This document shows, piece after piece, positions 1 through 64,000 of a stretch of 64,000 nt of DNA (positions are counted from its first letter, which is position 1; each line of letters opens with the position of its first letter). Origin of the DNA: Melissococcus plutonius ATCC 35311 (GTDB lineage Bacteria > Bacillota > Bacilli > Lactobacillales > Enterococcaceae); contig NC_015516.1 of the NCBI RefSeq assembly GCF_000270185.1, positions 729,001 to 793,000 on the forward strand, given 5' to 3'. Made by a program: the position numbers and the translations under genes. The notes under the pieces were generated by a model that was given only the letters and a program-made list of their open reading frames with translations, made no database searches and was not told the DNA's origin.

Positions 1-1
1 G

Positions 2-2717
2 GGATTAGAAAATGGTGACTACTATATGAAAGTCACTATTCCAGAAAATTTTTCAAAAAATGCAACAACAATTTTAAAGAAACATCCAAAACCAATGAAC
101 ATTACATATGAAACAACTAAAGGAAGAGGATACACAGCATATAAAATGTCAGATACAGCTATGATGAAAATGAAAAATAGTGTTTCATCAAAGGTAACTG
201 AAATGTATTCAAAGGCTTTACTCTCACAATTTGGTGTTATAGGTAAAGGAATGGCAGATGCTTCTACTGGTGGCAATAAATTAAAAACCGGTACAAAGAA
301 ACTAGAAGATGCCTCAAAATTAGTTGCGAAAAATTTAGACAAACTTTCGTCTAGTTCTTTACAGTTTTCTGAAGGTGCTCAAACATTAACAGTTGGTATC
401 AAACAATATGTTGATGGAGCTAGTCAGGTAGATGATGGTACTCAAACTCTTGCAAATGGGCTAACTACCCTAAGCGATGGTGTGCCAGCCTTAACCAATG
501 GAATGAATCAGTTAAATACTGGATCAACAAACTTGGCAACAGGCGTTGAGCAATATACTGGGGGAGTTGGTAGTCTTTCTTCAGCTTCTTCTCAATTAAG
601 TTCAGGAATGAATCAATTGGCATCAAAAATTCCAGCTATGACAAATGGTGTTTCAAAATTATCTGATGGCTCTAAAAACTTAAATAAGGGAGTTAATCAG
701 TTTGTTAACGGAACAGGAACAATCAGTAAACATAGCGAAGAATTCTCAGATCAATTACACAAATTAGATGCACAAACCAGTCAATTGCCTGAAAATGTTC
801 AAAACTTGGCAAATGGCACTCAGAAACTATCCGATACGCTTCAGGCAACAAAAATGTCTGAGGAACAAAAAAATCAATTAACAACCTATGTAGAAGGTGT
901 TCATACCTATCTTGCTCAAGTATCTGAATTACTAGGTAGTATGGATTCATCAAGTTTAGACAATTCATCAGCAATGAAACAAAACTTAATTAACTTATCA
1001 ACAGATTTAAATCAGTTGACTAACAGTGTTTCTTCTACTAGTCAACAAATTGAAAAAGCAAAAAACTGCAATTAAAACAAGCTATGATCAAGATTTAAAA
1101 ACAAATGCTGATTCTGTTATTGCCACTTTAGAAGGGCAAGGAGTTACTTTGAATGACGCACAAAAATCTTCAGTTCTTAGTGCAATGAAAAATCAGAATA
1201 GTCAAATGTTACATGCTGCAGATCAAATTTCTATTGATACAGCTCAGTTAACAAGTACTTTGTCAACAGTTAAAGATAATTTAAATAACATAGAACATTC
1301 AACAGATAAGACTAAAAATATTTCTGAAGCTGATATCAATAAATTAAAAGCAGAATCAGATAAACTAGCTGCTGGAAGTTCTACAGCAACACCAGTATTA
1401 TCAAATGTGGTAAATGGTATGTATAAATTATCTAATTCACCAGATATTGAAAGAATCAATCAAGGTGCAACTGCATTAGCAAATAATGTTCCAAGAGTCA
1501 GTGCTGGTATTCATCAATTTGCAGAAAGTTCAACAGAACTAGCCGCAGGAACAACGAAGTTAAGTGAAAATGGAAAATCATTGATTAATGGAACAACAAA
1601 TTTATCTAATGGATTAACAGCAGTTGGTCAGGGATTACCCGCTTTATCATCTGGTGTAAATCAATTGGCAACTGGAACAAATCAATTAAATCAAGGAACT
1701 AAACAATTAGCAAGTAAATCTGGAGATTTAACAAAAGGAGCTAATCAATTATCTACCGGATTAGAAACTATTGATCAAAAGATGCCAACTTTAGGCAGTG
1801 GTATTAATAAACTTGCAGATGGTTCAAAACAATTAGCTAGTGGAACTTCACAATTAAAAAGTAATGGTGGAAAATTAGTTAGTGGTTCTGATAAATTAGG
1901 TGATGGTGCTAATCAAATTGCTGGTGGCGGTGGTCAATTGGCAAGTGGTGAAACACAAATAGCTGGTTCACTAGGCAAGGTAAAAACTGGTTTATCAGAT
2001 TTATCTGGTAGTTTAGCTAAAGGTGCAAATGGTATTAAAAAAGTTAATACCAAGAAAAATTCTGCTAATGCTTTAGCTTCTCCTGTAAAATCTAATCATA
2101 AGGATAAAAATACTGTAGCTGATAATGGAACAGGAATGGCACCTTACTTACTATCGCTTGCTTTGTTTGTAGGTGCAATAACAATGAATGTAATTTTTGA
2201 TGCCTTTAAACCAAAAAGCAAACCAACAAATGGCGTTGCTTGGTGGGCAAGTAAAATGTCTGTTTTAGGATTAGTAAGTCTAGTACAAGCTGTATTTGCT
2301 TATTGTGCTGTATTGCTTTTAGGTATGCATTCAGTTCATCCAGCTAAATTATTTTTCTTGTTGCTAGTTACTGCAATAACTTTCATGTCAATTGTTACCT
2401 TATTAAATGTTGTTTTAAGTAAACTTGGTTCCTTCTTGGCATTGATTTTATTGCTTTTCCAATTATCTGGATCAGGTGGAACTTACCCAATTCAATTGTC
2501 AGGTGGTTTTTATCAATTTATTCATCCATTTTTACCAATGACCTATTCAATAAATGCTATACGTCAATGTATAGGTATGGATGGATCGGTAACTCCTGAT
2601 TTACTCGTTCTACTTGTTTTATTGGTTATTAGTAATTTATTGATGATTCTTTTCTTTAGTAAAAATGTTAAGAATCCAAAATTATTTATTGACGAAGATT
2701 GGGAAAATGCTATCTAG
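2..2717 (+). pseudogene. YhgE/Pip family membrane protein, 5'-truncated by the window edge and frameshifted
   Basis: The open frame runs from the window edge, so the N-terminus is missing. The first part (to 1075) is a long soluble region of 10-12-residue repeats of the type GxxxLxxG, with many Asn, Ser and Gly, as in the extracellular part of YhgE/Pip proteins. It ends at TAA 1073-1075. The second part (to 2717) continues the same repeats and ends in a hydrophobic domain (from about 2140) with five or six membrane segments. The frames join at an A6 run, 1060-1065; removing one A gives a continuous protein of about 904 residues in the window. The family is linked to phage infection in Lactococcus (Pip) and to ESX/type VII loci in other Firmicutes. 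Whether this is a true pseudogene, a slippage-switched gene or a base-call error cannot be told from the sequence. Family call is firm; precise function is not known. Confidence 0.85.
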
Positions 2718-2760
2718 TTTTTAATAGACACATAAAGTTAAAATTACACGTTAAATTAAA

Positions 2761-2809
2761 TCAGCTCTTAAAATCAAATGTTATTTTGATTTTAAGAGCT
2801 GATTTTTTT
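2761..2809 (+). terminator. Rho-independent terminator after the yhgE-like gene
   Basis: An 18-bp perfect stem (arms 2761-2778 and 2785-2802) with a 6-nt loop is followed by seven T. It lies 43 bases after the yhgE-like stop codon and 78 bases before the end of the convergent fni gene. Confidence 0.9.
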
Positions 2810-2886
2810 CTATATAAAAAGTTATGGTGATAAGCAAAGGGAATTGTGCAAGGGAGTCTTACAGAATTTTGCATAGTAAAAGTTAT

Positions 2887-3954
2887 TTATTGATTGAAAT
2901 TATCCCTAAAAGCAAAAGCACGATAATCGATTCCACGACTTTTACACCAGCTTATGATGAAAGGATCAAAAACGATATCTGTAGTATTTAAATCAGCAGT
3001 CCGTTTCTTTCCTAGTAGGGTATATAAAATTTTCAATTCCTCTTGCCATTTTTGAACGAGTTGTATGGTTAAATCTAATCCATCATTTATTAAAGAATCA
3101 AGAATAGTACCAGCGATACCAACACTGCTAGCACCAAGACTTAGAGCTTTAACAATATCCAAGGAATGACGGATGCCACCAGAAGCAAGAACAGTCATTT
3201 CATCATGTAGATTAGTAGATTCTAAAAGTGAAATAATTGTTGATTGACCCCAGTCATTTAGAAATGCCAATTCCTTTTTCTCCCGCCTAGCATTTTCAAT
3301 TTGAATAAAATTAGTTCCACCTTGACCACTGATATCAACAGCCTTTACACCAATTTTTTGTAATTTTTTTAATGTTTCTTGGCTCATTCCAAAACCGACT
3401 TCTTTAACAATGAGGGGAATAGCTAATTGTTCAGTGAGCAGTTGGATTGAATCAAGCCAGTTTCTAAAATCACGATCGCCTTCAGGCATCACTAATTCTT
3501 GTGCCAAATTAACATGAATTTGTAAACCATCCGCCTGAATTAAATCAATTGCACGTTTTGCTTGTTCTAAAGAACAACCAGCACCAAGATTAGTAAAAAT
3601 AATGCCTTTTGGATTTTCTTTGCGTATAATTTGATAGGTATCTATTAATTTAGGACCTTTCAAAGCAGCATTAACAGAACCGGTAGCCACCATGATACCC
3701 GTTTCTTTTGCAATGATGCCAATCTGTTGATTAATGAGTTTTGATTTTTTGCTTCCACCGGTGATTGCATTAATAAAAAAAGGAGAAGAAAAAGAAAAAC
3801 CAAGAAATGAAGTCGAAAGATTAACCTGTGACATGGCCATTTCTGAAAAAGATTGATGAACAAAATGAACGCCATCAAAATCATTTGAATTTTCTTTATG
3901 AAAGGCTTGTGCTAGAGCAAGATGATCGTCTTTTCTGTTCGTTTTTTTGTTCAT
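2887..3954 (-). CDS. fni: Type 2 isopentenyl-diphosphate delta-isomerase
   Basis: Interconverts IPP and DMAPP with FMN and NADPH, the last step of the mevalonate route. The 355-residue product has the family's TIM-barrel pattern: an RKDDH motif near the N-terminus, the segment [11 protein letters not shown] and a glycine-rich FMN-phosphate region ([12 protein letters not shown] and ASSVGIAG). The chosen start has GGAGGG four bases upstream; two further in-frame ATG codons upstream (to 3978) lack a well-placed ribosome site. It is the last gene of the minus-strand cluster mvaK1-mvaD-mvaK2-fni and overlaps mvaK2 by 59 bases, more than the 4-base overlaps between the other genes. Cytoplasmic enzyme; call is firm. 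Confidence 0.95.
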
Positions 3955-5029
3955 TATTCCCTCCATAAGTATAGACATGTAAAGGCAAAGGCGTAATGCC
4001 TTCTTTTTCCCAAGCGCTCATTATGGGCAAAATACTCGATTTTTGCTTAAAAATAACTATCCCACAATCACCACCACCTGCACCGGACGATTTTGAAGCA
4101 CCATTATAGGATTCAGCAAGGTCGCAAAGATGTTTTAAAGCACAAGTTTCAATACAAACGCCAGTTAGAATGGAAAGTTGTTGTAATAATTCTCGATTTT
4201 TTTTAATTTGTTTTTGAATTAAAGAAATATTATTTGTTTGAAATCCTTGAATCATTGCATCAACACATTGTTTACTTTGAGTCAAGAAATAATGATAATT
4301 TAACAGCTTATTTGTTTTAGAGCGATGTACTTGATCAACCAAATCAAAAGTTGAAGCAGGACTACCCGTCCAACCAATTAATAATCGTAAGCGTTTAGGT
4401 ACAGATAAACGTTGGATAGATAAATTTGGCCATTTAAGACTTAATAATTTTGTTAAAGATACTTGTTGTTTTTTTTGATTGACCCAATGATGATTAAAGG
4501 TAGAAAAGGCAATCCAACCACCATAACAACTTGCAGCAATATCGCCACAAGAACCATTTCCTTGAACAGCAAGATGGGCTAGAGCAGAAAGCTTAAAAAT
4601 TTCAATTTCTGTTAAGTTTAGTTTGTAAAATAAATTCAAAGCTTTAATAGTAGCAACAGTTACTGCACCACTTGATCCCAAGCCGTATTTTCTCCCATTT
4701 GAGCTATCCAGCTCACTTGTTATTTTTAAATGATAGAAGGATAGTCTTTTATTTTGTTCAGCAGCATACTCTTCTGTTAAATGAATTGCTGTAAGAACGT
4801 AATGAAAAGGATTCTCTCGAATATCTAAAACTAATTTGCCAGCACGTCTTGTCCATTGAATGGGAAGAGAACTATATTGTTCTGATTGAATGCTGCCAGC
4901 ATTTTCAGCTTGGTTTAGTGTGACTGTTACAAATTGATCTACAGCAACAATAATCGCAGGATGCCCTGGTTCAACGACAGCATATTCACCAGCGATAAAA
5001 AGTTTCCCGGGTGTTGAGACTTCAATCAT
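3896..5029 (-). CDS. mvaK2: Phosphomevalonate kinase
   Basis: GHMP kinase that phosphorylates mevalonate-5-phosphate. The N-terminus [20 protein letters not shown] is typical, the ATP-binding [13 protein letters not shown] loop sits near residues 117-129, and a C-terminal [15 protein letters not shown] motif is present. The length of 377 residues is usual or slightly long. Its start overlaps the mvaD stop by 4 bases (ATGA), implying translational coupling. The last ~19 residues ([15 protein letters not shown]...) are low-complexity, lie inside the fni coding region in another frame and are probably not part of the conserved fold; they may come from loss of an earlier stop codon. Confidence 0.95.
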
Positions 5030-6027
5030 TTGTCATTTTGCCTTCTTTCTTTAAGTATACAAATGCCTGGACCGGCTAGAGCAGAAATCAACTGATTCTC
5101 TGAGAAAAAATTTATAAGAAAATCATGAAGAATTTTTAGATTTTTTTTCTCTACTAAAACTTTTACATTAGGACCAGCATCCATTGTAAAATAACATGGA
5201 ATACCTTGTTTTCTTGCTTGACGAATACTTTTCATAGCTTTCATACTTTCCTCAGACCAATAAGTGAATGGTGGATGGGCACCTAATGTTGTTGCGTGCA
5301 TTTTTAAGGCATTAGCTTCAATCGTTTTTCCCAATAATTGAAAATCTTTTTCTTTAATGGCGTGTTTTGCCTGTTTTAGATCTTTATCTACAGTTTCTAG
5401 CCAACCTGGGTAAAAACAAGAAGTTTCGACAGTTTTTTGCATCCCTGAGCGACTAGAGACTTCTTTTATTTGGTCATTTACAACAATAAATAACATTGCT
5501 AATTCTTTTTCCCAATTATCAGCAAATAAGGGCAGAGCAAATGAATTTTCATCCTTTGTTCCTTTTTCCCATTCTGAAAAGCCACCATAAATACTTCGAC
5601 AAGCTGATCCAGAACCTCGTCTAGCTAATCGAGATAATTCTTTTAAGGAAAGATTAAGATGTAATGCTTCACTACAAGCGCCAGCTAATGCGGCAAATCC
5701 ACTAGCCGAAGAAGCTAAACCTGCTCCTGTAGGTACATGATTTTTGCTTTCAATTTTTGCATATTCATTCACGCCAAAAGATTGTCGAATAAAATTTAAA
5801 AATTGATGAATTTTTTTCTCCTCTTTAGATGTCTGTCGTTGTCCGTTTAAGAAAAATTGATCTTCATTTAAAGAGCTGGTAAATTTCACTGTTGTATCGG
5901 TATAAAAAGCATCCAAAGTTAAGGATAAGCTATTATTCATTGGAATAATCAGAGAATTATCTTTTTTCCCCCAGTATTTGATTAAAGCAATATTTGTATA
6001 GGCACGTGCACTTCCCATATTGTTCAT
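5026..6027 (-). CDS. mvaD: Diphosphomevalonate decarboxylase
   Basis: ATP-dependent decarboxylation of mevalonate-5-diphosphate to IPP. The 333-residue product begins MNNMGSARAYTNIALIKYWGK, the characteristic N-terminus of the family, followed by the SLSLTLD segment and the GAGLASSASGFAALAGA nucleotide loop. The Asp in TMDAGPNVKVL is the expected catalytic region. The start at 6027 has AGGAGTG upstream and overlaps the mvaK1 stop by 4 bases (ATGA); longer in-frame starts to 6054 would read back into mvaK1. It sits between the two kinases of the same pathway. Confidence 0.96.
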   Translation of the reverse strand: MNNMGSARAYTNIALIKYWGKKDNSLIIPMNNSLSLTLDAFYTDTTVKFTSSLNEDQFFLNGQRQTSKEEKKIHQFLNFIRQSFGVNEYAKIESKNHVPTGAGLASSASGFAALAGACSEALHLNLSLKELSRLARRGSGSACRSIYGGFSEWEKGTKDENSFALPLFADNWEKELAMLFIVVNDQIKEVSSRSGMQKTVETSCFYPGWLETVDKDLKQAKHAIKEKDFQLLGKTIEANALKMHATTLGAHPPFTYWSEESMKAMKSIRQARKQGIPCYFTMDAGPNVKVLVEKKNLKILHDFLINFFSENQLISALAGPGICILKERRQNDK

Positions 6028-6971
6028 TGTTTCACTCCTAATGGCTGAATCCAAGTTTTTTTTGCACCTGCATTCAATAGTGCTTTGGCAATTTGTTCTG
6101 CTGTTTGTTCATTATTCGATAGTGTAATAACACAACCACCTCGACCGCTACCCGTTAATTTGGCACCGGTTGCTCCATTGTTATGAGCAATTTCTATTAG
6201 ATTGTCAATTGGTTTATTACTAACACCTAGTGTTTTGAGTACCTCTTGTGCTTGATTCATTATTTTTCCTAATAAACTAGCTTGATTTTTGGTCATTGCT
6301 TGTTTTGCTTGTTCGGTTAATTCTCCTAGTATTTGAAATTTTTTCATTGTTGCTTGTTTTTTAGAGTCAAACAGACAAGCGACAGCCTTCACTGCTTCTC
6401 GTGTCTGACCTTTTATACCTGTATCAGCAACAATTAAATAAGCATTAGTTAGTTTTAGTTCAATAGGTTGAATAGGTTGTTCTTTCATAAAATATAATGG
6501 ATGAACGCTGCTTGTTGCTGCTGCATCAATTCCACTTGGATTGCAGTGAGCAATTTTTTCTGAAAAACTGACTAGATTTAACAACTCTTCAGATGAACTT
6601 GGCGTATAAGAAAAATAATCAAAAAAAGCACGGACTAAAGCAACAGCCGTAGCGGCACTAGATCCCATTCCTCTTTCCGAAGGGATCGTACTTTTAATAG
6701 TAATCTGAAACTTATGGTCTGTTTTGTGTAAAAAGACCAATAATTTTTCAACTAATTTACGAATATTTTTTAATTGATCAGGCACAGAGGAAAGCATTCC
6801 GGAATAATAGCTACAATTAAGTAGCATTTGTTCATTAGGAGAAATTTCTGCCATTATTTTTACTTGTTGGAAAGGAAGAGCAATTGCTGGCTTTCCATAA
6901 ATAACTGAATGTTCACCCATTAAAATGATTTTTCCTGTTGCATATCCAATTCCTGATTGTTGTTCATTCAT
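6024..6971 (-). CDS. mvaK1: Mevalonate kinase
   Basis: First gene of the minus-strand mevalonate cluster; phosphorylates mevalonate. The 315-residue GHMP kinase has GKIILMGEHSVIYGKPAIALP at the N-terminus, the ATP loop ERGMGSSAATAVALVRAFF and the C-terminal GAKLTGSGRGGCVITL motif. The start at 6971 has AAAGGA about 10 bases upstream; the in-frame ATG at 6983 overlaps that site. A likely promoter lies some 70 bases upstream on the minus strand. The earlier pathway genes mvaE and mvaS are not in this window. Confidence 0.96.
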   Translation of the reverse strand: MNEQQSGIGYATGKIILMGEHSVIYGKPAIALPFQQVKIMAEISPNEQMLLNCSYYSGMLSSVPDQLKNIRKLVEKLLVFLHKTDHKFQITIKSTIPSERGMGSSAATAVALVRAFFDYFSYTPSSSEELLNLVSFSEKIAHCNPSGIDAAATSSVHPLYFMKEQPIQPIELKLTNAYLIVADTGIKGQTREAVKAVACLFDSKKQATMKKFQILGELTEQAKQAMTKNQASLLGKIMNQAQEVLKTLGVSNKPIDNLIEIAHNNGATGAKLTGSGRGGCVITLSNNEQTAEQIAKALLNAGAKKTWIQPLGVKQ

Positions 6972-7040
6972 TAAATAAACCATCCTTTTATAGATTAAAT
7001 CCTCGTTAGGTAGAAAATGAGCTTTAAATCTATCTTATTA

Positions 7041-7046
7041 AGCATA
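7041..7046 (-). promoter_or_regulatory. Probable -10 box of the mvaK1-mvaD-mvaK2-fni operon
   Basis: On the minus strand TATGCT is preceded by TGG, an extended -10 pattern. It sits about 70 bases upstream of the mvaK1 start. No good -35 box is visible, so this is a modest call. Confidence 0.4.
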
Positions 7047-7698
7047 CCATAAATTATTTATTGCTAATAAAGGATTAAATAATTCTGATAAAAATAAAAG
7101 AATAAAATTTTTATAGATGACAATAAAATTATAGTATAAGCATCCTATTTTTATAAAAATAGCCTTGAGATTTATTTCTATAAAAATATAAATTAACTTT
7201 TAATAGTGTAACTAAAAAAAAGCTAGAAGTAAATCGTTTAAGTGCTTACAATATGAATTTTTAAAAAAGTCATACAGATGGGATTTGTTAATCGTTAAAT
7301 ATTATTTATTTAGCATAGATATTTGTAATTCTTGCTGTTCATTCATTAGAAATTCAGAAGTTTTTTGAAAAGGGTAGATTCATGAATAAGATATATAGGT
7401 TAAGTAGAGGAATCAGTAATTTAAATAGTAGGGAAATCAAAAATTCATTCTAAATCTTCATCCGATGAGAGCGACAAATCCATTCATTTAGATTTATCGG
7501 TGGATTATTCATAACAAACAACAATTTAATGAATAATAAGTAATCAATTAATTTTTTTGTGAATGTTCTCATAAATATCTATTTTTTTATAAATTAAGGA
7601 TACAATAAACAGTCATTAATCTATTTTTTTACAATAAAAAAATAAAAGTAAAAATTAATCTTTATTTAAGCTTTTATTAAAAAAAATTAATTTTTTTC

Positions 7699-7728
7699 TT
7701 GATTTTTTAATAGAGTTAGTTGTAAACT
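7699..7728 (+). promoter_or_regulatory. Probable oppA promoter
   Basis: TTGATT (7699-7704) and TAAACT (7723-7728) are spaced by 18 bases, about 70 bases upstream of oppA. Match to the vegetative consensus is moderate. Confidence 0.45.
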
Positions 7729-7797
7729 GAATCACATAGAATAAATCAATCATCAATTCTGTTTTTCAGAAAATATAAATGGTAGAGGAGGATACAA

Positions 7798-9465
7798 ATG
7801 AAAATAAAAAAAGCAATCATTTTAAGTTTAGTTCCTTTGTTAGGATTATCATTAGCAGCTTGTAGTAGTAGCAAATCAGCTAATAAAACTTCGACATCTG
7901 GTACTGATGAAAGTAATGGCAAGCAAGTATTGAATATTGCTATACCACAAGAAGTACCCAGTATTGATTTGTCGCTAGTAACTGATACTTACGGTTTTAC
8001 AATTCTAAATAATGTTTATGAAGGAATTTATCGTTTAGATAAAAACAATAAGACACAATTGGCTGGTGCTGAAAAGGTAGAAATTAACAACGATGGGACG
8101 ATTTATAAAGTAAAGTTGAATAAAAAGGCACGCTGGAGTGATGACAAACCAGTAAAAGCGAAAGATTATGTTTATGGATGGCAACGTACAGTAAATCCTA
8201 AAACTTCTTCTGAATATGCTTATTTGTATAATTCTGTTAAAAATGGCAAAGAAATTAATGAGGGAAAAAAGGATCTTAAAGAATTAGGAATTAAAGCAAT
8301 CAATGATTATGAATTAGAAATTACCTTACAGCAAGCAACTCCTTATTTTCAATATTTGTTGGCTATGCCGACATTTTTCCCACAAAGACAAGATATAGTA
8401 GAAAAATATGGAAAAAATTATTCAACAACAAGTGAAAGTTCCGTGTATAACGGTCCCTTTGTTTTAGCCAATTTTGATGGACCAGGTACCTCTACTAAAT
8501 GGGAATACAACAAAAATAATCATTATTGGGATAAAAAAGCTGTCAAATTGGACAAAATTAACTTTAATGTTGTAAAAGAAGCGCCAACAGCCTTGAATTT
8601 ATTTCAGGATAAACAAACAGATGATGTCATTTTAACGGGTGAATTAGCACAGCAAATGAGTAATGACCCTAACTTTACTTCTCAAAAACAAGCATCAACG
8701 TCTTATCTAGAATTCAATCAAAGAGATGAAAATTCTCCTTACAGGAATAAAAATCTACGGAAAGCTATTTCTTATGCTGTAGATCGTAAGGCATTGGTTA
8801 ATAACATTTTAGGTGATGGTTCAATTGTCCCTAAGGGACTAGTACCAGCCGATATGGCTAAAGATCCGAAAAATGATAAAAAAGACTTTACGAGTGAAGC
8901 AGGAGACATACCTACTTACAATAAACGTAAAGCAAAAGAATATTGGGAGAAAGCAAAGAAAGAACTAGGCATCAAAGAATTAAAAATGGATATATTAGCA
9001 GTAGATACAGATTCTTTAAAAAAAATTGTTGAGTATTTACAAAATGCTATTACTGATTCGTTAAAAGATGTAAAAGTATCAGTTAGCACAGTACCTTTTT
9101 CTGTTCGTCTCGATCGTTCAAACAAGGGGGATTTTGATGTAGTCCTTGGTGCATGGAGTGCAGACTATGCAGATCCAAGTAGTTTCCTAGATCTATTTAC
9201 AACGGGAAATGCTTATAATCGTGGTCGTTATACAAATAAAAATTATGATGATCTTGTTCATTCAGCTGCCACTACTAATTCAACACACCTAGAAAAGAGA
9301 TGGAAAAATATGATAGATGCTGAAAAGATTATCATGGATGATATGGGTGTTGTTCCAATTTACCAAAAGGCAGAAGCACATCTACGTGCTGAGAAGGTTA
9401 AAGGGGTTGTAGCGCATCCTGCTGGTGCACAATTTGATTATAAATGGACCTATATTTCTGAATAA
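7798..9465 (+). CDS. oppA: Oligopeptide ABC transporter substrate-binding lipoprotein
   Basis: Captures peptides outside the membrane for the OppBCDF importer. The 555-residue protein starts with a lipoprotein signal peptide (KIKKAIILSLVPLLGLSLAAC) with lipobox Cys at residue 22, followed by a Ser/Thr/Lys-rich linker and a family 5 solute-binding fold (LNIAIPQEVPSIDLS, then WSDDKPVKAKDYVYGW). Length is normal for OppA. A strong GAGGAGG site lies upstream. The four remaining transporter genes follow after a 118-residue gene on the opposite strand. Peptide specificity cannot be judged; it may also serve pheromone uptake. Confidence 0.95.
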   Translation: MKIKKAIILSLVPLLGLSLAACSSSKSANKTSTSGTDESNGKQVLNIAIPQEVPSIDLSLVTDTYGFTILNNVYEGIYRLDKNNKTQLAGAEKVEINNDGTIYKVKLNKKARWSDDKPVKAKDYVYGWQRTVNPKTSSEYAYLYNSVKNGKEINEGKKDLKELGIKAINDYELEITLQQATPYFQYLLAMPTFFPQRQDIVEKYGKNYSTTSESSVYNGPFVLANFDGPGTSTKWEYNKNNHYWDKKAVKLDKINFNVVKEAPTALNLFQDKQTDDVILTGELAQQMSNDPNFTSQKQASTSYLEFNQRDENSPYRNKNLRKAISYAVDRKALVNNILGDGSIVPKGLVPADMAKDPKNDKKDFTSEAGDIPTYNKRKAKEYWEKAKKELGIKELKMDILAVDTDSLKKIVEYLQNAITDSLKDVKVSVSTVPFSVRLDRSNKGDFDVVLGAWSADYADPSSFLDLFTTGNAYNRGRYTNKNYDDLVHSAATTNSTHLEKRWKNMIDAEKIIMDDMGVVPIYQKAEAHLRAEKVKGVVAHPAGAQFDYKWTYISE

Positions 9466-9508
9466 TTTGTTTCAGTTTCATATGAACCTAGTTGTTTAAT
9501 AAAAATGA

Positions 9509-9536
9509 CCTTTGCCTTTTTATTAAAAGGCAAAGG
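9509..9536 (-). terminator. Hairpin between oppA and the DUF3899 gene, best read on the minus strand
   Basis: A 12-bp perfect stem (9509-9520 and 9525-9536) with loop TATT. On the minus strand it is followed by TCATTTTTATT, a usable U-tract; on the plus strand by CCTCTTGC, a poor one. It should therefore stop the minus-strand gene while letting part of the oppA transcription continue into oppB. Confidence 0.75.
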
Positions 9537-9547
9537 CCTCTTGCTAT

Positions 9548-9904
9548 CTATATTGTAAAAAAGTAAAATAATAAAGAAATAATTGCAATAATTAATAAAA
9601 TCCCTCCAATTTCTAACCAAAAGTGGTAATAAGCAAATCCAATACTAGAAAATGGAATAAAATCTTTTATTTCTTCTTTTTTTTTCAATCTAAATGTTTC
9701 TTTCACAATGCGTTGAAAATTATCGAAAAAACCAGATGACATGATCCAAAAAGCGACACCGATAATTAAAAAGAAAAGGGCAGTCATAAAGAAAGTATTT
9801 GTTAATCGTAAAAAGGTGATCATGTGTTCTGTAGTTAATAAATAAATAATAATGCAAAACGATATAATCGTTGCTATCAGTATCGGTCTTTTGTTTTTTT
9901 TCAT
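9548..9904 (-). CDS. DUF3899-type small membrane protein, antisense within the opp operon
   Basis: 118 residues with a basic N-terminus (MKKNKRPI) and three predicted membrane helices at roughly residues 8-25, 34-54 and 95-116, joined by a charged cytoplasmic stretch with a KKKEEIKDF motif. The spacing and the GFFDNFQ segment after helix 2 fit DUF3899, whose function is unknown to me. The start at 9904 has GGAG nine bases upstream; a longer frame to 9970 lacks support. It lies wholly between oppA and oppB on the other strand, so any oppA-oppB read-through RNA is antisense to it. Confidence 0.7.
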   Translation of the reverse strand: MKKNKRPILIATIISFCIIIYLLTTEHMITFLRLTNTFFMTALFFLIIGVAFWIMSSGFFDNFQRIVKETFRLKKKEEIKDFIPFSSIGFAYYHFWLEIGGILLIIAIISLLFYFFTI

Positions 9905-9993
9905 ATTCTCAACTCCATCTGCTGTGTTATTCAACATTCTTACTTTAACGAAATTAGCTGATGAAGTCAAAATAAATTGGAGGTGGCGTTTTT

Positions 9994-10935
9994 TTGAATA
10001 GCTTTGGAAAATATTTTCTTAAACGAGTATTTTTTATGATCATTACTTTATGGTTGATTGCAACCATCACATTTTTCTTAATGAAGCTTTTACCAGGTAC
10101 TCCCTATACAAATCAAGAAAAATTAAGTCCAGAAACAATCGCAATGTTAAACAAACAATCAGGATTAGACAAACCAGTTATTATTCAATATGTTATCTAT
10201 TTGAAAAATTTACTTGTAGGTGATTTTGGCATTTCTTTCCAATTTAAAAATCAACCAGTTGCTAGTTTATTAGCTGGACGGATTGGTCCATCTTTACAAC
10301 TTGGGGGTCAAGCCATTTTATTTGGCACTTTTGTCGGCATTCTTTTAGGAATTATTGCTGCGATGAAACAAAATACCTGGATAGATATTACTGCCACATT
10401 GGTAGCTATCTTAGGTCGATCCATCCCAAATTTTGTTTTTGCAGTATTACTCCAATATATTTTTGCCATGAAATTAAATCTTCTACCCATTGCTATGTGG
10501 AATGGTTTTTCTTATACAATTCTACCAACTATTGCTTTAGCTATGAGTCCAATGGCGGATTCTGCTAGATTTATTCGTACAGAAATGGTCGAAGTTTTAC
10601 ACAGTGATTATATAGAACTGGCAAAAGCTAAGGGGCTAAGTCGTTGGCAAGTTGCCTTTCGTCATGGGCTGCGCAATAGTTTAATACCATTGATTACATT
10701 ATTAGGTCCTTTGGCTGTTGGATTGATGACTGGTTCTTTAGTAGTAGAAAATATTTTTGCTATTCCTGGAATTGGTGAGCAGTTTGTAAAATCAATCATG
10801 ACAAATGATTATCCAACGATTATGGCAGTTACTATTCTTTATTCTGCTATGCTAGTGATAGTTATTTTAATCGTAGATTTACTTTATGGCTTAATAGATC
10901 CAAGAATTCGTGTGTCAGGGGGAAATAGAGGCTAA
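9994..10935 (+). CDS. oppB: Oligopeptide ABC transporter permease OppB
   Basis: 313-residue inner-membrane permease with six predicted helices and the DppB/OppB N-terminal pattern (KYFLKRVFFMIITLWLIATITFFLMKLLPGTP). The EAA loop reads ELAKAKGLSRWQVAFRHGLRNSLIPLIT. The start codon is TTG at 9994, preceded by GGAGGTGG eight bases away; no ATG is nearby. The stop overlaps the oppC start (TAATG). It pairs with OppC to form the translocation channel. Confidence 0.95.
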   Translation: MNSFGKYFLKRVFFMIITLWLIATITFFLMKLLPGTPYTNQEKLSPETIAMLNKQSGLDKPVIIQYVIYLKNLLVGDFGISFQFKNQPVASLLAGRIGPSLQLGGQAILFGTFVGILLGIIAAMKQNTWIDITATLVAILGRSIPNFVFAVLLQYIFAMKLNLLPIAMWNGFSYTILPTIALAMSPMADSARFIRTEMVEVLHSDYIELAKAKGLSRWQVAFRHGLRNSLIPLITLLGPLAVGLMTGSLVVENIFAIPGIGEQFVKSIMTNDYPTIMAVTILYSAMLVIVILIVDLLYGLIDPRIRVSGGNRG

Positions 10936-11987
10936 TGGAAACTATAAATATTAAAGATGTACCTAAAGATATTAAAAGTATACCAGCAGATGATTTTCAA
11001 CCACTAGACACCTTGCAATCACAAGAAAAAGAAAGAATTGCTATGCCATCTTTAAGTTTTCTACAAGATTCATGGCGTCGATTAAAAAAGAACAAGGCAG
11101 CAGTAATTTCAATGTGTATATTGAGCATTGTTCTATTAATCTCTATTGTAACAATTTGGGTTACTCCTCATAATCCGAACCAACAAAATGTTTCCTATAT
11201 TAATTTACCACCTAGAATTCCAGGATTAGAAGGGATCAATGGACTAAATGGGAAAACCGTTGTTGCTAACAAGGTTGTTGATAAGTATGCAAATGCAAAT
11301 GTCCCTAAAAATGTAAATTTTTATTTAGGCACAGATGGATTGGGTAGAGATGTACTCAGTCGTCTATTCATGGGCACTCGGATTTCTTTATTAATCGCAT
11401 TAATTGCTGCCCTTTTGGATATCACAATTGGTGTTACCTATGGATTAATTTCTGGCATGCTAGGGGGAAAGGTTGACACAGTGATGCAGCGAATATTAGA
11501 AATCATTTCTGGCATTCCTAATTTGGTTGTTATGATTTTAATGTTAACAGTGTTGAATCCTGGTATTCTATCTATTGTTTTGGCCATGGTAATTACAAAT
11601 TGGGTTTCGATGGCTCGGATTGTTCGAGCACAGGCTTTAAAATTAAAAGATCAGGAATTTGTCTTGGCAGCACAAACATTAGGAGAATCAAGAATCAAAA
11701 TTGCAATTAAGCATATTTTACCAAATATCAGTAGTGTCATTATTGTGCAAATGATGTTTAGTATTCCTGCTGCAATTTTCTTTGAAGCTTTTTTAAGTTT
11801 TATTGGTCTTGGCTTACGTCCGCCAACCGCTTCTTTAGGAACCTTATTGAATGAAGGATACAAGACGTTCCGTTTCTTACCTTATTTATTATGGATACCA
11901 GCAGTAGCACTATCTGTTATTATGATTTGTTTTAATTTATTGGCTGACGGACTTCGTGATGCCTTTGATCCTAAGATGAAAGAGTAG
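10935..11987 (+). CDS. oppC: Oligopeptide ABC transporter permease OppC
   Basis: 350-residue permease. A cytoplasmic N-terminal tail of about 50 residues (DDFQPLDTLQSQEKER...) leads into helix 1, a large outside loop (TPHNPNQQNVSYINLPPRIPG, then TDGLGRDVLSRLFMGTRISL), five further helices, and an EAA loop (AAQTLGESRIKIAIKHILPN). The GTDGLGRDVLSR element is diagnostic for the OppC/DppC family. It is translationally coupled to oppB. Confidence 0.95.
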   Translation: METINIKDVPKDIKSIPADDFQPLDTLQSQEKERIAMPSLSFLQDSWRRLKKNKAAVISMCILSIVLLISIVTIWVTPHNPNQQNVSYINLPPRIPGLEGINGLNGKTVVANKVVDKYANANVPKNVNFYLGTDGLGRDVLSRLFMGTRISLLIALIAALLDITIGVTYGLISGMLGGKVDTVMQRILEIISGIPNLVVMILMLTVLNPGILSIVLAMVITNWVSMARIVRAQALKLKDQEFVLAAQTLGESRIKIAIKHILPNISSVIIVQMMFSIPAAIFFEAFLSFIGLGLRPPTASLGTLLNEGYKTFRFLPYLLWIPAVALSVIMICFNLLADGLRDAFDPKMKE

Positions 11988-11997
11988 GGGAATGATT

Positions 11998-13056
11998 ATG
12001 GAAAAGATATTAGATGTAAAAGACCTACATATTTCTTTTGATACATTCGCAGGAAAAGTCAAAGCAATTCGTGGGGTTAGTTTTGAATTATTTAAGGGAG
12101 AAACATTAGCCATTGTAGGTGAATCTGGTAGTGGAAAATCTGTAACTACTAGAAGTATTATGCGTTTGTTAAGTAGCAATGCAATAATTGATCATGGAAA
12201 AATAATCTTTAAAGAAAAAGATCTTGTTAAAACACCTGAAAAGCAAATGCAATCGATTCGTGGAAAAGAAATTGCTATGATTTTTCAGGATCCAATGACT
12301 TCATTAGATCCAACTATGCCTATTGGTAAACAGGTAGCTGAATCTTTAATTAAGCATAATAAAATTTCTAAAAAAGAAGGATTAAACCAAGCTTTAGAGT
12401 TATTAAAGCTTGTGGGTATTCCCAATGCAGAGAAACGTTTAAAAAATTATCCACATCAGTTTTCTGGCGGTCAACGTCAACGCATAGTTATTGCAATTGC
12501 TTTAATTTGTTATCCGGAAATATTGATCGCTGATGAACCGACTACGGCTTTAGATGTAACAATTCAAGCACAAATTCTTGAATTATTAAGAGATCTACAA
12601 CAAAGAATTAATACATCAATTATTTTTATTACACATGATTTAGGCGTAGTAGCAAATGTTGCAGATCGTGTAGCGGTGATGTATGGTGGACGTATTGTAG
12701 AAATTGGTACTTCAGAAGAAATTTTCTATAACCCACAACACCCATATACGTGGGGATTGTTAAGTTCAATGCCTACTCTTGAAGGAACTGAGGATCAGTT
12801 ATATGCTATCCCTGGTTCACCACCAGATTTATTAGATCCACCTAAGGGTGATGCCTTCTATCCTAGAAATGAATTTGCAATGAAAATCGATAGGGAAAAA
12901 CAACCGCCATATTTTGAATTATCTTCAACACACAAAGCAGCTACCTGGTTATTAGCGCCACAAGCACCAAAAGTAAAACCACCAATAGAAATTGCTCGTC
13001 GATGGAAACTATATAGTGAACGTCATAAAACCTTGGGAGGTACAAATAATGAATGA
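11998..13056 (+). CDS. oppD: Oligopeptide ABC transporter ATP-binding protein OppD
   Basis: 352-residue ATPase with Walker A GESGSGKS, Q-loop MIFQDPMTSLDP, signature FSGGQRQR, Walker B ILIADEPTTALD and an H-loop ITHDLG. The C-terminal oligopeptide/dipeptide extension (YAIPGSPPDLLDPPKGDAFYPR) is present, but I do not see its usual set of cysteines. Start 11998 is preferred because GGGGA lies about 7 bases upstream; ATG at 11992 is too close. The end overlaps oppF by 8 bases. Confidence 0.95.
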   Translation: MEKILDVKDLHISFDTFAGKVKAIRGVSFELFKGETLAIVGESGSGKSVTTRSIMRLLSSNAIIDHGKIIFKEKDLVKTPEKQMQSIRGKEIAMIFQDPMTSLDPTMPIGKQVAESLIKHNKISKKEGLNQALELLKLVGIPNAEKRLKNYPHQFSGGQRQRIVIAIALICYPEILIADEPTTALDVTIQAQILELLRDLQQRINTSIIFITHDLGVVANVADRVAVMYGGRIVEIGTSEEIFYNPQHPYTWGLLSSMPTLEGTEDQLYAIPGSPPDLLDPPKGDAFYPRNEFAMKIDREKQPPYFELSSTHKAATWLLAPQAPKVKPPIEIARRWKLYSERHKTLGGTNNE

Positions 13057-14017
13057 AAAAAGAAAAACACTCCTAGATGTTAAGGGATTAAAACAATATT
13101 TTAATATTGTACGTTCAGATGAGGTTAAGGCTGTTGATGACATCAGTTTTCATATTTATGAAGGGGAAACATTTGGCTTGGTTGGTGAATCTGGTAGTGG
13201 AAAATCTACTACTGGACGTAGTGTGATTCGTTTATATAATCCAACTGCTGGAAAAATCATTTTTGATGGAAAAGATATTAGTAAAATTCATTCAAAAACA
13301 GAATTACAAGAATTTAGAAGAGAAATCCAAATGATTTTTCAAGATCCTTATGCTTCATTAAATCCACGGATGAAAGTAAATGATATCATTGCTGAAGGAA
13401 TTGATATTAATAAATTAGCCAGTAATGAAAAAGAACGTGAAGAAAAGGTAAATCAATTATTAAAAACTGTTGGACTTGATCCAAGTCATGGTACACGTTA
13501 TCCACATGAATTTTCAGGTGGTCAAAGACAACGGATTGGCATCGCTCGGGCTTTAGCTGTTAATCCACGTTTTATTATTTGTGATGAACCGATTTCAGCA
13601 TTAGATGTTTCTATTCAGGCTCAGGTAGTTAATTTACTTCAAGATTTGCAAAGAACAGAAGGGCTAACTTATCTATTTATTGCTCATGACTTATCAATGG
13701 TGAAACATATTAGTGATCGTATTGGTGTAATGTATGGTGGAAAATTATTAGAAATGGGCTCAAGTGATGATGTTTATAATCTAGGTGTCCATCCGTATAC
13801 AGAAAGCTTGTTATCGGCCATTCCCCTACCTGATCCGGATTATGAACGGGCACGGACACGAATTGTTTATAAACCACAAATAAAAGAGAATAAGGAATAT
13901 AAATTAAGAGAAATTACACCTGAGCATTATGTCTATTGCTCTGAAGACGAAGTTTCCTTGTATCATAAAAAAATTGAAGAAAAAATGAAAACAAAAAACA
14001 ATGAACAAATGATCTAA
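13049..14017 (+). CDS. oppF: Oligopeptide ABC transporter ATP-binding protein OppF
   Basis: 322-residue partner of OppD in the import motor. Walker A GESGSGKST, Q-loop MIFQDPYASLNPR, signature FSGGQRQRIGIARAL, Walker B FIICDEPISALDVS, H-loop IAHDLS. The start at 13049 follows GGGAGG by 8 bases and overlaps the oppD stop by 8; an open extension to 12992 lies within oppD and is not used. The last gene of the opp operon, followed by a terminator. Confidence 0.95.
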   Translation: MNEKRKTLLDVKGLKQYFNIVRSDEVKAVDDISFHIYEGETFGLVGESGSGKSTTGRSVIRLYNPTAGKIIFDGKDISKIHSKTELQEFRREIQMIFQDPYASLNPRMKVNDIIAEGIDINKLASNEKEREEKVNQLLKTVGLDPSHGTRYPHEFSGGQRQRIGIARALAVNPRFIICDEPISALDVSIQAQVVNLLQDLQRTEGLTYLFIAHDLSMVKHISDRIGVMYGGKLLEMGSSDDVYNLGVHPYTESLLSAIPLPDPDYERARTRIVYKPQIKENKEYKLREITPEHYVYCSEDEVSLYHKKIEEKMKTKNNEQMI

Positions 14018-14053
14018 CAAATCTTATTTAACAATAATTTTAGTTTGATGACC

Positions 14054-14097
14054 AAAATAAGAAATATGAATCTTTTAATTCATATTTCTTATTTTTT
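14054..14097 (+). terminator. Terminator of the opp operon
   Basis: A 17-bp AT-rich perfect stem (14054-14070 and 14079-14095) whose 3' arm runs into a T-tract. It lies 37 bases after oppF. Confidence 0.85.
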
Positions 14098-14338
14098 ATG
14101 TTTCAGATTGAAACGGTATTGCTACAAAAGGATTGATTGAAAAATAATCGAATATTAGATCAAATGTTTTTATTAAATGTTGTTTCGCTTTAAAAAAATT
14201 TTAGCATAATTGCTTATTTTACTATACTCTGTATAGGATAAAACATACTTAAAATAAAAGAGATTAATTTTATTTATGTCTTACTTAGTTAAATGCAGTC
14301 TCAATCGATAAAAATTTAGTTATTAACTAAATCTTCAT
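14098..14338. other. Gene-free spacer upstream of the infC promoter
   Basis: AT-rich, with no coding-like frame and no clear structure. The infC promoter and leader follow directly. Confidence 0.5.
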
Positions 14339-14367
14339 TTGACAATTTTATTTATTTATTGTATAGT
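14339..14367 (+). promoter_or_regulatory. infC-rpmI-rplT promoter
   Basis: TTGACA (14339-14344), a 17-base spacer and TATAGT (14362-14367): close to ideal vegetative promoter. Transcription should start near 14375, giving a leader of nearly 200 nt before infC. Confidence 0.85.
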
Positions 14368-14374
14368 AATATAG

Positions 14375-14509
14375 TTGAGAAATAAAAGTAGGAGCTACCC
14401 GCTTCTCGCCTTAGCAGACTTTGTCACTGGGCTAGATAGTAATTATTCATTTTTAGCAATTATGAATAAAGATAAGTGCGGGTTCTGTTATGACAGTACC
14501 TGTTTTTTT
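14375..14509 (+). promoter_or_regulatory. Structured infC leader with internal terminator (L20-leader-like attenuator)
   Basis: The leader ends in a terminator: stem 14481-14488 with 14493-14500 (one mismatch), loop TATG, then seven T. The word ACCCGC at 14397-14402 can pair with GCGGGT at 14478-14483. GCGGGT includes the first bases of the terminator stem, so the two pairings exclude one another. An inner hairpin TTATTCAT/ATGAATAA (14443-14450, 14462-14469) lies between. In Bacilli the same operon is controlled by free ribosomal protein L20 through leader attenuation. The architecture is seen here; L20 binding is inferred. Confidence 0.75.
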
Positions 14510-14572
14510 ATTATCAGTGCTTTTATTACAAGTAGTAAGGTTTCTCTTTAAAAAATTTGGAGGTGAATGACC

Positions 14573-15088
14573 ATAGCAAAGGATATGATGGTAAATGACG
14601 GTATTCGTGCGCGTGAGTTACGTTTGATCGGACAAAATGGTGAACAGTTGGGTGTAATATCTAAAGTAGATGCATTAAAACAAGCAGAAGCAGCTAATTT
14701 AGATTTAGTTCTAGTTGCTCCAGGAGCAAAACCACCTGTTGCTCGAATAATGGATTACGGAAAATTTCATTTTGAACAACAGAAAAAAGAACGAGAAGCA
14801 CGCAAAAAACAAAAAGTGATCAACGTAAAAGAGGTACGTTTAAGTCCTACTATTGATTTAAATGACTTTAATACAAAACTTCGTAATGCACGTAAATTTT
14901 TGGAAAAAGGGGATAAAGTTAAAGCTTCTATTCGCTTTAAAGGCCGTGCTATTACCCATAAAGAAATTGGTCAGGAAGTTCTTGATCGCTTAGCTAAAGA
15001 AACTGCAGATATTGCAACAGTAGAGCAAAAAGCGAAAATGGATGGTCGTAGTATGTTTTTAACACTATCACCAAAAAATGATAAATAA
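14573..15088 (+). CDS. infC: Translation initiation factor IF-3
   Basis: Binds the 30S subunit and polices start codon choice. The N-terminal domain ([24 protein letters not shown]), a basic linker ([22 protein letters not shown]) and the C-terminal domain are all present. Two starts are possible. ATG at 14567 is only 3 bases from GGAGG; ATA at 14573 is 9 bases from it, ideal spacing. IF-3 genes in other bacteria (E. coli, Geobacillus) begin with AUU for autoregulation, so ATA 14573 is proposed (171 residues). If ATG is used the protein gains two residues. First gene of the infC-rpmI-rplT operon. Confidence 0.93.
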
Positions 15089-15190
15089 CATAATATAAGT
15101 AAAAAGATTTTTAGTTATTTCTTGTAAATCACTTCTTAATCAATTTAAGAAATTGATTAACTTGAAAAAGATTTGAGGAGGAAATTAGTC

Positions 15191-15391
15191 ATGCCAAAAC
15201 AAAAAACACACCGTGGATCAGTAAAACGTTTCAAACGTACTGGTAAAGGTGGTTTAAAAAGATTTCGTGCATTTACAAGTCACCGTTTTCATGGCAAAAC
15301 CAAAAAGCAACGTCGTCAATTACGTAAGGCAAGTATGGTTTCAACAGGCGATTACAAACGTATCCGTCAACAACTAGCAAAAATGAAATAA
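15191..15391 (+). CDS. rpmI: 50S ribosomal protein L35
   Basis: 66 residues, highly basic, [24 protein letters not shown] at the start, the usual L35 signature and length. GAGGAGG lies 8 bases upstream of ATG 15191; an in-frame extension to 15173 would overlap it. Between infC and rplT as in most Firmicutes. Confidence 0.97.
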
Positions 15392-15459
15392 ATATTATTG
15401 AGTCGTGATACTTACAAATAACATTTTAAGAAATGATAGGTATTTAGGAGGAATTAAAC

Positions 15460-15819
15460 ATGGCACGTGTTAAAGGTGGAACTGTAAGCCGTAAACGTCG
15501 TAAAAAAATCCTTAAATTAGCAAAAGGCTATTATGGATCAAAACATACATTATTCAAATCAGCAAAAGAACAAGTAATGAATTCATATTACTATGCATTT
15601 AGAGATCGTCGTCAGAAAAAACGTGATTTCAGAAAACTTTGGATTGCTCGTATTAATGCAGCTGCTCGTATGAATGGATTGAGCTATTCAAAATTAATGC
15701 ATGGCTTAAAATTAGCTGAAATTGATATTAATCGTAAAATGTTAGCTGATTTAGCTGTTAATGATGCTACGGCCTTCACTGTATTGGCTGACCAAGCAAA
15801 AGAAGCATTGAGTAAATAA
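15460..15819 (+). CDS. rplT: 50S ribosomal protein L20
   Basis: 119 residues, [26 protein letters not shown] at the N-terminus and the globular RNA-binding half [24 protein letters not shown]. Binds 23S rRNA early in assembly and, in Bacillus, represses its own operon through the leader. AGGAGG site upstream. Last gene of the operon. Confidence 0.98.
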
Positions 15820-15848
15820 TAAATTGATCTTAATATTGCATAATTTTA

Positions 15849-15876
15849 GTCTCTTTCTAATGAAGGAGACTTTTTT
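15849..15876 (+). terminator. Terminator after rplT
   Basis: 9-bp stem (15849-15857 and 15862-15870, one G-T pair) with loop TAAT and six T. Confidence 0.9.
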
Positions 15877-16030
15877 ATTTAAAATAATCTACTGGTTTTA
15901 TGAATAATAACAACTAAGATAAAAAAGTTGCCATAATGATTATTAGTTTTGATTCATTCATTAAAAGAATTTTTTAGCGTATCACTTTAAAACTTCTATA
16001 AAGGGATCTACTTACTAGATAGATAATAGT

Positions 16031-16058
16031 TTGAATTACTAAATGATAGCGTTATACT
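16031..16058 (+). promoter_or_regulatory. Possible promoter for the 65-residue membrane protein
   Basis: TTGAAT (16031-16036), 16-base spacer, TATACT (16053-16058), about 115 bases upstream of the small gene. The rest of the 15877-16174 gap shows nothing further. Confidence 0.4.
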
Positions 16059-16174
16059 TATAATGAAAGGTAGTCATTTTAATTAAAAAATAATTAATTA
16101 ACTATCATTTTTTCATCATTCATAATACCTAACTAGTCTAGTAATTAAACTTTATAGATAGGAGAAGTGAGCGA

Positions 16175-16372
16175 ATGATTAAACTAATCGTTCTTTTAAC
16201 AACTTTTACTTATAGCTGTAACTTTTTTCTTTTCTTATACTTGAAACAAAGACATGAAGCAGCTGGAATAGAAAAATTGTCTATTATTTGGGGAACAAAC
16301 ATGTTGATTTTATTGTTTGATGGTATTTTTGCATTTATTGGAAAATTAATTATAGAACTTAGTTTTATATAA
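16175..16372 (+). CDS. Small hydrophobic protein, unknown
   Basis: 65 residues with two predicted membrane helices, roughly 4-23 and 38-61, joined by a polar loop (KQRHEAAGIEKLS). An AGGAG site sits upstream with normal spacing, and a plausible promoter is present, so expression is likely. I do not recognise a family. It stands alone between rplT and a two-component system. Confidence 0.5.
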   Translation: MIKLIVLLTTFTYSCNFFLFLYLKQRHEAAGIEKLSIIWGTNMLILLFDGIFAFIGKLIIELSFI

Positions 16373-16808
16373 ATAGAGTAAGTATGTAGAAATAATGAAT
16401 TCAATGCTTGTTAAATAATATATATCTGTTTATAATCGATAAAAATTGCATTTATAAATATAAACTGTTCTTATCCATTTAACAAAACGAACAAATGTTT
16501 TTGAAAGCACGATTTGAGGTTAGATTAGACTATCTGTGTTTATTTTACATCTCACTATTTAAATGGTTTATAGATATATGTTTGAAATGAAATCAGCTTT
16601 CATTGTTGTACTATTCATAAATTACCAATTGTTATTAGTCTTCTATTTAAAGTAGAAATAGTAGTTATAGATAGCAAGGTATCTTGACTTTTGATCAAGT
16701 TTTTTAATAGAATAAATATTACTGTCTAGATAGAAATTATTAGTGCACTATAGACAATAAGAATCTGGTAAAATAGGACAAAAGAAAGAGATATAAAGGA
16801 TGAAAAAT
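16373..16808. other. Gene-free region upstream of the two-component system
   Basis: 436 bases of AT-rich sequence with no coding-like frame. The best promoter is TTGACT (16684-16689), 18 bases, TAGAAT (16708-16713), about 100 bases before the regulator gene. Nothing else is recognised. Confidence 0.5.
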
Positions 16809-17483
16809 ATGGTAAAAATAATGATTGTAGAAGACGAAACAACGATTCGTGAATTAATTGCTGAAGAATTAAAAAAATGGCAATTTACAGTTTTTAGTAC
16901 AATAAATTTTCAAAACGTACTAGAAAACTTTGAAGAAGAAAAACCACAATTACTTCTTTTAGATATTAATCTACCAGTTTTTGATGGTTATTATTGGTGC
17001 CAAAAAATTCGCAAGCAATCAAATATACCAATTATTTTCATTTCTAGTAGAAATACAAATATGGACATGATTATGGCGATGAATATGGGAGCAGATGATT
17101 TTGTCACTAAACCTTTTCAAATGGATGTATTGATTGCTAAAATTAATGCATTAATACGTCGTACTTATAATTATTCAGAAGTAAGCAGTGAGAAGATATC
17201 ACATAATGGTATTACTTTAAATATAGATAATGGTAGTATGGAGATTAATGGTCAGGTTATTGATTTAAGTAAGAATGAATATCGATTGCTTTATATTTTA
17301 ATGAAAAAGAATGGAAAAATCTTAACAAGGGAGAAATTACTTCGTGCTTTATGGGAAGATGAGCGGTTTGTTGATGATAATACACTGACAGTTAACATTA
17401 ATCGTATCAGAAGAAAAATTGAACAAGCAGGTATCAAAGGATACATTGAAACAAAGGTAGGACAAGGCTACATCGTTCCATAG
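16809..17483 (+). CDS. BceR/GraR-type response regulator
   Basis: 224-residue OmpR-family regulator: receiver domain with acidic pair near residues 8-9, phosphoacceptor Asp52 (LLLLDINLP) and Lys in FVTKPF, then a winged-helix domain (LSKNEYRLLYILMKKNGKILTREKLLRALW). The receiver sequence is of the subgroup that controls bacitracin and antimicrobial-peptide transporters. ATG 16809 is favoured: AAAGG is 9 bases upstream, while ATG at 16800 abuts it. The histidine kinase follows after 13 bases. By position it matches what I recall as sapR of E. faecalis. No BceAB-type transporter lies next to it. Confidence 0.85.
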   Translation: MVKIMIVEDETTIRELIAEELKKWQFTVFSTINFQNVLENFEEEKPQLLLLDINLPVFDGYYWCQKIRKQSNIPIIFISSRNTNMDMIMAMNMGADDFVTKPFQMDVLIAKINALIRRTYNYSEVSSEKISHNGITLNIDNGSMEINGQVIDLSKNEYRLLYILMKKNGKILTREKLLRALWEDERFVDDNTLTVNINRIRRKIEQAGIKGYIETKVGQGYIVP

Positions 17484-17496
17484 GAGGAACAGCGAG

Positions 17497-18531
17497 ATGA
17501 ACGGTTGGAAATATTTAAAAGATCATTGGTTGTTTTTGGTCAGCTGGCTATTTTTTATTTTGTTGACTAGTTTTATTTTATGGCTCTCTCCAACAACGAA
17601 CTTTGATTTTTCAACAATGAGTTATCTATTTTTACTTAGTGGCTTATTTTTAGGTGTATTTTTAGTCATTGGTTATTCTTTAAAAATACGTTGGTGGAAA
17701 GTATTTGATACAAAGGAACAACCACCTTCCTTGCAAGAATATCTAACGATTGCTACAAAGGAAGAAGAAAAAATTATACAAGCATATATTAATGACCTGT
17801 TACTTGAGTATCAACAAACAATGCAGCAATTCATTAACAATCAACAAGAGCAAAAAGAATACATTGATACTTGGGTTCATGAGATCAAGGTGCCTTTATC
17901 TGCAGTTATGTTAATTTTACAGTCTGTTGAAGAAGAAATTCCTGAAAAAAAATATTATCAATTAGAAAATGAATTAAAAAAAATTGAAGAATATGTAGAA
18001 CAAGTTCTCTATTATGCTCGTTTAGATAATTTCTCAAAGGATTATTTGGTCCAAGAGTATTCGCTGAAAACAATTGTGCAATCAGTAGTACGAAATCAGA
18101 TGAATTACTTTATTCAAAAAAATATACAATTTTCTATCATAGGCGAGGACCAGATGGTTTTAACAGATACAAAGTGGGTAACGTTCATTTTTCAACAGTT
18201 ACTTAGCAATGCACTTAAGTATACACCAAATGCTGGTAAAATAATCGTTGAAATTGATCATAAACACTCAGTTATCTGTTTATCACTTAAAGATACAGGA
18301 ATAGGAATTCCTATAGAGGATCAAAGAAGAATTTTTGATAAGGGATTTACAGGTAAAAATGGTAGATTAGGGAAACAACATTCAACGGGTCTAGGATTAT
18401 ATTTGGCAAAAAATTTAGCTGAGAAATTAGGACACCAATTAACAGTTGAATCGACAGTCGGAGAGGGAACAACAATGAAATTATTTTTTCCATTTCTGAG
18501 TTATTTTGGTGAAGACAGAAAGAATTTTTGA
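17497..18531 (+). CDS. BceS-type intramembrane-sensing histidine kinase
   Basis: 344 residues. Two membrane helices (about 11-30 and 42-62) enclose a loop of only some ten residues, so it has no real extracellular sensor and probably reads the state of a partner transporter. The H-box WVHEIKVPLSAVM has the phospho-His at 128. The ATPase domain has LLSNALKYTPN (N box), DTGIGIP (G1) and STGLGLYLAKNLAEKLG (G2). AGGAGG precedes the start. Co-transcribed with the regulator upstream. Its transporter must be encoded elsewhere. Confidence 0.88.
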   Translation: MNGWKYLKDHWLFLVSWLFFILLTSFILWLSPTTNFDFSTMSYLFLLSGLFLGVFLVIGYSLKIRWWKVFDTKEQPPSLQEYLTIATKEEEKIIQAYINDLLLEYQQTMQQFINNQQEQKEYIDTWVHEIKVPLSAVMLILQSVEEEIPEKKYYQLENELKKIEEYVEQVLYYARLDNFSKDYLVQEYSLKTIVQSVVRNQMNYFIQKNIQFSIIGEDQMVLTDTKWVTFIFQQLLSNALKYTPNAGKIIVEIDHKHSVICLSLKDTGIGIPIEDQRRIFDKGFTGKNGRLGKQHSTGLGLYLAKNLAEKLGHQLTVESTVGEGTTMKLFFPFLSYFGEDRKNF

Positions 18532-18645
18532 ATACTAAATGATGAGCGGTATGTTTATTCTAGACTATAGACTGGAAAGTAAGTTTTGTTCTATTTTAAT
18601 GGTTCATTTTAAGAAAATTAGGGATCAATGGTTCAATTAATTTAA

Positions 18646-20727
<2,082 letters not shown>

Positions 20728-20760
20728 TTCATCGCATTTTTAAAATAAAGAAAAAGAAAG

Positions 20761-20818
20761 GCAATTTTGAAAGTAACGGAGAATGTTTACTTTTAAAATT
20801 GCTCTATTCTTTCTCAAT
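20761..20818 (+). terminator. Terminator after metG
   Basis: 16-bp stem (20761-20776 and 20787-20802, one G-T pair), 10-nt loop, then the pyrimidine tract TCTATTCTTTCT. The remainder of the gap to tatD shows nothing. Confidence 0.75.
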
Positions 20819-21020
20819 TATTTAGGTTGTTTTAAGCTAGATAATTAAAAAGATGAATTATATATGCAAGGAAAGATTACAATGTGCTTAAAAAGATTAT
20901 TAGCCATTTATTGTTATTTATTTTTTTAAAGAATGAATACTTTCTTTTTAAGAAGTATGCTAAAAATAAAGAACCAGTATATGATTAGAAAAATGGTAAG
21001 AAAAAATAGGAGGTGGCAAA

Positions 21021-21791
21021 ATGATTTTTGATTCACTTACAAACTTAAATACAGAACAATTTGAAAATGATTTAGTAGAAACTATCCAACGTGCAGAAGA
21101 CATGGCTGTAAAAGAAATGGCTGTTGTTGGATTTGATGAACCGACAATTAAAAAATCGATTGAATTAAGTGATAATTATGAAAATATTTATAGTATCATT
21201 GGCTGGCACCCAACGGAAGCTGGTCAGTATACTGAAGCAATTGAAATAAATATCCAAAAATTATTAGAACTTCAAAAGGTGGTTGCAGTTGGTGAGATTG
21301 GCTTGGACTACTATTGGATGAAGGACCCAAAGGAAATTCAGGAGAAAGTATTTAGACGTCAAATTGCTATTGCTAGAGAGATGAACTTACCAATTTGTGT
21401 ACATACACGTGATGCCCTGGAAGATACATATGCTATTTTGAAAGATGAACAAATTAGTAAAATTGGTGGCGTTATGCATACATTTAGTGGAGACGTCGAA
21501 TGGATGGAAAAATTTTTAGATTTGGGAATGCATATATCCTTTAGTGGTGTTGTTACCTTTAAGAAAGCTTTAGATGTTCAATCAGCAGCAACAATGGTTC
21601 CTTTAGATCGTTTTTTAGTTGAAACAGATGCTCCTTATTTAACACCAGTTCCCTATAGAGGAAAACGAAATGAACCAGGTTATACACGCTATGTTGTTGA
21701 AAAGATTGCTGAATTAAAGGGTTTGCCTTTTGAAGTCATTGCAGAAAAAAGCACAGAAAATGCTCACAAGCTATTTAGGATAAATAAATGA
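21021..21791 (+). CDS. TatD family metal-dependent hydrolase (YabD-like)
   Basis: 256-residue TIM-barrel hydrolase of the TatD DNase group, with metal-site motifs [32 protein letters not shown] and ETDAPYLTP. The usual first motif DxHxH is degenerate here: the protein begins [12 protein letters not shown], with Ser and Asn where the two His are expected, so metal binding at that site may be impaired. The gene is first of the tatD-rnmV-ksgA cluster and overlaps rnmV by 4 bases. A strong AGGAGGTGG site precedes it. Confidence 0.9.
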
Positions 21792-22363
21792 AAAGAAAAA
21801 TGAAAATTAATGAAATTATTATCGTCGAAGGTAAAGATGACACAAGAAGAATACAGGAAGTAGTTGACGCAGATACCATTGAAACGATTGGATCAGCAAT
21901 CAATCAGGAAATTTTAACAAGAATCAGTCATGCACAAGAAAAACGAGGAGTAATTGTTTTTACCGATCCAGATTATTCGGGTGAGAAAATTCGTAAAATA
22001 ATTATGGAAATTGTGCCAAATGCTAAGCATGCTTTTCTACCTAGAAAATTAGCAAGACCAAAAAAACCAGGAAAAAGTTTAGGAGTTGAACATGCTAGTG
22101 ACGCAGCAATTATAGATGCGTTAAAACGGGTAGTTACACCTATTTATGAAAAAGATGATTATCAAGAAATTACTAAACAAGAATTGATTAATTACCAACT
22201 AATAACTGGCAAGGGTGCTAAAAAAAGACGTGAATGTCTAGGTGAAATTTTAGTAATTGGCTATACAAATGGTAAACAATTAGAAAAAAGGTTAAAGATG
22301 TTTAGAATAACATCAGCTGAATTAAAAGAAGCAATGCAAAAGTGGAGGAATTCTATTGAATGA
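21788..22363 (+). CDS. rnmV: Ribonuclease M5
   Basis: 191 residues. Matures 5S rRNA in low-GC Gram-positives. A Toprim domain fills the N-terminal half: catalytic EGKDDTRRI near residues 14-22 and [12 protein letters not shown]. The following [11 protein letters not shown] and [10 protein letters not shown] segments are typical of M5. Start ATG overlaps the tatD stop (ATGA); its own 3' end overlaps ksgA by 8 bases. Confidence 0.95.
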
Positions 22364-23240
22364 ATATAAAGAAATTGCGACCCCTTCTCGAACAAAAGAA
22401 ATACTAAAAAAATATGACTTTTCATTAAAAAAAAGTCTTGGTCAAAATTTTTTAACTGAACCAAATATACTAAAAAAAATTGTCGCAACAGCTAATTTAA
22501 CTAAAGAAGTCAACGTTATTGAGGTTGGACCAGGTATTGGTGCATTGACTGAACAACTAGCACAACAAGCTGGACAGGTATTGGCTTTTGAAATTGATCA
22601 TAACTTGATTAGAATTTTGGCAGATACATTACAGCCCTACAATAATATAACGATTGTTAATCAGGATGTATTAAAAACCGATTTAGTGAAAGAAACACAA
22701 GCAGTATTTCAGCAGGCTTATCCTATCAAAATTGTGGCTAATTTACCTTATTATATTACAACTCCTATTTTGATGTATTTCTTACAATCTGATTTGATTG
22801 TAGAAGAAATGGTTGTTATGATGCAAAAAGAAGTAGCCGATCGAATTTCTGCTAAACCAGGAACTAAGGCTTACGGTTCACTGTCTATTGCTGTTCAGTA
22901 TTTTATGGAAGCGACCATTGCATTTATTGTTCCAAAAACGGTATTTGTTCCTCAGCCAAATGTTGACTCAGCAGTTATCAAACTCACAAGACGATCAAAA
23001 CCAATTGTTGATGTAATAAATGAAAAAGAATTTTTTAAATTAACAAGAGCAGCTTTTCAATTGCGTCGTAAAACATTATGGAATAATCTACTCCATTTTT
23101 ATGGAAAAGAGGAATCAACAAAACAATGGTTAATAAAAAGTCTTGAACAAGCTGAAATTGTTGCTTCTAGACGTGGGGAAACTTTATCTTTAGCTGAATT
23201 TGCTCGTCTGAGCAACTCATTAATAATCAATCGTTCTTAA
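22356..23240 (+). CDS. ksgA: 16S rRNA (adenine1518/1519-N6) dimethyltransferase
   Basis: 294 residues. Dimethylates two adenines of the 3' helix of 16S rRNA. Motifs: [14 protein letters not shown]-binding [13 protein letters not shown], catalytic [10 protein letters not shown] and a C-terminal helical domain. Start codon TTG at 22356 with GGAGG seven bases upstream. Loss of KsgA is known to give kasugamycin resistance; this copy looks intact. Last gene of the tatD cluster. Confidence 0.96.
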
Positions 23241-23476
23241 TAAAATTTGGCTATATAGGTTAAGAGATTTAGCAATTGGGTAATACTAAAAAAATAGTAT
23301 AGTAATAATAAATAGAATTACATGAGAAATCGTTTCTTTTTTAAGTTTGTACGCTTCATGGTTAATGAATAAATAGGTGGTATTACGTAAAAATGAAAAA
23401 GATAAATGATTTATCCTGGCTACTTTACAATAAAGTAATGTTTCTAGATAGAACAAGTCAATATAATTACCTCCTA
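23241..23476. other. Short gene-free spacer after ksgA
   Basis: No coding-like frame is seen. The spacer ends in the shared terminator before the convergent msmK gene. Confidence 0.4.
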
Positions 23477-23535
23477 AAAAAGCATAGAGAACCTTATAAA
23501 CGTTAAGGGAACTCTATGCTTTATCTTTATTTTAA
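23477..23535. terminator. Terminator between convergent ksgA and msmK
   Basis: 11-bp outer stem AAAGCATAGAG/CTCTATGCTTT (23479-23489 and 23512-23522) with an inner CCTTA/TAAGG pairing. The better T-rich tail is on the plus strand, but it can serve both genes. Confidence 0.75.
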
Positions 23536-23572
23536 AGTGGCATTTTTTAAATGCCTGTATAACAAAATGATG

Positions 23573-24682
23573 CTATTCAGTAGTAATGACTGCCTCAGTT
23601 TCTGGATCAAAAAAATGTCCCTTACTAATATTAAAGGCTAAATCAACCATTTCACCTGGATTGTGGTAATCACGTGCATCGACTTTTGAAATAAATTCAA
23701 TATCACCAATTTTTGTATAAAGCATGGTTTCTGCACCCGATAATTCAGAAACAACAACCTCAGAATTTACGACTGCGTCTGGCATGGTATCTAAGGCAAT
23801 TTGTTCTCCATGAATATCTTCTGGACGAATTCCAAAAATTAGTTTTTTTCCTTCATAACCTTTTTGAACCAATAATTTATTTTTACCAGCCGGAATGGCT
23901 AATTTCAATCCCTGTCCATCTTGGATAATGCCGTTATTTAATGTAACTGTGAAGAAGTTCATAGCTGGTGAACCAATAAAACCAGCAACAAAAACATTTG
24001 TGGGTGAATTATAAACTTCTTTTGGTGTACCAATTTGTTGAATAATTCCTTCTTTCATAATAACAATTCGATCGGCCATGGTCATTGCTTCTGTTTGATC
24101 ATGTGTGACATAAATAGTTGTGGTTTCTAATCGTTGATGTAATTTTGCTATTTCTGCTCTCATTGCTACCCGTAATTTTGCATCTAGATTAGATAAGGGT
24201 TCATCCATTAGAAAGACCTTTGCATCACGGACTATTGCACGTCCCAAGGCAACACGTTGACGTTGTCCACCAGAGAGTGCAGCTGGTTTGCGTTTTAAGT
24301 ATTCTGTTAAACCTAAGATGTCTGCAGCATTTTCTACACGTTTTTTTATTTCTGTTTTATCATATTTCCTTAATTTTAAACCAAATGCCATATTGTCAAA
24401 TACTGTCATATGTGGGTAGAGCGCATAATTTTGAAAAACCATTGCAATGTCACGATCTTTAGGTGCTACGTCATTGACAACCTTATCTCCAATGCTCAGT
24501 TCACCTTTTGTAATATCTTCTAACCCAGCAATCATTCGTAAGGTGGTTGATTTTCCACAACCTGAAGGGCCAACGAATACAATAAATTCACGATCAGCAA
24601 TCGTGAGATTAAAATCTGTGACAGAGTAATTTTCTGCATTATCATATTTTTTATAGACATGAGTTAAAGCCATTTTTACCAT
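23573..24682 (-). CDS. msmK: Sugar ABC transporter ATP-binding protein (MsmK/UgpC type)
   Basis: 369 residues. N-terminal ATPase domain: Walker [10 protein letters not shown] (38-46), Q-loop [14 protein letters not shown], signature [15 protein letters not shown], Walker [14 protein letters not shown]-loop [13 protein letters not shown]-terminal OB/TOBE regulatory domain ([12 protein letters not shown]) is the mark of the MalK/UgpC/MsmK group. No permease or binding protein is adjacent, so this is probably a shared ATPase serving several sugar importers, as MsmK does in streptococci. The promoter carries a cre-like operator, which suggests CcpA control. Confidence 0.88.
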
Positions 24683-24715
24683 ACGGATACACTTCTTTCT
24701 CTTTTAGATAATTTG

Positions 24716-24744
24716 AGTATATTGTAAGCGCTATAATTTATCAA
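24716..24744 (-). promoter_or_regulatory. msmK promoter with cre-like operator
   Basis: On the minus strand TTGATA (24744-24739), a 17-base spacer and TATACT (24721-24716). The spacer contains TGTAAGCGCTATAA (24723-24736 on the plus strand), matching 13 of 14 positions of the cre consensus TGWAANCGNTNWCA. CcpA bound there would block RNA polymerase. CcpA binding is inferred. Confidence 0.75.
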
Positions 24745-24816
24745 TGGCATTCTGCACAATAAATTCCTGATTTTTTTGTCAAATTGACAAAAAATTGTAT
24801 TTTATGAAAATTTTTT

Positions 24817-24825
24817 TGATATACT
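24817..24825 (+). promoter_or_regulatory. mgsA extended -10 promoter
   Basis: TGATATACT at 24817-24825 fits TGNTATAAT, about 40 bases before mgsA. A possible TTGTAT lies 19 bases upstream. It diverges from the msmK promoter. Confidence 0.55.
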
Positions 24826-24862
24826 ATGAGAAAGTCAGATAGTAAATAAAGGAGAAATAAAA

Positions 24863-25285
24863 ATGAAAATTGCTTTAATTGCACATGACCGTAAGAAAGA
24901 TTTGATGCTAAAATTAGTAACAGCCTATAAAGAAATTTTAAAAGATCATAACTTATATGCAACAGGAACAACGGGACAAAAAATTATTGAAACGACTGGG
25001 CTTTCTGTTCATCGTTTTAATCCTGGCCCCTTAGGTGGTGATCAACAGATTGGTGCAATGATTTCTGAAGACAATCTAGATTTAATTATTTTTTTGCGAG
25101 ATCCATTAGCTGCGCAACCTCACGAACCAGATGTAAATGCATTGATCCGATTAAGTGATGTGTATGAAATACCTTTAGCTACCAATATTGGTACAGCAGA
25201 AGTTTTATTGAGAGGATTACAGGCAGGTTTTGTTAATTTTAGAGAGATTATCCATGAAAATGATAATCGTCCAATCGCTTTTTAA
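24863..25285 (+). CDS. mgsA: Methylglyoxal synthase
   Basis: 140 residues. Converts dihydroxyacetone phosphate to methylglyoxal and phosphate, a bypass when phosphorylated sugars pile up. Motifs [32 protein letters not shown] (catalytic Asp60) and [14 protein letters not shown] are all intact. Slightly shorter than the E. coli enzyme. AAAGGAG site upstream. Its divergent neighbour msmK is a sugar-uptake ATPase under a likely cre site, which fits a carbon-flux theme. Confidence 0.96.
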
Positions 25286-25316
25286 CATTTTTGAACTAGC
25301 GATTGTTATTTTAATT
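25272..25316 (+). terminator. Weak terminator after mgsA
   Basis: 8-bp stem CAATCGCT/AGCGATTG (25272-25279, 25298-25305), an 18-nt loop and a T-rich tail. It overlaps both the mgsA stop region and the next promoter. Confidence 0.5.
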
Positions 25317-25331
25317 GCTATATGATATAGT
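25304..25331 (+). promoter_or_regulatory. folT promoter
   Basis: TTGTTA (25304-25309), 16-base spacer, TATAGT (25326-25331). The start site would be near 25338, just before the riboswitch. Confidence 0.65.
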
Positions 25332-25342
25332 CTAAATGAATA

Positions 25343-25450
25343 AACAGAGTAGAAAATAAAGCGTTAAGTGCTCGAAGGATGGGATGTTGCCTTCTTGACG
25401 AAGAATATTGTATCTATATATTCGCGGTTTTATTTTCGCATTCGCTGCAT
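25343..25450 (+). ncRNA. Tetrahydrofolate (THF) riboswitch
   Basis: The region carries the conserved THF aptamer words in order: GAGTAGA, GCGTTAAGTG, GGATGGGATGTTGCC, GACGAAG, GCGGT and GCATTCGCTGC. Spacing and order match the folT-leader aptamer of Firmicutes. It lies directly upstream of a FolT-type transporter, the normal target. The U-rich internal loop 25406-25424 is species-specific. Confidence 0.93.
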
Positions 25451-25461
25451 AATGATTTGTG

Positions 25462-25485
25462 TAGCAGCTCTAAAAGGAGATGCTA
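25462..25485 (+). promoter_or_regulatory. Ribosome-site-sequestering hairpin of the folT riboswitch
   Basis: TAGCA-G-CTCT-AAAA-GGAG-A-TGCTA folds with the Shine-Dalgarno GGAG (25476-25479) in the stem. GCTGC at 25444-25448, at the 3' end of the aptamer, can instead pair with GCAGC at 25464-25468 and open this hairpin. This suggests translational repression when THF holds the aptamer closed. Confidence 0.65.
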
Positions 25486-25486
25486 G

Positions 25487-26011
25487 ATGTTAAAAAAGAA
25501 GAGTAGGTTAGAAACAAGAATGGTTACGTTACTAGGCCTGTTGATTGCCTTAATGGTCATTTTTTCTCGTTTTATTACTTATGAAACGCAGTTTTTGAAG
25601 GTCGGTCTAACGTTTATACCAGAGACATTAACCGCAATGTTGTTCGGTCCATTTTGGACAGGAATTAGTTTAGCTGTTGCAGACATTGTAGGTATGTTAT
25701 TATTTCCAAAAGCTGCCTATTTTCCTGGTTTTACCTTAAATGCGTTTTTAACTGGTCTGATTTATGGTTATTTTTATTATAGAAAAAAAATAACCTGGTT
25801 ACGCACTATTTCAGCTACACTAGTAGTAACGATTCTTATTCATTTATTCTTAGTGCCTTTATGGTTAGGATTAATGTATGGTGTAGATCTGAAAAATTTT
25901 GTTTGGTGGGTGCCTAGAATAATTAAAAATCTTATTTTTGTACCAATACAAGTTATAATAACGTATTATCTAGGAAATAAAATTTCTTCCTATAACTTTT
26001 TAAAACGATAA
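25487..26011 (+). CDS. folT: Folate ECF transporter S component
   Basis: 174 residues, six predicted membrane helices. The ETQFLKVGLTFIPETLTAMLFGPFWTG segment is typical of FolT. It binds folate and works with the shared ECF energising module (EcfA, EcfA', EcfT), whose genes are not in this window. The THF riboswitch upstream confirms the substrate. GGAG lies 7 bases before ATG inside a regulatory hairpin. Confidence 0.93.
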   Translation: MLKKKSRLETRMVTLLGLLIALMVIFSRFITYETQFLKVGLTFIPETLTAMLFGPFWTGISLAVADIVGMLLFPKAAYFPGFTLNAFLTGLIYGYFYYRKKITWLRTISATLVVTILIHLFLVPLWLGLMYGVDLKNFVWWVPRIIKNLIFVPIQVIITYYLGNKISSYNFLKR

Positions 26012-26030
26012 TTTAATAAATGAAGATAAA

Positions 26031-26068
26031 AGAACAATAGATTTTTTAATAAATCTATTGTTCTTTTT
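26031..26068. terminator. Terminator between folT and the ABC exporter genes
   Basis: 14-bp perfect stem (26031-26044, 26051-26064), 6-nt loop and a T-tract on the plus strand. It may also end the convergent exporter operon. Confidence 0.88.
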
Positions 26069-26086
26069 CTTGTCGTTCATATTATA

Positions 26087-27859
26087 TTAGCTAGTTGTGG
26101 TTTGATTTTTAAATTGTGCTTCATAAAGATTTTTATAATAACCATTTTCTTTATTTATTAATTTTTCATGACTACCAATTTCAACGATATGGCCATTATC
26201 CATTACAAGAATTTTTTCTGCATTTTTAATTGTGGATAGACGATGAGCAATAACAAAACTTGTTCGTCCTTTCATCATTTCTAAAAAGGCATCTTGAATC
26301 TTCTTTTCTGTTAGTGTGTCAACAGAACTTGTGGCCTCATCAAGTATCAACATAGGTGGATTGCTAATCATTGTTCTAGCAATAGTCATAAGTTGACGTT
26401 GTCCATCAGAAATTTTAATGCCACTGCTACCAATAATGGTTTCTAATCCATGTGGTAACCGTTCAACAAAATCAAAAATATACGCTTTTTTCATAGCAGA
26501 TTGTATTTCCTCATCTGTAGCGTTTGGTTTACCATAAATTAAGTTTTCTCGAATTGTACTATTGAATAACCAGGTGTCTTGTAAAACCATTCCAAAACTT
26601 TTTCTCAAGCTATCTCTTTTAATGGTTCGAATATCTTGGCCGTCAATAATGATACTTCCCTTGTCAACTTCATAAAATCGCATAAGTAAATTAATTAGAG
26701 TTGATTTTCCTGCACCCGTTTTACCTACAATCGCAATAGTTTCACCAGAAGAAACTTGTAAATTAAAGTCTTCAATCAATGGTTTTGAGGGTGTATAGGA
26801 AAAGTAAACATGATTAAAATTAATATTTCCTTTTACCTGTTTTAAGGTGATTGCATTAGGAGAATCTGGTGTTTCAATTGGTTGATCAATAATTTCAAAG
26901 GTCCTACTTAAACCAGCTAACGCTGTTTGAATCTGTGTAATAATACCTGAAATTTCAATAAAAGGTTTTGAGAATTGACTGGAATAAATTGTAAAACTAG
27001 AAATAATTCCAATTGTTATTTGAGAATTTCCATTTAAAATAAGCAAACCACCTATAAGTCCAATTGATAAATAAGAAAGATGATCAATAAAACGAGAAAG
27101 TGGATTCGTTAAAGAAGAAGAGAATTGTGCTCTTTGGCCACTAAAATAAAGTTGTTTATTTAGAGTATCAAAAGTTTCTTGAGTAGTATGTTCTTGTTGA
27201 AAAGCCTTAACGATTTTTTGATTACTTATAATCTCTGAAACAAAACCTGAGATTTCTCCTACAATTTTTTGTTGTTGTGAAAAATTTTGTTGTGAGCTAA
27301 CTGCAACAATCCAATTCACGATAAAGATAATAGGTGTTGTAACAAGTATTATAAGTGTTAATAGAGGACTTAAGTAAATCATAAAGATTAAAGAAATAAT
27401 AACAATTGATAATCCTGAAAATAATTGATTAAATATTTGAACACAAGCAATTGAAATATTATCAATATCATTTGTAAAACGACTAACAATATTTCCATGA
27501 GAGGTTTGATCAAAATAACTTAAAGGTAACTTATTTAAATGTGCAAATGTGTCTTTTCTTAATGCCGTTGTTGATTCATAAGCAATTCGGTTTCCTAATA
27601 GCTGAATTAACCATTGACTGATTACTGTAACAAGTAAGATTCCTCCTAAAAGGATGAGTAAATGTATAAGTTTATCGAAATTAACATGTCCTTCTTTAAC
27701 CATTATATCCACCGATTTACCAATATAGTAGGTCATTAGAACAGTGGTTAACCCGCAAATAATACCTAAGATAATGGCACCTGTCAGCTCAATCGGATAA
27801 GCAAGTAGGTAAGGAATAAAACGTTTAAAGATAGTAGAATTTTTTTGTTTTGCTTTCAC
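26087..27859 (-). CDS. Heterodimeric ABC exporter subunit with canonical catalytic Glu (BmrD/LmrD-like)
   Basis: 590 residues: six membrane helices (about 1-330), then an ATPase domain with Walker A GKTGAGKST, Walker B MLILDEATSSVDT (catalytic Glu present), H-loop IAHRLSTI, and a signature that reads ISDGQRQ instead of LSGGQ. Start codon is GTG, right after the partner's stop, with AGGAGGG about 10 bases upstream. Together with the next gene it forms an asymmetric exporter, probably for drugs or lipids. No nearby gene reveals the substrate. Confidence 0.9.
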   Translation of the reverse strand: MKAKQKNSTIFKRFIPYLLAYPIELTGAIILGIICGLTTVLMTYYIGKSVDIMVKEGHVNFDKLIHLLILLGGILLVTVISQWLIQLLGNRIAYESTTALRKDTFAHLNKLPLSYFDQTSHGNIVSRFTNDIDNISIACVQIFNQLFSGLSIVIISLIFMIYLSPLLTLIILVTTPIIFIVNWIVAVSSQQNFSQQQKIVGEISGFVSEIISNQKIVKAFQQEHTTQETFDTLNKQLYFSGQRAQFSSSLTNPLSRFIDHLSYLSIGLIGGLLILNGNSQITIGIISSFTIYSSQFSKPFIEISGIITQIQTALAGLSRTFEIIDQPIETPDSPNAITLKQVKGNINFNHVYFSYTPSKPLIEDFNLQVSSGETIAIVGKTGAGKSTLINLLMRFYEVDKGSIIIDGQDIRTIKRDSLRKSFGMVLQDTWLFNSTIRENLIYGKPNATDEEIQSAMKKAYIFDFVERLPHGLETIIGSSGIKISDGQRQLMTIARTMISNPPMLILDEATSSVDTLTEKKIQDAFLEMMKGRTSFVIAHRLSTIKNAEKILVMDNGHIVEIGSHEKLINKENGYYKNLYEAQFKNQTTTS

Positions 27860-29575
27860 CTAATTTTTGCCCTCCTCTTGTGATGCTACAATTTCTTGGT
27901 ATTCTTTTGAATTTCTCATTAGTTCTTCATGCGTTCCAAGTCCAACTTGTTTTCCGTTATTTAATACTAATATCTGCTGTGCTTGTGAAAGCGAACGAAT
28001 ACGTTGGGAAATTAGAATAATCGTGATATGTTTTAATTCTCTCTTTAATGCTGTTCGTAATGCCAAGTCTGTCTGATAATCTAGTGCACTGAGTGAGTCA
28101 TCCAAAATTAGAAGATCCGGTTTTCCAACCAAGGCACGTGCAATCGTTAATCGTTGTCGTTGCCCACCTGAAAAGTTTTTTCCTCCTTCATAGATTGGTG
28201 TATCCAATCCATGAGATAGTTGTGCAACAAAATCTTTACATTGAGCAATTTCCAATGCTTGCCAACATTCTTCATCAGAAGCATCTGATTTCCCCCATTG
28301 AAGATTTTCACGAATCGTTCCTGTAAATAAAACTGCTGTTTGAGGAACTAAACGAATTTTACTTCTTAAGGAATCAATTGACCAATCACGTACGTTTTTT
28401 CCACCAACGAATAAATTACCGTCACTTACATCATAAAAACGAGGAATTAGCTGAGTTAACGTACTTTTTCCACTGCCTGTTGGTCCTGTAATTCCTAAAA
28501 CTGTTCCCTTAAAAATGGTTAAAGAAATATCATCTAATGTAAGGCCAGCTTCTTTTTCATAACGAAATGATACATGATCAAATTGAATGGCTTCAATAGA
28601 ATGAATAGGTAGTTTTTTATCGATGGTTTGAGTAGGAATAACATCTAATACCTCATTAACACGTGAGGCAGAAGCAGAAGCACGGGTAAAAATAATGACT
28701 AGATTCGAAACAACAATTAATGCTAACAACATTTGATTCATATAATTTATCAAAGCTAAAACTTCACCTTGTTTGAGACTACCTGTATTTACTTTTATAC
28801 CACCCATATAAAGTAATAATAAGATGCCCAAGTTTAATATAAGTGTTGTTATAGGAGTTAATAAAGCTGAAATATTGGCAACACGTGTATACACTTTGGA
28901 AAGATCATTTGAAATATGATCTACTTGTTGCTGCTCGGTTTTTTTTTGTGCAAAAGCACGAATAACACGAACGCCACTTAAGTTTTGTTGGATTTGCAAG
29001 TTTAAACGATCTAGTTTCCCTTGAACCTTTTTATACAGGGGAACAGTTGTTTTTATGATAAAAAATAAAAGAATACAAAATATTGGTAACATAACTAGGA
29101 AAATCAATCCCATTTGAAAGTTAATATAAAAAGCCATAATGACTGAACCAATACTCAAAAAAGGTGCACGGATAACCAAGCGGATAAGCATAGCAAGTGC
29201 ATTTTGTAATTGATTTACATCATTTGTTATTCGCGTAATTAATGTATCAGTACCAAAACTATTTAATTCAGAATAGGATAATTGATTGATTTTTTTCATC
29301 AACTGGTAACGTAGTTCTGTACCAAATCCTTGTGAGGCAATAGAAGCAAAATATTGGCAGACCAAAACACAGGAAAGGCCGATAACTGACATACCTAGCA
29401 TCCAGCCAGCAGTTTGAAAAATATAAGCACGATCATTGTGAACAATCCCTTGATCGACTAAACGTGACATAAATAAAGGTAAAACCAATTCAAAGCAAAC
29501 CTCCAAAAATTTAAAAATTGGCCCCAAGATAATTTGTTTTCGATATTTTTTTGCATAAATTAATAAACCAAACAT
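27860..29575 (-). CDS. Heterodimeric ABC exporter subunit with degenerate catalytic site (BmrC/LmrC-like)
   Basis: 571 residues: six helices followed by an ATPase domain with Walker A GPTGSGKST, signature FSGGQRQRLTIARAL and Walker B LLILDDSLSALD, where Asp replaces the catalytic Glu. That substitution marks the degenerate half of heterodimeric exporters. H-loop region reads LISQRIRSL, with Gln in the place of His, a further degenerate trait. First gene of a two-gene minus-strand operon; AAGGAGG site before ATG 29575. Confidence 0.92.
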   Translation of the reverse strand: MFGLLIYAKKYRKQIILGPIFKFLEVCFELVLPLFMSRLVDQGIVHNDRAYIFQTAGWMLGMSVIGLSCVLVCQYFASIASQGFGTELRYQLMKKINQLSYSELNSFGTDTLITRITNDVNQLQNALAMLIRLVIRAPFLSIGSVIMAFYINFQMGLIFLVMLPIFCILLFFIIKTTVPLYKKVQGKLDRLNLQIQQNLSGVRVIRAFAQKKTEQQQVDHISNDLSKVYTRVANISALLTPITTLILNLGILLLLYMGGIKVNTGSLKQGEVLALINYMNQMLLALIVVSNLVIIFTRASASASRVNEVLDVIPTQTIDKKLPIHSIEAIQFDHVSFRYEKEAGLTLDDISLTIFKGTVLGITGPTGSGKSTLTQLIPRFYDVSDGNLFVGGKNVRDWSIDSLRSKIRLVPQTAVLFTGTIRENLQWGKSDASDEECWQALEIAQCKDFVAQLSHGLDTPIYEGGKNFSGGQRQRLTIARALVGKPDLLILDDSLSALDYQTDLALRTALKRELKHITIILISQRIRSLSQAQQILVLNNGKQVGLGTHEELMRNSKEYQEIVASQEEGKN

Positions 29576-30243
29576 AAATTTCCTCCTTATCCCTTTTATT
29601 ATACGTTAAATTTCCTGACAATTAAAGTTGCTGAATCTATTTAAAAAGATCCATAAAAAATTAAATTTTATTCTTTATTCTATTTCATGTTGCTAAATAT
29701 TTAATTAAAGAACCAAAAGATAATTCTCTTCATTGGTTGTTTTAAAAGACCTAGCAAATCAACAATTTCATAGAGATGGGTAATCCATTAATTTTACTGA
29801 TGCTTTATTTTTTCAAACAGATGAATATCTAGGAAAATCAAATTTTAAAATTAATTATAAAAGCTGAAAGACCTGATTATTACTAATATATATATATATT
29901 TATTAAATAAATAGTAGATAAATTAAAGAATATTAAATAAAAATTACTATTATATTACATTAAATAAATTGAAATATTTGTTATATCTTTGTCTAGTTTA
30001 TTACAAAATATTAAAAAATTATCGATACATAAAGCGCTTAAATATAGATGCAAAAAATTTTAAGTAACAATTTTATTAAAAATAAGAAAAAGAATATTAC
30101 AATTATGATATTTTAAAATTTAAATTGTAATGAACTGTAACTATATTGAAATAAAAAATGCTTGTCAAATTAGTATAATAGATTATGTTAGGTGACATGC
30201 ATAATATTGAATATTGTTAGGAAGGATGTTGGATATAGTGCAA
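29576..30243. other. Gene-free AT-rich region upstream of the 3D-domain protein
   Basis: About 670 bases. It contains a (TA)n run at 29886-29900. A coding-like stretch without start codon, 29784-29867 on the plus strand (27 codons, TDALFFQTDEYLGKSNFK), may be a gene remnant; I cannot name it. The right end must hold the promoter of the next gene but no clear -35/-10 pair stands out. Confidence 0.45.
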
Positions 30244-31425
30244 ATGAAAAAGTTACTACCCGTTTTAGTAACATTTATATCTCTTCAACTTATTTTCCCT
30301 ATAACAACTTTAGCGGAATCATTAGATTCTTTAAAGACAGAAGAGAAAAAAGCAACAGAGAATACACAATCAATTACTCAAAATATCAACACAGCATTAA
30401 CAGAAGTAAATAAAAAATATGCTGAAGTTGAAAAACTCAAAAAAAATATTTCGAAATCTGAAGCAACCTTGAAAACTTTACAAAAAGAAATGGAAACGAC
30501 GGAAAAAAATATTGATCGCAGAAAAAAAGCCGTTGGAAATCGAATGAAGGATGTACAGTTGAGTGGTTCACAACGTACTTGGCAAGCCTTATTAAATTCA
30601 GAAAATTTGACAGACTTTTTTAATAGAGCGTACGCCATGTCCATTTTACAGAATGCAGAAAAAGAAAAGGTAAATCGGTTGATCGATGAAAGAACAAAAT
30701 TAACTAACTTACAAATTGAATCCAAAAAAACAAAAGATCAATTAAAAGCAAATGAATCGAAAGCGCAAGACGAAGCATCTAGCATGAATGAACAGGTGAC
30801 GGATTTAAAAGATCAACTCGCCAAAAACCAAAATTTACTTACACAAATTGCTAGTAAAAAACAGCAAGAACAAAAGAAGTTAGCTGAAGAAAAAATTAGA
30901 CATGATGAATCAATGAAAAAAGTCGCTAAAAAGACAGAAACTGTAAAGCAGGAAGTAGTAAAAAAATCACTAATAAAAGAAGAACCTATGAAAAAAACAC
31001 CAGAAATTGAACATAATAAAAAGACCGTTGATAAAGAACCTGTCCAATCAAATGCAAAAAAGGAAACAGGGCAACCAACAGATCAAGAAAATATAAAAGA
31101 AAAACCAGAGTATAATAACCTGCCAACTGAACATGGAAATAATCACCAAATTATTGTACAAGCAACTGCCTATTCCTGGAGAGAGTCAGGCGCTAGTCCA
31201 TTTAGTGCTACTGGCATTGATTTAAGAAAAAATCCAAATGTCATTGCTGTTGATCCTAGTATCATTCCACTAGGATCATTGGTAGAGGTAGCTGGCTATG
31301 GATTTGCCATTGCTGGGGATACCGGTGGTGCTATTCATGGAAATATTATTGATGTTCATTTTGATACAGTAGATCAATGCCGATTATGGGGAAGAAAATC
31401 TAATGTACAAGTAACTATACAATAA
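30244..31425 (+). CDS. Secreted coiled-coil protein with C-terminal 3D (lytic-transglycosylase-like) domain
   Basis: 393 residues. Signal peptide MKKLLPVLVTFISLQLIFPITTLA with likely cleavage before ES. A long coiled coil follows (about residues 30-220, rich in Lys, Glu, Gln), of the kind found in CwlO/PcsB-type hydrolases. Then a low-complexity charged linker and a 3D domain at about 300-393, with the three conserved Asp in AVDPSIIPLG, AGDTGGAIHG and IDVHFD. 3D domains occur in RpfB, YocH and MltA-like wall enzymes. A role in wall turnover is inferred. The start is uncertain: GTG 30238 and ATG 30226 are alternatives. Confidence 0.85.
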   Translation: MKKLLPVLVTFISLQLIFPITTLAESLDSLKTEEKKATENTQSITQNINTALTEVNKKYAEVEKLKKNISKSEATLKTLQKEMETTEKNIDRRKKAVGNRMKDVQLSGSQRTWQALLNSENLTDFFNRAYAMSILQNAEKEKVNRLIDERTKLTNLQIESKKTKDQLKANESKAQDEASSMNEQVTDLKDQLAKNQNLLTQIASKKQQEQKKLAEEKIRHDESMKKVAKKTETVKQEVVKKSLIKEEPMKKTPEIEHNKKTVDKEPVQSNAKKETGQPTDQENIKEKPEYNNLPTEHGNNHQIIVQATAYSWRESGASPFSATGIDLRKNPNVIAVDPSIIPLGSLVEVAGYGFAIAGDTGGAIHGNIIDVHFDTVDQCRLWGRKSNVQVTIQ

Positions 31426-31439
31426 ATGATTCCTAAACA

Positions 31440-31480
31440 AATACTTAACTTTAGTTTGATAATTAAAGTTAAGTATTTTT
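31440..31480 (+). terminator. Terminator after the 3D-domain gene
   Basis: 14-bp perfect stem (31440-31453, 31464-31477), 10-nt loop, then TTTT. Confidence 0.85.
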
Positions 31481-31555
31481 GCTAATTATTTATTTAAAGA
31501 TGCATTTGAAGTTAAAAAATGATAAACTTTTATATAGGAAAATGGAGGAGATAAA

Positions 31556-32122
31556 ATGATTCGTTTTGCAAGAAAAGAAGACGCTGCTGAGATTGCACCA
31601 CTTATTTTAGTCATTTTAAAAGATATGGAATTGCCATTATTAGATGAACATTCTGAAAGAGAAGTACTAGATATTCTAGAAGAAGCAATTGCTGATCCAG
31701 ATTATCGATATGGATACAAGCGTGGTCTTGTATATGAACAAGAAGGAAAAGTTGCCGGTATTGCTTTTGGTTATCCGGAAGAAGATGAACCAATTATTGA
31801 TAAACCACTTAGAAATGTCATGAAAAATCATGGTTTAAATGAAAATACACAATTATTTATTGATCCAGAAACATTTGAAAATGAATGGTACTTGGATTCT
31901 ATTTCTGTCAATGAAAAATATCGGGGACTAGGCATTGGTTCTAAACTTTTAAATGCGTTACCACAACTAGCTATGAAAGAAAATAAAAAAATTATTGGTT
32001 TGAATGTTGATAAGGTAAATAAAGAAGCAAAAAAACTTTACTTAAGACAGGGATTTAAAGATGTAGATGAAATTATTATTAGTGATCATACTTATGATCA
32101 TATGCAAAAACCTGTAGATTAG
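31556..32122 (+). CDS. GNAT family N-acetyltransferase
   Basis: 188 residues. The acetyl-CoA loop reads VNEKYRGLGIGSKLL near residues 120-134, followed by GLNVDKVNKEAKKLYLRQGFKDV, the last helix and strand of the fold. Substrate unknown. GGAGG site seven bases upstream. Monocistronic, with its own terminator. Confidence 0.85.
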   Translation: MIRFARKEDAAEIAPLILVILKDMELPLLDEHSEREVLDILEEAIADPDYRYGYKRGLVYEQEGKVAGIAFGYPEEDEPIIDKPLRNVMKNHGLNENTQLFIDPETFENEWYLDSISVNEKYRGLGIGSKLLNALPQLAMKENKKIIGLNVDKVNKEAKKLYLRQGFKDVDEIIISDHTYDHMQKPVD

Positions 32123-32168
32123 CAAGCTAACTATAGAAAAGCTTAATTATTTTAATTTGTTATTTAAT

Positions 32169-32204
32169 AAAAAACCAATAAACCTAGTTTATTGGTTTTT
32201 TATT
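32169..32204 (+). terminator. Terminator after the GNAT gene
   Basis: A 14-15-bp stem (32169-32183, 32187-32201) with a 3-nt loop, ending in a T-run. Confidence 0.88.
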
Positions 32205-32267
32205 AAATCATATCTTTATCATCCATTTAAATGACCCAAAACTATAGGTTACGTGACTTTAATACTT

Positions 32268-32780
32268 TTAGGTAACTTCCCATCCAATAGAAGAAGGGTT
32301 AGGTTGTTTTTTCTTATTATACAGCCAATAATCCAAAATAACAGCAATACAAATACAAAGTGGAGCGTTTTCATCTTGTTTTATATCAAGATGAAAATAG
32401 TCTCCTGAGAAGAGGATTACCCGATCCATCTTCATGATTTGATGATTCATATGATAAATAGTATAACAGTGATTTTTAATATCACCAATAACTGTCCAAT
32501 GAAGTTGCTCAATGTAATAAAAATCGGCATATATACTTAGTAATTTTCTTAATACACCAACTTTTTTAAATTCTTTATATAAATCAAAACGTGTACCGAA
32601 TATAAAAGAAACCTGTCTAATACTTGCAACTAATTCACCATTCATCTGGTAAAGAGATAAGACATCTCCCTTTGTACCCCAATGACCAATTAATAAAAAT
32701 ATAGATTTACCGTTTATATCTTTGACAACTGTACGGGTTAAATTTACTAATTGTTGTTCTTGTATAAAGTATTCAGACAT
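32268..32780 (-). CDS. LURP-one-related (YxjI-like) protein
   Basis: 170 residues. The pattern MSEYFIQEQQ..., GDVLSLYQMNGELVASIRQ, and DRVILFSGDYFHLDI fits the LURP-one/tubby-like fold of YxjI proteins, whose biochemical role is not established. ATG 32780 has AAAGGAGGG upstream; the open extension to 32798 covers that site. Predicted cytoplasmic or membrane-associated. Confidence 0.75.
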   Translation of the reverse strand: MSEYFIQEQQLVNLTRTVVKDINGKSIFLLIGHWGTKGDVLSLYQMNGELVASIRQVSFIFGTRFDLYKEFKKVGVLRKLLSIYADFYYIEQLHWTVIGDIKNHCYTIYHMNHQIMKMDRVILFSGDYFHLDIKQDENAPLCICIAVILDYWLYNKKKQPNPSSIGWEVT

Positions 32781-32833
32781 TACGTTCCCTCCTTTCATTG
32801 GTAGTAACGAATAGATATCTATATGTAATACGA

Positions 32834-33703
32834 TTATAAATCTTCTTGAATAGCACGTAAAATAGCGACACCTACACCGTTGTCTAAATTGGTCGTTGTT
32901 TGATACTTTGCATAATTTTTGACATCTAATTCTGCATTATCCATTGCAAAACTGACACCTGCCCATTTAAGCATACTTATATCATTAAAATTATCACCAA
33001 TTGTCATTACTTCATCGGTCGTTAGGTTCATATTTTTAGCCAATCGGGAAACAGCAATTCCTTTTTGGGCATTTTTATGATTAATCTCAATGTTATTTTT
33101 AGAAGAAGAAGTAACAATTAGATCTGATGATTGTTCAATTTCTGAACCAATTGGACGAAGAACTTTACTGCCATGAATACTAAATCCAATAATTTTTAGT
33201 ATTTCAATTTTTTCTTCAGAGATTAGAGAATGGATATCCTCAACATAATTAATGTTCAAAAGTGAGAGATGTGCTGCCGCCATTGCAATAGCCATTTTAT
33301 AAGTTAAATGAGGCATATTAGTTGAAATGTAAGAAGCAACATTTTCAATACGTTTTTCTCGTTGTTGTGAGTAGACACCTGTATTGGTTGAGATTTCAAA
33401 ATAGATATCATGAGCATCCAAAATATCTAGGGTTTTATGAGCTAATTGTTTTTCAATGCCAGCAGTTAAAATAGATTCTCCTTGTTTATTAAAAACCTGT
33501 GCACCATTTAATGTAATCATGGCACAATTAATTCCTGCTTCTTCTAATGGTGGTTTTGCTTCTGAATAAGCACGTCCAGTAGCTACTATAAATTCAATTC
33601 CTTGGTGCTCTGCTTCTCTAATCGCTGAAGCATTGTCTGTTGAAATACTCATCTTATCATCTAGTAATGTTCCATCCATATCTGAGGCGATTAATTTTAT
33701 CAT
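32834..33703 (-). CDS. Cof-type HAD family phosphatase
   Basis: 289 residues. HAD motif I SDMDGTLLDD with the nucleophile Asp near residue 8, motif II VATGRAYSEAKP, Lys in KGIAVSRLAKN and motif IV MTIGDNFNDISML. The C2 cap with HLSLLNINYVEDI places it with YidA/Cof sugar-phosphate or flavin phosphatases. Start ATG 33703; the track upstream offers only TTG. Substrate unknown. Confidence 0.9.
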   Translation of the reverse strand: MIKLIASDMDGTLLDDKMSISTDNASAIREAEHQGIEFIVATGRAYSEAKPPLEEAGINCAMITLNGAQVFNKQGESILTAGIEKQLAHKTLDILDAHDIYFEISTNTGVYSQQREKRIENVASYISTNMPHLTYKMAIAMAAAHLSLLNINYVEDIHSLISEEKIEILKIIGFSIHGSKVLRPIGSEIEQSSDLIVTSSSKNNIEINHKNAQKGIAVSRLAKNMNLTTDEVMTIGDNFNDISMLKWAGVSFAMDNAELDVKNYAKYQTTTNLDNGVGVAILRAIQEDL

Positions 33704-33830
33704 AAATTTCAACCTTTCATTTATTAATTCTTAATTATAGTGTATCACGTTTTCCGCTGTTCATAATAAGAAAAATTGCTTGTTTTGTTAATAAATATTC
33801 GCTATGCTATTGATGAGGAGGAAGATAAGA

Positions 33831-34526
33831 ATGAAAACAATTATTCATAATAGCTGGCAAAGCGTTTTAGAAGATGAATTTTCTAAAGAGTATTATATAG
33901 CATTACGTCAATTTTTAAAGGAAGAGTACACGCATAAGAAAGTTTACCCAGATATGTATCATATTTTTTCTGCATTAGAGTTAACACCTTTTGAGAAAGT
34001 AAAAGTTGTTATTTTAGGTCAAGATCCCTACCATGGACCAAATCAGGCACATGGATTAAGTTTTTCTGTTCAGCCATGCGTAAAAATTCCACCTTCATTA
34101 ATGAATATTTATAAAGAATTGGAAGCTGATCTTGGATATGCGCCTGTTTCTCATGGTTTTTTAGAAAGCTGGGCAAAACAAGGAGTTTTGTTATTAAATA
34201 CCGTTTTAACGGTCCAAGCTGGTCAAGCATACTCCCACCAAGGAAAGGGATGGGAAAATTTAACAGATGCAATTATTAAAAAATTGAATGAACGAGAAAA
34301 GCCAGTTGTATTCATTTTATGGGGTAGACCTGCTCAAGAAAAAATAAAAATGATCAACACACAAAAACATATTATCATTAAGTCTTCTCACCCAAGTCCT
34401 TTATCTTCTCACCGTGGCTTTTTTGGTTCTAAGCCATTTTCAAAGGCAAATCAAGCATTAGAAAAACTAGGAGAAACACCAATCAATTGGCAACTACCTG
34501 AAACAGTACAACAAAACAGACCTTAA
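33831..34526 (+). CDS. ung: Uracil-DNA glycosylase
   Basis: 231 residues, family 1. Removes uracil from DNA. Catalytic GQDPYHG with Asp65, uracil-binding LLLNTVLTV and the minor-groove loop [15 protein letters not shown] are intact. Start 33831 follows GAGGAGG. pta lies downstream with its own ribosome site and a 139-base gap. Confidence 0.97.
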
Positions 34527-34665
34527 CTGTTACACCTCAGATGAGAAAAAAATTAAAAACAAGACTATATAAGGAATTTTTTATTAATACAGTCAAAAAT
34601 AACTGTTGTTTTTTCTATTTTTGGTGTATGATTGGAAAGTAAATATTGATATTGGAGGGTATATC

Positions 34666-35646
34666 GTGGAATTATTCGATAGCTTAAAATTTAAAGTTGT
34701 ACGCCGTAATATTAGGGTTGTTTTTCCAGAAGCAACTGACCCAAGAATTTTGGGAGCAGCTGCTCGTTTAAAGGCTGAGGAATTATTGGATCCTATTCTA
34801 ATTGGTAATTCGGACGAGATTGTTAAAGCTGCTCATGCACGTGGAATTAAAACATCCAATTTTACAATTATTGATCCAGAAAGCTATGAAGATTGGGATA
34901 AAATGGTTGCTGCTTTTGTTGAACGCCGTAACGGAAAGGCAACAGAAGAAGATGCACAAAAAATCTTAAAAGATGTAAATTATTTCTGCACAATGCTAAC
35001 CTATATGGGAATTGCAGACGGAATGGTTAGTGGAGCAATCCATGCAACTGGTGATACTGTTCGTCCAGCACTACAAATCATTAAAACAAAACCAGGAATT
35101 AGTCGAACAAGTGGTGCTATGATTATGGTTAGAGGACGTGACCAAGAAAAATATTTATTCTCTGATTGTGCAATCAATGTTAACCCGAATGCTCAGGAAT
35201 TAGCAGAGATTGCGGTGGCCAGTGCTAACACTGCTGAATTATTCGACATAGATCCAAAGGTTGCTATGATGAGTTTCTCAACGAAAGGTTCAGCCAAGGC
35301 ACCAGAAGTGGATAAAGTAAGAGAAGCAACAGAATTAGCAAAAAAAATGGCACCAGAATATGAAATTGATGGAGAGTTACAATTTGATGCTTCTTATGTT
35401 GCATCTGTTGCACAATTGAAAGCACCAGATTCAAAGGTTGCTGGACAGGCAACAGTGTTTGTTTTCCCTGAATTACAATCTGGTAATATTGGTTATAAAA
35501 TTGCACAACGTTTAGGCAATTTTGAAGCAATTGGTCCAATTCTACAAGGATTGAATAAACCAGTTTCTGATTTATCACGTGGTGCAAATGAAGAAGATAT
35601 TTACAAGTTATCAATTATCACAGCTGCCCAAACATTAATGAATTAA
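34666..35646 (+). CDS. pta: Phosphate acetyltransferase
   Basis: 326 residues. Interconverts acetyl-CoA and acetyl phosphate; feeds acetate kinase in mixed-acid fermentation. Characteristic blocks: VVFPEATDPRILGAAARL, ADGMVSGAIHATGDTVRPALQII, and FVFPELQSGNIGYKIAQRLGN. Start is GTG 34666 with GGAGGG six bases upstream; a longer frame to 34606 covers the probable -10 box TATGAT at 34627-34632. Confidence 0.96.
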   Translation: MELFDSLKFKVVRRNIRVVFPEATDPRILGAAARLKAEELLDPILIGNSDEIVKAAHARGIKTSNFTIIDPESYEDWDKMVAAFVERRNGKATEEDAQKILKDVNYFCTMLTYMGIADGMVSGAIHATGDTVRPALQIIKTKPGISRTSGAMIMVRGRDQEKYLFSDCAINVNPNAQELAEIAVASANTAELFDIDPKVAMMSFSTKGSAKAPEVDKVREATELAKKMAPEYEIDGELQFDASYVASVAQLKAPDSKVAGQATVFVFPELQSGNIGYKIAQRLGNFEAIGPILQGLNKPVSDLSRGANEEDIYKLSIITAAQTLMN

Positions 35647-35661
35647 AAAATATCGAATTGG

Positions 35662-35722
35662 GTTAAGCTAAAAAATAAGAAGTTGAGAAATTTTTTCTCA
35701 ACTTCTTATTTTTTAGCTTAAC
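35662..35722. terminator. 29-bp perfect palindrome between convergent pta and trpS
   Basis: Arms 35662-35690 and 35694-35722 are perfectly complementary with a 3-base loop. The inner part (AAGTTGAGAAA/TTTCTCAACTT) is a normal hairpin; the outer part supplies the A-run and T-run, so it can terminate both genes. The stem is unusually long. Confidence 0.9.
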
Positions 35723-35857
35723 AGTTGGTTGATTAACACAATATAGGAATTGTTCAATCTTTTGAATATTGAATGCTCTTTATAAATAAAACATAAGCAA
35801 GATTTCGATACCTAATTTAGTTAATTAAGTAAATTTAATCAATTGAGGTATTTTTAA

Positions 35858-37189
<1,332 letters not shown>

Positions 37190-37588
37190 ATGTTAATACT
37201 TTATACTTCCCCAAGTTGTACCTCATGTCGAAAGGCTCGAACGTGGTTACAAAATCATAATATTCCGTTTAATGAACGAAACATTTTTTCAGAGTCCCTA
37301 AGTATTACGGAATTAAAAACTATTTTACGAATGACTGAAGGTGGGACAGAAGAAATTATTTCAACCCGATCGAAAGTTTTTCAAAAAATTGGTATTAATT
37401 TAGGTGAATTATCATTGCTTGAACTCTTAAGCTTGATTAAAGAAAATCCTGGTTTATTACGTCGACCTATTATGATTGATGAGAAGAGATTACAAATTGG
37501 ATTTAATGAAGATGAAATTCGTCGCTTCTTACCTCGAAACATTCGTCAGCTTGAACTACGTCAAGCACAATTAATGGCAGGTTTATAA
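37190..37588 (+). CDS. spxA: Spx-family transcriptional regulator (first copy)
   Basis: 132 residues of the ArsC-like thioredoxin fold. The redox switch CTSC is at residues 10-13, and the RPI/RPL element (LLRRPIMID) that contacts RNA polymerase alpha is present. Spx redirects transcription under thiol stress and is degraded by ClpXP. Start 37190 has AAGGAG at good spacing. mecA follows, and spxH, a ClpXP adaptor, lies 5 kb away. A second copy is at 47776-48180. Confidence 0.93.
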
Positions 37589-37616
37589 TATAAAATAGTT
37601 ATTATAAAATTTATTT

Positions 37617-37657
37617 AGAGAAGATAAATATTAATTTTTATCTTCTCTCTTTTTTGA
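37617..37657 (+). terminator. Terminator after the first spx gene
   Basis: 12-bp stem AGAGAAGATAAA/TTTATCTTCTCT (37617-37628, 37637-37648), then CTTTTTT. Confidence 0.87.
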
Positions 37658-37757
37658 TCGGTATACTTTTATATTTAAATAAATTCAGCTAGAATAAATA
37701 TAGAGTGAGTAATCCAAATATAAAGTTTGAACTATTTGTAATTATTTGAATTTTTTC

Positions 37758-37785
37758 TTTACTTTTAAAAAGATTTCGTTACAAT
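37758..37785 (+). promoter_or_regulatory. mecA promoter
   Basis: TTTACT (37758-37763), 16 bases, TACAAT (37780-37785), about 48 bases before mecA. Confidence 0.55.
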
Positions 37786-37832
37786 AAACGTAAGCAAGTT
37801 TCCTGAACGAAGCATAAGCGAGGTGTAGCTAC

Positions 37833-38486
37833 ATGAAAATGGAACACATCAATGAAAATACAATTCGAGTTTTGATTGGTAATGAAGATTTAGCAGATAG
37901 AGGAATTACATTTTTAGATTTGCTTGGTAATCATAAAGAAGTTGAAAATTTCTTTTACAGTATTTTAGAAGAAGTTGATGTAGAAGATGAGTTTCAGGGA
38001 AGTGAAGCAGTAACATTTCAAGTTTTACCAAAAAATGATGGGTTAGAACTATTTATTAGTAAAAATGCCTCTATGGATGAACTATCTTCCTTAAATGTAG
38101 ATGGATTAAATGAGATGAATACTGAAGATACTGAAAGAGTACAAAAGCAATTGATGACAGAATATGATGAAGAGGAAGATTCTAAAGATACCTCTTTGAA
38201 AACAATGGTTTTTAAAGCATGTAGTTTTGATGAATTGATTCAATTAGCTGATAACATTGATTTATCGACTGCTTGGACAAGCCTTTATAGTTATAATAAT
38301 AATTATTATTTACAAGTAATTTTCTCGTTAGAAAATACGGATGAAATAATGTTAAATACAGAGATTTTGCAAATTCTTGAATTTGTTAATCATGCAAAAG
38401 TATCACCAGAGATTTTGGGTGAATATGGTAAATGTCTAATCAAGCAAAACGTTTTAGAAACTTTGAATTGCTATTTTAATCACTAA
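37833..38486 (+). CDS. mecA: Adaptor protein MecA
   Basis: 217 residues. Delivers substrates to ClpC/ClpP and activates ClpC. N-terminal substrate-binding domain (MEHINENTIRVLIGNEDLADRGITFLDLL), an acidic linker near residues 95-125, and the C-terminal ClpC-binding domain from KTMVFKACSFDEL. In Bacillus it restrains ComK; here coiA is its downstream neighbour. GAGGTG lies eight bases before the start. Confidence 0.94.
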   Translation: MKMEHINENTIRVLIGNEDLADRGITFLDLLGNHKEVENFFYSILEEVDVEDEFQGSEAVTFQVLPKNDGLELFISKNASMDELSSLNVDGLNEMNTEDTERVQKQLMTEYDEEEDSKDTSLKTMVFKACSFDELIQLADNIDLSTAWTSLYSYNNNYYLQVIFSLENTDEIMLNTEILQILEFVNHAKVSPEILGEYGKCLIKQNVLETLNCYFNH

Positions 38487-38574
38487 TTAAGGCAAATTAA
38501 TTATTAAAATAGGTGATCAAGCAGAATAAGATTGTTTGTTTTTCGGGTTATGTTATTCATTATAATTCTTATTT

Positions 38575-38616
38575 ATTAAGCATTGAATGTTGTTTTGTTC
38601 AATGCTTATTTTTTAT
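38575..38616 (+). terminator. Terminator after mecA
   Basis: 12-bp stem ATAAGCATTGAA/TTCAATGCTTAT centred on an 10-nt loop, followed by T6. Confidence 0.85.
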
Positions 38617-38688
38617 TGTCTATATAAAACATGAATAGTAAGAGAAGTAACCAAAATATGCGTAATTAATGATAGGAGGTGATTTTCC

Positions 38689-39867
38689 TTGTTTCAAGCC
38701 TACGATAAAGCAAATCACTCATTAGTATCGCTGATGTTTTTAAATAAGGAAGAAATTAACAAATTAAAGCAAAAGCATTATTTATGTTTAGCTTGTAAGC
38801 AACCTGTGATTATTAAAAATGGTTCTGTAAAACTTGCCCATTTTGCCCATCAATCAAAGAAATTCTGTGAATTTTTTAGTGAGCGAGAAACGAAAGAGCA
38901 TCTTTTACTGAAAGAAATAATGGTAAGATGGTGTAAAAAAGAAGGATTAATCTATCAATTAGAATGTTATTTACCAACAATAAAACAACGTCCTGATTTG
39001 TTAATCGGCAATATTGCTGTTGAAATTCAATGTAGTCCATTATCGATTGAACGGCTAAAAGAGAGAACAAAAGCCTACCAGGAAAATGGCTATATTCCAT
39101 GGTGGATATGTGGTGAAAAATTACTACCAAAAGGCAAACTTCCAATATTAATAAAACATTTTTGTTCATTTTCTAGAAATTTTGGTTTCTATTTTTGGGG
39201 AATTGACTGGAAAGAAAAAAACTTAATTTTATATTTTCATATTGAAGAAAGTTATACAAAAAAACTATATTACGAGAAAAAAACTTGGCCATTGTACTCT
39301 TTTTCTTTATTAACTATCTTTTTTTATCCAATATTATCAACTTTTTCTCATCAACGTGTCCATAATACAGCAGATTTGATAAAAGATTATATCCAGAATT
39401 TAACGAAAAAATTAATGACAAATGATAAATGTATCTATAAATTACAACAAGAATTATATAGTAATCACTTGCATTTGCTAGAATTACCTTATTGGTTTTA
39501 TTATCCAGGAATTTCCCTATTTTGCTGCAAAGAATCTGAGATACTTATAAAATATTTGGTTTGGAAGATTATTGATAAACATGTAGATCAAAAAATAACA
39601 CATCATCAATTATTAAAATTAATTAGTCAACAATTAAGAAAACATTCATCTGTATTCTATGCATTTCCATGTATTTCATTGAAAGTCTGCATAGGTTATT
39701 GTTCTTATCAATTATATCGTTGGTTGATAGATAGTCAGATTTTATTGCCAACTACCAATGATGAAAGTTGGATGGTTAGACAAGCAGAAAAAAGAAATTT
39801 AAAGGTAGATCAATCAATTAGTAAAAAAATGAAAAGCTATATCAGTGCTACTCCGTATCAAGTATGA
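38689..39867 (+). CDS. coiA: Competence protein CoiA family nuclease-like protein
   Basis: 392 residues. N-terminal element CLACKQPVIIKNGSVKLAHFAH with paired cysteines, then a PD-(D/E)XK-type core RPDLLIGNIAVEIQCSPLS at about 103-121, as in CoiA. CoiA promotes recombination of incoming DNA during transformation. Start codon TTG with GGAGGTG nine bases upstream. The gene is complete. pepF follows 41 bases on, the common coiA-pepF order of lactic acid bacteria. Whether the organism is transformable is unknown. Confidence 0.88.
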   Translation: MFQAYDKANHSLVSLMFLNKEEINKLKQKHYLCLACKQPVIIKNGSVKLAHFAHQSKKFCEFFSERETKEHLLLKEIMVRWCKKEGLIYQLECYLPTIKQRPDLLIGNIAVEIQCSPLSIERLKERTKAYQENGYIPWWICGEKLLPKGKLPILIKHFCSFSRNFGFYFWGIDWKEKNLILYFHIEESYTKKLYYEKKTWPLYSFSLLTIFFYPILSTFSHQRVHNTADLIKDYIQNLTKKLMTNDKCIYKLQQELYSNHLHLLELPYWFYYPGISLFCCKESEILIKYLVWKIIDKHVDQKITHHQLLKLISQQLRKHSSVFYAFPCISLKVCIGYCSYQLYRWLIDSQILLPTTNDESWMVRQAEKRNLKVDQSISKKMKSYISATPYQV

Positions 39868-39908
39868 TAAAATTACCTTGTTCAATTCAATGATAGGAGA
39901 GAAATGAT

Positions 39909-41726
39909 ATGGAGAAAATAAAACAATTACCTAACAGATCTGAGATACCTAAGGAAATGACTTGGGATTTAACAAAAATATTTATGGATGATTCGGAATT
40001 TGATCTAGCTTGTCGACAGTTAATAGAAAAACTAAAAGAAGCAGAAACAATTAAAAATACGTTAAAAAATAATGCAACAACATTTTTAAATGGAATTCAT
40101 TATCTTTTAGATATTTATCGAAAAATTGAAACTATTTATGTATACGCACATTTAAAAAATGATCAAGATACAGCAAATACGACTTATCAAGAATTGGATG
40201 CTAAAGCAGGAAATTTATATGCACAAGTAAGTGAAGCTGTTTCGTGGTTTGAACCTGAAGTATTATCAATGCCAGATACACAAATTTGGCAATACTTCAA
40301 AGAGGAGCCTCAATTAGAAGAATATAGACATTTTATTGAAGATATTTTAGACAATCGAACTCATGTCTTAGCTGCTGATAAAGAAGCATTACTTGCTGGA
40401 GCCAGTGAAATTTTTGGTGCACCTAGCAATATATTTTCTATTTTAAATAATGCAGATTTGGTTTTTCCAGTTATTAAAAATGAAGAAGGTAAAAGTATTC
40501 AATTATCCCATGGCATCTATAGTCAACTAATGGAAAGTGTTGATCGTAATGTTAGAAAGGCGGCCTATGAAGGATTTTATAGTGTGTATCGTCAATTTAG
40601 AAATACATTTGCATCGACATTAGGAACTCACGTTAAAACTTTTAATTATAAAGCAAAAGTAAGAAATTATTCATCAGCTAGAGAAGCAGCGTTAAAGAGC
40701 AATCATATACCTGAAAGTGTTTATGATACATTGGTAAAAGTAGTTGATAAAAATTTACCATTGCTGCACCGATACGTTCAACTGCGCAAGAAATTATTAA
40801 AAGTAGATAAACTGCATATGTATGATATGTATACGCCTATTTTTTGTGAGGCACCGATTAAATTTTCATATGAAGAAGCAAAAAATGAAGCATTAGCTGC
40901 ATTACAACCGCTTGGCAGTGAGTATCTTGATATAGTAAAAGAAGCATTTAGTCATCGCTGGATTGATGTAATGGAAAATAAGGGAAAACGAAGTGGTGCT
41001 TATTCATCTGGTTCTTATGATACATTTCCATACATTTTACTTAATTGGCATGATAGTTTAGACCAATTATATACGTTGGTTCATGAGATGGGTCATAGTG
41101 CACATAGCTATTTTACAAGGAAAAATCAACCCTATGTGTATGGTGACTATCCTATCTTTTTAGCAGAGATTGCTTCAACAACCAATGAAAATATTTTAAC
41201 AGAATATTTATTAAAGACAGAGACAAAGCCGCAGGTACGCGCCTATATATTGAATCATTATTTAGATGGCTTTAAAGGGACAATTTTTAGGCAAACTCAA
41301 TTTGCTGAATTTGAACAGTTTATTCATGTCGCAGATGCAAATGGAACACCATTAACAAGTGAATATTTAAGTGAAAATTATAAAAAATTAAATAGAAAAT
41401 ATTATGGAGACGCTGTTGAACCAGACAATGAAATTGCATTAGAATGGACACGAATTCCACATTTTTATTACAATTATTATGTTTACCAATACGCAACTGG
41501 ATTTTCTGCAGCATCCACTTTAGCAAATAAAATTATGACACAAGAGCCACATGCCTTGGAAAACTATCTGAATTATTTAAAATCAGGTAGCAGTGATTAT
41601 CCAATAGAAATAATGAAAAAAGCAGGAGTTGATATGACAAGACCAGATTATATAGAAAATGCTATGTTAATATTTGAAAAACGTCTTACCGAGTTAGAAG
41701 AAATAACAGATGAGTTAATAAAATAA
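39909..41726 (+). CDS. pepF: Oligoendopeptidase F
   Basis: 605-residue M3 zinc metallopeptidase that cuts medium-size peptides in the cytoplasm. The zinc motif HEMGH is at 392-396, with the third ligand Glu in AEIASTTNE. N-terminal PepF domain WDLTKIFMDDSEFD. AGGAGAG upstream. Likely co-transcribed with coiA; a perfect terminator follows. Confidence 0.96.
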   Translation: MEKIKQLPNRSEIPKEMTWDLTKIFMDDSEFDLACRQLIEKLKEAETIKNTLKNNATTFLNGIHYLLDIYRKIETIYVYAHLKNDQDTANTTYQELDAKAGNLYAQVSEAVSWFEPEVLSMPDTQIWQYFKEEPQLEEYRHFIEDILDNRTHVLAADKEALLAGASEIFGAPSNIFSILNNADLVFPVIKNEEGKSIQLSHGIYSQLMESVDRNVRKAAYEGFYSVYRQFRNTFASTLGTHVKTFNYKAKVRNYSSAREAALKSNHIPESVYDTLVKVVDKNLPLLHRYVQLRKKLLKVDKLHMYDMYTPIFCEAPIKFSYEEAKNEALAALQPLGSEYLDIVKEAFSHRWIDVMENKGKRSGAYSSGSYDTFPYILLNWHDSLDQLYTLVHEMGHSAHSYFTRKNQPYVYGDYPIFLAEIASTTNENILTEYLLKTETKPQVRAYILNHYLDGFKGTIFRQTQFAEFEQFIHVADANGTPLTSEYLSENYKKLNRKYYGDAVEPDNEIALEWTRIPHFYYNYYVYQYATGFSAASTLANKIMTQEPHALENYLNYLKSGSSDYPIEIMKKAGVDMTRPDYIENAMLIFEKRLTELEEITDELIK

Positions 41727-41782
41727 ACGACAAAATCTACCTCTATTATTTATTTTTGTATAGTATCAAATCTTGTTAAAAT

Positions 41783-41820
41783 AAATTAAAGCAGTTAAAG
41801 AATTTTAACTGCTTTAATTT
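41783..41820. terminator. Bidirectional terminator between pepF and spxH
   Basis: 17-bp perfect stem (41783-41799, 41804-41820) with a 4-nt loop; AT-rich outer part gives U-tracts on both strands. Confidence 0.9.
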
Positions 41821-41825
41821 ATTTC

Positions 41826-42476
41826 TTAGTTAATTAGATGGAGATGTCTAGTTGCACATATTTTCTTTTTCTGACTATGTAAAAAAGGATAATGGAAGGA
41901 TGATAACGATGAGTCTTTTATTTCACATAGACGATTGATCTCTTCAATTGATGAGCAATCTTCTAGTAACACACCAAAGTCTCGTTCACAAGCATAATTA
42001 TAGATGACGATAGTAGGATGCTTGGCTATTTTCATTTCTTGAGCGATTTTTTGATCTGCTTGAAAAGATTCTTTCACAAATTCAGATTGTCGATCTGCTT
42101 TATACATATCCAAGTCAATACCTATTTCGGTTAAAAGCTGTTCAGATAACTTTGTTGAATAAGGAATATGTTTTTGTGTAACCATTTCTTGTAGATGAAG
42201 TAAAAAGTAACAACCTTTTTTCTTACCTTGCAATTGTGCTGCTTTATAATCTAATGAAGCTGAATAGATATCCTCAGATAATTTGTTATGTTTATCAATA
42301 TCATTAAGCGGTATTTTTAAGCGTTTCATCAAATCGTTGATCGTTTTTAAGTTTAATAAAGGAATAATGCGAAATTGTATTTTTGTATTGTTTTCTTCCA
42401 TTAAACATAAAATATTTTTTTCAACATCTAGGCAAATATCACCTAGGGGATTCACAAAAAGATAAATTTCAACCAT
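41826..42476 (-). CDS. spxH: ClpXP adaptor SpxH (YjbH), DsbA-like
   Basis: 216 residues. Thioredoxin/DsbA-like protein that presents Spx to ClpXP. N-terminal strand IYLFVNPLGDIC, then a helical insertion and PTIVIYNY (cis-Pro loop). The CxxC of B. subtilis YjbH is not kept: only one Cys (residue 15) remains in NPLGDIC. Spx binding does not depend on that motif in all species. Two Spx genes lie in the same window. GGAGG upstream. Confidence 0.85.
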   Translation of the reverse strand: MVEIYLFVNPLGDICLDVEKNILCLMEENNTKIQFRIIPLLNLKTINDLMKRLKIPLNDIDKHNKLSEDIYSASLDYKAAQLQGKKKGCYFLLHLQEMVTQKHIPYSTKLSEQLLTEIGIDLDMYKADRQSEFVKESFQADQKIAQEMKIAKHPTIVIYNYACERDFGVLLEDCSSIEEINRLCEIKDSSLSSFHYPFLHSQKKKICATRHLHLIN

Positions 42477-42578
42477 TAATATTCCTCCGGTTAGCTATTT
42501 TCCAGTCTAGAGCAATTTCTCTAGACCAACATCCCATATGATAACAAAAAAGAAAGAAAAAATGAAATAATTTGCATT

Positions 42579-43173
42579 TCAGTTATTTAAATTCTGAAAA
42601 TGGGAAGTAAGCATCATCCGCTCTATCTTATTTGGTGTCTTTTTTTTATGAATATTTAGCTCATTTAGAAAATCATTAAAGGCTTTTTCACCAGTTCTTT
42701 CATTTTCTACTTCAATTTCTATTTCATAATCATGATGATTGTTGTACCAATTCTCATCAAGAGCGAGCAACCCAGCAGCTATTTGTTTTTCGGCTCGTTT
42801 TGTTGTTAGGTATCCTAGGCAATGAAATTGTCTAGCATCTAGGTTTAGAGCTTGTAATTTATTATGAACTGCACCATAGGTAGGTAATTGGTCATTAGAC
42901 AATAACTTTTTTTGCTTTCTGGGTAGACAATTTGTCTGTCACCTCAAGGAGACCAGAAGTGGCAGGTAGTTTTAAAGTTAATTCTGCCTTATTGGCAAAA
43001 CATCTGATTCTCAATCCCATGTTCTGTTTTTTTAAATGAAAATCTTTTGTATCAAAATAATAGTTTGTTTGTATGAAAAATTGTTTTTCAGTTATATTAA
43101 AATGGGCAATTAATTGTTGAAATGTTTCTTTATTTATCAAGGTTTTAAATTCTATTTCTCTTGTTTCACTCAT
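42579..43173 (-). pseudogene. CYTH domain triphosphatase-like gene, frameshifted
   Basis: The 5' part (43173-42895) begins MSETREIEFKTLINKETF, the CYTH signature ExExK type, and contains GLRIRCFANKAELTLKLP. It runs off frame and stops at TAA 42897-42895. The 3' part (to 42579) continues with LLSNDQLPTYGAVHNKL and has IEIEVENERTGE. Removing one base from the A7 run (plus-strand T7 at 42907-42913) restores a 197-residue protein. The gene matches yjbK, which neighbours yjbM/relQ in Bacilli. The frameshift removes the C-terminal half of the tunnel fold. Confidence 0.85.
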
Positions 43174-43353
43174 AATAAATTTTCTACTTCCTTTCAATCA
43201 AGTTAGTTTTTGCATATATTCAAGAGGCTTGTCAATTAAATAAAATTCTATGTAAATAAATTTAAATAAATTGTTTAGCATTTTGTAGATATTTTATTTT
43301 CAATGTTTATGGTAAAATAATAAATGAGTAAAGTCTAGAAAATGGGGGATATG

Positions 43354-44027
43354 ATGGAAAAGGAATGGGAACTGTTTTTAATGCCATATGAGCAGGCTGT
43401 TAGCGAGATGAAAGTCAAACTTAGAGGAATTAGGAAACAGTTTCATGAGCAAACGATGCATACACCTATTGAGTTTGTCACTGGGCGAGTAAAACCTATT
43501 GATAGTATTTTGACTAAGGCAAGGTTAAGACATATTGCAATGGATCATTTAGAATAAGAAATGCAAGATATAGCTGGACTTCGTATTATGTGTCAGTTCG
43601 TTGATGATATTTATCAAATTGTAGAATTGATAAGAAAAAGAAATGATATGGAGATTATTCAAGAAAGAGATTATATTACAAACAAAAAAATAGTGGTTAT
43701 AGATCTTATCATTTGGTAATTGAATATCCAGTTCAATTAACTACCGGTGAGAAAAAAATATTAGCTGAAATTCAAATTCGAACACTTGCTATGAATTTTT
43801 GGGCAACCATTGAGCATTCATTGAATTATAAATACCAGGGACATTTTCCAGAAGAAATACAAGATAGATTACAAAGAGCAGCTGAGGCAGCTTATCAGTT
43901 GGACGAAGAAATGTCTTCAATTCGTGAGGAAATACAAGAGGCTCAACATTATTTTTCTCATGGCAGGAGGATAATCAAAAATGAATATTTTCCTTATTCA
44001 ATAACAGACAATCAACAAAATAAGTAA
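43354..44027 (+). pseudogene. relQ: Small alarmone synthetase RelQ, broken by a stop codon and a frameshift
   Basis: The N-terminal part (MEKEWELFLMPYEQAVSEMK, VTGRVKPIDSILTKA) ends at TAA 43555-43557. The same frame then goes on with EMQDIAGLRIMCQFVDDIY to ERDYITNKK, and leaves frame at the A7 run 43684-43690, where one base is missing. The next frame carries SGYRSYHLVIEYPVQ and RTLAMNFWATIEHSLNYK to 44027. All synthetase blocks are still recognisable, so the damage is recent. Translation would give only 67 residues. nadK follows directly. RelQ makes (p)ppGpp or pGpp in enterococci. Confidence 0.9.
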
Positions 44028-44047
44028 GTATAGGAGTCGAGAAGCTT

Positions 44048-44845
44048 ATGAAGGTTGCAATTGTTTATAATAATAATGATAAATCAAAGCAAATAACCAC
44101 AAAGTTAATTAAGTTGTTAAAAGAACATGCGATAGAAATTGATGAACAGCATCCTGAATTAATCATTTCTGTCGGTGGTGATGGAACATTACTTTCAGCT
44201 TTTCATCGGTTTAACCATCGATTAAATGAGGTGCGTTTTTTAGGCATTCATACGGGGCATCTTGGTTTTTATACAGATTGGCGCGATTATGAAATAGATG
44301 AATTGATAGAAAGCTTAAAAAGGCCTCAAGAAAAGAGTATTAGCTATCCTTTATTAGACGTAAGAATTGATTTTTATAACAAACGGCCTTCACAACATTT
44401 TTTAGCGTTAAATGAATCAACCATCAAACGGGGCAATCGAACAATGGTAGCAGATATTTTTATTAAGGATGAATTATTTGAACGGTTTAGAGGCGATGGT
44501 GTTTCTATATCTACTCCAACGGGATCAACCGCTTATAATAAAAGTGTTGGCGGTGCTGTTTTACATCCGAGTATTAATGCTTTTCAATTAGCAGAAATTG
44601 CCTCATTAAACAATCGTGTTTTTCGAACATTAGGTTCACCAGTTGTTATTGCTCATACGGAATGGTTAGAGATTAAACTTCAGGAAAGTCATGATTATTC
44701 AGTTACAGTAGATCAATTAGATATTTTCCAAAAGGAAGTTTCCTCTGTCCATTATAAGATATCAGAAGAAAGGATTCACTTTGCTTCCTATCGTCATATG
44801 CATTTTTGGCATCGAGTAAAGGACGCATTTATCAGTGAAGATTAA
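44048..44845 (+). CDS. nadK: NAD kinase
   Basis: 265 residues. Phosphorylates NAD to NADP. GGDGTLL motif at about residues 43-49, DGVSISTPTGSTAYNKSVGG and HPSI in the C-terminal domain. In Bacilli it follows relQ (yjbM) and precedes a pseudouridine synthase, as here. GGAGT site upstream. Intact despite decay of relQ just before it. Confidence 0.96.
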   Translation: MKVAIVYNNNDKSKQITTKLIKLLKEHAIEIDEQHPELIISVGGDGTLLSAFHRFNHRLNEVRFLGIHTGHLGFYTDWRDYEIDELIESLKRPQEKSISYPLLDVRIDFYNKRPSQHFLALNESTIKRGNRTMVADIFIKDELFERFRGDGVSISTPTGSTAYNKSVGGAVLHPSINAFQLAEIASLNNRVFRTLGSPVVIAHTEWLEIKLQESHDYSVTVDQLDIFQKEVSSVHYKISEERIHFASYRHMHFWHRVKDAFISED

Positions 44846-44854
44846 CGATTAGGC

Positions 44855-45751
44855 ATGGAATTTAGTTGGATTTATGATGAAAATGAACCTAAGCAGATTA
44901 AATATTTTCTAAGAGAATTAGGAATCTCCAAGCGTTTATTGGCAAAGATCAAATTTCAAGGCGGAAAAATTAAAGTTAACCATCAAATTCAAAATGTCCT
45001 TTTTTATTTAACAAAAAATGATCAATTGCAAGTAGTTATTCCTAATGAAGCTGAACATGAAACAATGTTGTTAGACACAACACCTATTGATATTATATTT
45101 GAAGATGAACACTATTTAGTTGTCAATAAACCAGTAAATATACCTTCTATTCCAGCTCAATACCATCCAAATGGAACAATGGCGAATCGGGTAAAAGCTT
45201 ATTATAAAGAGAAAAATTATGCTAACCAGGTCGTTCATATCGTTACTAGGTTAGATCGTGATACAACTGGACTAATGCTTTTTGCCAAACATGGCTTTGC
45301 TCATGCTTTATTAGATCAGGAATTAAGAAATAAACGAGTTGTCAAAATTTACCAAGCACTTGTTGGAGGTAATATTGCAAATTTAGATTCACATGGCCGG
45401 ATTGATCTACCTATTGGTAGAGATCATTCATCTTTGATGAAACGTCAGGTGATTTCAACTGGCCAACAAGCAATAACGGAATATTGGATAGAAGAAAAAT
45501 ATACCGATTTTGCAGCCGTTCGTATTCAATTACATACTGGAAGAACTCATCAGATACGTGTTCATTTTTCAGCTATTGGTTGTCCATTGATGGGAGATGA
45601 ATTATATGGAAGAGAAAAACAAAGGATAAAACGACAAGCACTTCACTGTAGTTGCTTGTATTTTAAGCACCCATTTACAAAGCAAGAAATTGAATTGAAA
45701 CTTCCTCTACCTTTAGATATGAAAAATATATCTAGTGTCACAAATAATTGA
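44855..45751 (+). CDS. RluD-family pseudouridine synthase
   Basis: 298 residues. Catalytic loop VTRLDRDTTGLMLFAKH with the nucleophile Asp, then LHTGRTHQIRVHFSAIGCPLMGDELYG. An S4-like N-terminal part (GISKRLLAKIKFQGGKIKVN) is present. Probably modifies 23S rRNA; the target is not certain. The ribosome site is weak (GATTAGG). Nine bases after nadK, so probably co-transcribed. Confidence 0.9.
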   Translation: MEFSWIYDENEPKQIKYFLRELGISKRLLAKIKFQGGKIKVNHQIQNVLFYLTKNDQLQVVIPNEAEHETMLLDTTPIDIIFEDEHYLVVNKPVNIPSIPAQYHPNGTMANRVKAYYKEKNYANQVVHIVTRLDRDTTGLMLFAKHGFAHALLDQELRNKRVVKIYQALVGGNIANLDSHGRIDLPIGRDHSSLMKRQVISTGQQAITEYWIEEKYTDFAAVRIQLHTGRTHQIRVHFSAIGCPLMGDELYGREKQRIKRQALHCSCLYFKHPFTKQEIELKLPLPLDMKNISSVTNN

Positions 45752-45762
45752 AATGAATTTAG

Positions 45763-45800
45763 AAGCAAGAAGAAAGAATAGTTTTTTCTTCGCTTTGCTT
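45763..45800 (+). terminator. Possible weak terminator after the pseudouridine synthase gene
   Basis: Imperfect hairpin AAGCAAGAAGAAA with TTTCTTCGCTTTGCTT; no good T-tail follows, so termination may be partial. Confidence 0.4.
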
Positions 45801-45921
45801 AGTGATTTGTTATAGTTTTGTTGGTAAGATATTTATGAAATTATCTTTATAAGATAAAACTATAAGTTTATTCAGCTTTTATAGAAAAATACAAAAATTA
45901 TTTATAGGATAGGTCAAAAAT

Positions 45922-46407
45922 ATGGAGATAAAGAATGCAGATCTTGAAACAGTTGAACAGTTGGCCAAATTAATTGGAAAACAAGTACAACCAGGAAACG
46001 TTATTTTTTTGGTCGGTGATTTAGGAGCTGGTAAGACTACAATGACAAAGGGAATTGCCAAGGGATTAGATATAAATCGTATGGTAAAAAGTCCAACTTA
46101 TACAATTATTCGTGAATATGAAGAAGGTCGAATCCCTCTTTATCATATGGATATTTATCGAATAGGAAAAAATACAGAAGATTTATACCTAGATGAGTAT
46201 TTTGAAGGAAATGGCGTATCCATTGTTGAATGGGGAAATTTATTAGGAGAAGACACAAAACCAGTTGACTATTTAATAATTTATTTAGAAAAGAAAGAAA
46301 GTAATCCTACTACTCGTCTTGTTAGGCTACAGGCAATTGGTAGATATTCTAAGCAATTACTTGAGCAAATTCAAGTGAAATGGAAAGAAGAACGATCTGA
46401 TGAGTGA
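45922..46407 (+). CDS. tsaE: tRNA threonylcarbamoyladenosine biosynthesis ATPase TsaE
   Basis: 161 residues. P-loop VGDLGAGKTT (31-40) and KSPTYTIIREYEEGR, YHMDIYRI and SIVEWGNLL motifs. Works with TsaB, TsaC and TsaD to make t6A37. Overlaps the following GNAT gene by 8 bases. That neighbour is not RimI by sequence, though tsaE and acetyltransferases often cluster. Confidence 0.94.
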   Translation: MEIKNADLETVEQLAKLIGKQVQPGNVIFLVGDLGAGKTTMTKGIAKGLDINRMVKSPTYTIIREYEEGRIPLYHMDIYRIGKNTEDLYLDEYFEGNGVSIVEWGNLLGEDTKPVDYLIIYLEKKESNPTTRLVRLQAIGRYSKQLLEQIQVKWKEERSDE

Positions 46408-46918
46408 AGAAATTACTATCCGAGAAGCAATACCAACCGATGCAGCACAAATGCTTACCGTAATAAAAAAAATAAATGCTGAAACTTCTTATTTAGTGAT
46501 GGATGAAAATATCCAACGTTTAACGAAAGAAGAAGTAGCAGATAATCTTGCTGCTCTTTACTCCTCTTCTAATAATATTACATTATTAGCTTTAAATAAT
46601 GAAAAAATTATTGGTTTAGCATCTGTAAAAGCTTCATCTGAGCAAGGAATGTCTCATATTGGTGAAATTGGAATCAGTCTTTTAAGTGACTATTGGGGAT
46701 TTGGGTTGAGTAGTATTTTATTAGAGGAAATTATACAATGGGCAAAAAATACCTATTTGATTCGAAGATTAGAGCTATCTGTTCAAAAGAGGAATCAACG
46801 TGCTTTCCATTTGTATAAAAAATTTGGGTTTAAAATTGAAGCTGAAATGCTAAGAGGTTTTCAAACGAAAGATGGAGAATTTTTGCCTGTTTATCTTATG
46901 AGTTTGTTAATCGATTAA
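46400..46918 (+). CDS. GNAT family N-acetyltransferase
   Basis: 172 residues. GNAT core: IGEIGISLLSDYWGFGLSSILLEEII in the acetyl-CoA region (the usual RGxGxG/A loop is reduced to YWGFGLSS) and LSVQKRNQRAFHLYKKFGFKIEAE. Sequence is closer to YhhY/RimJ-like general acetyltransferases than to RimI. Translationally coupled to tsaE. Confidence 0.83.
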   Translation: MSEEITIREAIPTDAAQMLTVIKKINAETSYLVMDENIQRLTKEEVADNLAALYSSSNNITLLALNNEKIIGLASVKASSEQGMSHIGEIGISLLSDYWGFGLSSILLEEIIQWAKNTYLIRRLELSVQKRNQRAFHLYKKFGFKIEAEMLRGFQTKDGEFLPVYLMSLLID

Positions 46919-46952
46919 TAGTCATTTTCTAAACAAATAGAAAATGACTATT
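46917..46952 (+). terminator. Terminator of the tsaE operon
   Basis: 14-bp perfect stem (46917-46930, 46939-46952) overlapping the gene's stop codon; tail ATATTATA is only moderately T-rich. Confidence 0.75.
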
Positions 46953-47075
46953 ATATTATACAAAAAAAACAACAAACTAACTTGTTATTAATACATCCAC
47001 CCATACATCGACCTATTGATAAAGTGATTTTAGTTTGAAATTTAGACATAAAAAATTAATGCTTAAGTGAATGAG

Positions 47076-47534
47076 TTACTTAACAATAAACTGGATGAAC
47101 TGTATAAGACAATAGGTAATTCCCGAAGCAATGATTGGACCAGCAGCAACACCTCGAAAGAAAACCACACCAATAATAGTACCAAAAACTAAAGCAACAG
47201 TTACCTGTGGATCAGAAGCAATTAATCCTACACCTTTTGATGACAAAACAGCTACTAAAACACCACAAAAAATAGCAATCCAACCTAGTGGTGATTTAAA
47301 TATAGTAAATAAATCTTTAATTCCAATTTGGCCAGTGGCAATCGGAATAAGAATACTGATAGTTATAATAATTACACCAAAATTTATTCCTTTTGTAGAT
47401 AAGATAGGAAATATTTTCTTTGATAAGGGAAAAAGTTTAATGATAAGTACAACTGCTGTTGCAATGATTAGACTATTGTTTTTAGCAATTATAGCAATCA
47501 TTAAAATTAATAATAGAAATAGCCAACTTTCAAT
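47076..47534 (-). CDS. DUF441 family membrane protein, apparent ATT start
   Basis: Four or five predicted membrane helices, with ATGQIGIKDL and GIVFF-like GVVFFRGVAAGPIIASG, as in the DUF441/YtwI family of unknown function. The homologous N-terminus (IESWLFLLLILM...) begins at an ATT codon, 47534-47532. AAAGGAG lies 9 bases upstream, and an in-frame TGA lies just before that. The first ATG in frame is 47501, which would lose 11 residues and most of helix 1. Either ATT is used, or the start codon was lost by mutation. Monocistronic. Confidence 0.75.
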   Translation of the reverse strand: MESWLFLLLILMIAIIAKNNSLIIATAVVLIIKLFPLSKKIFPILSTKGINFGVIIITISILIPIATGQIGIKDLFTIFKSPLGWIAIFCGVLVAVLSSKGVGLIASDPQVTVALVFGTIIGVVFFRGVAAGPIIASGITYCLIQFIQFIVK

Positions 47535-47698
47535 GATGAAAAGCTCCTTTCAATAATATTTTATGTACCAAGATTGATATGTTATTTAATAAATAATAAA
47601 ATGAATATTGTTTTATTTTGTCGTATAAAGAAAAAATTGTCAAATGTTTATTGTCTCTAAACTTTAAATAAATCGACCATTTTGTAAACAGCAGAAAG

Positions 47699-47753
47699 AA
47701 ACTATTTATAAAAACTGAACTTATATATTAATCTCAGTTTCAACAAATAGTTT
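47699..47753 (-). terminator. Possible terminator of the second spx gene
   Basis: Imperfect 20-bp stem (47699-47718, 47734-47753); on the minus strand a TTTCTTTC tract follows. Moderate support. Confidence 0.5.
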
Positions 47754-47775
47754 TATTTCTTTTTTATTTATTTTA

Positions 47776-48180
47776 TTAATTATTCATGCCTGTAAATAGT
47801 AAGATGTGTGAAAGTTCTTGTTTCCTGACTTCTTTTGGTAAAAAGACTCTAATTTCATCTTCATTAAATCCAATATTTAAACATAATTCATCGATTAATA
47901 ATGGTCGTCTAAGAAGTGAAGGTGTTTCTTTTAATAAAGTAATCAATTCATTTAAAGTTAGGGCATCAAAATCTATATCCAATTTTTGATAGGCAATTGA
48001 ACGTGTAGAAATAATATCGGTTGTTCCATTTTCTGTTAGTTCTAATATATGTTTTAATTCATCATCAGACAGAGGTTCACGAAAAATATTTTTTTCAACA
48101 AACTCAATATCATGATCCATTAACCATTTTTTGGCTTTTCTGCAAGATGTGCAACTGGGCGTGGTATAAAGTTTTATCAT
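47776..48180 (-). CDS. Spx-family transcriptional regulator (second copy)
   Basis: 134 residues, ArsC-like fold, redox CTSC at residues 10-13 and LLRRPLLID motif. It differs from the first copy across much of the helical region (KWLMDHDIEFVEKNIFREPLSDDEL), so these are old paralogues rather than a recent duplication. Many lactic acid bacteria have two or more Spx proteins with separate roles in thiol stress and growth. Start ATG with AAAGAGG upstream. Confidence 0.92.
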   Translation of the reverse strand: MIKLYTTPSCTSCRKAKKWLMDHDIEFVEKNIFREPLSDDELKHILELTENGTTDIISTRSIAYQKLDIDFDALTLNELITLLKETPSLLRRPLLIDELCLNIGFNEDEIRVFLPKEVRKQELSHILLFTGMNN

Positions 48181-48222
48181 AACAAATTAACCTCTTTCCA
48201 TTAATTTTATTAATTAATTGTA

Positions 48223-48251
48223 ATTGTAGAATTAATTAATAAAATATGCAA
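48223..48251 (-). promoter_or_regulatory. Promoter of the second spx gene
   Basis: On the minus strand TTGCAT (48251-48246), 17 bases, TACAAT (48228-48223), about 45 bases before the start. Confidence 0.65.
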
Positions 48252-48510
48252 TTCATAAGGTATACCAAAAAATAATTTTTTATAAAAAATCATTTTACTT
48301 ATTAATATTTATCAATTTTAGATAGATTAAACAAACAATATATTTTATAATTAAAACCTAACAATAATTATTTTAATATAAAATTATTATTGTTTTAATA
48401 AATAGGTGGCAAGCGAACAGTATAAATGAATAAGATAGGTTTAATAAATTATTTTAATAGTTACTAGATTAATTAAATTTCAAATTAAGAATAAATTAAA
48501 AAAATTTTTC
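48252..48510. other. Gene-free AT-rich gap between spx and tRNA-Arg
   Basis: Short A/T-rich runs only; no coding-like frame and no recognised structure. Confidence 0.5.
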
Positions 48511-48539
48511 TTGCAACAAGGATAAATTTCTGGTATTAT
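48511..48539 (+). promoter_or_regulatory. tRNA-Arg promoter
   Basis: TTGCAA (48511-48516), 17 bases, TATTAT (48534-48539) with TGG before it (extended -10). About 57 bases upstream of the tRNA. Confidence 0.7.
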
Positions 48540-48595
48540 TTACCTTGTTACTGAGAGAGCAAAATTAGCTATCGCTTATTGTTTTAAGTACTATT

Positions 48596-48669
48596 GTCAC
48601 AATAGCTCAGCTGGATAGAGCATCCGCCTTCTAAGCGGACGGTCGGGGGTTCGAATCCCTCTTGTGACG
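48596..48669 (+). tRNA. tRNA-Arg (anticodon UCU)
   Basis: Full cloverleaf: acceptor GTCACAA/TTGTGAC, D arm with GCTC-AGCTGGATA-GAGC, anticodon stem TCCGC/GCGGA with loop CTTCTAA (anticodon TCT), T arm with GGTTCGAATCC. Discriminator G. CCA is not encoded. Reads AGA/AGG; AGA is common in these AT-rich genes. Confidence 0.97.
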
Positions 48670-48682
48670 TAAAAAATTGTTG

Positions 48683-48737
48683 AATCATCTCTTACAAAGA
48701 CCAATTTTTATGTGTCTTTATAAGAGATGATTTTTCT
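48683..48737 (+). terminator. Terminator after tRNA-Arg
   Basis: 19-base arms (48683-48701, 48714-48732; one mismatch) and a T5 tail. Confidence 0.85.
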
Positions 48738-49543
48738 CTTGTTAAATAATTAATCTATTATTAACTAGTTAAACAAAAATGAAAACAAACCATATTTGTT
48801 TACAATTATAATGAAATAGCTGGTTAGCCATTGATTGACGGATTTAAGAATCTTAGCTAAATTTCTCAACAATTAAATTTATTTTAGTAGTATCGTTAAT
48901 AATAACTGAACTGACAATGCTACTTGAATGCTATTCAATAGATATTCTTATTTTATATAACAAAATAACTATCAATCTATCCATTATTACCAATCAATAA
49001 TAGACAAGCAATATTCTTAAAGATGCTAATTAATTGGTCTAATGATATGATTTATATTTTAAAATAGACATTTAATTCAATCATATAGTGTTTTTTAATA
49101 ATCCGCTATCTCTTGTATTTAAAAAGGATACCGTTAAATTCTGAACAATTATTGTTATCTACCCGAATATTTTATGCTAGCTTATATGAAAAAATATTTC
49201 AGTTATTAAATATTACACTTTTTTAATTGACCTAAAAATGAAGCTAAAAATCTTTAATGTTGTTATATGTTAATTAGCTAAAGAGGATAATTTTGAAAGG
49301 AAACATCTAGTAAATTCAATTTTTATTTCTTATTTTATTTAATGAATCAATCAATAAAAAACATAAAGGTAGAGATAAATTTAAAAAAACTAAAAAAATA
49401 AGGTGACTTATTTTAGTAAACCAATCTTTATTTTTATTATAAATGGATTTCTTGTTTAACTGTGCTTTTCATTTTCCATGAATAAAATAATTGATTTATC
49501 AAGTGGATTAATGAAAATCAAAAGTAAAATATGTAATTTTTTG
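48738..49543. other. 800-bp gene-free region before rplU
   Basis: AT-rich throughout, many stop codons in all frames, no recognised element. It ends at the rplU promoter. Confidence 0.5.
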
Positions 49544-49572
49544 TTGACTCGTTTTTTTGCATTTGGTATGAT
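49544..49572 (+). promoter_or_regulatory. rplU promoter
   Basis: TTGACT (49544-49549), 17 bases, TATGAT (49567-49572) with TGG-like context. Start near 49579. Confidence 0.8.
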
Positions 49573-49578
49573 GGTAGT

Positions 49579-49696
49579 GTTGTAATTGTGAGATGATTCT
49601 TTACAACTACAACCGCACAGAGTAAGTAATTAAGTGTAATAGGTCTATTACCGCTTAGGATGGCGAGTCTAAGTTTATGAAGGAGGTGCTCTAAGC
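49579..49696 (+). ncRNA. L21 leader of the rplU-prp-rpmA operon
   Basis: The 118-nt leader has the layout of the Firmicute L21 leader: a 5' hairpin (TTGTAATTGTGAG...CTTTACAACTACAA), then ACCGCACAGAGTAA, GTAATAGGTCTATTACCGCTTA, and GATGGCGAGTCTAAG just before the ribosome site. GTAATAGGTCTATTAC forms a perfect 7-bp hairpin. The family is thought to bind a ribosomal protein; this was not shown for this species. Confidence 0.7.
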
Positions 49697-50005
49697 ATGT
49701 ATGCAATTATTAAAACAGGTGGTAAACAATTAAAAGTTGAAGAAGGTCAAGCAATTTACGTTGAAAAATTAGACGTAGAAGCTGGCGAAAAAATTGTTTT
49801 TGATGAAGTAATCTTAGTAGGTGGCGATTCTACAAAGGTAGGCACACCAACTTTATCTGGTGTTACTGTTGAAGGAACTGTTGAAAAACACGGAAAACAA
49901 AAGAAAGTTGTAACTTTCCAATATAAACCTAAGAAACATTCACACCGCAAACAAGGTCATCGTCAACCATATACAAAAGTTATTATTGACAAAATTAATG
50001 CGTAG
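49697..50005 (+). CDS. rplU: 50S ribosomal protein L21
   Basis: 102 residues: [60 protein letters not shown]. Usual length and sequence. AAGGAGGTG site. First gene of rplU-prp-rpmA. Confidence 0.98.
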
Positions 50006-50036
50006 TCTTTAATTCTTTTTGGAAGAAGGCTTATGA

Positions 50037-50384
50037 ATGATTAAAGGATTGTTTAAACGAAATAGTGCTGGTCAGATTGTTTCATTTAAATTAACTGGAC
50101 ATGCAGAAATGGATACATATGGCAAGGATATTGTTTGTGCAGCTGTATCTGCCTTAGCAATAAGTACAGTTAATGGCATTGATGCACTAGCAGGTTTTGA
50201 ACCAATTATTGAAACAAAGGATGAGCAAGATGGCTATCTTTATGTTGAAATGATTACAAAAATGACACAAGAACAAGCAAATATTGCTCAAATTCTTTTG
50301 GAAAATTTGCTTTTAGGCTTGCAATCCATTGAACAAGAATATACAGAATTTATTCAAATACAAACATTTAATAATAAAGAGTAG
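50037..50384 (+). CDS. prp: Ribosomal-processing cysteine protease Prp
   Basis: 115 residues. Cleaves the N-terminal extension of L27. Catalytic His22 (LTGHAE) and Cys34 (DIVCAAVSA) are present. It sits between rplU and rpmA, and the L27 made by the next gene has the matching cleavage site, so the system is complete. AGAAGG upstream at seven bases. Confidence 0.94.
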   Translation: MIKGLFKRNSAGQIVSFKLTGHAEMDTYGKDIVCAAVSALAISTVNGIDALAGFEPIIETKDEQDGYLYVEMITKMTQEQANIAQILLENLLLGLQSIEQEYTEFIQIQTFNNKE

Positions 50385-50396
50385 GAGGTGTAGCTG

Positions 50397-50684
50397 ATGT
50401 TGTTAACTATGAATTTACAACTATTTGCCCATAAAAAGGGAGGCGGTTCAACTTCAAATGGCCGTGACTCTGAATCAAAACGTTTAGGTGCAAAAAGTGC
50501 TGATGGACAAACCGTTTCAGGTGGTTCAATTTTATATCGTCAACGTGGAACTAAAATTTATCCTGGAGTAAATGTTGGTATTGGTGGCGATGATACTTTA
50601 TTTGCTAAAGTTGATGGTATCGTTCGTTTTGAAAGAAAAGGTAGAGATAAAAAACAAGTATCTGTCTATCCAGTAGCTCAATAA
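50397..50684 (+). CDS. rpmA: 50S ribosomal protein L27 (precursor)
   Basis: 95 residues. N-terminal extension [10 protein letters not shown] is followed by [15 protein letters not shown]; cleavage by Prp is expected after Phe10, exposing the tail that reaches the peptidyl-transferase centre. GGAGGTG six bases upstream supports start 50397. Confidence 0.97.
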
Positions 50685-50699
50685 TCTTAGCAAAATTAA

Positions 50700-50740
50700 G
50701 GCTAGAATCCTTTATTTATAGGGGTTTTAGCTTTTTTTAT
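50700..50740 (+). terminator. Terminator after rpmA
   Basis: 11-bp stem with three G-T pairs (50700-50710, 50722-50732), then T7. Confidence 0.85.
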
Positions 50741-50754
50741 TTTATGCATTATTT

Positions 50755-50778
50755 TTTTGACCATACTTTTGACCATAC
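50755..50778. repeat. Tandem 12-bp repeat, two units
   Basis: TTTTGACCATAC occurs twice without gap (50755-50766, 50767-50778). On the minus strand it continues the integrase frame past its stop as KYGQKYGQ. It lies where the attachment core of the lost element would be expected. Confidence 0.8.
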
Positions 50779-50780
50779 TT

Positions 50781-50969
50781 TTAAAAATTAACATATTTTA
50801 TAAATTGCTCGGTCGTAGCTTCTTTTCTATTATCTGTAAGATGGGTGTAAGCGTTCATTGTTGTTTGTATATTCGCATGTCCAAGTCTTTTTTGCACATC
50901 CTTAAAATTAGCACCTGACTCAAAGAGTAGAGAAGCGTGTGTATGTCTGAATCCATGTAACCATGTAAG
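50781..50969 (-). pseudogene. 3' fragment of a phage-type tyrosine integrase
   Basis: Only the C-terminal catalytic end is left: LTWLHGFRHTHASLLF with the second active-site Arg and His, then DVQKRLGHANIQTTMNAYTHL with the Tyr nucleophile. Homology stops near 50969 and the frame upstream (to 51065) looks unrelated. After the TAA at 50783-50781 the same frame goes on for KYGQKYGQKNNA to another stop; such tails occur in intact integrases, so the TAA may be a further lesion. Remnant of a prophage or island inserted beside rpmA. Confidence 0.88.
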
Positions 50970-50982
50970 CCTATATTTATGG

Positions 50983-51090
50983 GTAATTAGTAAGGTGAAC
51001 CAATTGGAACAGATAAGTAAACCTGGGGAAAGAATAATGATAGATACAATTAAGAAAATTATCAAAGAAAAAATCTGTCAAAATAGCTGA
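50983..51090 (+). pseudogene. Coding-like 3' remnant facing away from the integrase fragment
   Basis: An open stretch ending at TGA 51088-51090 reads SKVNQLEQISKPGERIMIDTIKKIIKEK at its core. It begins about where integrase homology ends, so it may be the end of another gene fused by a deletion. No family recognised. Confidence 0.35.
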
Positions 51091-52792
51091 TATTATTTAT
51101 AGTTGCACAGGTTAATTAAAAATCTATGTACCAGTATTAACGTAAGAAATTTTTATTGCTATGCAGTCAGTATAAGTATTTATCTGTATGTTTGTAATTA
51201 TTTTGTTTATTAGGTAACTATCAACCTAGTGTTTTGTTGAGAAATGAGTAAAATTTGAATTTAAAAGATAAAGCAATATTGCAACGTCGGTGAAATTACC
51301 TATATTTTCAGCAGAAAATTACTATGTATTTCCATATAATTGTTATAGCAATTTCATTATATTTAGAGCATATATCAAGGAAAAAGGCTATATTTGTTTG
51401 TAGTTAACAATATTGAGGAATTAATAAGGTACTAGCTAAAGATAATTAATCATTATTACAGTAAAATTGGTATTTTTTACAATCGTTGGTTATTTGATGA
51501 TTTAAGAGACTTGGAAAATCAGAAGTAAAACTTTAGCTAATCGAATGTTTAAATTAGTTAAAATTATCAATGAAATGTTATCTTATGAAGGCTTGAAAAA
51601 AGACACAAGATAGTTTGTATCCTTTCGAATGCTATAGGATACATTCATTTACTGAGATTGTACCTACAGCCTAAATGATAAATAATTATTTACATATTTT
51701 TCTTAATAAAAATGAATAAATGTGAAAAGAAGTGTAAAGATATCATTTATAAGATAAGAATTTTATAAGATATGAGAAAATAGTAAACACAAATTTCGGA
51801 AAAAATATCATAGAAAATATTTTGGAAAAAACCACTTAGAAATTCATGTGATTAATTTCTAATAATTTTATATTTTAAAAGAAGATAATAATTTATAAAT
51901 TAAAACATATTAATATTAGTGGTGAAGGTATTCAATGAAATGTCTTCACCACTATTTTTTGTTTACTAGTATTTTTGTATATTCCCATAGGAAGATGTAA
52001 TAAGAATCTTTAAATTAAATTTAAATTTTTGATTAATTTGATAATGACACTACTTGGGTTTCAGCTTTAATAGCAGATATTAATGTTTGGGATACTTATC
52101 AATTTAAAAAACTTTTGTCATCAATGATACGAAATTTCTCTATCAATCAATATTGTTCAATACAACTTTTTATTGAAAGGTAATGTCATAGCTATGCAAT
52201 CATATAGGTATCGGTCTGTCTAGAACAAAGTTAAACGAAATATCTAGTAGTCAATAAAATTTTATATTAAAGATAACATATTGCAAGTAATAATACACAT
52301 CATTTGGATAGATGAATATTTGGAGATTAATTTAATGCGTTAAAATAAAACTATTCAATGAAATAGACAGTATAATTTTTCATAATCCATTTACTATAAC
52401 TGATAGATAGCTTTTGATAAATCAATATTGAATTTTTTATCTAATAATCATTTATAATTATTTCTATAAAAGAATAAAAGAAAGTTTAGCTGATTAAAAA
52501 ATTTTCTATAGTTAAGTTGTTTATTTAAGCTGCCGAGAATTCATTAATGCAAAATTTAAAAAATCAGAAATTGACTAATTCCAAACTCTTCTATTATATA
52601 ATTGATTGGAGTTAGGAATAGAAGGGCCTAAAGACTAATTTAAAATGTACCTAATTTGTTAGGGATGAAGAATTATGTTGTTGTTCGTTTATTTTTAAGA
52701 TTGAATTTTATGTTTTTTTTAAAACCCATGATATTATTACAAATAGAAAAAATTTTGAATGATAGATGTGTATTTATTAATAGATAGAAGAA
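51091..52792. other. 1.7-kb gene-poor region
   Basis: AT-rich, no complete gene. Short coding-like frames interrupted by stops include 52037-52183 (plus, 48 codons, TTWVSALIADINVWDTYQFK) and around 51475-51535 (SKIGIFYNRWLFDDLRDLE). A stand-alone terminator is at 51917-51961. The whole looks like decayed accessory DNA next to the integrase fragment. Confidence 0.6.
51917..51961 (+). terminator. Orphan terminator in the gene-poor region
   Basis: 11-bp perfect stem TAGTGGTGAAG/CTTCACCACTA (51917-51927, 51944-51954) and T6. No gene precedes it, so it probably marks a lost one. Confidence 0.8.
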
Positions 52793-52798
52793 ATGATA

Positions 52799-53242
52799 AT
52801 GCAAAAAAATTTTATTGAAATTAAAAGATATATTCAACCCTTATTAGATATTATTCTTAGTCTGTTATTTGGTTTACTTTTAATTTTTATGTTACGTTTT
52901 TTAATCGATATTGCTTGCTATGTATTAAAACCAATGACTATTAGTAATTTTACAATGATTATGCAAAAAGTGACATCATTTTTTATGTTGTTTGAATTTA
53001 TGTTAATGATTTTGCGTTATATTCAAGAAGGCCACCATATTCCTATTCGGTATTTAATTTATATTTGTATTACAGCTATATTGAGACAATTAATGATCAT
53101 TCATGGAGAAGCGGTTCAAACTTTATTGTTGGCTTTGGCAATTTTATTATTGGTGATTGTTTTATATATTCTGAATCTAACAAGACATAAATTTTCCTCT
53201 AAAATTGAAATAAACAATAAGGAAAATGAACGATTTAGATAG
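52799..53242 (+). CDS. PsiE family membrane protein
   Basis: 147 residues, four predicted helices. The second half EFMLMILRYIQEGHHIPIRYLIYICITAILRQLMI carries the PsiE pattern (polar GHHIP turn between helices). PsiE is phosphate-starvation inducible in E. coli; its function is unknown. ATG 52799 has AGAAGAA at normal distance; ATG 52793 is the alternative. Isolated gene in the gene-poor zone. Confidence 0.75.
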   Translation: MQKNFIEIKRYIQPLLDIILSLLFGLLLIFMLRFLIDIACYVLKPMTISNFTMIMQKVTSFFMLFEFMLMILRYIQEGHHIPIRYLIYICITAILRQLMIIHGEAVQTLLLALAILLLVIVLYILNLTRHKFSSKIEINNKENERFR

Positions 53243-53378
53243 AAAAGGATATTAATAGCCAATTAATTACTTATTTGCTAGAATATAATTGTTAGATAAT
53301 AATTTTTGATTGATATTAATAGGATTATTGATTTTTAATGTATTTAGTATAAAAAGAAAAATAAGAGGTGATAAATTT

Positions 53379-53534
53379 ATGTACGCTGTGAAGGTATTCC
53401 ACGGCTATATTAGTAAAAATGGACGACGTACTAGAGATAAAAATATGATCAAGCAATTTGAAAATCCACGTGAAGCTGAACGGTTTGCCGATAAAATCGG
53501 TGGTATGGTAAAAAAATTAGAGAATATTGAGTAA
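53379..53534 (+). CDS. 51-residue basic protein, unknown
   Basis: MYAVKVFHGYISKNGRRTRDKNMIKQ at the N-terminus, then FENPREAERFADKIGGMVKKLE. Strongly charged, soluble, with a likely beta-hairpin and one helix. GAGGTGAT lies seven bases upstream and a terminator follows, so it is probably a real gene. A longer frame to 53310 has no support. I know no function. Confidence 0.65.
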   Translation: MYAVKVFHGYISKNGRRTRDKNMIKQFENPREAERFADKIGGMVKKLENIE

Positions 53535-53592
53535 AAATATTCTATTGAAAAAACAGGATAAATAGAATATTAATAATAGATTAAACGATAAA

Positions 53593-53637
53593 GAAGAGAA
53601 AAGGATCTATTAATGTAGATTTATTTCTCTTTTTTAT
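53593..53637 (+). terminator. Terminator after the 51-residue protein gene
   Basis: Imperfect 15-base arms (53593-53607, 53617-53631) followed by T-rich sequence. Confidence 0.65.
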
Positions 53638-54428
53638 TCATAACAAATATCTGTTATATGTTTAATCGCTACTGAGTTATTTTTATAGAAATGTACTTTT
53701 TATCTTACCAATATTAGCAGGTGGTTTTATATTATTTAGAAATTTAAAAATAAAATAAAAAAGTTTAAATACAAGTCATTATAATGAAATACCATATATT
53801 TTGAAGATTTATAGGAAGATGGTATGATAAAAATAACCATAAGTTTTGCTTAAAATCAAGCAGATTAGAGTGGAAAGTAAATAGGTTTAGAAATGAATAA
53901 ACAAAGAATACATCTCATATTTCCAACAGATAGTATTTTAAAGAGCTTAATCATCATTGCTAATTTAATATTAAATAAGGTTAATGTTTTAAAAATATTA
54001 ACCAATTAATTTTAATTTAGCATTAAATGAAGGGAATATTGGATGACAAAATATACGAATTTATTTTCTTTATAGAAATTCAAATAGAAATAAAATTATA
54101 TAAAATTTGCTGAATATATGGATATTTATTAAATATGAAAAATAGTCTCATTGTATAAGATATTTAAGCAAAAAAGCAATGGTTTGTGACTGTATAGAAA
54201 AGGGTAACTGGTATTTATTTGATGAAATAAATAGCACAAAACTGTTTTATATTTACTGATAGGTTTAATGATGAATAAACAGAACATCGAAATGGCTGGT
54301 TTGATTCATTAAATAAAATCGCTAATTTAAAATTAACCAAGCTTATTCATAGACTATTTATCCATTCAGCTCTGCTGTATAATAAAAAATACATATTAAT
54401 CTATAATTGGAAAGAAGGAATAAATAGG
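53638..54428. other. Gene-free region before the M24 peptidase
   Basis: AT-rich. Two short open stretches look coding-like but lack starts: about 53670-53757 (NVLFILPILAGGFILFRNL, one membrane helix) and about 54147-54259 (KAMVCDCIEKGNWYLFDEI). A similar word, ATAGGTTTA..ATGAATAAACA, occurs near 53881 and 54261. Nothing recognised. Confidence 0.45.
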
Positions 54429-55490
54429 ATGATAAGAATAAATAGACTACGTCAATTGATGAAAAAAAACAATTTAGCTGGCTATTTTATTACAGATCCA
54501 TATAACCTTTATTATTTAACAAATTTTACTGGCACAACTGGTGCAGCAATAATTACTATGGATCAAGCATTTTTTATCACTGATTTTCGCTACACTACTC
54601 AAGCACAAAAACAAGCATATGAATATACCATTATTGAAAATAAAGGGCATCTATTTGATGCAGTTACAGATCTCGCTGAAAAAGAAAATTTAGCGAATTT
54701 AGCATTTGAAGAACTTCACGTTAGTTTTGCAGAATACAGTATCTTAGAAGAGATTATTCCATGTGATTTGATTCCTGTTTCAGGATTAATTGAAGAATTA
54801 AGAGAAGTCAAAGATGAAGATGAAGTTGCTATGATTGAAAAAGCTTGTGAAATTGCAGATGCCGGTTATAAAAATGTATTAGAATTTATTCAACCTGGTA
54901 TGACAGAAATTGAAGTGGCAAACCGACTCGATTTCTTTATGCGTTCTATGGGTGCTGCTGGTGTTTCTTTTGATACGATTGTTGCGAGTGGTTGGCGTTC
55001 GGCAATGCCACATGGAGTAGCTAGTGAAAAGGTAATTGAAAAAGGAGATATGATTACCTTAGATTTTGGCTGTTACTATAAAGGGTATGCATCTGATATG
55101 ACCAGAACCTTTGCCATTGGAACGCCAGATAGTAAATTAAAAGAAATTTATCAAATCGTTTTAGACGTCCAATTAAAAGTATTAAAGGCGGCACAACCAG
55201 GTGTAATTGGCATGCAGTTAGATGAAATTGCAAGGGATTATATTGCTTCATTAGGATATGGTGAAAATTTTGGTCATTCCACTGGTCATGGAGTTGGATT
55301 GGAAGTTCATGAGGCACCTGCAATTTCCATGCGATCAGAACAGCAGTTAGTTGTTGGTAATATCGTTACTGATGAACCGGGTATTTATATTGATGGATTA
55401 GGCGGTGTACGTATTGAGGATGATTTATTAATCACCAAAGAAGGAAATCGATTATTGACACATTCACCAAAGAAATTAATCATTCTATAA
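54429..55490 (+). CDS. M24 family Xaa-Pro peptidase
   Basis: 353 residues. Creatinase-like N-terminal domain (LAGYFITDPYNLYYLTNFTG), then the pita-bread fold with metal ligands in LDFGCYYKGYASDMTRTF, FGHSTGHGVGLEVHEAP, VTDEPGIYI and GVRIEDDLLIT. Releases N-terminal residues before proline or cuts X-Pro dipeptides. In related genomes efp usually comes next; it does not here. AAGAAGG site upstream. Confidence 0.94.
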   Translation: MIRINRLRQLMKKNNLAGYFITDPYNLYYLTNFTGTTGAAIITMDQAFFITDFRYTTQAQKQAYEYTIIENKGHLFDAVTDLAEKENLANLAFEELHVSFAEYSILEEIIPCDLIPVSGLIEELREVKDEDEVAMIEKACEIADAGYKNVLEFIQPGMTEIEVANRLDFFMRSMGAAGVSFDTIVASGWRSAMPHGVASEKVIEKGDMITLDFGCYYKGYASDMTRTFAIGTPDSKLKEIYQIVLDVQLKVLKAAQPGVIGMQLDEIARDYIASLGYGENFGHSTGHGVGLEVHEAPAISMRSEQQLVVGNIVTDEPGIYIDGLGGVRIEDDLLITKEGNRLLTHSPKKLIIL

Positions 55491-55929
55491 AACTAAAATT
55501 TTTTAATTAAAACTTACAGCTAAAGATGAAGTTAAAAAATAGAAGAATTCTATTATTAAGCATAATAAGAGTATAAATATAAGTCAGCAACTATTTTTTA
55601 TTCATGATTACAAAAATACTAAGTAAGCTAGCCGATATAAAATAATTATATTTATTTAAAAATGAACGATTTTTTCTTAAAATTGTTTTCAGGAGAATTG
55701 TTTTGAAAAAGATAGTTTAAATTATTTAATTTTACTAAGTAAAAGTTTTTGAAAATTATTTATTTGTTCTAATTTTTCTGGTGGCAAAACGACTTATTTA
55801 ATGATACACTAAGTGAGAGAAAATTAGAATTGAATCATTTTCTCAATTTAAAGAATGAACGGCTCATTTTATTAACTGATTATTTGATATAACAGATGAT
55901 TCTTCTCTATTCAGCAAGGAGGACAAAAG
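55491..55929. other. Gene-free gap where efp is usually found
   Basis: 439 bases, AT-rich, no coding-like frame and no trace of an EF-P N-terminus. A hairpin GAGAAAATTAGAATTGAATCATTTTCTC-type word (55815-55842) lies upstream of asp23, AGAGAAAAT pairing with ATTTTCTC. Confidence 0.5.
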
Positions 55930-56355
55930 ATGATTGATGAAAAAAACCTAGTAATCAATAATAAAGATCTATTAGGTGAAATTGTTATTGCACCTGAAGT
56001 TATTGAAGTAATTATTGGAATTGCTGTGTCAAAAGTAGAGGGTGTTTATGGAATGCGTGGTACTTTTACTAGCAATATTACAGAGTTTTTAGGACGAGCT
56101 GCACATGGAAAAGGGATTTATCTACATACGGAAGCAGACAAGTTGAAAGTAGATATTTATTGTTACCTAAATTATGGCGTTTCTGTACCTAAAGTTGCTT
56201 TAGCAATGCAAGACCAAATAAAACAGCAAGTATTATACATGACTGATGTTGATTTAGCTGAAGTAAATATTCATGTAGCTGCTGTTGTACCAGAGAAAAT
56301 GCCAAAGCCAAATTTGAATGAATTATTTCCAGAAGATGAGGAAAGAAATGAATAA
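55930..56355 (+). CDS. Asp23/Gls24 family protein (YqhY-like)
   Basis: 141 residues. GEIVIAPEVIEVIIGIAVSKVEGVYGMRG is the family signature, and VDIYCYLNYGVSVPKVALAMQDQIK follows. YqhY-type members sit beside nusB and are linked to acetyl-CoA carboxylase control in Bacillus. Overlaps nusB by 8 bases. AAGGAGG site. Confidence 0.92.
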   Translation: MIDEKNLVINNKDLLGEIVIAPEVIEVIIGIAVSKVEGVYGMRGTFTSNITEFLGRAAHGKGIYLHTEADKLKVDIYCYLNYGVSVPKVALAMQDQIKQQVLYMTDVDLAEVNIHVAAVVPEKMPKPNLNELFPEDEERNE

Positions 56356-56824
56356 GCAAAAATTAACACGACGAGAAATTAGGGAAAAAGCATTACAAGC
56401 TTTATTTCCTTTGGACTTTAATACAGAATTAACAAAACAAGATGCGATTGACTATGCATTAATGCTAGATAATTATGAAGTAATAAGTGAAGATCAAGAA
56501 AATTTGATTCCCACTTATCTTGATTTTTTGGTTGATGGTGTATGTAGTCATAAGAATGAATTGGACCAAGTGATCAAAAGACTTTTAGGGAAAAATTGGA
56601 CATTTGAACGTTTGTCTAAGATAGATACGGTTATTTTGCGAATGGCTGTTTTTGAAATGATGTATTCATCTGATGTCCCTGCACCGGTTGCATTAAATGA
56701 AGCATTGGAATTAGCCAAAAAATATAGCGATGATAATGCAAGAAAATTCACCAATGGTATTTTGGCAAACGTATTAAAAGAAATAGAAAAACATTCTGAT
56801 AAATTATCTTTATTTGAAGAGTAA
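56348..56824 (+). CDS. nusB: Transcription antitermination factor NusB
   Basis: 158 residues, all-helical. TRREIREKALQALFPLDFN at the N-terminus and LSKIDTVILRMAVFEMMY, ALNEALELAKKYSDDNARKFTNGILANVL near the end. Binds boxA with S10 in rRNA antitermination. Start 56348 has GAGGAAAG upstream; the frame opens further to 56318 without support. Confidence 0.96.
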   Translation: MNKQKLTRREIREKALQALFPLDFNTELTKQDAIDYALMLDNYEVISEDQENLIPTYLDFLVDGVCSHKNELDQVIKRLLGKNWTFERLSKIDTVILRMAVFEMMYSSDVPAPVALNEALELAKKYSDDNARKFTNGILANVLKEIEKHSDKLSLFEE

Positions 56825-56863
56825 TTTAGCTATTGTTCATTTTATAGAAATAGTTTAAGGCGA

Positions 56864-56904
56864 GAAAGTAAGGTTCCTAGGAGTGAACTTGCTTTCTTTT
56901 TCGT
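56864..56904 (+). terminator. Terminator after nusB
   Basis: Stem GAAAG..AGGTTC with GAACTT.CTTTC (56864-56876, 56885-56896) and a T-rich tail. Confidence 0.75.
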
Positions 56905-56998
56905 TTTTTCAGGTGTATCAAGAACCATTATTTTATGCTAAAATAAATGCATTATTATGTGGATACTTTAGTCATGAGAAATTAAAGGAGAAGTAACT

Positions 56999-57850
56999 GT
57001 GGGAATAAGAATGGATGGTAAAAAATTAGCAAAAGAGTTGCAATTAGAATTGACAACAGAAGTATCAGAGATAAAAAAACAAGGGATTCAGCCAGGCATT
57101 GTTGTCTTAATTGTTGGTGAAGACCCGGCTAGCAATATTTATGTTAAAAATAAACATATCACAGCTGAAAAAATCGGTATTTACTCTAAAATTGAAAGAT
57201 TAGCAGAAACAATTACAGAAGAAGAGCTTTTAACATTGATTGATCATTATAATAAAAATCCTTTCTTTCATGGTATTCTAGTCCAACTTCCTTTGCCTAA
57301 ACACATTAACCAAGAAAAAATTCTTCTTGCTATTGATCCTATTAAAGATATAGATGGCTTTCATCCTATGAATCTTGGAAAACTATTTATTGGAAAGCCA
57401 GTACAACTGCCTTGTACGCCTTATGGAATTATTAAATTACTAGAAGCTTATCAGATTGATTTAGTTGGAAAACAAGCAGTGGTTGTTGGTCGAAGTAACA
57501 TTGTTGGGAAACCTATGATGCATTTATTAACGATGAAACATGCTACAGTTACTTTGGCACATTCGTATACTGAAAATTTAGCAGAAATAACAAAAAAAGC
57601 AGATATTCTTGTAGCTGCGATTGGAAAAGGTCATTTTATTACTAAAGAATTTGTCAAAAAAGGTGCCGTTGTGATTGACGTTGGCATGAATCGAACAGAC
57701 ACGGGAAAGTTAATTGGTGATGTCAAGTTTGATGAAGTTGAACCACTTGTTGATTATATTACGCCTGTTCCTGGTGGTGTTGGGCCAATGACAATTACAA
57801 TGTTAATGAAGCAAACGATTGATGCAGCTAAAAATAGTGAAATAAGGTGA
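56999..57850 (+). CDS. folD: Methylenetetrahydrofolate dehydrogenase / cyclohydrolase
   Basis: 283 residues, bifunctional. Catalytic Lys in YVKNKHITAEKIGI, LVQLPLPKHI, PIKDIDGFHP and the NADP site VVVGRSNIVGKPMMHLL. Start GTG 56999 after AAAGGAG; ATG 57011 is the alternative. First gene of folD-xseA-xseB-ispA-tlyA-argR-recN. A folate transporter under a THF riboswitch is encoded at 25.5 kb. Confidence 0.96.
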   Translation: MGIRMDGKKLAKELQLELTTEVSEIKKQGIQPGIVVLIVGEDPASNIYVKNKHITAEKIGIYSKIERLAETITEEELLTLIDHYNKNPFFHGILVQLPLPKHINQEKILLAIDPIKDIDGFHPMNLGKLFIGKPVQLPCTPYGIIKLLEAYQIDLVGKQAVVVGRSNIVGKPMMHLLTMKHATVTLAHSYTENLAEITKKADILVAAIGKGHFITKEFVKKGAVVIDVGMNRTDTGKLIGDVKFDEVEPLVDYITPVPGGVGPMTITMLMKQTIDAAKNSEIR

Positions 57851-57856
57851 GAATTC

Positions 57857-59203
57857 ATGACGCAACAATATTTAACGGTTACTGCTCTAACAAAGTATTT
57901 AAAACGTAAATTTGATGCTGATCCCTATTTAGGTCGTATTTATTTAACTGGTGAAATTTCTAATTTTCGTTTACGAGTAAACGCTCATCAGTATTTCAGC
58001 TTAAAAGATGATGGCGCTAAGATTTCAGCAATTATGTTTAAATCGGCCTTTCAAAAATTAAAATTTCAACCTAAAGAGGGAATGAAAGTCTTAGTCGTAG
58101 GCAGGATTTCTCTTTATGAAAATAATGGTGCCTACCAAATTTATATCGACCATATGGAACCTGATGGTATTGGAGCATTGTATCAAGCATTGGCAGAATT
58201 GAAAGAGAAATTAGCAAAAGAAGGATTATTCAATAAGGTAAAACGTAAACTCCCTTTATATCCTAAACGAATTGCTGTTATTACAAGTCCCAGTGGCGCA
58301 GTGATTCGGGATATTATCACAACGGTTCACAGACGTTATCCCATTGCCCAACTTGTTTTATTTCCTACATTGGTTCAAGGTGAACAAGCCGCTGATGATA
58401 TTGTTAGGAACATTGAGCGAGCAGAAAAAATTGGAAATTTTGATACGATTATTTTGGGACGAGGTGGCGGTTCAATTGAAGATTTATGGCCGTTTAATGA
58501 GGAAAGTGTGGCACGTGCAATCTATCAATCAAAAATTCCCATTATATCTTCTGTTGGTCATGAAACCGATACAACGATTGCTGATTTGGTAGCAGATGTT
58601 AGAGCTGCTACACCAACAGCTGCTGCAGAAATGGCTGTTCCTGTTCTATCAGAGGAGTTACTAAAAATTAAAGAAAGACAAGAACGATTAGCTCAAGCAT
58701 TTCTTTATCTAGTACAACAACAGGAGGAACACTTTAAACATTTGAAAAATTCCTATGTTTTTAAGCAACCTGAACGTCTTTATGAAGGGCAAACGTTGAA
58801 ACTTGATCAAGTAACACAGCGTCTTCAACAACTAGCCGAGGCAATTTATCATCAAAAACAACTACAAACGCAATCTATACTTAACCAACTCTATCAACAA
58901 GCACCATTAAATCAAATAAAAGAGAAAAAACAATACACATCATTTTTAAATAAAAATTTAACAACAGCAACACAACAAATAGTGAAAGATAAACGCAAAC
59001 AATTTATTTCACTGGTTCAGCAGTTAGATTTATTAAGCCCGTTAAAAATTATGGGACGTGGTTATAGTTATACAACAAAAAATGAAAAAGTTATTCGTTC
59101 GGCTCAGGAAGTAAAAGTAGCTGATCAGTTAACGATTCATTATACCGATGGTATGGTTAAAGCAGTTGTAGAAAGTAAGACATCTTTAGAAAAGGAGTTT
59201 TAA
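57857..59203 (+). CDS. xseA: Exodeoxyribonuclease VII large subunit
   Basis: 448 residues. N-terminal OB fold (LTVTALTKYLKRKFDADPYLGRIYLTGEISNFR), catalytic domain with IAVITSPSGAVIRDI, ILGRGGGSIEDLWPFNEE and SVGHETDTTIADLVADVRAATPTAAAE, then a long coiled coil. Six bases after folD. Confidence 0.97.
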   Translation: MTQQYLTVTALTKYLKRKFDADPYLGRIYLTGEISNFRLRVNAHQYFSLKDDGAKISAIMFKSAFQKLKFQPKEGMKVLVVGRISLYENNGAYQIYIDHMEPDGIGALYQALAELKEKLAKEGLFNKVKRKLPLYPKRIAVITSPSGAVIRDIITTVHRRYPIAQLVLFPTLVQGEQAADDIVRNIERAEKIGNFDTIILGRGGGSIEDLWPFNEESVARAIYQSKIPIISSVGHETDTTIADLVADVRAATPTAAAEMAVPVLSEELLKIKERQERLAQAFLYLVQQQEEHFKHLKNSYVFKQPERLYEGQTLKLDQVTQRLQQLAEAIYHQKQLQTQSILNQLYQQAPLNQIKEKKQYTSFLNKNLTTATQQIVKDKRKQFISLVQQLDLLSPLKIMGRGYSYTTKNEKVIRSAQEVKVADQLTIHYTDGMVKAVVESKTSLEKEF

Positions 59204-59206
59204 TTT

Positions 59207-59440
59207 ATGGCGAAAGAAGAAAAAACATTTGAAGAATCACTTAATATATTGGAAGAAATTGTCCAACAATTGGAACGTGGTGATGTGCCTCTAGAAGAAG
59301 CATTAACAGCTTTTCAAGAAGGAATGAAACTAAGTCGTCAATGTCAAGAAACTTTGGAAAAGGCAGAAAAAACCCTAACAAAAATGATGACAGAAACAAA
59401 CGATGAAGTATTGTTTGAGGAAAGTGAAAAAGAACAATGA
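59207..59440 (+). CDS. xseB: Exodeoxyribonuclease VII small subunit
   Basis: 77 residues, helical: [28 protein letters not shown]...[15 protein letters not shown]. Wraps XseA's coiled coil. Overlaps ispA by 4 bases (ATGA). Confidence 0.96.
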
Positions 59441-60327
59441 ATGATTTTACAATTTTTAAACAAAAACATATAGATCGTATTGAAAAAGAGATGGCAAATT
59501 TTATTGAAAGTCATACATCTGATCAATCTTTAAAAAAAGCTATGTTGTATTCAATTCAAGCAGGTGGGAAACGATTACGACCACTACTTCTGCTGGCTAC
59601 AATAAATTCTTTTAATTGTCCAATCGAACAAGGTGCCTATCAAACGGCAGCAGCACTTGAAATGCTTCATACCTATTCATTGATTCATGATGACTTGCCT
59701 GCAATGGATAATGATGATCTTAGAAGAGGAAAACCAACAAATCACAAGATTTTTGGTGAAGCTTTGGCTATTTTGGCTGGAGATGGTTTATTAACAGGAG
59801 CTTTCCAATTATTAGCACTAAGTACTATTGAAGCAGGTAAAAAAATTTTATTAACACAATTATTAGGACAAACTGCTGGAACTGAAGGAATGGTTGCAGG
59901 TCAATCTGGTGATTTACAAGGTGAAAAAAAGGCACTTAATTTGCAAGAATTAAGTGAAGTTCATAGGAAAAAGACCGGCGCATTAATTGAATTTTCTTTT
60001 ATGGCTGGTGGAATTCTAGCCAATCAATCAGAAGAAATTATCTACCTTTTAAAGCAGTTAGCAAATGCTTTTGGACTTGCTTTTCAAATTCGTGATGATT
60101 TGTTAGATGTTATTGGTTCGGAAGAAAAACAAGGAAAAAAAATTGGTAGAGATCAATGTTTAAATAAAAGTACCTATCCAGCTCTTTTAGGAATTGAAAA
60201 AGCGAAAGAGGCATTAACACAACAAGTAGCAAATGCCAAAAATATTAGTGCTCAAATTGGGATAATCATTCCTGGTTTTCAACCAAAACTACTTGAACAA
60301 ATGATTAGTCAACTGAAAATTACCTAG
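59437..60327 (+). CDS. ispA: Farnesyl diphosphate synthase / polyprenyl synthetase
   Basis: 296 residues. Condenses DMAPP and [15 protein letters not shown], first Asp-rich motif [20 protein letters not shown], second QIRDDLLDV. Substrates come from the mevalonate genes at 2.9-7 kb. No dxs follows, in contrast to Bacillus. Confidence 0.95.
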
Positions 60328-60339
60328 AAAGGTGTAACT

Positions 60340-61155
60340 ATGAAAAAAGAACGGATAGATGTTTTGGCTTTAAATCAAGGCTTGTTTGATACAAGAGAAC
60401 AAGCAAAACGAGGAATCATGGCCGGTTTGGTTTATAATGATAAAAATGAACGTTTAAACAAGCCAGGAGAAAAAATTTTAATTGAAACTAAATTGCATGT
60501 TAAGGGAACACTATCTCCCTACGTTTCCAGAGGTGGTTTAAAATTAAAAAAGGCATTGGCAGTCTTTAATTTACAAATAAAAGATCAAATCATGTTAGAT
60601 ATTGGGGCTTCAACTGGAGGTTTTACTGATGTTGGATTACAAAATGGTATCAAATTAAGTTATGCTCTAGATGTAGGCTACAATCAATTAGCATGGAAGA
60701 TACGACAAGACAAACGTGTAATTGTAATGGAACGTACAAATTTTCGTTATAGTAAACCTGATGATTTTATATATGGACAACCTGATTTTGCTACGATTGA
60801 TGTTTCTTTTATTTCTTTACAATTAATTTTACCTCCTTTACATGCCATTCTGAAATTAAATAGCTCTGTGGTTGCATTGATTAAGCCACAATTTGAGGCA
60901 GGAAAGTCACAAGTTGGAAAAAAAGGAATTATTAAAGATCCAAAAGTACATCAAGAAGTACTAGAAAAAATTGTTCATTTTGCCCAACAGCATGGTTATA
61001 CTATCAAGCAATTAGACTTTTCACCAATTACAGGAGGAGAAGGAAATATTGAGTTTTTGATTCATCTAATTACTGTGGATCAATTAGGCACCTATGAAGC
61101 AGATAAAACAATAATAGAAGTAGTTCAATCCGCTCATGAACAGCTAGATAAATAA
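60340..61155 (+). CDS. TlyA family rRNA methyltransferase (YqxC)
   Basis: 271 residues. N-terminal S4 RNA-binding domain (RIDVLALNQGLFDTREQAKRGIMAGLVY) and an FtsJ-like methyltransferase domain with LDIGASTGGFTDVGLQNG, ALDVGYNQLAWKIR and ALIKPQFEAGK. Mycobacterial TlyA 2'-O-methylates rRNA; the Firmicute role is inferred. Twelve bases after ispA. Confidence 0.92.
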   Translation: MKKERIDVLALNQGLFDTREQAKRGIMAGLVYNDKNERLNKPGEKILIETKLHVKGTLSPYVSRGGLKLKKALAVFNLQIKDQIMLDIGASTGGFTDVGLQNGIKLSYALDVGYNQLAWKIRQDKRVIVMERTNFRYSKPDDFIYGQPDFATIDVSFISLQLILPPLHAILKLNSSVVALIKPQFEAGKSQVGKKGIIKDPKVHQEVLEKIVHFAQQHGYTIKQLDFSPITGGEGNIEFLIHLITVDQLGTYEADKTIIEVVQSAHEQLDK

Positions 61156-61271
61156 AAGAAAAAACAAGCAAAAATTTATAGTTTGTGTCTTAAGAAGTAG
61201 CGTTTTTATTTTTTATTAAATGGTGATCTTAAGAATCAATAAAGAGAAAAACCATAAGGAGAATGGTAAAT

Positions 61272-61721
61272 TTGCGAAAAAAAGAAAGACATCAATTGAT
61301 TAAACAATTGCTAATAGAAAAAGTAGTTCAAAAACAAGAAGACTTTGTAGTCTATCTTCAAGAGAAAGGCATTTCGGTTACGCAAGCAACAATTTCTAGA
61401 GATATTAAAGAGTTAAAATTAATTAAGGTGCCCGCTCAAACGGGTGGTTATCGTTATAGTATGCCTAATGAACAAGCTAAAAATACAGAAGCACGTTTAA
61501 AAAAATTGTTACAAGATGCATTAATTTCTGTAGATCAAATGGAAAAGTATGTTATTTTACATACAATACCAGGAAATGCTGCAGCCAGCTCAACATTGAT
61601 TCAAAAAAACTTTAAACAAAAAATTTTTTCTGCTATTAATGATGATACTGGTGTCCTAATTATTGCACGTAGTGAGGTAGCTGCTGAATGGTTAAAACAA
61701 AAATTTATCCAGTATATATAA
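61272..61721 (+). CDS. argR: Arginine repressor ArgR/AhrC
   Basis: 149 residues. N-terminal winged helix (RKKERHQLIKQLL, GISVTQATISRDIKELKLIKV) and C-terminal hexamerisation/arginine domain (LHTIPGNAAASSTLIQ, INDDTGVLIIARS). TTG 61272 lies 10 bases after AAGGAG and gives the common N-terminus MRKKERH; ATG 61263 is only one base from that site. Next to recN as in most Bacilli. Confidence 0.93.
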   Translation: MRKKERHQLIKQLLIEKVVQKQEDFVVYLQEKGISVTQATISRDIKELKLIKVPAQTGGYRYSMPNEQAKNTEARLKKLLQDALISVDQMEKYVILHTIPGNAAASSTLIQKNFKQKIFSAINDDTGVLIIARSEVAAEWLKQKFIQYI

Positions 61722-61746
61722 ACATATAAATTTGAGGTGATCAGAT

Positions 61747-63426
61747 ATGTTGCAGGAACTTTCTATCAAGAATTTTGCAATTATTTCTTTTCTACAATTG
61801 GAATTTCAATCTGGCATGACCGTCTTGACTGGTGAAACGGGTGCAGGTAAGTCTATCATCATCGATGCTATGGCTTTATTGGTAGGTGGAAGAGGTTCTA
61901 GTGATTATATTAGGCAGGGAACGTCAAAATGTACGTTAGAAGGATTGTTCAAGATGCCTAAGAATTTGGAATTAATCCATTTATTAGAAGGATTAGGAAT
62001 TGAAATTGAAGAAGATTCCCTACTCATTCAAAGAGATATTTCCAATACTGGCAAAAATGTTTGTCGTATCAATGGACGAATTGTTACTCTTTCTAATCTA
62101 CGCAGAATTGGTGAATATTTGGTAGATATTCATGGCCAAAACGAGCACCAAGAATTAATGCAAAGTGATAAGCATATAGAAATGCTAGATGAATTTGGTG
62201 GTAAGGAATTAGAGCAAATTAAAAAGCAATATAAAGAATTATACAAAGAATATCGCTTGTTAGAAAAAAAGGTAAAAAATCATCAGAAAAATGAAAAAGA
62301 ATTTGCACAACGAATGGACATGTTGCAATTTCAACAAAAAGAAATTGCCTCAGCAAAATTGGTTGTTAATGAAGAACAACAATTGTTGGAAGAAAAGAAC
62401 AAATTAGCCAATTTTCAAAAAATAGCTGATACATTTTCTATTAGTTATGAAGCTATTAATGGTGAAGACAGTAGTTTAGATAAAATTGGATTAGCAATGA
62501 ATGAATTAACAACAATTGAAACACTAGATCCAGCTTATAAAACAATCGCCGAAACAGTACAAAATAGTTATTATCTTCTCCAGGAAGCTAGTGGGGACAT
62601 TGCTCATTTGATGGATAATTTAGAATTAAATGAAGAACGTTTAAATGAAGTAGAAAATAGACTTGAATTGATGCGACAATTAAAGCGAAAATATGGTGAC
62701 TCTATTGAAGCAGTATTAGCTTATTATGAAGAGATTACTCATGAATTGGAAGAAGTAGGTCTACTAGAAGGTAGAGAAGATCAATTGGAAACTGCGTTAA
62801 ATGAAAAACAGGCTAAGACAATCGAAAAAGGATTGGAACTACGTAAAATTCGCAAAGAAGTAGCTAAAAAATTAGGAAAAAGTATTTTAAAAGAGCTAAA
62901 AGAACTCTATATGGAACATTCAGAATTTAGTGTACATTTCACACCACTCTCACCAAATAAATTATCTGATGCTGGTTTAGATTTTATTGAATTTTATATT
63001 ACAACAAATCCTGGTGAACCGTTGAAACCCCTAGTAAAGGTAGCTTCTGGAGGTGAATTATCTCGTGTCATGCTGGCATTAAAAACAATTTTTTCAAAAT
63101 CACAAGGAATAACCAGTATTGTCTTTGATGAAGTGGATACAGGTGTGAGCGGACGTGTTGCACAAGCAATTGCAGATAAAATTTATCAAATTTCAAAAAA
63201 TTCACAGGTCTTATGCATTACACATCTACCACAAGTCGCAGCTGTAGCAGACTATCAATATTTTATTGAAAAAAATATTATAGATGAAAGAACCGAAACG
63301 ATAGTTAGGGTTTTGAAAAGTAATCAACGTGTGACTGAAATTGCCCGTATGCTTTCTGGTAGCGAAATTACTACCTTAACTTTAAAGCATGCACAAGAAT
63401 TATTAAATATGGCTAACAAAAATTAA
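61747..63426 (+). CDS. recN: DNA repair protein RecN
   Basis: 559 residues, SMC-like. Walker A GETGAGKS (29-36), DIHGQNEHQELM, a central coiled coil, signature KVASGGELSRVMLALK and Walker B SIVFDEVDTGVSGRVAQ. Tethers DNA ends in double-strand break repair. GAGGTGAT site upstream. Last gene of the block. Confidence 0.97.
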   Translation: MLQELSIKNFAIISFLQLEFQSGMTVLTGETGAGKSIIIDAMALLVGGRGSSDYIRQGTSKCTLEGLFKMPKNLELIHLLEGLGIEIEEDSLLIQRDISNTGKNVCRINGRIVTLSNLRRIGEYLVDIHGQNEHQELMQSDKHIEMLDEFGGKELEQIKKQYKELYKEYRLLEKKVKNHQKNEKEFAQRMDMLQFQQKEIASAKLVVNEEQQLLEEKNKLANFQKIADTFSISYEAINGEDSSLDKIGLAMNELTTIETLDPAYKTIAETVQNSYYLLQEASGDIAHLMDNLELNEERLNEVENRLELMRQLKRKYGDSIEAVLAYYEEITHELEEVGLLEGREDQLETALNEKQAKTIEKGLELRKIRKEVAKKLGKSILKELKELYMEHSEFSVHFTPLSPNKLSDAGLDFIEFYITTNPGEPLKPLVKVASGGELSRVMLALKTIFSKSQGITSIVFDEVDTGVSGRVAQAIADKIYQISKNSQVLCITHLPQVAAVADYQYFIEKNIIDERTETIVRVLKSNQRVTEIARMLSGSEITTLTLKHAQELLNMANKN

Positions 63427-63549
63427 ACAGTTAACCAAGAAAAAGAGAATTTTATTCAATAAAATCTATAATTAGTTAATTCATGGAATGAACAGAGATA
63501 TTTAGCCAATTATTAATCAAATATAGTAATAATAAATGAATATTTTTTA

Positions 63550-63623
63550 TCCACAAAAAAAGCAACGTTCTTAAAATAAGCAAAATTTTAATGTCTTATA
63601 AATGACTGCTTATTTTAAGTCGT
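63550..63623 (-). terminator. Probable terminator of the DUF4044 gene
   Basis: 13-bp perfect stem (63570-63582, 63607-63619), extended by AACG/CGTT; on the minus strand GCTTTTTTTG follows. It could also act on recN read-through. Confidence 0.6.
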
Positions 63624-63635
63624 TAACTCTTAAAA

Positions 63636-63746
63636 TCATATATTTAGTATTGCCGTTAATAAAACAGAACCGACGGTCACAATTAGCATTAACCAGACAA
63701 CAACTTTTGTTAGCTTAGAAAAAGTACTCTGCTGTTTTTTGTCCAT
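63636..63746 (-). CDS. DUF4044 family single-helix microprotein
   Basis: 36 residues: MDKKQQSTFSKLTKVVVWLM, then a membrane helix (about 14-34) and a short tail ending in LTAILNI. Basic N-terminus, one helix and the SxFxKxTKVVVWLM pattern fit DUF4044, a tiny protein of unknown function in lactic acid bacteria. AAAGGACG lies about 10 bases upstream of ATG 63746. It lies between recN and the CorA-type gene on the minus strand. Confidence 0.75.
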   Translation of the reverse strand: MDKKQQSTFSKLTKVVVWLMLIVTVGSVLLTAILNI

Positions 63747-63818
63747 AAAACACACGTCCTTTTTTATTGGTTATTTTATCTACAGTTTACCTCCTTTTTG
63801 AAAAATCATCAACCACAA

Positions 63819-64000
63819 TTAAAGTAAATGTTTCTTTTTTAATCCTCGAATGGTTAAAATACATAGTACAACGGTAACTAGGAAGATCCACCAAAAGGTA
63901 TTTTCACGATCAGCAAATGGAAGTTTAGCATTCATTCCAAAAACTCCACCAATAATTGTAGGAATTGTTAAGACAATAGTCAAGGAAGTTAAAATTTTCA
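63819..64000 (-). CDS. CorA family divalent cation transporter, C-terminal part
   Basis: Only the last 60 residues are in the window; the gene runs off the right edge. Two helices (KILTSLTIVLTIPTIIGGVFG and TFWWIFLVTVVLCILTI) surround the signature GMN of CorA channels (FGMNAKLPFA), followed by a basic tail GLKKKHLL. Mg2+ or Co2+ uptake is expected for the family. Confidence 0.9.
   Translation of the reverse strand, partial: KILTSLTIVLTIPTIIGGVFGMNAKLPFADRENTFWWIFLVTVVLCILTIRGLKKKHLL

Follow-up and report, generated by a model that had tools for sequence, protein, structure and literature searches.

The leader of the folate transporter gene folT of Melissococcus plutonius contains a complete THF-I riboswitch aptamer, and comparative sequence analysis together with folding models indicates that this element very probably controls folT translation by strand exchange in a ligand-OFF manner. 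The 3′ strand of the aptamer's closing helix P1 is complementary to part of a second hairpin which hides the Shine-Dalgarno (SD) sequence, and two mutually exclusive helices with covariation in both compete for it. The best reading of the sequences compared is that the competitor of P1 is a helix of nine base pairs (R2), shifted in register with respect to the helix R1 (GCUGC with GCAGC) put forward in a preliminary description of the same DNA. A corrected and testable secondary-structure model is thus provided for the folT switch. It matters modestly; the class and the mechanism type were already known and the novelty is small. All positions refer to the stretch of DNA analysed, here called the window, which comprises 64,000 nt of the genome of the honeybee pathogen M. 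plutonius (Table 1). A stretch of 6 kb from the second contig of this genome matched four records only, with 100% identity to three M. plutonius plasmids and 86.7% to part of the fourth, in agreement with this identity.

Table 1. Features of the folT leader and its neighbourhood in the window.
Feature	Position	Strand	Basis or remark
Methylglyoxal synthase gene, 5′ neighbour of the folT leader	24863-25285		TIGR00160
Possible promoter, weak (TTGTTA, 17 nt, TATAGT; TG ahead of TATAGT)	25303-25331	+	ends 12 nt 5′ of the aptamer
THF-I riboswitch aptamer, complete	25343-25449	+	RF01831, 82.7 bits
P1 5′ strand CAG, partner of CUG 25445-25447 in the putative ligand-bound form	25345-25347	+	cmscan alignment; 159/159 cells standard in 53 distinct rows
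P4 hairpin, 19 nt in the window, variable loop	25404-25422	+	RF01831 alignment and comparison
Switch strand GCUGCAUAA: P1 3′ strand and 5′ arm of R2	25444-25452	+	minimum-energy fold; covariation
R2 partner UUGUGUAGC; 25462-25465 common to the 5′ arm of the SD hairpin	25457-25465	+	fold, covariation, per-sequence folds
SD-sequestering hairpin	25462-25485	+	-9.5 kcal/mol alone; covariation in the outer arm
GCAGC, R1 partner first proposed; possible, without covariation support	25464-25468	+	energies, register comparison
SD sequence AAGGAG, 7 nt 5′ of ATG (25487)	25474-25479	+	read from the sequence
folT, S component of the folate ECF transporter, 174 aa	25487-26011	+	TIGR04518, 142.6 bits (cut-off 60); PF12822, 50.7 bits (cut-off 30.7)
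Terminator-like hairpin 3′ of folT, detected on both strands	26028-26067	+	2 found versus 0.2 expected from shuffles

The founding paper on THF-I riboswitches is reportedly that of Ames et al. in 2010. These riboswitches precede folT in Firmicutes (PMC9881143, PMC6800512, PMC11477058), and THF is among the motifs mostly limited to this group (PMC3766115). The aptamer has a pseudoknot between L3 and J2/1 (PMC9881143, PMC11477058), and pterin binding at this pseudoknot stabilises P1 (PMC11477058). Riboswitches that exchange strands by means of a switching sequence in their first helix form a recognised group (PMC10907184). THF-II riboswitches (folE motif) are found in Gram-negative bacteria 5′ of folE and carry the ribosome site inside P1 (PMC9881143, PMC6800512). 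The passages of PMC9495176 examined contain nothing on THF riboswitches. The M. plutonius leader resembles the THF-I (RF01831) folT leaders in aptamer sequence and fold, in the controlled gene and in the P1 strand as switching element, whereas the exact helix R2 and its covariation were worked out in the present analysis. It shares with strand-exchange translational riboswitches the placement of one strand in two exclusive helices and a ligand-bound aptamer which would let the SD hairpin form; ligand and aptamer class differ, but the principle is the same. Accounts of THF-II describe the same ligand family and likewise control of the SD sequence, which lies inside P1 there and outside the aptamer in the window leader.

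A THF riboswitch had already been recognised at this site from the sequence, and the search with RF01831 confirmed it with 82.7 bits (gathering score 36; E = 1.3e-17). The match is full length, covering model positions 1-99 of 99, and is the sole one at E<=0.001 in the whole genome. In the printed alignment the capital-letter positions of the consensus are matched and the conserved letters for the L3-J2/1 pseudoknot are present. P1 is formed by three standard pairs (25345-25347 with 25445-25447), with A/C and A/A at the two outer pairs of the model, and the lower part of P3 contains two non-standard pairs. The latter would suit a decaying relic in which switching has been lost, yet with the high score, the matched consensus, an intact folT gene and both switch helices intact, decay is a highly improbable explanation. 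As judged from its sequence, the aptamer appears to differ from the known THF-I class in nothing beyond sequence variation. Upstream of it, the possible promoter of Table 1 belongs to a set of five promoter-like sites found, with 4.6 expected from shuffles. Two other RNA leaders were detected in the window on the + strand, namely an L20 ribosomal protein leader (RF00558) at 14380-14517 with 58.8 bits, barely above the gathering score of 58.7, and an L21 ribosomal protein leader (RF00559) at 49601-49680 with 66.2 bits.

The gene 3′ of the aptamer belongs to folate transport, in line with the known location of THF-I elements ahead of folate transport or synthesis genes. In the M. plutonius genome neither dihydropteroate synthase (PF00809) nor GTP cyclohydrolase I, the product of folE (PF01227), gave a match; among 14 control genomes the two models matched 13 and 11, respectively. 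With folC (TIGR01499) present at 435.2 bits, this pattern fits a reliance on folate uptake, and FolT is therefore probably the folate source of the cell. The switch would accordingly govern the probable folate supply of M. plutonius. Eight genomes of the window's family (G034, G043, G044, G045, G049, G051, G052 and G070) contain two THF aptamers each; where loci were inspected by eye, a FolT-like reading frame follows each of the two, which suggests that folT is duplicated there.

The hairpin 3′ of the aptamer, described beforehand as hiding the ribosome site, is borne out by the folding analysis, in which it pairs GGAG. Its outer stem joins UAGCA (25462-25466) to UGCUA (25481-25485) and its inner stem CUCU (25468-25471) to GGAG (25476-25479), the two being separated by a mismatch of G25467 and A25480. 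Among 53 distinct rows of the comparison, the outer arm shows 204 standard pairs in 265 cells and 21 cells changed on both sides, neither of which was reached in 1000 shuffles, a count which leans toward the hairpin as the rows were anchored on it. The inner stem never varies on both sides in these rows and is thus uninformative with respect to covariation. At eight loci of g17, a single genus of the family (L025, L028, L030, L032, L050, L051, L052 and L054), an extra small hairpin such as GGCGGCAGTTTCGTGTCGC stands within the loop of the SD hairpin, the outer arms being kept.

For the competing helix, two registers have to be weighed. The preliminary description noted that GCTGC (25444-25448) can pair with GCAGC (25464-25468), and this complementarity is exact. 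R1 as first written would thus free the SD sequence in the ligand-free state through five contiguous Watson-Crick pairs, which have -7.0 kcal/mol when taken alone and span a loop of 15 nt. The minimum-energy fold of the leader instead contains R2, in which GCUGCAUAA (25444-25452) pairs with UUGUGUAGC (25457-25465), including two G-U pairs and closing a loop of only four nucleotides. With -11.5 kcal/mol alone, R2 exceeds R1 by 4.5 kcal/mol. R2 and the SD hairpin are mutually exclusive because four bases of the hairpin's outer 5′ arm, 25462-25465, are part of R2. Fixed-structure energies for 25343-25500 were -23.6 kcal/mol for the core with P1 and SD hairpin, -24.3 for the core with R2 and -19.8 for the core with R1, where the Rfam core was held and the energy model includes neither pseudoknot nor ligand, so that relative values alone are meaningful. 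In this model the OFF state (P1 and SD hairpin) and the R2 state are predicted to be nearly balanced. The free fold of the whole leader, calculated with the pseudoknot-free model, does not reproduce P3 and P4 of Rfam.

THF matches are present in 102 of 105 genomes of the window's family (f1) and in 257 of 395 genomes sampled from the order. For the comparison 196 aptamers were gathered, 110 from the family and 86 from outside it among the matches listed from the order sample. In the register test, the switch strand was set by the end of the aptamer and the partner by the SD hairpin, which makes the test unbiased between R1 and R2. It comprises 149 rows (109 from f1, 19 from f8, 17 from f9 and four from f2). 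The 47 rows left out are the 29 of families f3, f4 and f6, omitted entirely because their spacing differs or they carry terminators, and a further 18, from f1, f2, f8 and f9, in which the CTC anchor or the SD hairpin was not located. Over the five core positions, 718 of 745 pairs are standard in R2 and 674 in R1. Separated by family, the counts for R2 and R1 are 542 and 525 of 545 in f1, 93 and 81 of 95 in f8, and 75 and 52 of 85 in f9; all five R2 core pairs are kept in 107 of the 109 anchored rows of the window's family, to most of which the R2 model is common. Only the four rows of f2 score in favour of R1, with 16 of 20 against 8 of 20, and there an offset of -1 likewise gives 16 of 20; by eye, CUGCAUA pairs with UAUGUGG in f2, in a register that differs from the anchored one by one base.

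Covariation separates the two registers more sharply. In 53 distinct leaders P1 is standard in 159 of 159 cells with 18 cells changed on both sides, and R2 in 287 of 318 cells, again with 18; for neither helix did any of 1000 shuffles reach either value. For R1 the corresponding figures are 216 of 265 and three, which 105 and 46 of the 1000 shuffles attained, and R1 is not favoured as the switching helix. The relatedness of the rows is not kept by these shuffles but is kept by sliding the partner along the switch strand, a test in which, over the same 53 leaders, offset 0 (R2) gave 91% standard pairs and offset +3 (R1) 82%, the remaining offsets between -4 and +5 giving 12-58%. Position 25467 is A in 37 of the 149 rows, which places a C/A mismatch in R1 (45x67) and leaves R2 untouched; a further C/A mismatch of R1 (46x66) occurs in ten rows. 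When switch strand and platform were folded for each sequence, the R2 register was adopted by 102 of 110 sequences in f1, 16 of 22 in f8, 14 of 22 in f9 and none of ten in f2, and the R1 register by none of the 164. A weighted scan preferred the CAG partner of R1 in 8 of 110 family sequences. Taken together, energies, slides, shuffles and per-sequence folds favour R2, and R1 as originally formulated is very unlikely to be the switching helix. The reading of a single sequence chose a plausible but wrong register, which the comparison settled.

It is also conceivable that R1 and R2 both form and exchange with each other, the platform being an ensemble in which the 5′ arm of the SD hairpin is engaged in two registers. 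Positions 25464-25465 and the switch strand are indeed common to both, and the window's family shows hardly any variation in either, but the difference of 4.5 kcal/mol would make R1 rare at equilibrium and a folding intermediate at most. We regard such an ensemble as unlikely, if less so than R1 on its own, and retain R2 as the competing helix.

Family f9 provides an instance of concerted change. CC(G/A/U) replaces CUG as switch strand in 15 of its 17 rows. In these 15 the 5′ strand of P1 has changed to match, reading CGG, UGG or AGG, and in 13 the R2 partner reads UGG, AGG or GGG. At L159 and L187 the anchored triplet is GUG, with a fitting triplet one base away by eye. Three strands, namely the 5′ strand of P1, the switch strand and the R2 partner, change together in this family. 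In the 14 distinct rows with an altered switch strand, standard pairs number 42 of 42 in P1, 69 of 84 in R2 and 40 of 70 in R1. In the R2 register, covariation supports an alternative pairing between the P1 strand and the 5′ arm of the SD hairpin.

The claim that the sequence by itself reveals the switch logic was too strong, as single-sequence complementarity is near chance. A model-free scan took, for each sequence, the best helix that the 3′ strand of P1 can form with the 60 nt following it and set this against dinucleotide shuffles. Among the 110 family sequences, 44, the window's included, had p<=0.05 and none had p<=0.005; elsewhere p<=0.05 was obtained in 2 of 11 sequences of f2, 3 of 4 of f3, 2 of 21 of f4, 0 of 4 of f6, 13 of 22 of f8 and 10 of 24 of f9. 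The complementarity of the switch strand in the window is thus only weakly beyond chance, and it is conservation across species that carries the argument for the switch pairing.

In the mechanism we propose, tetrahydrofolate or a derivative would bind the aptamer, which would keep 25444-25449 in P1 with CUG (25445-25447) held by CAG (25345-25347). The downstream RNA would then fold into the hairpin at 25462-25485, GGAG would be buried and folT would remain untranslated. Without ligand, the short P1 would be unstable, and the switch strand, extended to 25452, would pair with the R2 partner; as R2 takes four bases of the 5′ arm, the SD hairpin would be partly opened and the ribosome could load. 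The choice is probably made during transcription, because R2 would close once 25465 has been transcribed, when the polymerase has yet to reach the 3′ arm of the SD hairpin (25476-25485).

Predicted accessibilities are in agreement with this direction of control. While the aptamer retains the switch strand, opening 25474-25479 is predicted to cost 3.88 kcal/mol, against 0.69 kcal/mol once the strand is released; for 25476-25479 alone, and with a shorter 3′ end of the RNA, the values are 6.1 and 1.79 kcal/mol. By this measure the SD sequence is sequestered in the locked state. A predicted saving of more than 1 kcal/mol on freeing the strand is seen in 102 of 110 sequences of f1, 18 of 22 of f8, 16 of 22 of f9 and 8 of 10 of f2, and not in 20 of the 164. 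The predicted probabilities of being unpaired at 25476-25479 are 0.75, 0.62, 0.38 and 0.47 with the strand free and 0.69, 0.60, 0.26 and 0.31 in the whole leader. In the free fold, part of the SD sequence stays paired within a smaller hairpin (25466-25471 with 25478-25484), and because this hairpin can still form, the ON state of the window leader is predicted to be partly rather than fully open. The earlier statement that an alternative pairing frees the ribosome site therefore holds insofar as the 3′ strand of P1 can open the hairpin, while "frees" overstates the result.

Control of folT by transcription termination instead of translation would draw on the terminator-like hairpins with a T run seen by eye after the aptamer in f4 (L154, L189 and L193) and on one family member, L056 (G102), which also looks terminator-like by eye. 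In the window, however, the terminator scan gives no site between aptamer and folT, and the hairpin ends at the SD sequence with no T run ahead of the ATG; in L056 the scan did not report the hairpin either. Termination is thus a most improbable explanation for the window, for which we keep the translational switch. At L056 the SD hairpin itself seems, by eye, to have been turned into a terminator stem; scans of the platforms of L056 and L022 found no terminator, the reading of L056 being by eye alone. At L022 the platform motif is absent, and in L077 and L095 (g11, one genus of the family) R2 is broken (UGUUGC) at one or more of the five pairs. In these two, CAUUCG can pair with CGAAUG by eye, which would use the J2/1 strand and not P1. 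Because of the exceptions L077, L095, L022, L056 and f4, the expression platform appears, from the sequences compared, to have been exchanged during evolution while the aptamer was retained.

A finding which may be more novel than the window switch concerns a genus-level group of Enterococcus. In 14 of its 22 genomes (L097-L110; among them E. ureasiticus, E. ureilyticus, E. quebecensis, E. plantarum, E. caccae, Enterococcus sp. 5H and DIV0212c), the P4 loop holds 139-427 nt. Both halves of the aptamer are intact in all 14, with 61 nt in the 5′ half and 27 nt in the 3′ half followed by the platform. Because of the long P4, the RF01831 scores are low (29.1-49 bits, two below the cut-off), and the matches end inside the insert. 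For a unit of 121 nt taken from one insert, 17 genomes of the group have 10-67 matching sites each and the remaining five 0-3. All 14 split aptamers fall within the 17 repeat-rich genomes, and a repeat match lies inside the riboswitch insert in at least nine of the 14. At L106, the one insert-bearing locus examined in this respect, no terminator-like site was found. The literature search found no paper on THF riboswitches together with Enterococcus and none on inserts or repeats within riboswitch aptamers, and the ten best-ranked of 114 titles on Enterococcus repeats included none on this repeat of about 121 nt.

We lean slightly towards the view that the P4 loop of this Enterococcus group is a home of a dispersed tandem hairpin repeat and that the split aptamers, with up to 427 nt between perfectly kept halves, still switch, standard scans misplacing their 3′ end and scoring them low. 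If they are functional, a natural riboswitch would possess in P4 a port at which insertions are tolerated, the repeat array might tune folding time or stability, and the aptamers would be a measure of the foreign sequence that a natural aptamer can accommodate. Tandem copies with a period of 121-122 were seen in the two inserts examined, and the hairpin repeat of about 121 nt, often tandem, was observed in G090 and its relatives (L208-L219).
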